Positions 1-30,405 of a DNA stretch of 30,405 nucleotides are shown piece after piece. The notes under the pieces are model-generated. The model was given only the letters and a program-made list of their open reading frames with translations. It was not told the origin of the DNA and ran no database searches. Position numbers and translations under genes: made by a program. This DNA is from a virus. The DNA is taken from IMG/VR virus record IMGVR_UViG_3300009529_000032, positions 1 through 30,405 of that record. One strand, 5' to 3'. The stretch's first letter is position 1. Each line of letters opens with the position of its first letter.

Positions 1-126
1 GGCCGCCAGGGGCGCCGCCTGGGGCGCCGCCTGGGACGCCGCCGGGGCCGCCGCCGGGGCCGCCGCCGGGGCCGCCGCCTGGGCCGCCGCCTGGGACGCC
101 GCCTGGACCGCCGCCGAGGCCGCCAC
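1..126. repeat. GC-rich tandem repeat, GCCGCC-based, inside the partial gene
   Basis: About ten imperfect copies of a 12-15 base unit (GCCGCC followed by GGGGCC, TGGGGC or TGGGAC) are arranged head to tail and keep one reading frame. The unit encodes AAG or AAWDAA. The array begins before the window. Confidence 0.8.
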
Positions 127-205
127 CTGCGCCGAAAGGCAATGGCAATCAGAGCAACTCACGCAGTATCTGGAGGGTTGCAGAGACCAATTGACTGACC
201 ATTGA
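2..205 (+). CDS. Ala/Trp-repeat protein, 3' end only (partial)
   Basis: The frame is open from the left edge and stops with TGA at 203-205, so only the last 67 codons are present. The first ~42 residues are a low-complexity run of AAW, AAG and AAWDAA units. The last ~25 residues are ordinary sequence: a CAERQWQ motif, then a basic/polar helix ending in LTDH. Alanine/tryptophan repeats followed by an ERQWQ-type C-terminus are, from general knowledge, a recurring design in uncharacterised phage and bacterial proteins. No function can be assigned. It points towards the phage late operon (convergent) and is followed at once by a good terminator, which supports its being a real gene. Whether it is phage or host cannot be told from this fragment. 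Confidence 0.7.
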   Translation, partial: AARGAAWGAAWDAAGAAAGAAAGAAAWAAAWDAAWTAAEAATCAERQWQSEQLTQYLEGCRDQLTDH

Positions 206-208
206 CAC

Positions 209-253
209 CCCGCCTCGTTTGGTGCGGCGAGGCGGGAGCTTTCTCCTTTTTTC
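209..253 (+). terminator. Rho-independent terminator after the Ala/Trp-repeat gene
   Basis: Arms CCCGCCTCG (209-217) and CGAGGCGGG (228-236) form a perfect 9-bp stem with a 10-base loop. It is followed by a T-rich run containing six consecutive Ts. It begins four bases after the stop codon at 203-205, so it fits as the terminator of that gene. Confidence 0.8.
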
Positions 254-331
254 TTGGGGGCATCGGTTGCGAACGCCGGTGCCTCCAGGAAAGTTGGCTC
301 AAGGTGCTCTAACGCTACGCATCACGAGCAA

Positions 332-359
332 AGGCCCGGCAGTTCGCATTGCCGGGCCT
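332..359 (-). terminator. Probable terminator of the leftward late operon
   Basis: A perfect 10-bp stem (AGGCCCGGCA at 332-341, TGCCGGGCCT at 350-359) with an 8-base loop lies about 30 bases past the stop of the last leftward gene. On the minus strand it is followed only by a short TTT, so it is a weaker intrinsic terminator than the facing plus-strand one. The two hairpins together separate convergent transcription units. Confidence 0.6.
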
Positions 360-389
360 CATTAATCCCCCAGGAAGCAGCCCATCCCC

Positions 390-593
390 TCAACCTGACC
401 CAACCTGCTCAAACCCGACGTCCACCTCCCTCAACATCCACTCTGCCTCCGGCGCCTCGTGCTCCTGCCGGAGATAGGCGACGAAACGATTGAGCTCTGC
501 CTGTGTTTGCAGAACTGCACTGTTGAGGACCATCAAATACTGACGTTGCGCCTCGCTGAGCGGCTTCGTCTGTGATCCCTTCTCTTCTGCCAT
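390..593 (-). CDS. Small phage protein, last gene of the tail operon (unknown)
   Basis: This 67-residue protein has no membrane segment. It begins with a Lys/Ser/Gln-rich stretch, then a helical middle (SEAQRQYLMVLNSAV, QAELNRFVAYL) and an acidic C-terminus (EAPEAEWMLREVDVGFEQV). The ATG at 591-593 is preceded by AAAAGGGGAG at good spacing, so the start is secure. It lies 84 bases downstream of the hub/fibre gene on the same strand and is followed by the operon terminator. Position suggests a late accessory role such as a fibre chaperone, but nothing in the sequence proves this. Confidence 0.7.
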   Translation of the reverse strand: MAEEKGSQTKPLSEAQRQYLMVLNSAVLQTQAELNRFVAYLRQEHEAPEAEWMLREVDVGFEQVGSG

Positions 594-676
594 GTTTTCT
601 CCCCTTTTATCTTAGATTCAATTCAACTTCGTGCCACTACTACCATTCCACCAATATATAGAATTTCCTCCTAAAG

Positions 677-3600
677 CTATGTATAAGCCAAAAGATAATA
701 GGGTGTCCCACCGATATAGATTGTGACATGGCCAGTGGCGGCGCTAGTGCCAGCGTAATAATTATCAATGGTACATCCATTCCATTTTACCGAGTCCAAT
801 ACCCGAATATTAGCATCATAATAGGCTATCTTCCCTGCTATAGTACCAGGTTCTTTTCCGTCTACCAATTGAGAGTCTGCAACGCGGCCGCTAGCATCGT
901 AATAAGCGATATCCCCTACGCCGGTGCCAGGCTGCCTGCTGTCTACATAGTCGGCATTGAGGTTGGTTACTTTTGTTGTGGAAAGCACCGTAAGCGGAGG
1001 GCCCCCGATTGTGGATTGATCGGAATAAAATGTCAGGGCTCGTATCTGATAGGCCCCTACGTCCCAGTTAGCATCTAGTGTAACATTTTTGAGATGGCGA
1101 GAGGAATCTACAATCCCTGTGGCACCAATCGCATAACTTGCACCAGCAATATTTCCTAGACTATCACAAATTGTGCCAAATGTTGCTGCGACGAAAGACG
1201 AGCCTCTAATTTGAGCACCCCATAAATCACCACTACAAACCAGGTGTGTGCCGCTGCCATAAAGCTGAGGCCCATTCACGAATCCAATCGTCCCTGCCGA
1301 CTGAATGCTAATAGCAGCCGTTATCGTCCCCGCCTTAATCTGGGTACACTCAATATCTCCTGCATAAATAACACCAGCTACAAACGTCCCTGCCGTGATC
1401 TTATTTGCAGCCACACTCCCTGCGTAGACAACCCCGGCTTGAAGTGTTCCCGCTGTGATCTTGGTAGCTGCTAGAGAAATAATCTGGCCGCTGGGAATGT
1501 TATTGGCCGGAACGTCCGAGGGCGCGTCAATCTGCTGTGGCGTGGCCGATCCCTGCGCGGTGTAGGCTGAGTAATTCGGAGTACTGGCGGTATCATAGGC
1601 TCTCACTTTAACGTAGTGGGCTACGTAGCTGGCTGTTTGGTAAGTATGTGCAGTGCTCTTCCCACTGTGAACCAGGGTGCTCGCTGAAGGTGTAAACCCA
1701 TTACTCGTTGAAACGTGAAATTCGTTACCCGCCCAGTCGCCCTCAGTATTTTTGTCTACCTTGATGCGAATGGCTTTCTTAGCTGCTGTAACGGTTAGGT
1801 TAGCAGGTATGGCCGGGGCTATAGTATCCTTAGCGGTAGTACCTGTAGCAGCAGTGCAGTATCCGCTCGGATTTCCCCCCATGTCCACAGCCTGTACCTG
1901 CACTGAGTAAGCAACGTGGCTATCAACGGGGAAGATATATTCCGCGGTTTGGCTTTCAGGAACGCGCTTCGTACTGGTATTCCCGCCAATCACCCACTTG
2001 ACATCGTAACCACCCATATCCAGCTCGCTATTTGCCGACCAGGATATGTTCAGATAGGAGTGCCAGTGCCCATCATCGTCTTGAGCTGTACCAGTACTTA
2101 CGCTGAGGCCCGTGGGTGCAGCGGGCGCTACGTCCACAAGCTCGGCCATCCCTCGAAACAGGTCGGACAGGCTGGAGATGTATTTCCCCATCTCCACAGC
2201 GAAACTGGCGTGCCCACCACCAATAAACTTGGTGGTCACCTTCTTGATCTCGAAGGCGGCATCAATGCTCCGTACCGCATTGACCAGGGTCACGTCCTGG
2301 CCGCTCCGTAGTCCTGGCCGGCGCGTGGTCAGAGTATATGATGGTGCAGCAGCCGCGGCCAACAAGAAAGCGTCGCCCCTCTCCTCGGCCTGGGCCGTGG
2401 TGGTGATGTTGTTGTCTTTGAGCACGTCGACTATCCAGCGGCCGTAGTCTTCCTCCGCTCCCCTAGTGCGCGTGGCTGTGACCGTTCCCGCGCCGATGAC
2501 GAGCACCTTGTTGGCCTGCGGCGCCTCGGTGATCTCGTGCAGACCCTTATAGGGAAACGAGGCGGCCAGATCAGGTGAATCGGAGAGGGAGAAGGGGGCA
2601 ACGTTGGTGCCGGCATCGAAGTAGTGAAGGTAGGCGTTTTGAGCGCCTGGGCCTGGCCCATAGTCCACGTACCACTCGGCGCCGGCCAGCGCCGCCAGGT
2701 CGTCCAGCACGGCCCACGGCTTTTGTTGAACGTACTCCCGGCTAACTGTGTCGGCTTTGACTTCCTCGACGTAGGTAGTGCAGTCAATGTCGGGTATGCA
2801 GGCGGCCACGGCGTTCTGGATGATCCACTGGTCGGATTTGCTGGTGTAGGTCCCGTCCACCAGGGCCTCCGGATGCTCCAGGTCCCAGGAATAATCTACA
2901 CACTCGATCTCGTAATCCAGGTCGTAGCCGGCCTGGCCCTCGATTTCTTCTTTCGTCTGGATGTAGCCAGCGAAGTACCTCGTGCCTCCATCGAGCGAGG
3001 AGATGATCACCTCCTGCAATTCGGCCAGGCCCATCGCGCCCCCGCCCCGCAAAGCGAACGAGGCAGTGTTGACCTGTTTGCCTAATACGTCAACGATGCG
3101 GATGGTGTCGCGGTCAATAGACAGGGTGCGGTCAACATCGTTGATGGTGATCTTGAGGGGGATGGTCTCGAACAGGTACGGCGTCCCGAAGGCTTCCGCG
3201 CTGGCGATGCCGGTTGGGCTAATAGTGATGGCAATGCTGGCCGTGCCGAAAGCCTCCGCACTGGCAATGCCTGCCGGCTCAATCAACGTACCGATGCTGA
3301 GTGTCCCGAAGGCTTCTGCACTGGCGATGCCGGCCGGCTCTAGCTTTAGGTTTAACTGAGCGGAGCCGAACGCCTCGGCACTGGCGATGCCCGAGGCTTC
3401 GAGTTTTAGATTGATTTGAGCCGTCCCAAACGCCTCCGCACTGGCGATGCCGGTCGCTATGATCGGGCCTACCACGACAGGAGACCCAATTGCTTCGGCG
3501 CTGCCAATGCCGGTAGGCTCTAGTATCAGGTTCAACTGAGCAGCGCCGAACACCTCTCCACTGGCGATGCCGGCCGGCTCGAGCTTCAGATTTAACTGAG

Positions 3601-5116
3601 CGGAGCCGAACGCCTCGGCACTGGCGATGCCGGCCGGCTCTAGCTTCAGGTTTAACTGAGCGGAGCCGAACGCCTCGGCGCTACCGATGCCCGTCACCGT
3701 GATCGGGCCGGCGACGATGGGAGACCCAATTGCTTCCGCGCTCGCAATACCCGTGGGGCTGATGAGCTGGCCTACTGTGGCGGTGCCAAATGCCTCTCCA
3801 CTGGCAATGCCGGCCGGCTCTAGCTTCAGGTTTAATTGGGCGGAGCCGAACGCCTCGGCACTGGCGATGCCGGCCGGCTCTAGCTTCAGGTTTAACTGAG
3901 CAGTACCGAACGCCTCGGCACTGGCGATGGCCGTGGGGGCGATGGTCGAGATGATCACAGCCACGCCAAAGGCCACGGCGGTGGCTATGCCTGTAGCAGC
4001 CAGTTTCAGGTTGAGCTGTGGGGAGCCAAACGCCTCAGCACTGGCAATGCCGGTCGGCTCAAGTGTTTGGGTGACTGCCTGCTCCGCCCCCACGCTGTAG
4101 AACGTGCTGGGGTCGTTTTGGGTGTTGTAGGTGGTGGTGATGTAGTTGGCGGTGCGGGCTATATTTGAAACGCGAACCTCGTCAACCTCACCATCGAATG
4201 GAGTGCCGTATCCTCCAGATCGCTTTCCAATCTTGAACTCATCAAATACAATAGTGCCACCCACGGCGAAATTGCTGTATTCTGCACCACCTTCGTAGAC
4301 CCGCCCTGTAGTCCCATCGTGCGTCTGGGCAGTATAATACCAAGTGTTATTTGAACCGGTAAATCCGACTACGCTCCCGGCATTGCCATATATCGCTAAG
4401 ATGAAGTGACTACCCGCAGGATTGGTGTACATAAAAGCATTGTAGTTATTCCAAGTAAACGTTATCCTTGACCAGTAGGGATAACCATCAGTTGTACCCT
4501 CAACATCGTGTCCCCTTACCCACGCCTCAACTGTATGATTGGCAAATGAACCAAGGTTGCCACAGTTGATATAATCGTCGCTGCCATCAAACTCCTGTCC
4601 ATTTCCAATTTGTCCTGTCTTGCCCGTGGCACTCACATAGTCGATGCCGTCCTTACCGTTGCTGGTAGAGTCATAGAATGTGCCCGATGCTTCTCCCAGA
4701 TGCCACACACCTTTGAAATTACTGTCCCACGTCCCCGCCACGTCCTCCTGGGAGGTGGTGACGCCAGAGTCGCCGTAGCACATGTAAAGCACGGTGTTCT
4801 GTGTCCCAGAGAGGGCAGTGATCTCAACCCAGGAGATTATCTCGCCAGAGGTAGCAGAATACTTCTCAATTTCGTGGTCATATTCGGAGCTTCCGTCAGT
4901 GTTGGGGGAGAAAACGAGGTCGGCGGGAACGGTGTAAGAACCCGACGCGCCACCCGAGGCGGTATTCTGGACATTGCCACCGTTGTCGTCGAGGCGAATG
5001 TCAGGCTCGCCACCCGTGCCGTCATACGTCCCGCTGATTAGGACGGGGAAATTAGCCAGGTCGCCAGGGACCTTGGTTGCATCTATAGTTATTTCACTGT
5101 AGAAACTGTACGCCAT
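677..5116 (-). CDS. Fused tail hub/tail fibre protein with lectin-like and repeat domains
   Basis: This 1479-residue protein is the largest product in the window and the likely receptor-recognition component. Visible blocks in order: a DUF2341-like domain (~1-140); a LamG/concanavalin-like lectin domain (~130-345, with GVWHLGEASG and FDGSDDYINCGN); 15 tandem 20-residue repeats (356-655, consensus GIASAEAFG plus 11 variable residues); a baseplate-hub/Tal-like region (~660-990); two fibronectin type III domains (~995-1195, with PTGLSV and IPANLTV starts); then KITAGT repeats (~1215-1290) and a fibre-like tip with two PGT..G.IAYYDA..RV.DS modules. The ATG is preceded by TAGGAG. It lies downstream of the tape measure region, as expected for a hub/fibre. 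Domain names come from recognition by eye; the order, with the lectin part ahead of the hub, is unusual. Confidence 0.85.
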   Translation of the reverse strand: MAYSFYSEITIDATKVPGDLANFPVLISGTYDGTGGEPDIRLDDNGGNVQNTASGGASGSYTVPADLVFSPNTDGSSEYDHEIEKYSATSGEIISWVEITALSGTQNTVLYMCYGDSGVTTSQEDVAGTWDSNFKGVWHLGEASGTFYDSTSNGKDGIDYVSATGKTGQIGNGQEFDGSDDYINCGNLGSFANHTVEAWVRGHDVEGTTDGYPYWSRITFTWNNYNAFMYTNPAGSHFILAIYGNAGSVVGFTGSNNTWYYTAQTHDGTTGRVYEGGAEYSNFAVGGTIVFDEFKIGKRSGGYGTPFDGEVDEVRVSNIARTANYITTTYNTQNDPSTFYSVGAEQAVTQTLEPTGIASAEAFGSPQLNLKLAATGIATAVAFGVAVIISTIAPTAIASAEAFGTAQLNLKLEPAGIASAEAFGSAQLNLKLEPAGIASGEAFGTATVGQLISPTGIASAEAIGSPIVAGPITVTGIGSAEAFGSAQLNLKLEPAGIASAEAFGSAQLNLKLEPAGIASGEVFGAAQLNLILEPTGIGSAEAIGSPVVVGPIIATGIASAEAFGTAQINLKLEASGIASAEAFGSAQLNLKLEPAGIASAEAFGTLSIGTLIEPAGIASAEAFGTASIAITISPTGIASAEAFGTPYLFETIPLKITINDVDRTLSIDRDTIRIVDVLGKQVNTASFALRGGGAMGLAELQEVIISSLDGGTRYFAGYIQTKEEIEGQAGYDLDYEIECVDYSWDLEHPEALVDGTYTSKSDQWIIQNAVAACIPDIDCTTYVEEVKADTVSREYVQQKPWAVLDDLAALAGAEWYVDYGPGPGAQNAYLHYFDAGTNVAPFSLSDSPDLAASFPYKGLHEITEAPQANKVLVIGAGTVTATRTRGAEEDYGRWIVDVLKDNNITTTAQAEERGDAFLLAAAAAPSYTLTTRRPGLRSGQDVTLVNAVRSIDAAFEIKKVTTKFIGGGHASFAVEMGKYISSLSDLFRGMAELVDVAPAAPTGLSVSTGTAQDDDGHWHSYLNISWSANSELDMGGYDVKWVIGGNTSTKRVPESQTAEYIFPVDSHVAYSVQVQAVDMGGNPSGYCTAATGTTAKDTIAPAIPANLTVTAAKKAIRIKVDKNTEGDWAGNEFHVSTSNGFTPSASTLVHSGKSTAHTYQTASYVAHYVKVRAYDTASTPNYSAYTAQGSATPQQIDAPSDVPANNIPSGQIISLAATKITAGTLQAGVVYAGSVAANKITAGTFVAGVIYAGDIECTQIKAGTITAAISIQSAGTIGFVNGPQLYGSGTHLVCSGDLWGAQIRGSSFVAATFGTICDSLGNIAGASYAIGATGIVDSSRHLKNVTLDANWDVGAYQIRALTFYSDQSTIGGPPLTVLSTTKVTNLNADYVDSRQPGTGVGDIAYYDASGRVADSQLVDGKEPGTIAGKIAYYDANIRVLDSVKWNGCTIDNYYAGTSAATGHVTIYIGGTPYYLLAYT
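3152..4051 (-). repeat. Fifteen 60-bp tandem repeats in the tail fibre gene
   Basis: The region encodes 15 consecutive 20-residue units, each starting with a GIASAEAFG-like nonapeptide (variants GIATAVAFG, GIGSAEAIG, GIASGEVFG). Several units share the following 11 residues SAQLNLKLEPA almost exactly, and the DNA of those units is nearly identical. Others diverge at the variable half only. This pattern points to repeated duplication and recombination within the array. Confidence 0.9.
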
Positions 5117-5124
5117 CTATGCTC

Positions 5125-5688
5125 CTACGCACCGGGTATCACTGCGCTAGGTATCACTTCAAACCGGACGTTGTTGGCCTCGTCAAGCCATAGATAGACC
5201 TCAAGCCACTTGAGCGTGTCAGTCTTCCCAACAAGCACCCGCGCTGTAGCGGTCCTTGCCGCCTGGTCAGCACTGACGTTTGTGATGTGCTTGATGGTGT
5301 ATGGGCCTACAACTTGCCCAACCTTGCTGTACAGCCACGCTGTCACCTTCTGCTGGAAGGTCTCAGGTGGCGCGGGCGGCTTAGGGTCTTTGCCCTGAAG
5401 CCAAATCGCCTCTTCGTCAGGCTGCCCTCTGTTCTTGACGTAGAACTGCACATTGCCTTTGACGTTCTGGTCGTCGTCCCAGAAGAAGGTGATGTGCCGC
5501 TCCACTACCTTGTTGCCGCCCGGGTCCTGCTCAATCTCAACAATTGAGGAACGCAAATCTGGCATTGGCTTCCAGCTTTGGTTCTTTTTCAACCAATTCT
5601 CGGTAACTGGGTGCTGGTGTGCATCGCACCGTAACAAGAACCCGTTCAGCTTTGCTTCGTACTCATTCAGTAACTCTATCCTGTTCAT
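5125..5688 (-). CDS. Tail-region protein of unknown function
   Basis: This 187-residue protein has no signal peptide or membrane segment. The N-terminal half contains FWDDDQNVKGNVQFYV and the C-terminal half is beta-rich (GPYTIKHITNVSADQAARTATARVLVG, then EVYLWLDEANNVRFEVIP). Its ATG follows AGGAGGCAAGAAA, a near-ideal ribosome binding site. The stop is eight bases before the start of the hub/fibre gene, so the two are surely co-transcribed. I do not recognise the family. Position immediately before the hub/fibre gene suggests a baseplate or fibre-attachment protein. About 150 bases without a gene separate it from the HNH gene upstream. Confidence 0.65.
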   Translation of the reverse strand: MNRIELLNEYEAKLNGFLLRCDAHQHPVTENWLKKNQSWKPMPDLRSSIVEIEQDPGGNKVVERHITFFWDDDQNVKGNVQFYVKNRGQPDEEAIWLQGKDPKPPAPPETFQQKVTAWLYSKVGQVVGPYTIKHITNVSADQAARTATARVLVGKTDTLKWLEVYLWLDEANNVRFEVIPSAVIPGA

Positions 5689-5835
5689 TTTCTTGCCTCC
5701 TGTTATGATTTAGCCCAGCCGCCCCGCCGCAAGCAGGGACGGCAGGCGTTTCCCGAACTCCGCGCCAGGGATAGCTGGGCCATTGAATTGAACCTCTCGG
5801 GACATTCAGAGCTAGAGCTTGAAAATCTTGTTCGC

Positions 5836-6702
5836 CTAAACACTTCCCAATTTCTTTTGTAACCAAATGACCAGATCAGCCTGGCTCTCTAGTGATAACC
5901 TGCCGATTACATCCTTGACGCGGTCCAAGCTACGCTGTCCAGACGGATCTTTCCTTCCCACAGTCCACAGCTCCAGGTTTTCAATACGATTATCATCACG
6001 GACGCCATTTCTGTGGTGGACGTGCTCGTGGGACTTGAGTGGTCGGCCGAGGTGCTCTGCCATCACTAAGCGATGCTCTAGCACATAGCCATTGCAATCT
6101 GTCATCGAATACATCTGATGTTTCTGATCTACTTTGACACGGATATACCCCGATGCCAGATGATATTGCCCGCCTTTCCAGACAGGATTGTTCTCGCCCT
6201 TTTGTCGCTGGCTTTGAGTCAGGCCGGCACACTTACGCCCACAATGCTCAACACCCTCCTTGTAAACTGGAAAGGGCCTCCCACACTGGATACATGTCCC
6301 TACCCGGATTGGGAAGTGGCCATCCTTGCTGCGCATTACCGAAAGCGGAATCGGCAGTCCTAAAACCCCACACAGTCTCTCAAGATTATTTGGTCTGGGA
6401 ACCGTCCTACCCTTTTCCCAAAGACGAACTTGAGTTCCAGTAACTCCAACGGTCTTCCCGACCTGTTCTTGCGTCAAACCAAGAATTAAACGAGATTCCT
6501 TGATTTGATTGCCGAAATCCTCAAAGCGTGCATTCTTGGACATCTCGACGGCCTGAAGTAGCTGCTCCCTGCGCTTTTCCCTATACATGGCTTTCCAGCA
6601 GGGGATACAATATATTTGGCGCCCATCCTTGTTGCAACGGTTTCTATAAAACTCTGATAGCGCCTTTTCTTGGCCGCACTTTGAGCAGATTTTTGTGTCC
6701 AT
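5836..6702 (-). CDS. HNH endonuclease with zinc fingers and XRE helix-turn-helix
   Basis: This 288-residue protein has four visible parts. First, a zinc finger with Cys6, Cys9, Cys32 and Cys35. Second, an XRE-type helix-turn-helix at ~62-118 (LGLTQEQVGKTVGVTGTQV, then LWEKG). Third, a second Cys cluster at ~136-160 (CIQC and HCGRKC). Fourth, an HNH nuclease core at ~195-250 (EHRLVMAEHLG, VHHRNG, DNRIENLELW). HNH proteins of this type are usually free-standing homing endonucleases in phage genomes. It sits between two tail genes but has its own consensus promoter and a palindrome over the promoter and start codon, so it is probably a self-controlled insertion. An extra role as a regulator is inference. 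It is the only XRE domain in the window. Confidence 0.9.
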   Translation of the reverse strand: MDTKICSKCGQEKALSEFYRNRCNKDGRQIYCIPCWKAMYREKRREQLLQAVEMSKNARFEDFGNQIKESRLILGLTQEQVGKTVGVTGTQVRLWEKGRTVPRPNNLERLCGVLGLPIPLSVMRSKDGHFPIRVGTCIQCGRPFPVYKEGVEHCGRKCAGLTQSQRQKGENNPVWKGGQYHLASGYIRVKVDQKHQMYSMTDCNGYVLEHRLVMAEHLGRPLKSHEHVHHRNGVRDDNRIENLELWTVGRKDPSGQRSLDRVKDVIGRLSLESQADLVIWLQKKLGSV

Positions 6703-6761
6703 AATATACCCCCTTGATTTTTAGGTAGGTATATTATAACACCTTGGGATACTGGTGTCAA
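6701..6761 (-). promoter_or_regulatory. Consensus sigma-70 promoter with palindromic operator for the HNH/XRE gene
   Basis: On the minus strand TTGACA (6756-6761) and TATAAT (6733-6738) are both perfect and separated by exactly 17 bases. A perfect 10-bp inverted repeat, ATAATATACC at 6701-6710 paired with GGTATATTAT at 6728-6737, has one arm on the -10 box and the other on the ATG start codon (6700-6702). A protein binding this palindrome would block both RNA polymerase and translation initiation, so autorepression by the encoded helix-turn-helix is a natural reading, though not shown. Confidence 0.8.
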
Positions 6762-6764
6762 ATC

Positions 6765-7202
6765 TCAAAGCTTAAATATACGATTCGCCCCTGCATCCCA
6801 CGCGATGGTGATGTCGCCGCCATTGGGGGTCACCGGAAGCCCAGTCGCCGTATCGATGTATGCGATCAGCAGGTCGGTAACCCCACTCTGGGTAACTCCG
6901 CCGCCGCCACCATCCTTGAAGATGACGAGGGCCTCGCACTGCTCGCCAGAGACGGAGCTAAGCGTCACGTCGGCCGCGTCCGCCACTCCCAGCGTCGAGG
7001 TCTTGCTGGCCAGGTTGCCACTCAGGCCGTTGGTCACCCGCGCCAGATCAGGAATGGTGTCCTTGTTGCAGTACTGGTCAACGTCTATAGAGACGACGTA
7101 ATCGGTCGTGTCCACGAGCAGGCACTTGATGTCGTTAGCCGACCAATCAATGTCACCATCGAGAAACGCGGCCCTGCCCTTTCCATACAATGCGTTTGCC
7201 AT
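6765..7202 (-). CDS. Small virion-like protein of the tail module
   Basis: This 145-residue protein has a hydrophilic, beta-rich sequence. It begins MANALYGKGRAAFLDGDIDW and then reads DIKCLLVDTTDYVVS, ends with GGDITIAWDAGANRIFKL and has a GGGGG stretch at ~100. This opening (an N-terminal KGRAAFLDGDIDW followed by IKCLLVDT) is a recurring pattern among phage structural proteins near tail fibre and tape-measure genes, although the exact role is unnamed. The ATG is preceded by AAGGAGG. It lies 15 bases downstream of the tape measure gene. The HNH promoter begins only a few bases beyond its stop. Confidence 0.7.
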   Translation of the reverse strand: MANALYGKGRAAFLDGDIDWSANDIKCLLVDTTDYVVSIDVDQYCNKDTIPDLARVTNGLSGNLASKTSTLGVADAADVTLSSVSGEQCEALVIFKDGGGGGVTQSGVTDLLIAYIDTATGLPVTPNGGDITIAWDAGANRIFKL

Positions 7203-7217
7203 TTTAGTACCTCCTTC

Positions 7218-10200
7218 TTATATTATTCCTTCCCGCCGCAGTTGCGCGGCGATGTACTTCCCAAACTTTTCCGCTGCTTCCCTGTCCGTACCGTAGAGAT
7301 TGTGAACCTCGATGTGAACGTCACCTCTGCCCCGCGCTGGTGTCGGCGCTGCTGCTGCGGATGAATACGCCGCCCCAGGCGCAGGCATAGCTATCGCCAA
7401 CTGCGGCTGCCAGTCCCCCATCGCCTTCTCCCATCCCACCCCCAGCCCCTGGGCCAGTTGCTGGCCGATCCTCTCCGTCATCCTGGAGGGTGAACCGATC
7501 TGGGCGGCAGCTTCCAGGGCGGTCTGCACGGCGGCGATGATGTCGTTCACGACCTGGATGAGCTGGTCGTAGTAGCTCATCATACCGTCAATCAAGCCCA
7601 CCATCAGACTCTGGCCGGCGCTGTACCCGGCCTCGGCCAGAATAGGCGCCAGGGTCGCAGCGATGACATCGCACAGATCTTCAATCAGATCACCAACCGC
7701 CCCCCTGATCCGTTCCCACTCGTCGGAGCACGCCTGCACGAACCCATCGGCCAGCGATGCCAACAGATTCTTTCCCGCCTCGATCAGGCTATGTGGCTCA
7801 GCAGTGCCCATCTCCTGAAGAGTGTTCAGGCCCTCGACGCCCGTCGCGATGTTGGACATGATCTCGGCCACGTCGGCCGCGAACGCCTTCGCCAGGGGCA
7901 CGGCGTCGGCTACGTCTATCCCCGTCTGAGCCAGCATCCTCACTACAGCTTTCAAATCGCGCTTGAGGGCGTCAATCTGAGGAATGACATAGCCCGCTAC
8001 GAACGTCCACTCCCCAATACCCGTATATCCTGCCAGGTCTACCAGGCCCGCGGTGATCGAGGACAGGGCCCGCCCGATTTCGCTAGTTACCTTAGCCACC
8101 CGGTCCGCCGCATCCATCGCTTCGGGTCCAAACTCATCGGCCACGTCGCTCAAAGCCTGGATGACCAGACGCAAATCGCGCTTGAAGTTCTCCAGGGCAG
8201 GAATGACATACAGGCCGAAGAACGTCCACTCCCCAATGCCCTCCCAGCCGGCCAGCGCCTGCAAGCCGCTGATCATAGCCTCGAAACCCGACCCCAGGCC
8301 CCGCATCACCCCGCCCAGCCGCTCCAGCACAGCGGCCTCCCCCTCGCCAATGCCCAGCTCCAATCCGGCCATGAGGGCTTTACCGATCTCGATGAACACG
8401 GTGGAAGGAGAACCTATGCCCAACCAGCCTTTGACAGCATTGACGGCGTCCTTCACCGCGCCCAGCGCAGCGTCGAGAACCCCCCTGGCCATAGCCTTCA
8501 CCCCCTCGATCAGGCCACCTATGAGGTCCTTGCCTACCTGGACAAAATTGCCCACTGTGCCCTTAATATCTCCTACAATGTCAGAGACCTTGGTCTTGAG
8601 CACATCCCAGGCTGTATTCCAGGCGGATTGTATAAGAGACATGGCAATTTCCAGCGTGTTTTCCACGATGTCAATGGCACTGGAGACGATAGACTTGATC
8701 CCCTCCCAAATTGTCTCGCCTACATCTTTAATGGTTTCCCAGGCCCCCTCCCAATCGCCCTGAATGAGCAGCATCACTGTCTTGATGATGCCCAGGATGG
8801 CATTGATGACGGTCTTAATGTAGGTCTCGATAATATCCCAGGCCGAACGCACGATAGACATGATGCGCTCACCGTGATCCTCCCAAAAATCCTTGACGGC
8901 AGTGAGGATGGTCTCTACTACACCCTGAATGATACCCAAGGTCGTGTCTATGAAACCGCTGATCCAACCCCACACCGTCTCCACCGTCCCCTGGATCAGC
9001 GCGTGATTCTCCTCCCACCAGCCACGTATCATGTCGAGCACAGCATTAATCTTCTCACCGATGGCATCCATCACTGCTGCGATCTTGGGTTGTATAAAAT
9101 CAAAGACCGCCTTTGTTTTGTCCTGAATGCCTCCAAAGTTGCTCTCCCAGGCTTTTTTCAGCAATACAATGGCCGCCACTACTGCGGCAATTGGTATAAC
9201 TATAGGGGCCAAGGCTGCAATAGTAGCCGCCGCGCTGGCCGCCGCTGCGGTAGCCCACGCCACTAGCGCCGGGATAACAACGATGGTAATGGCTGTCGCT
9301 AATCCTGCCAGAATTGGCATGAAGTTGTCACCGATAAATGATACAATACTTGATACCGCAGGAATGAGGGTCCCGCCAATGAACTCCCCTAACTGCGCAA
9401 GGAAGCCCATCAGCATCGGCCCATACTGTGTAGCTAATTCCTGGAGCTTTCCTGAAAGTTCCGTCGCCCACTCCGTCACCCTCGGACCATACTCCTGGGC
9501 GAGCTTTCCCAGCGGCTCTAACACCGCCATCAAAACGGGAATGAAAGCTGAACCTACCTCGGTAGTGATATTGGAGAAGGTGGTCTTGAGCTGGGCCATG
9601 GTCACCTGCGCCCCGCCTGTGCCCTCCCCTAGGCGATTGATCATGTCCTCGCCGGCCACCATGACCTGGTTCATGAACGCCTGTTTCTTCTCGGCGTCGG
9701 TCAGCTCATCAACGGTCTTGCCTAGTGCAGCGGCGTATTCCTCGTTGGCCGCTGTCACGTCCATAGTGATGCCGAGGTTATCGATGATGAGCTTCGAGCT
9801 GCGGCCAATGCCTGTGACCAACGACTGGAACATGAAGCCCATGTCTTCGCCCGTGGCCCTCGACGCGGCCTGGGCGATCTTGAGCATCTGGGGAAGTTCG
9901 TCGGCCACGTCCTGGCCGATCAAGAGCATGGCCTTGTTGGCATTCTCCATGAGGGCAGCGTCGGTGATCATGCCCTGCGACGCCTCGCGCATGGACGATA
10001 GCATGGCCTGGGCACTCGTGCCCGCATCGGTGGCCAGCCGCTCAAACGATTGGCGCACCGGCTCCAGCGCCGCCGCATCCGATGCCAGCTTGCCAATGCC
10101 AACCACCAGCGCCCCAACACCCGCAGCGGCACCAACGGCCAGCCCGGCGGCAACTTTCCCCAGCTTGCCCAGGCTGCCCTGGATGCCGCCCAGGGCCTTC

Positions 10201-10253
10201 GACGCATCATCCTTAGCTTTGATTACGATAGCAAGTGCAGCAGTAGATGCCAT
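7218..10253 (-). CDS. Tail tape measure protein
   Basis: This 1011-residue protein has the signs of a tape measure. It has a hydrophobic Ala/Gly-rich N-terminal segment (~30-60). The long helical middle is rich in Trp and amphipathic repeats such as WDIIETYIKTVINAILGIIK. A strongly hydrophobic stretch at ~305-370 could insert in a membrane, and the C-terminus ends in VHNLYGTDREAAEKFG. The domain near 70-240 (ASQGMITDAALMENANKAM) is typical of the phage tail tape measure family. Two copies of an ~80-residue unit containing GIGEWTF and YVIP lie near 660-800. Tape length sets tail length; at about 1.5 Angstrom per residue this predicts a tail near 150 nm (rule of thumb). The ATG has GGAGAGG upstream. 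Confidence 0.92.
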   Translation of the reverse strand: MASTAALAIVIKAKDDASKALGGIQGSLGKLGKVAAGLAVGAAAGVGALVVGIGKLASDAAALEPVRQSFERLATDAGTSAQAMLSSMREASQGMITDAALMENANKAMLLIGQDVADELPQMLKIAQAASRATGEDMGFMFQSLVTGIGRSSKLIIDNLGITMDVTAANEEYAAALGKTVDELTDAEKKQAFMNQVMVAGEDMINRLGEGTGGAQVTMAQLKTTFSNITTEVGSAFIPVLMAVLEPLGKLAQEYGPRVTEWATELSGKLQELATQYGPMLMGFLAQLGEFIGGTLIPAVSSIVSFIGDNFMPILAGLATAITIVVIPALVAWATAAAASAAATIAALAPIVIPIAAVVAAIVLLKKAWESNFGGIQDKTKAVFDFIQPKIAAVMDAIGEKINAVLDMIRGWWEENHALIQGTVETVWGWISGFIDTTLGIIQGVVETILTAVKDFWEDHGERIMSIVRSAWDIIETYIKTVINAILGIIKTVMLLIQGDWEGAWETIKDVGETIWEGIKSIVSSAIDIVENTLEIAMSLIQSAWNTAWDVLKTKVSDIVGDIKGTVGNFVQVGKDLIGGLIEGVKAMARGVLDAALGAVKDAVNAVKGWLGIGSPSTVFIEIGKALMAGLELGIGEGEAAVLERLGGVMRGLGSGFEAMISGLQALAGWEGIGEWTFFGLYVIPALENFKRDLRLVIQALSDVADEFGPEAMDAADRVAKVTSEIGRALSSITAGLVDLAGYTGIGEWTFVAGYVIPQIDALKRDLKAVVRMLAQTGIDVADAVPLAKAFAADVAEIMSNIATGVEGLNTLQEMGTAEPHSLIEAGKNLLASLADGFVQACSDEWERIRGAVGDLIEDLCDVIAATLAPILAEAGYSAGQSLMVGLIDGMMSYYDQLIQVVNDIIAAVQTALEAAAQIGSPSRMTERIGQQLAQGLGVGWEKAMGDWQPQLAIAMPAPGAAYSSAAAAPTPARGRGDVHIEVHNLYGTDREAAEKFGKYIAAQLRREGII

Positions 10254-10265
10254 CGAATACCTCTC

Positions 10266-10457
10266 CTATTTGGCCCGTGCCTTCGCAGCCGCCGCGTCAG
10301 CCCGCATCATCATGACAATATCATCCACGACGTGGGCGGGAGCTTCCTGAAGGTCATGCCAGCTCCAGCCCATGTATCTACATATCAGGATCGGCATCAT
10401 GCGAGCGGGATATTTGCCCTTCCCCATCGCCGCGTCTACCATGTCAAAATAAGGCAT
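10266..10457 (-). CDS. Tail assembly chaperone, second frame (T part of a G/GT pair)
   Basis: The 63-residue frame begins MPYFDMVDAAMGKGKYP and ends with an Ala/Lys-rich tail (ADAAAAKARAK). It includes ILICRYMGWSWHDLQEAP and lies between the first chaperone gene and the tape measure, exactly where siphoviruses keep the second part of the chaperone. The first gene stops at 10444 and this frame is offset by +1 relative to it. It could start alone at the ATG (10455-10457), which has no good ribosome binding site. More likely it is made as a fusion: a +1 slip at the TTT TGA C stop site would yield one protein of 10266-10869 in two frames. Confidence 0.75.
   Translation of the reverse strand: MPYFDMVDAAMGKGKYPARMMPILICRYMGWSWHDLQEAPAHVVDDIVMMMRADAAAAKARAK
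10444..10452 (-). other. Candidate +1 programmed frameshift site (TTT TGA C)
   Basis: Reading on the minus strand, the first chaperone frame ends TTA TTT TGA (10452 to 10444), followed by C. The P-site TTT codon can re-pair one base downstream because four Ts are in a row, while the A site holds the poor stop TGA C. This is the arrangement of the bacterial release factor 2 frameshift. After the shift the next codon is GAC, leading into DMVDAAMG of the second frame. Confidence 0.6.
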
Positions 10458-10869
10458 CCGCGTCCGCGTCCTCGTCCTCCTCGCCAGACGAGCGGGTGGG
10501 ATTGAAGACGTTGATCTTCTCCAGGATGAACTCGGCGTACGGTTCGGTAAGCCGCCTGACGTTTCGCCGTGAGAATGGCACTTCTTTGCCCTCACGGGTG
10601 TACAGGGTCCAGGACTTGATGCCCCTGTCCAGAATGGACAGATTCATCTTGCCTAGGACGACCTCGCTCTTTACCGTCGTGTCTTGCTTTATTTTGTCGC
10701 CCTTCTTGCCCTTCCAGTCGGCAGACAGCTTCATATACTCGCCAGACAAGGCCTGCCGGTCAGCGTAGGAGAACTTCTTAATAGTCACTTCCTCGCCATC
10801 CTTGAAGAAGGGCGCGACGATAGTCTCCACATCCTGGGTGTCGATAAAGGCGTGAATTTCCTCGGTCAT
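10444..10869 (-). CDS. Tail assembly chaperone, first frame (G-like)
   Basis: This 141-residue acidic protein begins MTEEIHAFIDTQDVETIVAPFF. The ATG at 10867-10869 has GAGGTGACG directly upstream, so this start is chosen over a longer reading with no ribosome binding site. It contains FSYADRQALSGEYMK and ends in a run of Asp, Glu and Ala followed by Leu-Phe. Its place between the tail tube and tape measure genes is the standard place for the gene whose product binds the tape measure during tail assembly. Family membership rests on position, size and the frame-shifted partner rather than on a motif. Confidence 0.75.
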   Translation of the reverse strand: MTEEIHAFIDTQDVETIVAPFFKDGEEVTIKKFSYADRQALSGEYMKLSADWKGKKGDKIKQDTTVKSEVVLGKMNLSILDRGIKSWTLYTREGKEVPFSRRNVRRLTEPYAEFILEKINVFNPTRSSGEEDEDADADALF

Positions 10870-10906
10870 CTCGTCACCTCTTATATTGAATTGTCGCCTG
10901 GCCAAT

Positions 10907-11926
10907 CTACGGCAGCGTGGCTACACCGTTGTGCGCCTGGATCCGGAACAACTTGGCATAGTCGGAATCGTACTGAGCTGCCAGGGTCAACTCCACCAAC
11001 GTCTGGCCATCGGCCTCTGCCAACTCAGCCACGTCCTTGATCAGATAGGCGCCGTCAATGTAGACGTATTTGGCAGAGTTGGACTCAATGTCAGAGCCTG
11101 TGCCCGCGATCCGCACCAACTGCACTGTGCCGGCGTCGTACTTGGTGGTGATCAGCGTCTTGGTCGTAGAATCCAGCACCAGCCCTAGCGTGAGCTGCGG
11201 ATACCCGATCGCAAATTTCTTCTCGCTATGTTTGGTGAAATACTTCTGCCCGTCGCCGGTGAAAAACGGCGTGAAGTGATCACCCATCTTCCAGTTGAAG
11301 TTCCTGAACGCGGCCTGGATTTGCGTGTCGCCTGGATTGGCCGTGGCCCCCACGTCGTTCATGTAGAGCTTGCTCTTATTCATCAGCACGCTCTCCACTG
11401 TCCGATCCTCCAGCGAGCCGGTGAAGCTGGCCGCGGTGTGCTGGCGGCCTACCAACGGCGCCGACAGCTTCCACGCTTCGCCCAGCGCCCCGCTGATGGC
11501 CAGCCCGGTGGCGAACACGTACTCCGCCTCCCACACCTGCACGTCGTCGCCCCACTCCACCGTAAAGGCGTAGGGGGTGTCGGCGGCGGTGAGGGACGGA
11601 TCGTAGTCCCATAGATAGGAACTGGGATAGTTCGATGAGTCTGGCTGGCTGGCCTCCACTCCCTCGATGGCCATGCTCAGAGCATAGATGAGGTCCTCGA
11701 AGGTCACGTCGCCCGTGAGGTCGCCCAGCTCTGCCTGCTCCTGGGGCACGTAGGCCCGGAAAGCCCCCACCTTCGATCCCCGCTCCTCTTCTGGCTGCAC
11801 CCAGGTCTTGTCACCCACCCTGGGATGCAATAGGAACTGCATCCACTTGGCCGTGGCTGCCACGGCTGTGCCGAGTGAGCCCGCTGTTTCCTTACCTGCT
11901 TGGACTCGATAGAAAGGAAAACCCAT
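10907..11926 (-). CDS. Major tail tube protein
   Basis: This 339-residue protein has no membrane or signal segment. It begins MGFPFYRVQAGKETAG. The beta-rich body includes LTGDVTFEDLIYALSMAIEG and FAIGYPQLTLGLVLDSTTK, and it ends with LAAQYDSDYAKLFRIQAHNG. Siphovirus tail tube proteins of this group share the DVTFEDLIYAL-type N-terminal half, and its position ahead of the chaperone and tape measure genes matches. The absence of a sheath gene in the window argues for a non-contractile tail. The ATG follows AGGAGGTTTAGGCA. It is separated by only 13 bases from the glycosyltransferase gene upstream, which makes it a possible substrate of those enzymes (inference). Confidence 0.85.
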   Translation of the reverse strand: MGFPFYRVQAGKETAGSLGTAVAATAKWMQFLLHPRVGDKTWVQPEEERGSKVGAFRAYVPQEQAELGDLTGDVTFEDLIYALSMAIEGVEASQPDSSNYPSSYLWDYDPSLTAADTPYAFTVEWGDDVQVWEAEYVFATGLAISGALGEAWKLSAPLVGRQHTAASFTGSLEDRTVESVLMNKSKLYMNDVGATANPGDTQIQAAFRNFNWKMGDHFTPFFTGDGQKYFTKHSEKKFAIGYPQLTLGLVLDSTTKTLITTKYDAGTVQLVRIAGTGSDIESNSAKYVYIDGAYLIKDVAELAEADGQTLVELTLAAQYDSDYAKLFRIQAHNGVATLP

Positions 11927-11939
11927 TGCCTAAACCTCC

Positions 11940-12890
11940 TTACTTTTTTCTCTTATGCCGAGGCTTGACTTTAGCGTAAGCCTCAGCGACAGTTATGTCA
12001 TCTCTGATACCAGACAGATTTGACTCCACATTGTCCACTTTGATCTTGGACATCTGCACCTTGGCCCTGACCACGTCGGCGATCTCCTCGTACAGGCCAC
12101 TGGCTACCAACCCTTGCTTTGTCCAGCCGCCGCGCTGGATCAGCCCCATTAGCTCCCTCGCCGTCAGGTCGTGCGACGGGACGCCAATCAGAAAACGGCC
12201 TTGCTGCCCTACGAACTTCAACACTATTTCCATCCATTTCCTCCTGAAAAGTTTGCCTGCCTCCTCGATGTAGGCAGATGTATGGTCATCGTGGCTGCCC
12301 CGGCACAGATGGACGATGGCGGGCTCTGTGGTGACGTACTTACGTCCGTCCAGGACGGCACGGTACGACAAATCTAAGTCATCGTAGCCAAAGAAAAACT
12401 GCTCGTCGAAGCCGCCCACGCTCTCGAACCAGTCCCGCCTCACAGCCAGGCAGGCTCCGCTGATAAAGTTGGTATACCGCGACAGTTGGCCATCGGGCTT
12501 CACCTGCTGTGAGCCCGCGATGGCCACCTCGGGATCCTCGAAGGCCGCCAGCACCCCCTCCAGCCAACCGTCGCTCAATTCTACGTCGGTGTTCAGAAAG
12601 ACGATGATCTCCGCCTCGCCCAATGATGTCCCTTGGTTGCACGCTTTGGCAAAGCCCAGGTTCTCCTCGTTGAAGATCACTGTGAGATATGGACCATATC
12701 CATTCTCATCGCACAAAAGTTCTCGGAGAAAATCCACTGACCCGTCTTTTGAACCATTATCCACCACGACGAGATGACCTCCGAGGTGGCCTGCAGAGAG
12801 CCTTGCCCAAATTGTCTCGTCCACCTGTTGTATTAGGCCCTGGAGGAGGGGAAGGGTATTGTAAGATGGAATCACTATGTCAACTTTCAC
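11940..12890 (-). CDS. GT2-family glycosyltransferase (third of a trio)
   Basis: This 316-residue protein has a GT2 (GT-A fold) domain: a start IVIPSYNTLPLL, the nucleotide-binding VVVDNGSKDGS (~42-52), LGFAKACNQG and the DxD-type FLNTDVELSDGWLEG (~110-124), then SGACLAVRRDWFESVGGFDEQFFFGYDDLDLSYRA, typical of rhamnosyltransferase-like enzymes. A ~90-residue C-terminal tail (LTARELMGLIQ to KPRHKRKK) is not part of the catalytic domain and ends in a basic run. The start is GTG, overlapping the previous stop as GTGA, with AGGAG upstream. It transfers a sugar from an activated donor to an unknown acceptor. It lies 13 bases before the tail tube gene. Confidence 0.9.
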   Translation of the reverse strand: MKVDIVIPSYNTLPLLQGLIQQVDETIWARLSAGHLGGHLVVVDNGSKDGSVDFLRELLCDENGYGPYLTVIFNEENLGFAKACNQGTSLGEAEIIVFLNTDVELSDGWLEGVLAAFEDPEVAIAGSQQVKPDGQLSRYTNFISGACLAVRRDWFESVGGFDEQFFFGYDDLDLSYRAVLDGRKYVTTEPAIVHLCRGSHDDHTSAYIEEAGKLFRRKWMEIVLKFVGQQGRFLIGVPSHDLTARELMGLIQRGGWTKQGLVASGLYEEIADVVRAKVQMSKIKVDNVESNLSGIRDDITVAEAYAKVKPRHKRKK

Positions 12891-13549
12891 AGCACCAACT
12901 CCTGAACATAACGCCGCGTCACTTCCTCACGCTCCTGATAGTGATACGGACGATGGCTATAACCTACCCCATCCCCCCCTGGCAACTCCACCAGCCGGTC
13001 TCGAAGCCCCAACGAGGCCAGATGCACCGGCCGCCCCTTCCCCACTGCTAAACTAAACCAGATATCCTCGTGGATCCAAGGATCGTTTGCCCCGCTTGGC
13101 GGCCTGAGCACAGGGAAGCGCACCCTGTTCACAAGAGCCTTGCGAAATATCCAGAAGCGGCTCTTGACGATCTCCACGCTGCCAAAGGCGTCCTGGGCGT
13201 AATGGGGCGGCACAAAGGACAGCCTACGCCCAAAAGCCCCCGTAATGGCGTTGGGGCGCATCCTGGCCAACTCCAGCGCGTCGGCCACGAACTCCATATC
13301 CCCCGGCTTCAGATCATCCTGGATCACCATTACCCATTCCGTCCGGGCATACAGCGCAAATGGAATCACCAGAAACGGCCCCGCGTCCCAGGGCACGTGC
13401 ACCGTCCGCTCCACCCCGAAATCCTCGCATCCCGCATTATTGATCAGCATCAACTCAAGCCGCACGGTCTGGGCTCGCAGCATAGCGATGATCTGGGCCA
13501 TGTTCTGAGGGCGTTTGTAGTTGATGAGGACAGCAGTCACCTCAGCCAT
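12887..13549 (-). CDS. GT2-like glycosyltransferase (second of a trio)
   Basis: The protein is 220 residues from the ATG at 13547-13549; an adjoining GTG at 13550-13552 is an alternative start. It begins AEVTAVLINYKRPQNMAQII. It continues with LMLINNAG and the acidic motif VMVIQDDLKPGDMEFVADAL (~93-112), then the late motif IHEDIWFSLAVGKGRPVHL. The size is that of a compact GT-A domain and the acidic QDD motif is the presumed metal and donor site. It overlaps the upstream gene by one base and the downstream one by four, so the three are translationally coupled. AGGAG precedes the start. The acceptor is unknown. Confidence 0.8.
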   Translation of the reverse strand: MAEVTAVLINYKRPQNMAQIIAMLRAQTVRLELMLINNAGCEDFGVERTVHVPWDAGPFLVIPFALYARTEWVMVIQDDLKPGDMEFVADALELARMRPNAITGAFGRRLSFVPPHYAQDAFGSVEIVKSRFWIFRKALVNRVRFPVLRPPSGANDPWIHEDIWFSLAVGKGRPVHLASLGLRDRLVELPGGDGVGYSHRPYHYQEREEVTRRYVQELVL

Positions 13550-14091
13550 CACACTGAACTCCTATCCACCTCGGTCACCACTCTGTCCAGCCAATGAAAC
13601 GAGTAGCCGCTTTCCCACAACTTGCGTATAAAGTAGAAGTCCCCGCAGATGGGCCTCCCAAACTCCGCGATGTGTTCCTGCCAAATCTCACGCTTCACCA
13701 GAAAACAAGGAGAGCCTACCTTGCCTAATACTGGCGGCCCGCGCCAATTCTCCTCGTCTGGCAATATCTCCCCCTCGAAATAATGCAGCCGCCGCATCCT
13801 CACCATGATCACGTCAGGATCCTCCTCGGCAGCCACCCCCTTCGCCTCCGCCACGAAGTCGGGGTCGCACAGATAATCATCGTCGTCCAGGATGTACACG
13901 TACCGCCCCGCCAGCACGTCTCCCGCGGCCGCCAGGCTCAGATTGGCATCGTACAGGTTGGCCGCGCCCTCGATGAAGATCTGCTCGAAGCCCTGATCCG
14001 TTTGCTCCCGCACCGACCGCGTGTTGCGCAGTAGCAACTCGGCGCGATCAGGACTGCACCGGGTTACGATGGACAGGAATACATCAGGCAT
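13549..14091 (-). CDS. GT2-family glycosyltransferase (first of a trio)
   Basis: The protein is 180 residues, short for a GT2 enzyme, yet the core motifs are intact: FLSIVTRCSPDRAELL at the start, FEQIFIEGA, the acidic YILDDDDYLCDPDFVAEA (~68-85), and the late stretch SPCFLVKREIWQEHIAEFGRPICGDFYFIRKLWESG. The ATG at 14089-14091 has GGAGGTGAA just before it. A GTG two codons upstream forms part of that ribosome binding site, so ATG is chosen. It overlaps the upstream head-tail gene by eight bases. Placement within a structural operon argues for modifying a virion component instead of the host surface. Confidence 0.85.
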   Translation of the reverse strand: MPDVFLSIVTRCSPDRAELLLRNTRSVREQTDQGFEQIFIEGAANLYDANLSLAAAGDVLAGRYVYILDDDDYLCDPDFVAEAKGVAAEEDPDVIMVRMRRLHYFEGEILPDEENWRGPPVLGKVGSPCFLVKREIWQEHIAEFGRPICGDFYFIRKLWESGYSFHWLDRVVTEVDRSSV

Positions 14092-14545
14092 ATTCACCTC
14101 CGCTGGCCGTGGACTTCTCGAAGACCTCCAGCGTCATCTCCTGCAGCAGCCAGTAGGGGCCCTGCCCCGCCTTTTCCCCGAAGGAAACCCGCCGCACCGT
14201 CTCCCCTGCCGTGATCATGCACCTGGTGATGTTCCCCAAGGCGTTCAGCGTGGGATAGCCGTCGAAGGTGTCAATCAACGTCTGGCGGTGAGCCACGATG
14301 TTGTCCAGCTCAGAGCCATCGCCCGCGTACTGCTCGTAAAGCTCGATGGGGATGACCCACTTATTCATCCGCCCCTGGGGATGGACGTCCGCCCCCCTCT
14401 CGAAGGCACCACCGCCCAGGATCGCATAAGGCGGCGAGCCGCGACTGAACACCCGATAATCGCCCCGCGTCACGTCGCCATCGTCATAATCATCCAGAGC
14501 CTGGATGATGGATTGCACCGCGGCCAAAACCGTCGTATAACTCAT
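14084..14545 (-). CDS. Head-tail completion / tail terminator-like protein
   Basis: The protein is 153 residues from the ATG at 14543-14545, which overlaps the upstream stop as ATGA. It begins MSYTTVLAAVQSIIQALDDYD. The middle contains PLYAILGGGAF-like and WVIPIELYEQY segments and it ends QEMTLEVFEKSTASGGEYA. The size, the helical start followed by beta strands with VFSRGSPPYAIL and IPIELYEQY, and the place after a connector gene match tail terminator (gpU-like) proteins that cap the tail tube. The identification is by position and overall form, since no diagnostic motif is known to me. Confidence 0.65.
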   Translation of the reverse strand: MSYTTVLAAVQSIIQALDDYDDGDVTRGDYRVFSRGSPPYAILGGGAFERGADVHPQGRMNKWVIPIELYEQYAGDGSELDNIVAHRQTLIDTFDGYPTLNALGNITRCMITAGETVRRVSFGEKAGQGPYWLLQEMTLEVFEKSTASGGEYA

Positions 14546-15051
14546 TCCTCGTCCCAATCTACGATGCTCTGACGCATCATTTTGCGAGAGAAGATCGGCT
14601 CGATCTCGTCACCCGCATCGTCCGTGGCCCAATAGCTCAGGCCGTAAGTCAGCGAGCGGTCCCGAGTAGCCCCCAGCGACTGGATCCCCTCGGAGTGCTC
14701 GGAGATGAACTGCTCGGCGTCGCCCATGATCACCCTGAAACGGCCCCGGCTCCTCAGCTCCCCTTCGTCCATGTAGAAGCGGCCCGCCATATTGGCCGAC
14801 TCCACCAGGTCGGCCACCTCCTCCACCACGAAGTGATCCAGGGCCAGCTTGGCGTCCGCCTGGGAGATGGGAATGGAAAAGCCCTCCTCCGCCAGCAGCA
14901 CATTGACGATAGCCGACACGCGATCAATGAACGCCTCGACCTGCGCTGTGGTGGGCCTGGTAGCCGTGCTGAAACTGCCGCTGGCCGTAAATTGAGGAGT
15001 AAGAGCAGCCACCTCCGCGACCGAGCTGTAGGAGTTAGCCCCTATTGCCAT
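14542..15051 (-). CDS. Head-tail connector protein (adaptor-like)
   Basis: This 169-residue protein begins MAIGANSYSSVAEVAALTP, a serine/valine opening followed by helices: TTAQVEAFIDRVSAIVNVLLAE, QADAKLALDHFVVEEVADLVES and a late EPIFSRKMMRQSIVDWDEE. Phage head-tail adaptors of the gp6/gp15 type start in the same way, with a first helix scanning 'evaal', and carry a long helix pair. GGAGGTGTAGC precedes the ATG. It joins the capsid portal to the tail completion proteins. The assignment is moderate, resting on pattern and gene order. Confidence 0.7.
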   Translation of the reverse strand: MAIGANSYSSVAEVAALTPQFTASGSFSTATRPTTAQVEAFIDRVSAIVNVLLAEEGFSIPISQADAKLALDHFVVEEVADLVESANMAGRFYMDEGELRSRGRFRVIMGDAEQFISEHSEGIQSLGATRDRSLTYGLSYWATDDAGDEIEPIFSRKMMRQSIVDWDEE

Positions 15052-15052
15052 G

Positions 15053-15322
15053 CTACACCTCCAGGTCAGCCGGCTGCCTGTGCGCCCTCTTGGCTTTCGG
15101 TTGCGCCCTGGCCTTGGCCTCTGAATCCACCTTCGCCACGATCATGCGCCCTTCCTTCTCGTAGCGCTCAATCGTGAACTCCTCGCCTTGGGCCAGCTTC
15201 TTCGAACTGATCACGGTCGCCTTGTCCTTGCCCACCCAGACTTTTTTGCCGTTCTTAAGGCGGATGGACAGTTCGTTAAAGCGATGGCCAGCGACGACTC
15301 GTAACTCGTAGAGTGTTGCCAT
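15053..15322 (-). CDS. Small basic beta-rich phage protein (unknown)
   Basis: The protein has 89 residues. It reads as short beta strands: MATLYELRVVAGHRF, KKVWVGKDKATVISSKKL, GEEFTIERYEKEGRM. The C-terminus is Lys/Arg/Ala-rich (AKARAQPKAKRAHRQ). The ATG has AGGAG at good spacing. It sits one base before the connector gene. No known family comes to mind; a small head module accessory or a nucleic-acid-contact protein is possible. Confidence 0.6.
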   Translation of the reverse strand: MATLYELRVVAGHRFNELSIRLKNGKKVWVGKDKATVISSKKLAQGEEFTIERYEKEGRMIVAKVDSEAKARAQPKAKRAHRQPADLEV

Positions 15323-15326
15323 TTTG

Positions 15327-15716
15327 CTACTCCTCGTAAAAGATGTCTACCACGACGCAATCCGTTAGCGCGTCTGCCTGAGCTACCGCCACTCGCATGT
15401 GATCACTAACCACGAACGGCTCATAGATTTCGTTCGTGCCATCGTAGGTCACGGTGGTCTCCGCGTTATCCTCTACTGCCCGACGGGGATAGCGCGTTAC
15501 ATCGGTCTTGCTATCCGTTTCGGTGTGGATAGTCTCCCAATCTGTGCTCCCAACGCGCTCCGTGATAGTCACGTCCGTGGTGGCCGGCGCATTGGCGTGA
15601 TAGTTCAGCCGCACCTTGAGAATCTTGCCGACGATGGCCCTGGCCGTGTTAGCCGCGCCCGTGGCCGACCCGGCGCTGCCCGTCGTGGTAACTTTGACCT
15701 GTTCCGTTCGTATCAT
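15327..15716 (-). CDS. Beta-rich head-module protein of unknown role
   Basis: The protein is 129 residues from the ATG at 15714-15716, preceded by AAAGGAGCGAGG. A longer reading upstream runs into the GC-rich hairpin and is rejected. It contains ITERVGSTDWETIHTETDS and FVVSDHMRVAVAQADAL, and looks like an all-beta domain with no membrane segment. Such a composition is common among phage head decoration or head fibre proteins. The name is inference from composition and from its place between the lipoprotein and the connector genes. Confidence 0.6.
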   Translation of the reverse strand: MIRTEQVKVTTTGSAGSATGAANTARAIVGKILKVRLNYHANAPATTDVTITERVGSTDWETIHTETDSKTDVTRYPRRAVEDNAETTVTYDGTNEIYEPFVVSDHMRVAVAQADALTDCVVVDIFYEE

Positions 15717-15737
15717 GTGCCTCGCTCCTTTGTGAGA

Positions 15738-15771
15738 GGGGGAGGGGCGCGTCTTAGAAGCCCCCTCCCCC
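15738..15771. repeat. GC-rich inverted repeat between head genes
   Basis: GGGGGAGGGG (15738-15747) and CCCCTCCCCC (15762-15771) form a perfect 10-bp stem with a 14-base loop between the lipoprotein gene and the next gene. Neither strand carries a T run after it, so it is not a standard intrinsic terminator. An mRNA-end or processing structure is possible. Confidence 0.6.
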
Positions 15772-15780
15772 ATAGTCATA

Positions 15781-16419
15781 TTAGTTGTCAGCGAACGCCG
15801 CGATCTTCCGCCACTTAGACCCAACGCACATCAGGGCAACCGCGTCAAACTCGCTTGCGTCCAGCGCGATACTGCCGCCCGCATACAGCGTAGAACTCTC
15901 CGTAATGGTGATGTCGGAATCCCCGGCAATGGCGATAATCACCAACTGGCCGTTCACGGTGCAGGCTGCCATAGTCGCATTTGTTATGGTAGATGCCGCC
16001 GTGATCACCACCGAGCTTGTTAAGGGAGTAATGGCCGAACCATAGACCAAGACCGTGTTCGCCGCCCCAGGACTTGCAGCTAAGGGGCCGGCCAAAGTCA
16101 ATCCACCAGTCGAAGTAAAGTCAGTCCCAGCCGCGCCCAGGTTCGTAGGCGCATTGTTCTTGAAGTCAGCTATCCCGCCATCGGCGATATCGAAGACCTC
16201 GGTCCCGCCATCCTTGAAGCTCACGACGTCGCTCGTGCCATTCTGATCCACGTCCAGCCCAACGTTGCTATCGCCGCTCGGCACGTCTATCTCGATGCCG
16301 GTGTAGTTGGTCACGCCCTGCGGAACCACCTCCACCTTCGGGCAGATCACCCCACAGGACGGCACGAACAGTGCCAGCGCCATGACGAGGGCCAGCATTG
16401 CCAGTCGCTTGTTCTTCAT
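15781..16419 (-). CDS. Lipoprotein with virion-like beta domain, in the head module
   Basis: The protein has 212 residues from the ATG at 16417-16419, which has GGAGGTGCAAAAT before it. The first 21 residues are a signal peptide (MKNKRLAMLALVMALALF) ending in a lipobox-like VPSC with Cys22. The mature part is beta-rich: DVDQNGTSDVVSFKDGGTE, then ITNATMAACTVNGQ and SIALDASEFDAVALMCVG-SKWRKI. The last stretch resembles the ends of phage fibre or decoration domains. A membrane-anchored lipoprotein beside the capsid gene is odd. It might exclude other phages or hold a virion-type domain on the cell surface. Both ideas are inference. Confidence 0.75.
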   Translation of the reverse strand: MKNKRLAMLALVMALALFVPSCGVICPKVEVVPQGVTNYTGIEIDVPSGDSNVGLDVDQNGTSDVVSFKDGGTEVFDIADGGIADFKNNAPTNLGAAGTDFTSTGGLTLAGPLAASPGAANTVLVYGSAITPLTSSVVITAASTITNATMAACTVNGQLVIIAIAGDSDITITESSTLYAGGSIALDASEFDAVALMCVGSKWRKIAAFADN

Positions 16420-16442
16420 ATTTTGCACCTCCGTTGTTTGCC

Positions 16443-16476
16443 GCTGGTGGCCGGAGGTCTCCCCACGGCCACCAGC
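16443..16476. repeat. Inverted repeat between major capsid and lipoprotein genes
   Basis: GCTGGTGGCC (16443-16452) and GGCCACCAGC (16467-16476) are a perfect 10-bp pair with a 14-base loop in the gap after the major capsid gene. No T run follows on the minus strand. It could protect the 3' end of the capsid message or mark an attenuation point. Confidence 0.6.
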
Positions 16477-16487
16477 AGCGATTACGT

Positions 16488-17387
16488 CTAAGTCTTGCCC
16501 ATGTACGCGTAGCGCCAGTTGGAGTATCCGAGATCGTACCGGGCACTCCACTTCATGTAGCGCACTCCGTTGCCCATCGCCACCATCTCATCGTCCCACA
16601 CCACCAGCTCGGGCTGCTGCCGCAACTGGAAGATGATGGGCTTGAAGCCGGGCAGCGTGCAAGAGAGCATCCAGCTCGCAGCACCCACGTGCGCCGAGTA
16701 GTGGTAGCGAAACTCCCCGCTGAATGGGTTGACCTCTTTGTTAGCTGTGTCGTAGGCGTTCTCGTTGTCGCAGATCTGAGCCGCCACGCTCCTCAGCGTT
16801 GGAGACACAGTCAACAGGTCGAAGGGGATCTCCAGGTATTCACCCCGTGAATCCCTCAGGGCCTGGGCCGCGATCCAGATAGTGTTGAAACCGTCCAGGG
16901 TCAGCACGGTCGTACCCAGGTTGCTCTGAGCGGTAACGTACTCCGCGCCCTGGTCCACGTGCGCCGTATCGAAGAACTCGTTGCCGTCGTAGCACAGCCC
17001 ATAGGTGTTGGCGTCTCCTGCATTCAATGCCTGCCAGCACCGCTTGTCCATGTACTGTTCGAAGCGCATACCCGCCTTGCGCATCCAGGGCACCACGTGG
17101 CCCACCCGGTCGTCGTTGATGGCATTGTGAGTGATCGCCAGGGTGGTCTCCCAGTCTTTGTTCTCGATGGTGATGTACCGCTCTTTCAGACCACGCACTT
17201 GCACCTGGTCCACACCCTCCACAGGCATGGGCGGATCAGCCAGGCCCACGTAGGTTTCGTCCTTGCCCGTCGAGAGCACCTCCTCCGCAATCAAATCGCG
17301 GGTAGGCGTCCACAGGTTTCGCCCCTCCAGGAAGGCCGCCTTTACGCCATATTCCAAACTCTTCGCAATGTCAGTTCTGGTTATCAT
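16488..17387 (-). CDS. Major capsid protein, Mu gpT-like
   Basis: The protein has 299 residues, close to Mu gpT (about 305). It starts MITRTDIAKSLEYGVKAAFLEG and contains VGLADPPMPVEGVD and ENKDWETTLAITHNAINDDRVGH. The most telling motif is GLCYDGNEFFDTAHVD (~130), nearly the gpT CYDGQNFFD..H pattern known from Mu-like prophages. The ending NPFSGEFRYHYSAHVG and WSARYDLGYSNWRYAYMG is also gpT-like. It forms the icosahedral shell. The decoration gene lies upstream and the protease-scaffold gene beyond it, the usual Mu head order. The start ATG follows an AGGAGGTGAAAAG ribosome binding site. Confidence 0.9.
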   Translation of the reverse strand: MITRTDIAKSLEYGVKAAFLEGRNLWTPTRDLIAEEVLSTGKDETYVGLADPPMPVEGVDQVQVRGLKERYITIENKDWETTLAITHNAINDDRVGHVVPWMRKAGMRFEQYMDKRCWQALNAGDANTYGLCYDGNEFFDTAHVDQGAEYVTAQSNLGTTVLTLDGFNTIWIAAQALRDSRGEYLEIPFDLLTVSPTLRSVAAQICDNENAYDTANKEVNPFSGEFRYHYSAHVGAASWMLSCTLPGFKPIIFQLRQQPELVVWDDEMVAMGNGVRYMKWSARYDLGYSNWRYAYMGKT

Positions 17388-17420
17388 GCCTTTTCACCTC
17401 CTGATTCATTCTTTTACTTG

Positions 17421-17903
17421 CTAGACCTGCGCCACCTCTCGGCCAGCCGCCAGCTTGATGTCCACCCAGACGTAGGTGTCGTCCGCTCCCACGATCTGCC
17501 CCACCCATAGGTGATTGGTGGTGGTGACAGTGATGGTCTGATCGTCCGAGGCATAGGCCAGGTCGCCGATGTCGGCCACCGTCAGGCTGCCCACAGGGAA
17601 CGCCCAAACGCCCTCCGTGGCCACCCGGATCTTCTTATCGCCATCGGTGGTGTCAGTGCTCTTGACCTGCACCTCTTCTAGCGCGATGCCCAGGAAGACG
17701 TCACCCGATGCCACGGTGATACCGCTCTGCAAGGGCTGAGCGTACCCATCCACGTCGTCGATGTCGATCATCATGATCGCGCCCTTGTAGGAGTAGTACT
17801 CCTTCGCCGCCGCCTGATAGTCGGTATAGTTCACCAGTCCATACTGCAACGGCTTCGGGCTACCCTTGTACGGTCTGCTAACGCTGTAAGTCATATTCGC
17901 CAT
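17421..17903 (-). CDS. Capsid decoration-like protein (DUF2190-type)
   Basis: The protein has 160 residues with no membrane segment. The sequence has the DUF2190-like flow: PLQSGITVASGDVFLGIALEEV, then IRVATEGVWAFPVGSLTVADIGDLAYASDDQTITV, then WVGQIVGADDTYVWVDIKLA. Such small beta-barrel proteins decorate or cement capsids and lie between the protease-scaffold and the major capsid gene, as here. AGGAGGTGAACGAAC precedes the ATG. The family call is by eye from the V.G...D..GD.AY pattern, so it is moderate. Confidence 0.7.
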   Translation of the reverse strand: MANMTYSVSRPYKGSPKPLQYGLVNYTDYQAAAKEYYSYKGAIMMIDIDDVDGYAQPLQSGITVASGDVFLGIALEEVQVKSTDTTDGDKKIRVATEGVWAFPVGSLTVADIGDLAYASDDQTITVTTTNHLWVGQIVGADDTYVWVDIKLAAGREVAQV

Positions 17904-17946
17904 GTTCGTTCACCTCCTGTTTTACTTTTACTCACGCCGTGGAACG

Positions 17947-18546
17947 TCATTCCTTCGGCAGAAACTTGCTCAAGTCGAACTCCGCCTCCACGATCTCGTT
18001 GGCCTGGCAGAAGTTAGTCACCGCTTCCTTCACGTCCGTGCGGCCCTTCAGATGCTGCACCAGGGCCGCCTTCATCGCGTCAGGGAGCTGCTGCAACTGC
18101 TGCCCACCTCTACCGTGACCACGCTCGGAGAAGTCCACCACTTTGGCCTGCAGAAGCGCCTTGGCCTTCTCTACCTGCTCTTCGCTCAGGTCTGCCAGGA
18201 ACGCCGCCACCTCGTCGGGAGGGGTGGACAAACCGCCCTCGCAAACCTCCTCGGCGAACTCAGCTAGCTCCGCCTCCTTCTTGGCCCGCTCCGTGAACTC
18301 GGCCCGCACCCTCTCCTCGACCTCCTCGCGGATGCCTGCGGTCAGCTCGGCCAATTTCTGCTGCCTCTCGGCAAACTCCGCCTCTACCTGCTGGCGGATC
18401 TCCGCTTCCAGTGCCTTTCTCTCTTCGTCTGTCATCTCGTTCTCACCTCCAGTCGTTATAGTCTGGCTGCTGAATTCAGCCAGTAGTTCAGGCTCATATT
18501 TGAACAGGTCTTTCAAAGCCTGCTTGACGCGCTCAGCAAATGTCAT
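17947..18546 (-). CDS. Nested scaffold protein from an internal start (gpZ-like)
   Basis: Within the protease-scaffold gene and in the same frame, the ATG at 18544-18546 (Met247, MTFAERVKQALKDLF) is preceded by AGGAGGTGGAGAAT, as good a ribosome binding site as any in the window. A second in-frame ATG at 18433-18435 (Met284, MTDEERKALEAEIRQ) has GGAGGTGAGAACGAG before it. They would give proteins of 199 and 162 residues consisting of the coiled-coil scaffold without the protease. Known Mu biology (gpI and gpZ) supports the idea; which start is used is unproven. Confidence 0.65.
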   Translation of the reverse strand: MTFAERVKQALKDLFKYEPELLAEFSSQTITTGGENEMTDEERKALEAEIRQQVEAEFAERQQKLAELTAGIREEVEERVRAEFTERAKKEAELAEFAEEVCEGGLSTPPDEVAAFLADLSEEQVEKAKALLQAKVVDFSERGHGRGGQQLQQLPDAMKAALVQHLKGRTDVKEAVTNFCQANEIVEAEFDLSKFLPKE

Positions 18547-19284
18547 ATTCTCCACCTCCTGCAAAAACCCAGATAGTTCCATGGCCGCCATCCCCTTGAT
18601 GGCTGGCAGATTCACGAACCCCCCACCTTTGATGACCTTACCTTCCAGGTCGATCGAAGGAGAGAAGTACTTGTACAATTTCCTGGCAATGAGATCGCGC
18701 CCCAGGTCCGAAAGCTCGATGTCGGCCCACAGCGTCCTCACCCCGTCCACGATCTTCGTGTACAATCGCTTGTACCAGGCGGCCGCTGGCTCTTCGGGGC
18801 GCGTCGAGAGGGAAGGATGCCCCTTGAAAATGGGAACCTCCTGACCCGTTGCATTAGCCTCGAAGTTGGCGACGTAGATATCCAGGTCATCGTCGGTGAT
18901 CTCGACCTCTCGGCCATGCTTCTCCGTGAATGTGCCTGGCCGGGCGATCTGGACAGGGATCACGTCACCAACCTCAGCGAATTCAGCCAGGGGGACCAAC
19001 TCGCCCATCTGAGCGGCTTCGGATTCCTTCGAGGCCGCCTCAAAAGCCCCCCCCGCTTCCTTACAATGCGCTCTCGCCTCTGCCTCTGACCATACCTCCG
19101 TAGAATAGCGATAAGCCTGTGTCTCAGTAGTTGTTTTACCCTGGCGCTTGCCAATGATCATGCTGAGCTTTTTGCCCGTCTCGGCCCCGCGCCCCTTCGT
19201 GCCACGCTCGATACGCCGAAAGCTGTTCTTCTGATATTCGTCTGGGTCGTGCAACCTGCATGAATGTTCGTTTGGATATGGCAT
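17947..19284 (-). CDS. Head maturation protease with scaffold region, Mu gpI-like
   Basis: This 445-residue protein opens MPYPNEHSCRLHDPDEYQ, a motif seen at the head of many phage maturation proteins. Next comes a phage I-like protease domain (~95-240): GREVEITDDDLDIYVANFEA, VPIFKGHPS, AAAWYKRLYTKI, LWADIELSDLGRDLI and KYFSPSIDLEG. The last ~200 residues are very charged and helical (Glu/Lys/Ala-rich coiled coil), which fits a scaffold. Mu encodes a protease-scaffold gene with an internal start for the scaffold alone, and two internal ATGs here have strong ribosome binding sites. The ATG at 19282-19284 has AAGGAGGTGTC. It guides capsid assembly and is then removed by proteolysis. A terminator-like hairpin lies just upstream. 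Confidence 0.85.
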   Translation of the reverse strand: MPYPNEHSCRLHDPDEYQKNSFRRIERGTKGRGAETGKKLSMIIGKRQGKTTTETQAYRYSTEVWSEAEARAHCKEAGGAFEAASKESEAAQMGELVPLAEFAEVGDVIPVQIARPGTFTEKHGREVEITDDDLDIYVANFEANATGQEVPIFKGHPSLSTRPEEPAAAWYKRLYTKIVDGVRTLWADIELSDLGRDLIARKLYKYFSPSIDLEGKVIKGGGFVNLPAIKGMAAMELSGFLQEVENMTFAERVKQALKDLFKYEPELLAEFSSQTITTGGENEMTDEERKALEAEIRQQVEAEFAERQQKLAELTAGIREEVEERVRAEFTERAKKEAELAEFAEEVCEGGLSTPPDEVAAFLADLSEEQVEKAKALLQAKVVDFSERGHGRGGQQLQQLPDAMKAALVQHLKGRTDVKEAVTNFCQANEIVEAEFDLSKFLPKE

Positions 19285-19299
19285 GACACCTCCTTAAAC

Positions 19300-19350
19300 G
19301 GGAAATAAAAAAGCCCCTTCCGGGGCGATCAACGTCGCTCGAAAGGGGCT
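19300..19350 (-). terminator. Terminator-like hairpin directly before the protease/capsid genes
   Basis: On the minus strand AGCCCCTT (complement of 19343-19350) pairs with AAGGGGCT (complement of 19312-19319), and the loop can itself fold. A run TTTTTTATTT follows. The T run ends about 20 bases before the start codon of the protease gene, leaving no room for a promoter in between. It divides the packaging/portal genes from the capsid genes. Confidence 0.75.
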
Positions 19351-19388
19351 GTCTGGCAGCTCTGTTATTCGGTTATGTCACTAATCGC

Positions 19389-19676
19389 TTAGATACTCCA
19401 TGCTACCCAATCTAATGGCAACTTCCATGTCAGCCAGGAGGGTACATGCCAGGCTATCCACCAGGCCAACCGCTTATGGCGTATCAACCGATAGTAAAAT
19501 TGCGTGTAAAATCCACAACGGCGGAGGCATTCTATTACCATCCATATTACAGGGCGAAGCTCTTCGTCCACAATCTGGGCAAAACCACGGATGGCTTCAG
19601 CCAAGGCATTGATCACCTCTGACACTTGCATTATAAGCTCTTGAAATTCCTCACTGTTAACTATCTCCTGGGTCAT
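19389..19676 (-). CDS. Small tryptophan-rich protein (unknown), membrane-associated?
   Basis: The protein has 95 residues. The first half is helical and acidic (SEEFQELIMQVSEVINALAEAIRGFAQIVDEEL); the second half is rich in Trp, Tyr and Arg: WMVIECLRRCGFYTQFYYRLIRHKRLAWWIAWHVPSWLTW, ending LDWVAWSI. Such aromatic-basic amphipathic sequence suggests contact with a membrane surface. The ATG has AAGGAG upstream. It overlaps the preceding small gene by 20 bases and is followed by the terminator before the protease gene. I do not recognise it. Confidence 0.55.
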   Translation of the reverse strand: MTQEIVNSEEFQELIMQVSEVINALAEAIRGFAQIVDEELRPVIWMVIECLRRCGFYTQFYYRLIRHKRLAWWIAWHVPSWLTWKLPLDWVAWSI

Positions 19677-19839
19677 CTAGTGACTCTCCTTTCTCCAACC
19701 TTTCAAGAAGTTCTCTTATGTTGACCAGCGAGATGTGCTCCTCACTGTGATGCCTGGCCTTCAGGATTATTATAGCATCCTCACCCACTTTCCGCAACTC
19801 AAAGATGGGCGTGCTGCAAAGCTGACAGCGAATGATCAT
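19657..19839 (-). CDS. Small protein with CxxC/HH metal-site-like residues
   Basis: The protein has 60 residues from the ATG at 19837-19839, which overlaps the previous stop as ATGA. A TTG four codons upstream is a less likely start. It opens MIIRCQLCSTPIFELRKVGE with a CxxC, and has a downstream HHSEEH, so a zinc site of C2H2 or C2H3 type is possible. The position near the portal and head genes recalls the small zinc protein Com of Mu-like phages, but the second CxxC of Com is lacking. Function is unknown. Confidence 0.5.
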   Translation of the reverse strand: MIIRCQLCSTPIFELRKVGEDAIIILKARHHSEEHISLVNIRELLERLEKGESLDDPGDS

Positions 19840-19979
19840 CCCGTTATCCAATCTACAATCTTTTGAATTGGCTTAAGAAAAACATAACCAATCCCATATA
19901 TCAAACAATCAAGTGCTGTAGCTAATTCCCATGTGCTCTGAAATAAATCTCTATAGGCTTCTCTTTTCCAATCACTCAT
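19836..19979 (-). CDS. Very small membrane-associated protein (47 residues, unknown)
   Basis: The ATG at 19977-19979 overlaps the stop of the gp10-like gene as ATGA, and the gene in turn overlaps the next by four bases. The protein reads MSDWKREAYRDLFQSTWELA, then a hydrophobic stretch around LDCLIYGIGYVFL (residues ~24-36) and ends KIVDWITG. It could be a single short membrane or amphipathic helix. No family is recognised. Tight stop-start overlaps on both sides are the main evidence that it is translated. Confidence 0.5.
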   Translation of the reverse strand: MSDWKREAYRDLFQSTWELATALDCLIYGIGYVFLKPIQKIVDWITG

Positions 19980-20380
19980 CCTGCTAGCTCCCTCGCCAAC
20001 TCCTCGTTGGCCTCTCTGAAAAAACCCTCGATCTGCGGCTTTAACTCCTCCGCCACACTCGTCACCGTCTGCCACCTACCCCGGTGCATCGCCGCCTGCT
20101 CCGCACCGATCACGTAAGGAGCATAGCGCAGATTCGTGCCCACTTCCCCCGTGAACTTGCTCCGCTCTACTTTGGTGGTGATTGAACGGCCCAGTGTGCC
20201 CGTCCGCCTGTAGGTCGAAGCTGGGGGAGGGGATGGATAGGTGGCTAGCTTACGATGGACCACCGCCACGCTCTTTTCCATCGCGTCCCCCGCCAGTTTG
20301 CGGACGAGGGTGGGCGCCTTGCCCAGCCGCCCGATCAGCTCATCCAACCCCTCAATCTCGACGGTTACGGTATCGGCCAT
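19976..20380 (-). CDS. HK97 gp10-like neck/tail-completion protein
   Basis: The protein has 134 residues from the ATG at 20378-20380, which shares one base with the portal stop. It begins MADTVTVEIEGLDELIGRLG, then KLAGDAMEKSVAVVHRKLATYPSPPPASTYRRTGTLGRSI and VGTNLRYAPYVIGAEQAAMHRG. The pattern 'double helix, Y-R-TG-L--S, then Y-yv--G' is that of the HK97 gp10 family, which links head and tail. Its position straight after portal-MuF is less common than after the connectors but occurs in Mu-type heads. The sequence in front of this ATG is not needed. Confidence 0.8.
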   Translation of the reverse strand: MADTVTVEIEGLDELIGRLGKAPTLVRKLAGDAMEKSVAVVHRKLATYPSPPPASTYRRTGTLGRSITTKVERSKFTGEVGTNLRYAPYVIGAEQAAMHRGRWQTVTSVAEELKPQIEGFFREANEELARELAG

Positions 20381-22368
20381 CACTTCTTCGCCTTGATGAT
20401 CACCGGAGTCACCCAGCAGCGGCAGCGTACGTGCGCGGGCGGATTCATGATCCCGCCAGGAAACGGCTCGCCTAACTTCGCCACCTGGCCCTGCAAGGGG
20501 GCACAGATCGGACAGACCAATTCGTCCGCCGCCGTCTGCCATTGCCGCGCCTCGATCACCTCCGATTTCTCCCATACCAGGGTATTCCCCTCCGCGTAAG
20601 CCCTGGTCGCTTCGGTGACCCCGATCATCTCGGCCCGCACTGGCCCATAGACCGGGTCCAACCGCTTGAACAGCTCAGGTAACGGCTCGCCCGCCTCGAT
20701 CCAGTTGGACAGTTGCGTCTGCAATGCCGTCTTGCTGGTCTCGGTGATCCCCTTCACCAGGCTAAAGGTGTACGTCCTGGCCCATTCGCTGGCCGCCGTA
20801 TTCACCAGCGTCCAGTCCACCACGATCCCCAGGACCTCCATCTCGGCCGCCGCCGCCCGCGCTCCCTCCAGGGCCATCTGCTCGATCCCCGGCAGCATGG
20901 CCTGCGTCAGCGCCTTCTCCTCCGCTGTCCAAAACGCATCTCCAGGATCCGCCTGCTTCGCGGCCAGGGCCTCTTGCAACACCCCCCGCCGCTCAGATAG
21001 CGCCTGCCCCGCGATGGCCTCCAACGTCCCGCTCTCTGGCGCCTCGGCGAACTCGGCCAGAGCCCGCCCCAATCCCGATGCTTCGGCCTCCTCTTCCTCT
21101 CCTGTCTCGGGTCCAGGAGCCTCTGATGGCTGCGCGATCTCTGGCATCCCCGCCCGATGGCGTAACCAGATCATGTCCTCGTCAGCCAGTGGGATGTAGG
21201 GACCGATGCGCTCGATGAACTGCCCCAGCTCCTCCAGGTCGGGCTTCTCGATCATCGTATGATCGATCTGGGGGTAGGCTGTGATGCTCGCAAATTCGTT
21301 GTACCCAAACAGCCTAGGCACGGCGAACCGATTCAACACCGCCGCGATCTTATCCAGCCAGCCATTGGTGGCCATCAGGAACAATTGCGACTTGTCGCGT
21401 CCCAATGCCCAGCTCCCCGTCTCGCTAACGCCCAGGTTGATGTAATCCGCCAGGGCCGTCTGGAGAATGAGCGCCCGCATGTACTTGATAGTGGCCAGGA
21501 TGTCTCCGGCCACGGGGTTGGCCACGCTCTTGAGATCGAACTCCTCGATGCTGGAAGGGATGGAGGCAAATGCCTTCTCGCCCATCCTCAGCCCCTTGCC
21601 CATGGCTTCCACAGCCGCCCTGTCCTCAGGATCGGGCTTCACCCCTTCCCGCCACTTAAAATAGGGCAAGCCCACGAAGCTCCGCTCAAAGCCAATGCCC
21701 AGCAGGGGCAGCAGATTCTTGAGGAAGTACCAGGTCTCGTAGATGCTTTCGTTCAGGCTGATCCCTTCGGGGTTTCCGCAGTCCGACTCGGTGACGTAAT
21801 GGAGTGACTTTTCGATAGGGAGAAAGATGTGCTCGCCGCCGCGCTGCGGCTGTGGCCACTGCCACATCCCAGCCAGCCCCCCCGCCTCGTCGAACTCCCA
21901 CTTCTGCCAGGAAGATTGCTTGCGCGGCGCCCACTTTCGCCAGCCGATCTTCCCATCGTCGAACTGGCTCGCGTGCTTACCTGTCGCCCCCAACCGCCGC
22001 TTATAGCAGATCTCCTGCCAGAACCAGCCGAAGGGCAGCATCGAAAGCGCGTCGTCAATGGCGTCTATCACCGTGTGGCTCATATCCTCCAGGCACGACT
22101 GCAGGAACTCAGCTGCCTCCTGATCTGGCCCAGGCTTATCAGAAGCCGCCACCGCCTTCCACTGACTGGTCCGCGCCATCAGCTTGGTGGCGTAGAGCAG
22201 CGAGCGAATCGTCGGGTCCCGCCGGCGCATCTCATCAAACTTAGTGATGCCATCCTTACCGTAGAGATCCTTGACGAACCGCTCCTCGACCATGCCATAC
22301 CACTGCGCCAATCCAGTGCGGCCAATCTCTTCCTCTATCTTAAACTTCTGGCTGACTTTAGCAGTCAT
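20380..22368 (-). CDS. Portal protein fused to a MuF minor head domain
   Basis: The protein has 662 residues. The first ~420 are a DUF935/Mu gp29-like portal: MRRRDPTIRSLLYATKLMARTSQ, AAEFLQSCLEDMSHTVIDAIDDAL, YGFGWFWQEICYKR-type and YKWREGV segments, and WALGRDKSQLFLMA. The C-terminal ~200 residues form a MuF/SPP1 gp7-like domain, with the diagnostic ending ADELVCPICAPLQG followed by GIMNPPAHVRCRCWVTPV. The portal is the ring through which DNA enters and leaves the head, and MuF is a minor head protein usually carried by a separate gene next to it. The two are one chain here. The ATG shares one base with the terminase stop. Confidence 0.88.
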   Translation of the reverse strand: MTAKVSQKFKIEEEIGRTGLAQWYGMVEERFVKDLYGKDGITKFDEMRRRDPTIRSLLYATKLMARTSQWKAVAASDKPGPDQEAAEFLQSCLEDMSHTVIDAIDDALSMLPFGWFWQEICYKRRLGATGKHASQFDDGKIGWRKWAPRKQSSWQKWEFDEAGGLAGMWQWPQPQRGGEHIFLPIEKSLHYVTESDCGNPEGISLNESIYETWYFLKNLLPLLGIGFERSFVGLPYFKWREGVKPDPEDRAAVEAMGKGLRMGEKAFASIPSSIEEFDLKSVANPVAGDILATIKYMRALILQTALADYINLGVSETGSWALGRDKSQLFLMATNGWLDKIAAVLNRFAVPRLFGYNEFASITAYPQIDHTMIEKPDLEELGQFIERIGPYIPLADEDMIWLRHRAGMPEIAQPSEAPGPETGEEEEAEASGLGRALAEFAEAPESGTLEAIAGQALSERRGVLQEALAAKQADPGDAFWTAEEKALTQAMLPGIEQMALEGARAAAAEMEVLGIVVDWTLVNTAASEWARTYTFSLVKGITETSKTALQTQLSNWIEAGEPLPELFKRLDPVYGPVRAEMIGVTEATRAYAEGNTLVWEKSEVIEARQWQTAADELVCPICAPLQGQVAKLGEPFPGGIMNPPAHVRCRCWVTPVIIKAKK

Positions 22369-23687
22369 CAGTCAATTCTCCACTTACTGCGCTCGGTCGG
22401 CGCCTGGGGAACATCGGCGAAGTGGACGATCGGTTTATCCACATACATCACCCCATACCTGGTTGCATCCATCCCGTGATCGTCCAGCTTCACTGGCTGC
22501 TCCTTGATCGCTTTGCCGTCTACGCCCTTCGGCCAGACATAGGAATCAATCTCCTCCTCAGTGCACGTCGGCTTCTTAGCCTCCACCAGGGCCTGGTCGC
22601 GCTTTACCAGAGCGTCCCTGAACAAGAACAGGCGGGGTTTACCATCCTGTTGTACCTTCAATCGTTCCTGGACGGCCTGGATACCTGGGGAGATCGCTTT
22701 CTGCGCCCCGATAGTCGGGATCCCATTCTCCTCCAGCGTGGCCCGGTCCTCGGCATCGTGATCGCAGACCGTGGCTTCGATGTACTCGCCTTCCGAAAGG
22801 GCATTGATCTGTTGGGCGTGCACCCGCACCGTCCGCTGCGTCATGTAAATCTCACGATAGCGGTACATCCGCCCATCGCCATCCACAGCAAACCAGAGAC
22901 AAGCCAGGGGGTTAGTAAATCCGAAATCGATCACCCGAATCCGCCGCCAATCGTCGGGGATGTCGAAGGGATCAATCAGATGGATGGCCCTATCCCACCC
23001 ATCGTAGACCAGCCCCTCGGCCGCCGCCCACCTGCCCAGGCGGAGACGTTGATAGCGCACCCCCGTCAGCGCATCCAGCCTGGCGATGTAGGCCTTCCCC
23101 TTCGGTGTCCAATCCTGACCATCCCACAATTCAGGATTGTCCTCGTGGCGGCTCTCCAGCATTTCTAGCCGGCCCTGATCAGCCCTCTGTTTCAGCCAAT
23201 GCCGAGGCTGGTCCGGGTTGCAGTCCCCCATGATTTGCTGGTAGGGCATCGCCCCGTGGCGCAGGCGAGAAGTCAGGAATTCCCAGTCGTTCTCAGTAAC
23301 CTCCTCCGCCTGATTGACAAAGATCAGATCAAACTCTGTGGACAAAATCTTGCTGACCTTATCCAGGCCACCCAGGACGATGACTGAACCTTTCGGGTGG
23401 CGGTACTCTTGCTCTCCGGTGCGCCAGATGAATTGCCCGTTTTGCAGAAACTCAAAGAGGACTTTCTTCTCCCAAGTCACCTTGACCGATTGGGTCATGC
23501 TAGCGCGGGTTTTGCGGACAATCGCGCCGCGCATTCCAGGATACTTGTCAGTATAGTAAAGTAGCTTTTGCAGACAGCCTCGCGTCTTGCCTGTCCCCGA
23601 TGGCCCCGAAATGACTACCTCATCTACCTTACTGTAAAAGAGTGTTTTAATTGCGCCATAGGGCACATATTTATAAGCGACTTTCAT
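22368..23687 (-). CDS. Terminase large subunit
   Basis: The protein has 439 residues from the ATG at 23685-23687 (GAGGG before it); a TTG four codons upstream is rejected. The ATPase has Walker A GPSGTGKTRG (~28-37), KTRASMTQSVKVTW, and Walker B LIFVNQAEEV with the catalytic Glu. The nuclease half has VIDFGFTNPLACLW, ATVCDHDAEDRATLE and LDDHGMDATRYG, the three Asp clusters of the RNase H-like terminase fold. It packages DNA into the prohead in an ATP-driven way. It overlaps the small terminase by 17 bases and the portal gene by one. Confidence 0.93.
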   Translation of the reverse strand: MKVAYKYVPYGAIKTLFYSKVDEVVISGPSGTGKTRGCLQKLLYYTDKYPGMRGAIVRKTRASMTQSVKVTWEKKVLFEFLQNGQFIWRTGEQEYRHPKGSVIVLGGLDKVSKILSTEFDLIFVNQAEEVTENDWEFLTSRLRHGAMPYQQIMGDCNPDQPRHWLKQRADQGRLEMLESRHEDNPELWDGQDWTPKGKAYIARLDALTGVRYQRLRLGRWAAAEGLVYDGWDRAIHLIDPFDIPDDWRRIRVIDFGFTNPLACLWFAVDGDGRMYRYREIYMTQRTVRVHAQQINALSEGEYIEATVCDHDAEDRATLEENGIPTIGAQKAISPGIQAVQERLKVQQDGKPRLFLFRDALVKRDQALVEAKKPTCTEEEIDSYVWPKGVDGKAIKEQPVKLDDHGMDATRYGVMYVDKPIVHFADVPQAPTERSKWRID

Positions 23688-24030
23688 CGAGGCCCTCAAT
23701 CACCATGACGAGGTGTTCGCCCTGCTTGCCACCACCGACTATTCGCTTCTCCTCAGAGTAGCCCCGATCCTTCCCCAACGTCGCGCAAACCCAACGAGCC
23801 GTCACCGCGTCGCTATCTTTCAAAGCCTGTATGATTACCGATTCGCCCAGGTCGACTATCGCCTCCCGCTCATTCTGGTAAGCCCGAGCTACAGAGGGAT
23901 GGCGCTCGATGTAGTTGTTGATGGTGGTCACATGGCAACCCAGGCGGCGGGCGATGGCCGCTTTCAAACCGTGACTATCCTTGATCGCCTCAATGACTTG
24001 TTTGCACGTGAACTTCTCACTCTTTGCCAT
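23671..24030 (-). CDS. Terminase small subunit (helix-turn-helix)
   Basis: The protein has 119 residues. The first 50 hold a helix-turn-helix: SHGLKAAIARRLGCHVTTINNYIERHP. The next region, YQNEREAIVDLGESVIIQALKD, is helical, and KDRGYSEEKRIVGGG is a stretch often seen in small terminases. The small subunit recognises the packaging site and hands DNA to the large subunit. Its ATG at 24028-24030 has only a weak ribosome binding site (CGGGAT). It is the first gene of the leftward late operon, after the divergent control region. Confidence 0.8.
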   Translation of the reverse strand: MAKSEKFTCKQVIEAIKDSHGLKAAIARRLGCHVTTINNYIERHPSVARAYQNEREAIVDLGESVIIQALKDSDAVTARWVCATLGKDRGYSEEKRIVGGGKQGEHLVMVIEGLDESRL

Positions 24031-24164
24031 ATCCCGACTACCCTAGAATTATGAAAATTATCACCCGTTCCCTACACCACCAGGCGAGGCTCAATCCAAT
24101 GTCAACCACTTCTCAACCCAATTCCAGCAGCCAAAAAGCTCACCAAAACCGACCAATTTCCGAC

Positions 24165-24193
24165 ATTATACGCAGTATTGCTTGACAAACTCT
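24165..24193 (-). promoter_or_regulatory. Possible leftward late promoter (weak evidence)
   Basis: On the minus strand TATAAT (24165-24170) has AGAGTT at the -35 position with a 17-base spacer. The -35 is poor. It overlaps one CTCTAGAG element of the rightward promoter, so both directions could respond to the same regulator. It lies about 135 bases before the small terminase start, a long leader, so this is tentative. Confidence 0.3.
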
Positions 24194-24230
24194 AGAGAAT
24201 ATAGTATAATATAGGTAACTCTAGAGAATA
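24182..24230 (+). promoter_or_regulatory. Consensus sigma-70 promoter with a duplicated operator-like element
   Basis: TTGACA (24182-24187), 17 bases, then TATAAT (24205-24210) is a perfect consensus. A 14-base direct repeat AACTCTAGAGAATA occurs at 24188-24201 and 24217-24230. Its core CTCTAGAG is an 8-base palindrome with centres 29 bases apart. One copy lies between -35 and -10, the other on the expected start of transcription, an ideal layout for a repressor. A ribosome binding site AAAGGAG follows before the 24247 gene. Confidence 0.85.
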
Positions 24231-24246
24231 GAAAGGAGAAACAAAA

Positions 24247-24558
24247 ATGGCTAAGTATCACGATCTAGTAGAAGAGTATGCAAATCACATTGACCATCTC
24301 AAAGCTGCATACGCTGACTACGAAAAGCTCATGGCGCGAGCAAGAGAGCTCCAGAACATGGATCCATCTCATCCCGAATTCGATGAATACATGTATGATT
24401 GGGTTTCAGCAGGCGAGCTCTATGACGAAATCCAAGCTATGGAGCATGAGCTATATGATCAGATTTGCAGAGAATATGAACTCGTGCCATTCGTCCAAGC
24501 CAGGAACCAGGGAATCTCTGGTTTCTACCGCGAAGCAGACCTGCCACTCCGAAGATGA
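24247..24558 (+). CDS. Acidic helical protein, first gene of the rightward operon (unknown)
   Basis: This 103-residue protein is strongly acidic and helical: MAKYHDLVEEYANHIDHLKAAYADYEKLMARARELQNMD, then FDEYMYDWVSAGELYDEIQAMEHELYDQICREYELVPF. It has no signal or membrane segment. AAAGGAG is well spaced from the ATG. It is the first gene after the consensus promoter with the CTCTAGAG elements, so it is probably expressed early or in a regulated way. I do not recognise the family. Small acidic phage early proteins include DNA mimics and inhibitors of host systems, but no such function is shown here. Confidence 0.75.
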   Translation: MAKYHDLVEEYANHIDHLKAAYADYEKLMARARELQNMDPSHPEFDEYMYDWVSAGELYDEIQAMEHELYDQICREYELVPFVQARNQGISGFYREADLPLRR

Positions 24559-24572
24559 TAGTTTGACCTCTG

Positions 24573-24621
24573 CCGCTCTGCCCATCGGCAACGATGAGCA
24601 GGCGGGAGCGGTTAAGCCGCT
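24573..24621 (+). other. Switch-like pair of alternative hairpins between two genes
   Basis: CATCG (24583-24587), GCAA, CGATG (24592-24596) makes a tetraloop hairpin, extended outward by CTGC/GCAG (24578-24581/24598-24601) and CCGCT/AGCGG (24573-24577/24607-24611). The same AGCGG can instead pair with CCGCT at 24617-24621 over a TTAAG loop. The two pairings exclude each other and lie just before the AAAGGAG of the next gene. The stems are short, so this is only suggestive. Confidence 0.4.
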
Positions 24622-24645
24622 TACATCAAATTTGAAAGGAGAAAA

Positions 24646-25032
24646 ATGATTACAGGAACAGAGATCGAAAATCAGAAAGTCTTAATCAAAACACTGAAGT
24701 CTGAAATGCAGGTGGGTTATGCTGATATAGACCCCGAACGCTGGTCGGTACAGCGTGGCTACATCCCCACCTGTGAGTACTTCAATCGCGCCGGCTCTGG
24801 AACCTGGACCGAAGGTGTTGACTTCGTGGTCATAGATGAGGGCATCATCGCCTTCCGCACAGGCGGTGACTTCCGGGACAACTACGACTGGATAATCGGC
24901 ACGCCTGACGAGTTTGTCAACTACGTCATCGTTGACGCGGAGGAGTGGCTGGCCAGGTGGGAGGAAGAGGCCGAGGAAGCAAAGGCCGCTGCGGAGGAAT
25001 GGCAGGCCCTCAAAGAGATGAGGCCAGCATGA
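24646..25032 (+). CDS. Acidic protein of unknown function, second rightward gene
   Basis: The protein has 128 residues. It starts MITGTEIENQKVLIKTLKSEM and has a middle with RWSVQRGYIPTCEYFNRAGSG and TEGVDFVVIDEGIIAFRTGGDF. The C-terminal 45 residues are a Glu/Ala-rich helix (EEWLARWEEEAEEAKAAAEEW). The ATG is preceded by GAAAGGAGAAAA. It lies after the alternative-hairpin region and overlaps the next gene as ATGA. No known family is recognised. The acidic tail is suited to protein contacts. Confidence 0.75.
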   Translation: MITGTEIENQKVLIKTLKSEMQVGYADIDPERWSVQRGYIPTCEYFNRAGSGTWTEGVDFVVIDEGIIAFRTGGDFRDNYDWIIGTPDEFVNYVIVDAEEWLARWEEEAEEAKAAAEEWQALKEMRPA

Positions 25033-25379
25033 CTACCGCCCAAATCGCACTCTACTTCAAGAACATGACCGCTGCCCAATCCCGCCAGCTCCGCGCCCGC
25101 CTGGCCGAGATCGCCGCCTCGCATGGCTACATCGCCCAACGAGGCCCCACGGCAGGCCAGGGCAACCCCGCCGAGCTGCTGGTCGCCATCGCCAACGGCG
25201 AGATTGCCACCCTGCTCCTGGCCGACGACGAGCGACGGCAGGCCATCCGCCAGCTTCGTAGACTGGCGGAGGAGTGGACAACCTCAGCGAATTTAGACAA
25301 GGCCGAGACCGCCGAGGTATTCGGAATCATCGCTGATGCCTTAGTAGGAGCAGGAGCAAGAGCAAATGACGCTTACTAA
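25029..25379 (+). CDS. Third rightward-operon protein (unknown)
   Basis: The protein has 116 residues from the ATG at 25029-25031, which overlaps the preceding stop as ATGA; a longer reading upstream is rejected. It is helical: IALYFKNMTAAQSRQLRARL, LLVAIANGEIATLLLADDERRQAIRQLRRLAEEWTTSANLD, then AEVFGIIADALVGAGARA. No membrane or catalytic motif is seen. The stop is TAA at 25377-25379, and the same frame continues for 21 more sensible codons to a second TAA. I cannot name a family. Confidence 0.7.
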   Translation: MTTAQIALYFKNMTAAQSRQLRARLAEIAASHGYIAQRGPTAGQGNPAELLVAIANGEIATLLLADDERRQAIRQLRRLAEEWTTSANLDKAETAEVFGIIADALVGAGARANDAY

Positions 25380-25445
25380 TCTGCCATCAACATTGAGCTC
25401 AAAGACGGCAAGGTCATCGTGCGTGCCTATGAGCCACTAGAATAA
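25380..25445 (+). other. In-frame coding-like stretch after the TAA of the preceding gene
   Basis: From 25380 the frame of the preceding gene reads 21 codons, SAINIELKDGKVIVRAYEP and then LE, to TAA at 25443-25445. The stretch looks like genuine beta-strand protein sequence. There is no start codon of its own in frame. It may be the remnant of a small gene or of a longer C-terminus interrupted by a stop, or chance. Confidence 0.3.
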
Positions 25446-25481
25446 ACATCAACATCCAAATCCAACTAAATAGCTACCACA

Positions 25482-25520
25482 ACAAGCCTCAGCCTCAAAT
25501 GCTGAGGCTTGTTGTTATCC
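25482..25520. terminator. Bidirectional terminator at the end of the rightward operon
   Basis: ACAAGCCTCAG (25482-25492) and CTGAGGCTTGT (25502-25512) form a perfect 11-bp stem with a 9-base loop, then TGTTATCCTT on the plus strand. It separates the rightward operon from the converging leftward lysis genes and can serve both. Confidence 0.75.
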
Positions 25521-25553
25521 TTAACAAGTACATCGTGAGGGTTATTCGTCACC

Positions 25554-25817
25554 TCACATCGCCTGCAAAAGCGCGGCCGCGATGCCAATCAAGCCAACGC
25601 CGCCGCCGATCAGCGCTACCCAGGTCTTCAGTCGCGCAATCTCCAACGCGTTACCCTGGATTGCTTTCACATTCTCAGCCACACTAGCGTTCTGTGCCCG
25701 CACCAACTGCCGGATCTCCTCTAGCAATTGGCGGTTGTGTTCCCACTCAATCTTGCACCTCTCGCTGAACATCTCTCTCCATTGCGAGGTAGCAGGATCG
25801 ACGCTATTATTTGCCAC
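25554..25817 (-). CDS. XhlA-like small membrane protein of the lysis region
   Basis: The protein has 87 residues. It begins with a GTG start (GTGGCAAATAAT) with AAAGGGGCGA before it. Residues 1-65 are charged and coiled-coil-like (IEWEHNRQLLEEIRQLVRAQ, IQGNALEIARLK). Residues ~68-86 are a single C-terminal membrane helix (WVALIGGGVGLIGIAAALLQ). This 'coiled coil plus terminal membrane helix' form is that of XhlA-type haemolysin/holin-associated proteins in phages, often beside the holin, as here. The function is inferred from shape and position only. Confidence 0.65.
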   Translation of the reverse strand: MANNSVDPATSQWREMFSERCKIEWEHNRQLLEEIRQLVRAQNASVAENVKAIQGNALEIARLKTWVALIGGGVGLIGIAAALLQAM

Positions 25818-25837
25818 AATCGCCCCTTTTTATATCC

Positions 25838-25890
25838 CCTTTCCCGTATCGTCCGGTGAAAGGAGTGAAGCCCGAACGATACGAGAAAGG
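25838..25890. repeat. 15-base inverted repeat before the XhlA-like gene
   Basis: CCTTTCCCGTATCGT (25838-25852) is nearly the reverse complement of ACGATACGAGAAAGG (25876-25890), with one mismatch that would be a G-U pair in RNA on one strand. It lies 21 bases upstream of the GTG start of the leftward XhlA-like gene. It may be an operator or a leader hairpin; no T run follows. Confidence 0.55.
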
Positions 25891-25935
25891 AGAAAGTGTT
25901 AGCACAGGCGGTTATGTCAGGCCGCCTGCACCTAT

Positions 25936-25970
25936 GAAAAGTCCCTGCGCCGCCGCACCAACGGCGCAGG
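25936..25970 (-). terminator. Possible terminator after the holin-like gene
   Basis: On the minus strand a 9-bp stem CCTGCGCCG/CGGCGCAGG (25944-25952 and 25962-25970) with a 9-base loop is followed by GACTTTTCAT. It lies 10 bases after the holin-like stop. The T run is short, so termination may be partial and the next gene may be read through. Confidence 0.5.
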
Positions 25971-25980
25971 AGGATGTGGT

Positions 25981-26361
25981 CTACTCAGTACGGATAAACT
26001 GGTGATATACTAACGTTGCCAGTGCAAAGACGATGCCCGTATGTTCCAAGAACCACACGACAGCCTGAATAGGTTCGCCCGGTGGTAGTGTCCAGCCCAA
26101 CTCTCCCGTTACCAGCAGTGCGATGACCGCAACTACCGCAGACACCCCGAACGCCAACCACAGGGCAGGTCGAGCCTCCAGGCTGCCGAACAGCTTCTTG
26201 AGCCACTGCGTCAGGTAGGGTGCAACCAGGCCCGCAATGAGCAGGGCCAGCGCCTCGCCGGTGATCCCCCCCCCATCGCCACTATTGGCAGCGGCCACAG
26301 GCACAGCCAAGACCAATACGAGCAGTAGAATCAACATAATCACACATATTCGTTTACGCAT
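25981..26361 (-). CDS. Holin-like membrane protein
   Basis: This 126-residue protein has three hydrophobic segments. The N-terminal one (residues ~5-25, ICVIMLILLLVLVLAVPVA) may be a signal peptide with the AAA site. The others are LALLIAGLVAPYLTQWL (~39-55) and LWLAFGVSAVVAVIALLVTG (~67-86), then a last one near GIVFALATLVYHQF. Size and topology suit a holin that lets the lytic enzyme reach the wall. GAGGAGGTCTAAA precedes the ATG. It lies between the double-psi-barrel protein and the XhlA-like gene, which supports the lysis assignment. Confidence 0.65.
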   Translation of the reverse strand: MRKRICVIMLILLLVLVLAVPVAAANSGDGGGITGEALALLIAGLVAPYLTQWLKKLFGSLEARPALWLAFGVSAVVAVIALLVTGELGWTLPPGEPIQAVVWFLEHTGIVFALATLVYHQFIRTE

Positions 26362-26403
26362 TTTAGACCTCCTCAGTATTTTTTGTTTGCCGCCGATTAC
26401 GGT

Positions 26404-26499
26404 TCAGCGGCCGCCCTTTTCGGATCCTTTACTATGAGTAGAGGACAAGGAGGACAAGGTGGGGGCCGCGGCTGCCAAGCTGTCTTGTTGGGCTTTCAC
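26404..26499 (-). CDS. Possible 31-residue leader or small protein
   Basis: In the gap between the holin-like and double-psi-barrel genes a GTG (26497-26499) with GGAAAG upstream opens a frame of 31 residues starting MKAQQDSLAAAAPTLSSLSS and ending KGSEKGGR. It is low-complexity and has no motif. The ribosome binding site is weak, so it may be chance. Beyond this the 170-base gap holds nothing recognisable except the direct repeat AGGACAAGG, AGGACAAGG at ~26441-26458. Confidence 0.25.
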   Translation of the reverse strand: MKAQQDSLAAAAPTLSSLSSTHSKGSEKGGR

Positions 26500-26533
26500 C
26501 TTTCCGCCGCTAGTTGCATTCCCGCCCCCATGA

Positions 26534-27004
26534 TCACTGCTCTACAATCTCAATCTTCACTTGCAGCTTTCCAATCCAGAGTCGCCCATTGGTCAGTGCT
26601 GAGAAAGTCGCGGGCCAAGCATCGCCGTATTCTCCTCCAGGCCGGTCGGCCACCACGGCCAGGGTAAAATTGCCTATCAGCTTCTCGTCCAGCCAGCCTC
26701 GTCCCCATTCAGGCACCCCAACTACAGTGATCCGAACCCACGCACCCGGCGCCAAGCCGTTTAGGGCCACACCGTGCCAGTCGTCCCGCACCAGCAACGG
26801 TATGCTCGGCGGTTCCCACCATGACGCAAACGCTGTCTCCCTACCCAGATGGCAATCACTGTCAGCTCCATACCAGTACAACGACACGATGCCGTCGTCA
26901 GCCATCACCGGAGCAGGCCAGATCAGCGCCAGTGCCAACACCAGAATCGCCAGGCAGAGGACGGCCAGGAGGATGTGCAGGGCGACCTTCTCAAGCCTCG
27001 ACAT
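26534..27004 (-). CDS. Secreted RlpA-like double-psi beta-barrel protein (lysis region)
   Basis: This 156-residue protein has an N-terminal signal or anchor (~8-32, ALHILLAVLCLAILVLALAL, then VMADD). The rest follows an RlpA/barwin pattern: SLYWYGADSDCHLGRETAFAS, LVRDDWHGVALNGLAPGAWVRITVVG, then VVADRPGGEYGDAWPATFSAL and IGKLQVKIEIVE. The VVADRP..D...FSAL part corresponds to the DRGP...D.S..A..L core of the double-psi barrel. RlpA-like proteins can cleave or bind peptidoglycan, so a role as a lytic enzyme is possible. It overlaps the upstream gene by 14 bases. The ATG has AGGAAGGG before it. Confidence 0.6.
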   Translation of the reverse strand: MSRLEKVALHILLAVLCLAILVLALALIWPAPVMADDGIVSLYWYGADSDCHLGRETAFASWWEPPSIPLLVRDDWHGVALNGLAPGAWVRITVVGVPEWGRGWLDEKLIGNFTLAVVADRPGGEYGDAWPATFSALTNGRLWIGKLQVKIEIVEQ

Positions 27005-27542
27005 CGCCCTTCCTCTCTACGAGAAAGCGGTACGAGTAGATACCAGGCCGATTCACCGGCCGCCAGCCGCCATACCATCCCTGCGGCGGCCAGGGGGCTG
27101 GATTGCAGTATTCATATGGCAAATCAGTACGGATATTCTCGACCAGCGGAACCTCGTCATCCTCCATCCAGAGTATATAGCAAGTGGGCACACCGAAGTG
27201 GTTCCACTCCAGGTACCCGTTCTCGTCGGTCACCCCCCAGACGTGCGGGTGATCGTAAGCCACGCCTTGGGAGGGCTCGACATCGAAGCGTACCTTGATC
27301 CCACTCAGGGGCTCGCCCTTGTTGTTTAAGACAGTGACGTAAATCTTCTTCAGGCCAGGACGATTGTCACAAGCCGAAAGCCGCTGTTTGTGCGTCATTT
27401 TCCAGTTGGAGTTGGGATTCACACAGAGATCGTCGTCCGCACCGAGGATGTAGTACTCAACAGGCCGAGGGCCAACGCTGAAGAAATGCAAGAACCTTGC
27501 TACAGGGTACAACGTTAAAATCCATCGTATCACATTCACCAT
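26991..27542 (-). CDS. Secreted protein with Carboxypeptidase-regulatory/Ig-like domain
   Basis: This 183-residue protein has a short hydrophobic N-terminus (VIRWILTLYPVARFLHFFSV), then CDNRPGLKKIYVTVLNNKGEP, PLSGIKVRFDVEPSQGVAYDHPHVWGVTDENGYLEWNHFG. The LSGIKVRFDV...TDENGY part is typical of carboxypeptidase-regulatory-like or Big_1-like beta sandwich domains. The end is rich in Trp and Pro. The ATG has AAAAGGGG at good spacing. It is the first gene of the leftward lysis-type cassette and has a strong promoter upstream. It may be a spike, wall-binding or lysis accessory protein; none is proven. Confidence 0.6.
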   Translation of the reverse strand: MVNVIRWILTLYPVARFLHFFSVGPRPVEYYILGADDDLCVNPNSNWKMTHKQRLSACDNRPGLKKIYVTVLNNKGEPLSGIKVRFDVEPSQGVAYDHPHVWGVTDENGYLEWNHFGVPTCYILWMEDDEVPLVENIRTDLPYEYCNPAPWPPQGWYGGWRPVNRPGIYSYRFLVERKGDVEA

Positions 27543-27598
27543 GCTACCCCTTTTTTGAAAGCAGAGCGGGGGGGAGGAGAAGTTTCCTCAATCGCCAG

Positions 27599-27628
27599 GT
27601 TATAGAAACAAGTCCCCGCGCCAGTCAA
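27599..27628 (-). promoter_or_regulatory. Promoter for the leftward lysis-type cassette
   Basis: On the minus strand TTGACT (27623-27628), 18 bases and TATAAC (27599-27604) differ from consensus by one base each. A direct repeat GCGCCAG (27618-27624 and 27634-27640) straddles the -35. It is 57 bases before the ATG of the first cassette gene and lies downstream of the integrase terminator. Confidence 0.65.
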
Positions 27629-27667
27629 GTGATGCGCCAGGCAGGGCGTGGGAGTCCGGGCGCGATC

Positions 27668-27707
27668 TATGAAAAAAGGCGTGGGTCCCCCACAGGGTTC
27701 CCACGCC
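27668..27707 (-). terminator. Terminator of the serine recombinase gene
   Basis: GGCGTGGG (27678-27685) and CCCACGCC (27700-27707) form an 8-bp stem, and on the minus strand the 3' arm is followed by TTTTTTC. It is about 90 bases beyond the recombinase stop. A strong intrinsic terminator. Confidence 0.85.
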
Positions 27708-27792
27708 CTCTTATTCCTATTATACTAAATTATGCCACTAATGTCAAATACTAGTCCCGAGACTACAACTTCCAGACCCACCGCTCTCAAAA

Positions 27793-29271
27793 CTAAACCA
27801 ATTCTATCGTCACCACTCCCCGCCCCTCGCACCACACCGCCCGTACCCGCTGAGCCAGCCAGGCATTGGCCTCTTCAGCGTCCTCAGCATCTAGCCACCG
27901 TTCTACATCAGTGGCGTAGTCCATCAGCCGCCTGGCCCTCTCCTCTCGGTTTGGCAGTTCCTCTTGCCGAGCTATGACCACTGCCAGCGCCTCCTCACCC
28001 TCTTTCTGCCGCCTCGCCGCCTTGGACATCGCCTCGTCGAACACGTCCGCCTGGATGTATCCCCACCTGGTGTGCGCGTCCAGCAGCCGATGGACTTCCG
28101 CCGCCAGGTCGTCCAGCGCAGCCTCTAGCCCCACCCTCGCTCGCCGCAGGGCTATCCGTTCCTCGGCAGCCTGGTCCTGACAGGCCTTCTCCAACTCCTG
28201 TGGGTTCGAGAGCCTGTGAGCCTCGTTCAGCACTGCTTCGCGGATTGCCGCCAGCGGAACGCAGGTGTAGTGAGGTTCTCCGCTGCGCGTGACCCGCGCC
28301 CGCACGCCACGAGAACAGCGGTAATACACGTAGTATTCATCGTCGTGTGGAGGGTGTTTCCGCAAGGATTGCACGGTCATCCCACCGCCGCACACCCGAC
28401 AGCGCACCAATCCGGTGTACGGGTAGGCCGACTTGCCCCGCGTCCTGGCCCGCCGCCGCTTTTCGGCCTGAAGCGCCGACCATTCTTCCGGCATAAAGAC
28501 AGGCTCGTGTTGACCCACCGCCACCACGTCACGCCAGGTCACGAAGCCAGCGTAAAACGGATTGTGCAGCACGCGAGCGACGGTGGACGCGACCCAGACA
28601 GGCCGGCGGCGAGGCTTCCACCGGTCATCGCTGTTGAGACGGGCGGTGATTCGCTGATAGCCCAGACCTTTCACGTAGAGCTTGTACATCTCTCTGAGGA
28701 CCGCAATCTCGCGCGGAACCTTGGCCATGGGCGCATCTTTGTCGACGCGCCTGTAGCCGAAAGGCTCTCTGTTGTTCGGGTGCAGGCCGCGGCGGACGCG
28801 GGCGCGGGTGCCGTCGGAATAGCGACGCTTGAGCTCAATAAGCTCTGCCTGCGCTGTGGCTCGCTCGATTGCCCCAGAATATAGTGCGCCCCGATCTAGC
28901 CCCGCCTGACCAGGCTCGACAATATAACTCGGCATGGCCATCGAGTAGACCTGCATCCCCGCCTGGCGCGCCAATGCCTCGACCTGCGAAATGAGTGCAT
29001 CGCTTCGGCCCAACCTATCTCTCCCCCTGCAAATGAGCACGTCGGCAGCCCGTTTATCGCACAATTCACGAAAACGGCGATAAACCTCCACCTCGACCTC
29101 GGCCTCCGTATAGAAGATGTAGCTTCTTGATTGCCCAAACACAGTGAGCGCCTCCACCACCTGCCATCCAAACCGCTCGGCAATGGCGCGGCCATCTGCT
29201 TCCTGTTGTTCCAAACTATCACCGCGCAGTTGTGGCTTGCTACTGACTGCGCTCCAGACAATTGCTCTCAC
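27793..29271 (-). CDS. Large serine recombinase (phage integrase)
   Basis: This 492-residue protein has a resolvase catalytic domain (~1-150) with WSAVSSKPQ around the nucleophile Ser10, SLEQQEADGRAIAERFGW, and CRGRDRLGRSDALISQVE carrying DR..R. Next a recombinase domain (~170-290) has PFGYRRVDKDAP, YVKGLGYQRITARLNSD and VARVLHNPFYAGFV; then a zinc ribbon (~300-350) with CRVCGGGMTVQS and YYRCS...HYTC. A coiled-coil region follows. It integrates the phage by site-specific recombination at attP/attB. The usual Arg two residues before Ser10 is Ala here. The start is GTG with GGAGGTAGAGA. A terminator follows the gene and a terminator-like hairpin precedes it. Confidence 0.9.
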   Translation of the reverse strand: MRAIVWSAVSSKPQLRGDSLEQQEADGRAIAERFGWQVVEALTVFGQSRSYIFYTEAEVEVEVYRRFRELCDKRAADVLICRGRDRLGRSDALISQVEALARQAGMQVYSMAMPSYIVEPGQAGLDRGALYSGAIERATAQAELIELKRRYSDGTRARVRRGLHPNNREPFGYRRVDKDAPMAKVPREIAVLREMYKLYVKGLGYQRITARLNSDDRWKPRRRPVWVASTVARVLHNPFYAGFVTWRDVVAVGQHEPVFMPEEWSALQAEKRRRARTRGKSAYPYTGLVRCRVCGGGMTVQSLRKHPPHDDEYYVYYRCSRGVRARVTRSGEPHYTCVPLAAIREAVLNEAHRLSNPQELEKACQDQAAEERIALRRARVGLEAALDDLAAEVHRLLDAHTRWGYIQADVFDEAMSKAARRQKEGEEALAVVIARQEELPNREERARRLMDYATDVERWLDAEDAEEANAWLAQRVRAVWCEGRGVVTIELV

Positions 29272-29286
29272 TCTCTACCTCCACCG

Positions 29287-29318
29287 AAAAAGGCGGCCTA
29301 CTTCAAGACCGCCCTTTT
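29287..29318 (-). terminator. Terminator-like hairpin immediately before the integrase ribosome site
   Basis: On the minus strand AAAAGGGCGGTC and GGCCGCCTTTTT pair over 12 positions (two as G-U) with an 8-base loop; the 3' arm ends in five Ts. Four bases later the ribosome binding site GGAGGT (29277-29282) begins. It could end transcription of the upstream gene or attenuate the integrase. Confidence 0.75.
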
Positions 29319-29385
29319 CGAACTCCCAGGCCCTCATCACCCCAATAGTATTTTGATGGCGGTTACAAGAATTGCCAGCCGCGTT

Positions 29386-30108
29386 TCATTGCTCCAGAGA
29401 AAGATAATGAGCCCCAGTGTCGAGGCCGGAATCATAGATAAGAATGAGACCCCTTTCATCTGAAGCCACCTCAAAAGCCAATTCCCCCTCGATCGTGCCC
29501 CCACCAAAAAGTTCGGCGTCTAACTTATCATCCAGAACAACCGGGGCGGATTTATAGATAACCCCTTGGTCACCCACTATTCGGAAATCCCAACTGGAAA
29601 CTTTTTTGGTTGCATCAGGATTTCCTAGGTAACCCACTTTTATCACTGCAATGACATATTCCATGCCCTCGCCAGGTTCTTCGTTGAACATATTGGCTTT
29701 GTGAATCTTCGGCCAGGCATTGCGTGCAAGTTCCAAAATGGTCAATTCGATGTCATTATCGGCAACGATTGATTGGCCTATCGGGACAGGATTGAGGCGA
29801 TTTAGGCCAATAGGCACGGATGTGGGCGTTGGCGGGATTGGCGTCGCTGTTGGCGGTATCGGCGTATGGGTGGGCATGGGTGTGTCAGCAGGTTGGATTG
29901 GGGCGGTAGTGGGCGATGGCATCTCAGTTGGTGGCGCCAGTGTATCAGTGGGTGGTATCGGCATCACCGTGGCCATGGGCGTTGGGGTTGGTTCCGGGGA
30001 CGGGCTAATCATCTGGGCCAGGCCAGCACAGAGGCAAACGAACAGAAGGGGGGTAACTGCTATGATGATCACCTTGCGCTTTTTGGATTGGTTCTTGAAC
30101 CATTGCAT
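29386..30108 (-). CDS. Secreted/anchored protein with Pro-Thr linker and DUF4352-like domain
   Basis: This 240-residue protein has a basic start and hydrophobic segment (KRKVIIIAVTPLLFVCLCAGLAQ, ~11-33). A Pro/Thr-rich linker (~35-100, repeated PTPT, PIPPTATPIPP) follows, then a folded domain ~110-240. That domain is DUF4352/telokin-like: VADNDIELTILELARN, EYVIAVIKVGYLGNPDATKKVSSWDFRIV and FEVASDERGLILIYDSG. PT-rich linkers of this kind are common in Chloroflexota surface proteins. The ATG has GAGGAGGG upstream. It is 115 bases before the recombinase. It could be a lysogeny gene of the phage or a host gene; the sequence does not decide. Confidence 0.8.
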   Translation of the reverse strand: MQWFKNQSKKRKVIIIAVTPLLFVCLCAGLAQMISPSPEPTPTPMATVMPIPPTDTLAPPTEMPSPTTAPIQPADTPMPTHTPIPPTATPIPPTPTSVPIGLNRLNPVPIGQSIVADNDIELTILELARNAWPKIHKANMFNEEPGEGMEYVIAVIKVGYLGNPDATKKVSSWDFRIVGDQGVIYKSAPVVLDDKLDAELFGGGTIEGELAFEVASDERGLILIYDSGLDTGAHYLSLEQ

Positions 30109-30143
30109 TGTTATAGTCCCTCCTCGTATCTCCTTCTCGCTTC

Positions 30144-30233
30144 TTATTGGATTTTGGGTTGAGCTTCTAGGATGGCAAGAAGTCCATTGTTAAAGGCATT
30201 CGTTGCACGTGGTATCACAAAAAGCTTTTTCAT
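30144..30233 (-). CDS. Small 29-residue protein, ATGA-coupled
   Basis: The ATG (30231-30233) overlaps the stop of the upstream partial gene as ATGA and follows AAAAAGGAGAAGGAAGC. It encodes MKKLFVIPRATNAFNNGLL plus 10 more residues and stops at 30144-30146, 36 bases before the next gene. Strong ribosome binding site and coupling favour translation. No function can be inferred. Confidence 0.45.
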   Translation of the reverse strand: MKKLFVIPRATNAFNNGLLAILEAQPKIQ

Positions 30234-30405
30234 GCTTCCTTCTCCTTTTTCATTTCCTCCGCCTCCGCCGATTCAAGCGCAGAGCGGATGATGGGCATGT
30301 ATCGCTCTCTGACGGGATGGCTTAATTGTCGCAAGCGATATTCGGTTTCAATTGCATCGGGGACAGAATTAGCTGGCGCAGGTAGGTGGCCGGCCAATTG
30401 GAGGA
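30230..30405 (-). CDS. 3' end of a leftward gene (partial)
   Basis: The frame is open from the right edge to TGA at 30230-30232, 58 codons. It reads LQLAGHLPAPANSVPDAIE, then YRLRQLSHPVRERYMPIIRS and a final acidic-basic helix ALESAEAEEMKKEKEA. Its stop overlaps the ATG of the following small gene. Nothing identifies the protein; it shows that transcription continues leftward from outside the window towards the recombinase. Confidence 0.6.
   Translation of the reverse strand, partial: LQLAGHLPAPANSVPDAIETEYRLRQLSHPVRERYMPIIRSALESAEAEEMKKEKEA

Follow-up and report, generated by a model that had tools for sequence, protein, structure and literature searches.

Organization of the transferase locus

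The window, i.e. the whole stretch of DNA analysed, is a virus record of 30,405 bases from IMG/VR (IMGVR_UViG_3300009529_000032). The virion genes are placed on the minus strand throughout, from the terminase to the gene in the tape-measure position. The head module contains a terminase (Pfam Terminase_3), a Mu-type portal with a Mu F domain, a Mu-type protease and a Mu gpT head protein, for which the head-protein scan gave no close relatives. The head protein is followed by the neck genes, three glycosyltransferase genes (GT1, gene GT2 and GT3), a tail-tube-position protein, chaperone-position genes and a tape-measure-position protein. A serine recombinase is encoded at 27793-29271.

The transferase genes are all on the minus strand. 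The preferred start of GT1 (13549..14091; 180 aa) is the ATG at 14091, closely preceded by GGAGG. Both fall within the 3' end of the neck gene (stop at 14084-14086); an alternative GTG start at 14097 gives 182 aa. Gene GT2 (12887..13552, start 13552/13549; 220/221 aa) starts on the TGA stop of GT1 at a GTGATG junction. GT3 (11940..12890; 316 aa) overlaps the stop of gene GT2 by 4 nt (GTGA) and is separated from the ATG of the tube gene (11926) by a 13-nt gap containing AGGAGG. The layout described by a previous sequence-only reading, three coupled genes with overlaps among themselves and with the neck gene, the last ending 13 nt short of the tube-position gene, is thus confirmed at 14091-11940 of the minus strand. 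Around the transferases, pattern scans yielded promoter-like and terminator-like patterns at chance level only. The overlaps, the ribosome-binding sites and the lack of a terminator support the co-expression with the virion genes that the same reading had proposed.

The flanking genes are named mostly by position. The neck or tail-terminator-position gene (14084..14557, minus strand), which overlaps GT1, matched no Pfam or PHROG family and does not match its counterpart in the related contig L002. On the other side, the tail-tube-position protein (10907..11926, minus strand) is 75-76% identical to that of L002 and has relatives in contigs L006 and L007; its label derives from position and from a weak PHROG tail match of these relatives (phrog_290). 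The tail assembly chaperone-position protein (10444..10905, minus strand) belongs to the same conserved block and is ~75% identical in L002. The tape-measure protein, assigned by position (7218..10253, minus strand; 1,011 residues), retains its N-terminal part in L002 (53%). The tail region also holds a gene for a helix-turn-helix plus HNH protein (5836-6702), and the tail-tip protein (677-5116) carries a LamG lectin-like domain and many tandem GIASAEAFG-type repeats.

In L002 the trio has the same order; consecutive transferase genes share 4 nt, and the overlap of GT3 with the tube gene amounts to 20 nt. The amino-acid identities between the two phages are 76% for GT1, 81% for gene GT2 and 67% for GT3. 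The dN/dS values of the same pair (NG86) are ~0.19, ~0.15 and ~0.24, respectively, and 0.23 for the tube gene. The transferases are therefore under purifying selection as strong as that on the tube gene. The recurrence of order and overlaps at 67-81% identity, with dN/dS of ~0.15-0.24, shows that the arrangement is not due to chance. The catalytic acidic motifs are intact and unchanged in the relatives. Hydropathy revealed no evident transmembrane segment in GT1, gene GT2 or GT3.

Enzyme families and predicted folds

GT3 is a classical GT2-family enzyme with a divergent basic C-terminal tail and the motifs NTD and FGYDDLD. It matches Pfam Glycos_transf_2 above the cut-off (3.7e-20), which GT1 and gene GT2 do not. 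Its PHROG matches are transferases annotated as moron or host-takeover genes, together with a weak match to a GtrB-like PHROG. The GT3 profile also has a weak similarity to polypeptide GalNAc-transferases (7e-7). This was considered as a sign of a protein acceptor and rejected, since it is only partial and is followed in the ranking by GT-A enzymes of other, unrelated kinds.

GT1 matches no Pfam model and has only a marginal PHROG match (8.7e-4). Its AlphaFold2 model (pLDDT 84, pTM 0.85) retrieves with Foldseek, as top matches, the GT2-type GT-A enzymes RmlT, WrtF and SpsA (~1e-9). The DDD of its motif YVYILDDDD is invariant across six relatives. From the model, GT1 is predicted to be a small GT-A glycosyltransferase with a GT2-type fold and a DXD-type motif. 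The relatives of GT1 and gene GT2 in contig L010 pass Pfam Glycos_transf_2 (2.4e-5 and 1.1e-5, respectively).

Gene GT2, whose product bears the motif QDD, has no family match of its own in Pfam or PHROG. This putative GT-A enzyme was modelled with moderate confidence (pLDDT 66); in the structure comparison, EXTL2 (family GT64) takes all of the first eight places. A five-sequence profile that includes the distant relatives from contigs L009 and L011 matches EXTL2 at 1.1e-6; the three-sequence profile without them gave no EXTL2 match. The gene GT2 group and the GT64-like genes of L009 and L011 are full-length homologues (hhalign 97%, 2e-11). Family GT64 (EXTL2 and the C-terminal domain of EXT2) is thus the closest in fold to the predicted product, but the close group of the window alone does not reach it by sequence. 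The product is called GT64-like and not a GT64 member because the EXTL2 match needs the two distant relatives in the profile. The earlier description of three GT2-like genes consequently holds for GT3 and, at the level of fold, for GT1, whereas the product of gene GT2 is nearest to GT64/EXTL2; only GT3 is a classical member of the GT2 family.

Relatives of the cassette in other phages

Relatives of GT1 were found in six phage contigs: the window, L002, L008, L009, L010 and L011. In all six the gene is within or directly beside head or tail genes, although the structural character of the flanks in L008, L009 and L010 is partly positional, because some flanking genes have no PHROG match. Placement of these genes outside the structural operon, which the sequence-only reading had named as contrary evidence, was not encountered among the six. 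The search for the trio beside tail genes, which that reading had proposed as a check, found it in L002 and, for GT1 and gene GT2, in L010. All the contigs compared may be fragments, and early regions with possible DNA-modification genes may be missing.

The window and L002 share the tail block GT1, gene GT2, GT3, tube, chaperone and tape measure. Most of the L002 head module differs, with an HK97-type head protein (phrog_10) against the Mu gpT protein of the window. The similarity of the portals is limited to part of the protein and the neck genes are unrelated. An extra gene precedes the trio in L002 (9354-9995); it has no family match and is labelled GT-A-like from reading its sequence.

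Contig L010 keeps the order of GT1 (38-41%) and gene GT2 (41-43%), and a GT-B enzyme (PF13524) comes next. This cassette has a terminator-position gene on one side and two tube-position genes on the other, the same junction as in the window. The two phages have no further gene in common at blastp E <= 1e-5, and their tail genes differ. In L011, GT1, GT64-like and GT3-like genes are part of a larger sugar cassette that immediately follows the gene of the major head protein (phrog_212, 1.9e-54). These three families are also found in L009, where terminase, portal and a capsid-position gene precede them. The cassette of L008 is a large one and lies between an unassigned capsid-position gene and connector-position and tape-measure genes.

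GT1, gene GT2 and the tube protein had no match among 50,697 named phages, and neither did the L009, L010 and L011 relatives of GT1 and gene GT2 when used as queries. Two GTDB scans found no relative, with the limited sensitivity of pattern-based scans.

Several other features were noted in the contigs. The sugar cassettes of L009 (4319-7491) and L011 (5236-8349), which adjoin virion genes, contain an extracellular solute-binding protein gene, two ABC transporter permease-like genes and also a cytidylyltransferase. A Maf-type flagellin transferase in these cassettes is unsupported, as no Pfam match was obtained. In the L009 phage, a gene for a small GroES-like protein (L025, 14090-14476) separates the sugar cassette from the virion genes. 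A Manatee Spring podovirus record (MW202801.1, 6935-11598; L023) has a cassette of Fe/S oxidoreductase, transferase, PhyH, methyltransferase and NodB-like genes between the capsid and tail stabilization genes. The tape-measure ORF of L006 (9622-12966) apparently bears an intein/Hint-like insertion (CLEESAEALTKDRGWVRHDALAAGDEIL...TPHHRWWAS).

Proposed role of the transferases

The cassette of this tailed phage probably serves to glycosylate a virion protein, with the transferases expressed late. Decoration of a virion protein was already the role put forward from the sequence, and the location of GT1 in or beside head and tail genes in 6/6 contigs supports it as the likeliest. Enzyme activity, step order and a virion acceptor are what we infer. 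The transferases would be translated late in infection, on one mRNA with the head-completion and tail proteins. As soluble GT-A enzymes with host sugar nucleotides as donors, they would attach a short glycan to one of the proteins of the forming virion, either ahead of assembly or in the course of it. The common core of the system would be GT1 together with the GT64-like product of gene GT2; the variable part may be added by GT3 and, elsewhere, by a GT-B enzyme or one more gene of the GT-A type.

Several lines of evidence point to virion glycosylation. The genes overlap and have ribosome-binding sites, with no terminator or promoter signal above chance. The trio and the tail block are conserved in L002 against a replaced head module, and GT1 and gene GT2 occupy the terminator/tube junction of L010, which shares no further gene at the blastp threshold used. 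In L006, which has a relative of the tube protein (42%), a methyltransferase and a different, GT4-type transferase appear between the head protein and the adaptor, without GT1 or gene GT2. The cluster O mycobacteriophages offer a precedent, which applies by analogy because the enzymes of the window are not specific homologues of the mycobacteriophage ones.

The virion acceptor could be the tail tube, as the sequence-only reading suggested, and a specific action of GT1-GT3 on this protein would be a special case of virion glycosylation. The transferases adjoin the tube gene and move with it between the window and L002, and capsid and tail tube are the acceptors reported for mycobacteriophages. 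The distribution of the genes speaks against it. Among the loci searched, the tube family occurs only in the window, L002, L006 and L007, and GT1 in the window, L002 and L008-L011. The tube family is therefore present without GT1 or gene GT2 in L006 and L007 (tube 34% in the latter, where the slot has no transferase) and is absent from four of the GT1 contigs. The two do not track each other, which weakens the tube as specific acceptor. In addition, a Ser/Thr-rich C-terminal tail, a possible acceptor, was looked for on the tube and head proteins and none was seen. The specific claim for the tail tube is accordingly not upheld, and we regard it as doubtful.

A candidate alternative acceptor is a fibre-like protein with a lipoprotein-type signal (15781..16422, minus strand). 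Its C-terminal domain is present, among the loci searched, only in the window, L002 and L010, i.e. in the phages with the close pair of GT1 and gene GT2, and is the sole virion feature found common to the three. In leave-one-out tests, profiles of the domain still retrieve the member left out (3.5e-5 to 1.4e-3); L002 and L010 compared on their own give no significant match. The scores are weak and the phages only three, so this link is no more than a lead. It allows the tentative proposal that a new pair of phage enzymes, one a small GT-A enzyme and the other GT64-like and of exostosin type, synthesises a shared core glycan on a virion protein of the fibre type and is exchanged by unrelated phages, so far only uncultivated ones, as a virion-operon module. 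Lipoprotein-type signals (e.g. MKNKRLAMLALVMALALFVPSC) start the fibre-like or small proteins encoded just after the head gene, at 15781-16422 in the window and at 5753-7384 and 7647-8147 in L002. Such signals are odd for virion proteins assembled in the cytoplasm.

Modification of host surface polysaccharide is a common job of GT2 enzymes, and GT1-GT3 might serve in serotype conversion or superinfection exclusion. The annotation of the GT3 PHROG matches as moron or host-takeover transferases agrees with such a role. However, neither a flippase nor a membrane partner of the GtrB type could be recognised in the window, the enzymes have no hydrophobic segment, expression with the late structural operon would be poor timing, and the transferases are kept in or beside virion genes in all six contigs. 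This role is consequently improbable. The genes might also be moron-like passengers, in the operon by accident, and the extra transferase of L002 and the GT-B gene of L010 do show that the block varies. Purifying selection as strong as on the tube gene argues against accident, and so does the recurrence at this place in unrelated phages; we regard it as very improbable.

Phage DNA could also be the substrate, with GT1-GT3 glycosylating modified bases, and virus-encoded DNA glycosyltransferases are a known precedent, as cited in PMC12619734. On the other hand, the cassette is located with virion genes and not with replication genes, and the proteins of the window that were tested include no recognisable hydroxymethylase, dioxygenase or further enzyme of base modification, in a record that may be incomplete. 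DNA glycosylation is thus very improbable. Should virion glycosylation hold, it would be a recurring trait of uncultivated phages and not a speciality of actinobacteriophages, and the glycans would be built by several enzyme sets that are unrelated to each other and lie inserted among the virion genes of the operon. The conserved pair of GT1 and gene GT2 would then be a sequence marker to find such phages, and the cassette a small defined enzyme set for testing phage glycan synthesis and its protective role outside the animal immune system.

Comparison with known systems

The position of the cassette, which the sequence-only reading had taken as unusual for phages, has precedents in the structural operons of the cluster O mycobacteriophages and of the Gordonia phage Phendrix. 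In cluster O (Corndog, Firecracker), an O-methyltransferase and three tandem transferases are encoded between portal and protease; infected cells contained all four enzymes, which were absent from the virion proteins identified by SDS-PAGE analysis (PMC4351075). These transferases are reported to modify the capsid and the tail tube (PMC11600133, PMC12363180, PMC12619734). As in the window, a tandem overlapping trio lies in the structural operon, and the Firecracker overlaps are also of 4 nt. In contrast, the cluster O cassette has another site, and the trio of the window has no adjoining methyltransferase. GT3 matches gp35 at the level of the GT2 superfamily only, and GT1 and gene GT2 have no match beyond noise, hence no specific homologue, in the Firecracker cassette. 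Judged on this cassette, in which gp36 was equated with Corndog gp38 by gene order, GT1 and gene GT2 are not homologues of the capsid-glycosylation transferases (Corndog gp38/Che8 gp110).

The Gordonia phages Phendrix and GodonK are closer in placement. Phendrix genes 79-80 are two transferases with a 4-nt overlap, flanked by the head-tail adaptor and the major tail protein, which is almost the slot of the window. Gene 79 is a distant relative of GT3 (24.8%), whereas gene 80 is unrelated to GT1 and gene GT2 beyond noise. The literature searched contained no functional study of these transferases. Other phages place transferases elsewhere, e.g. Keelan, and Yvonnetastic upstream of the terminase. 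The O-antigen modifying GtrB/GT2 transferases of temperate phages resemble GT3 as a GT2 enzyme with a weak GtrB-like PHROG match; they differ in that the enzymes of the window have no membrane segments, no recognised gtrA partner and a place in the late structural operon.

The arrangement is thus already known, and the enzyme set appears to be new, GT1 and gene GT2 being those without a match in the 50,697 named phages. As far as the sequences indicate, the cassette of the window differs from the mycobacterial-virus cases by its enzyme families and has a similar placement in several unrelated viruses.
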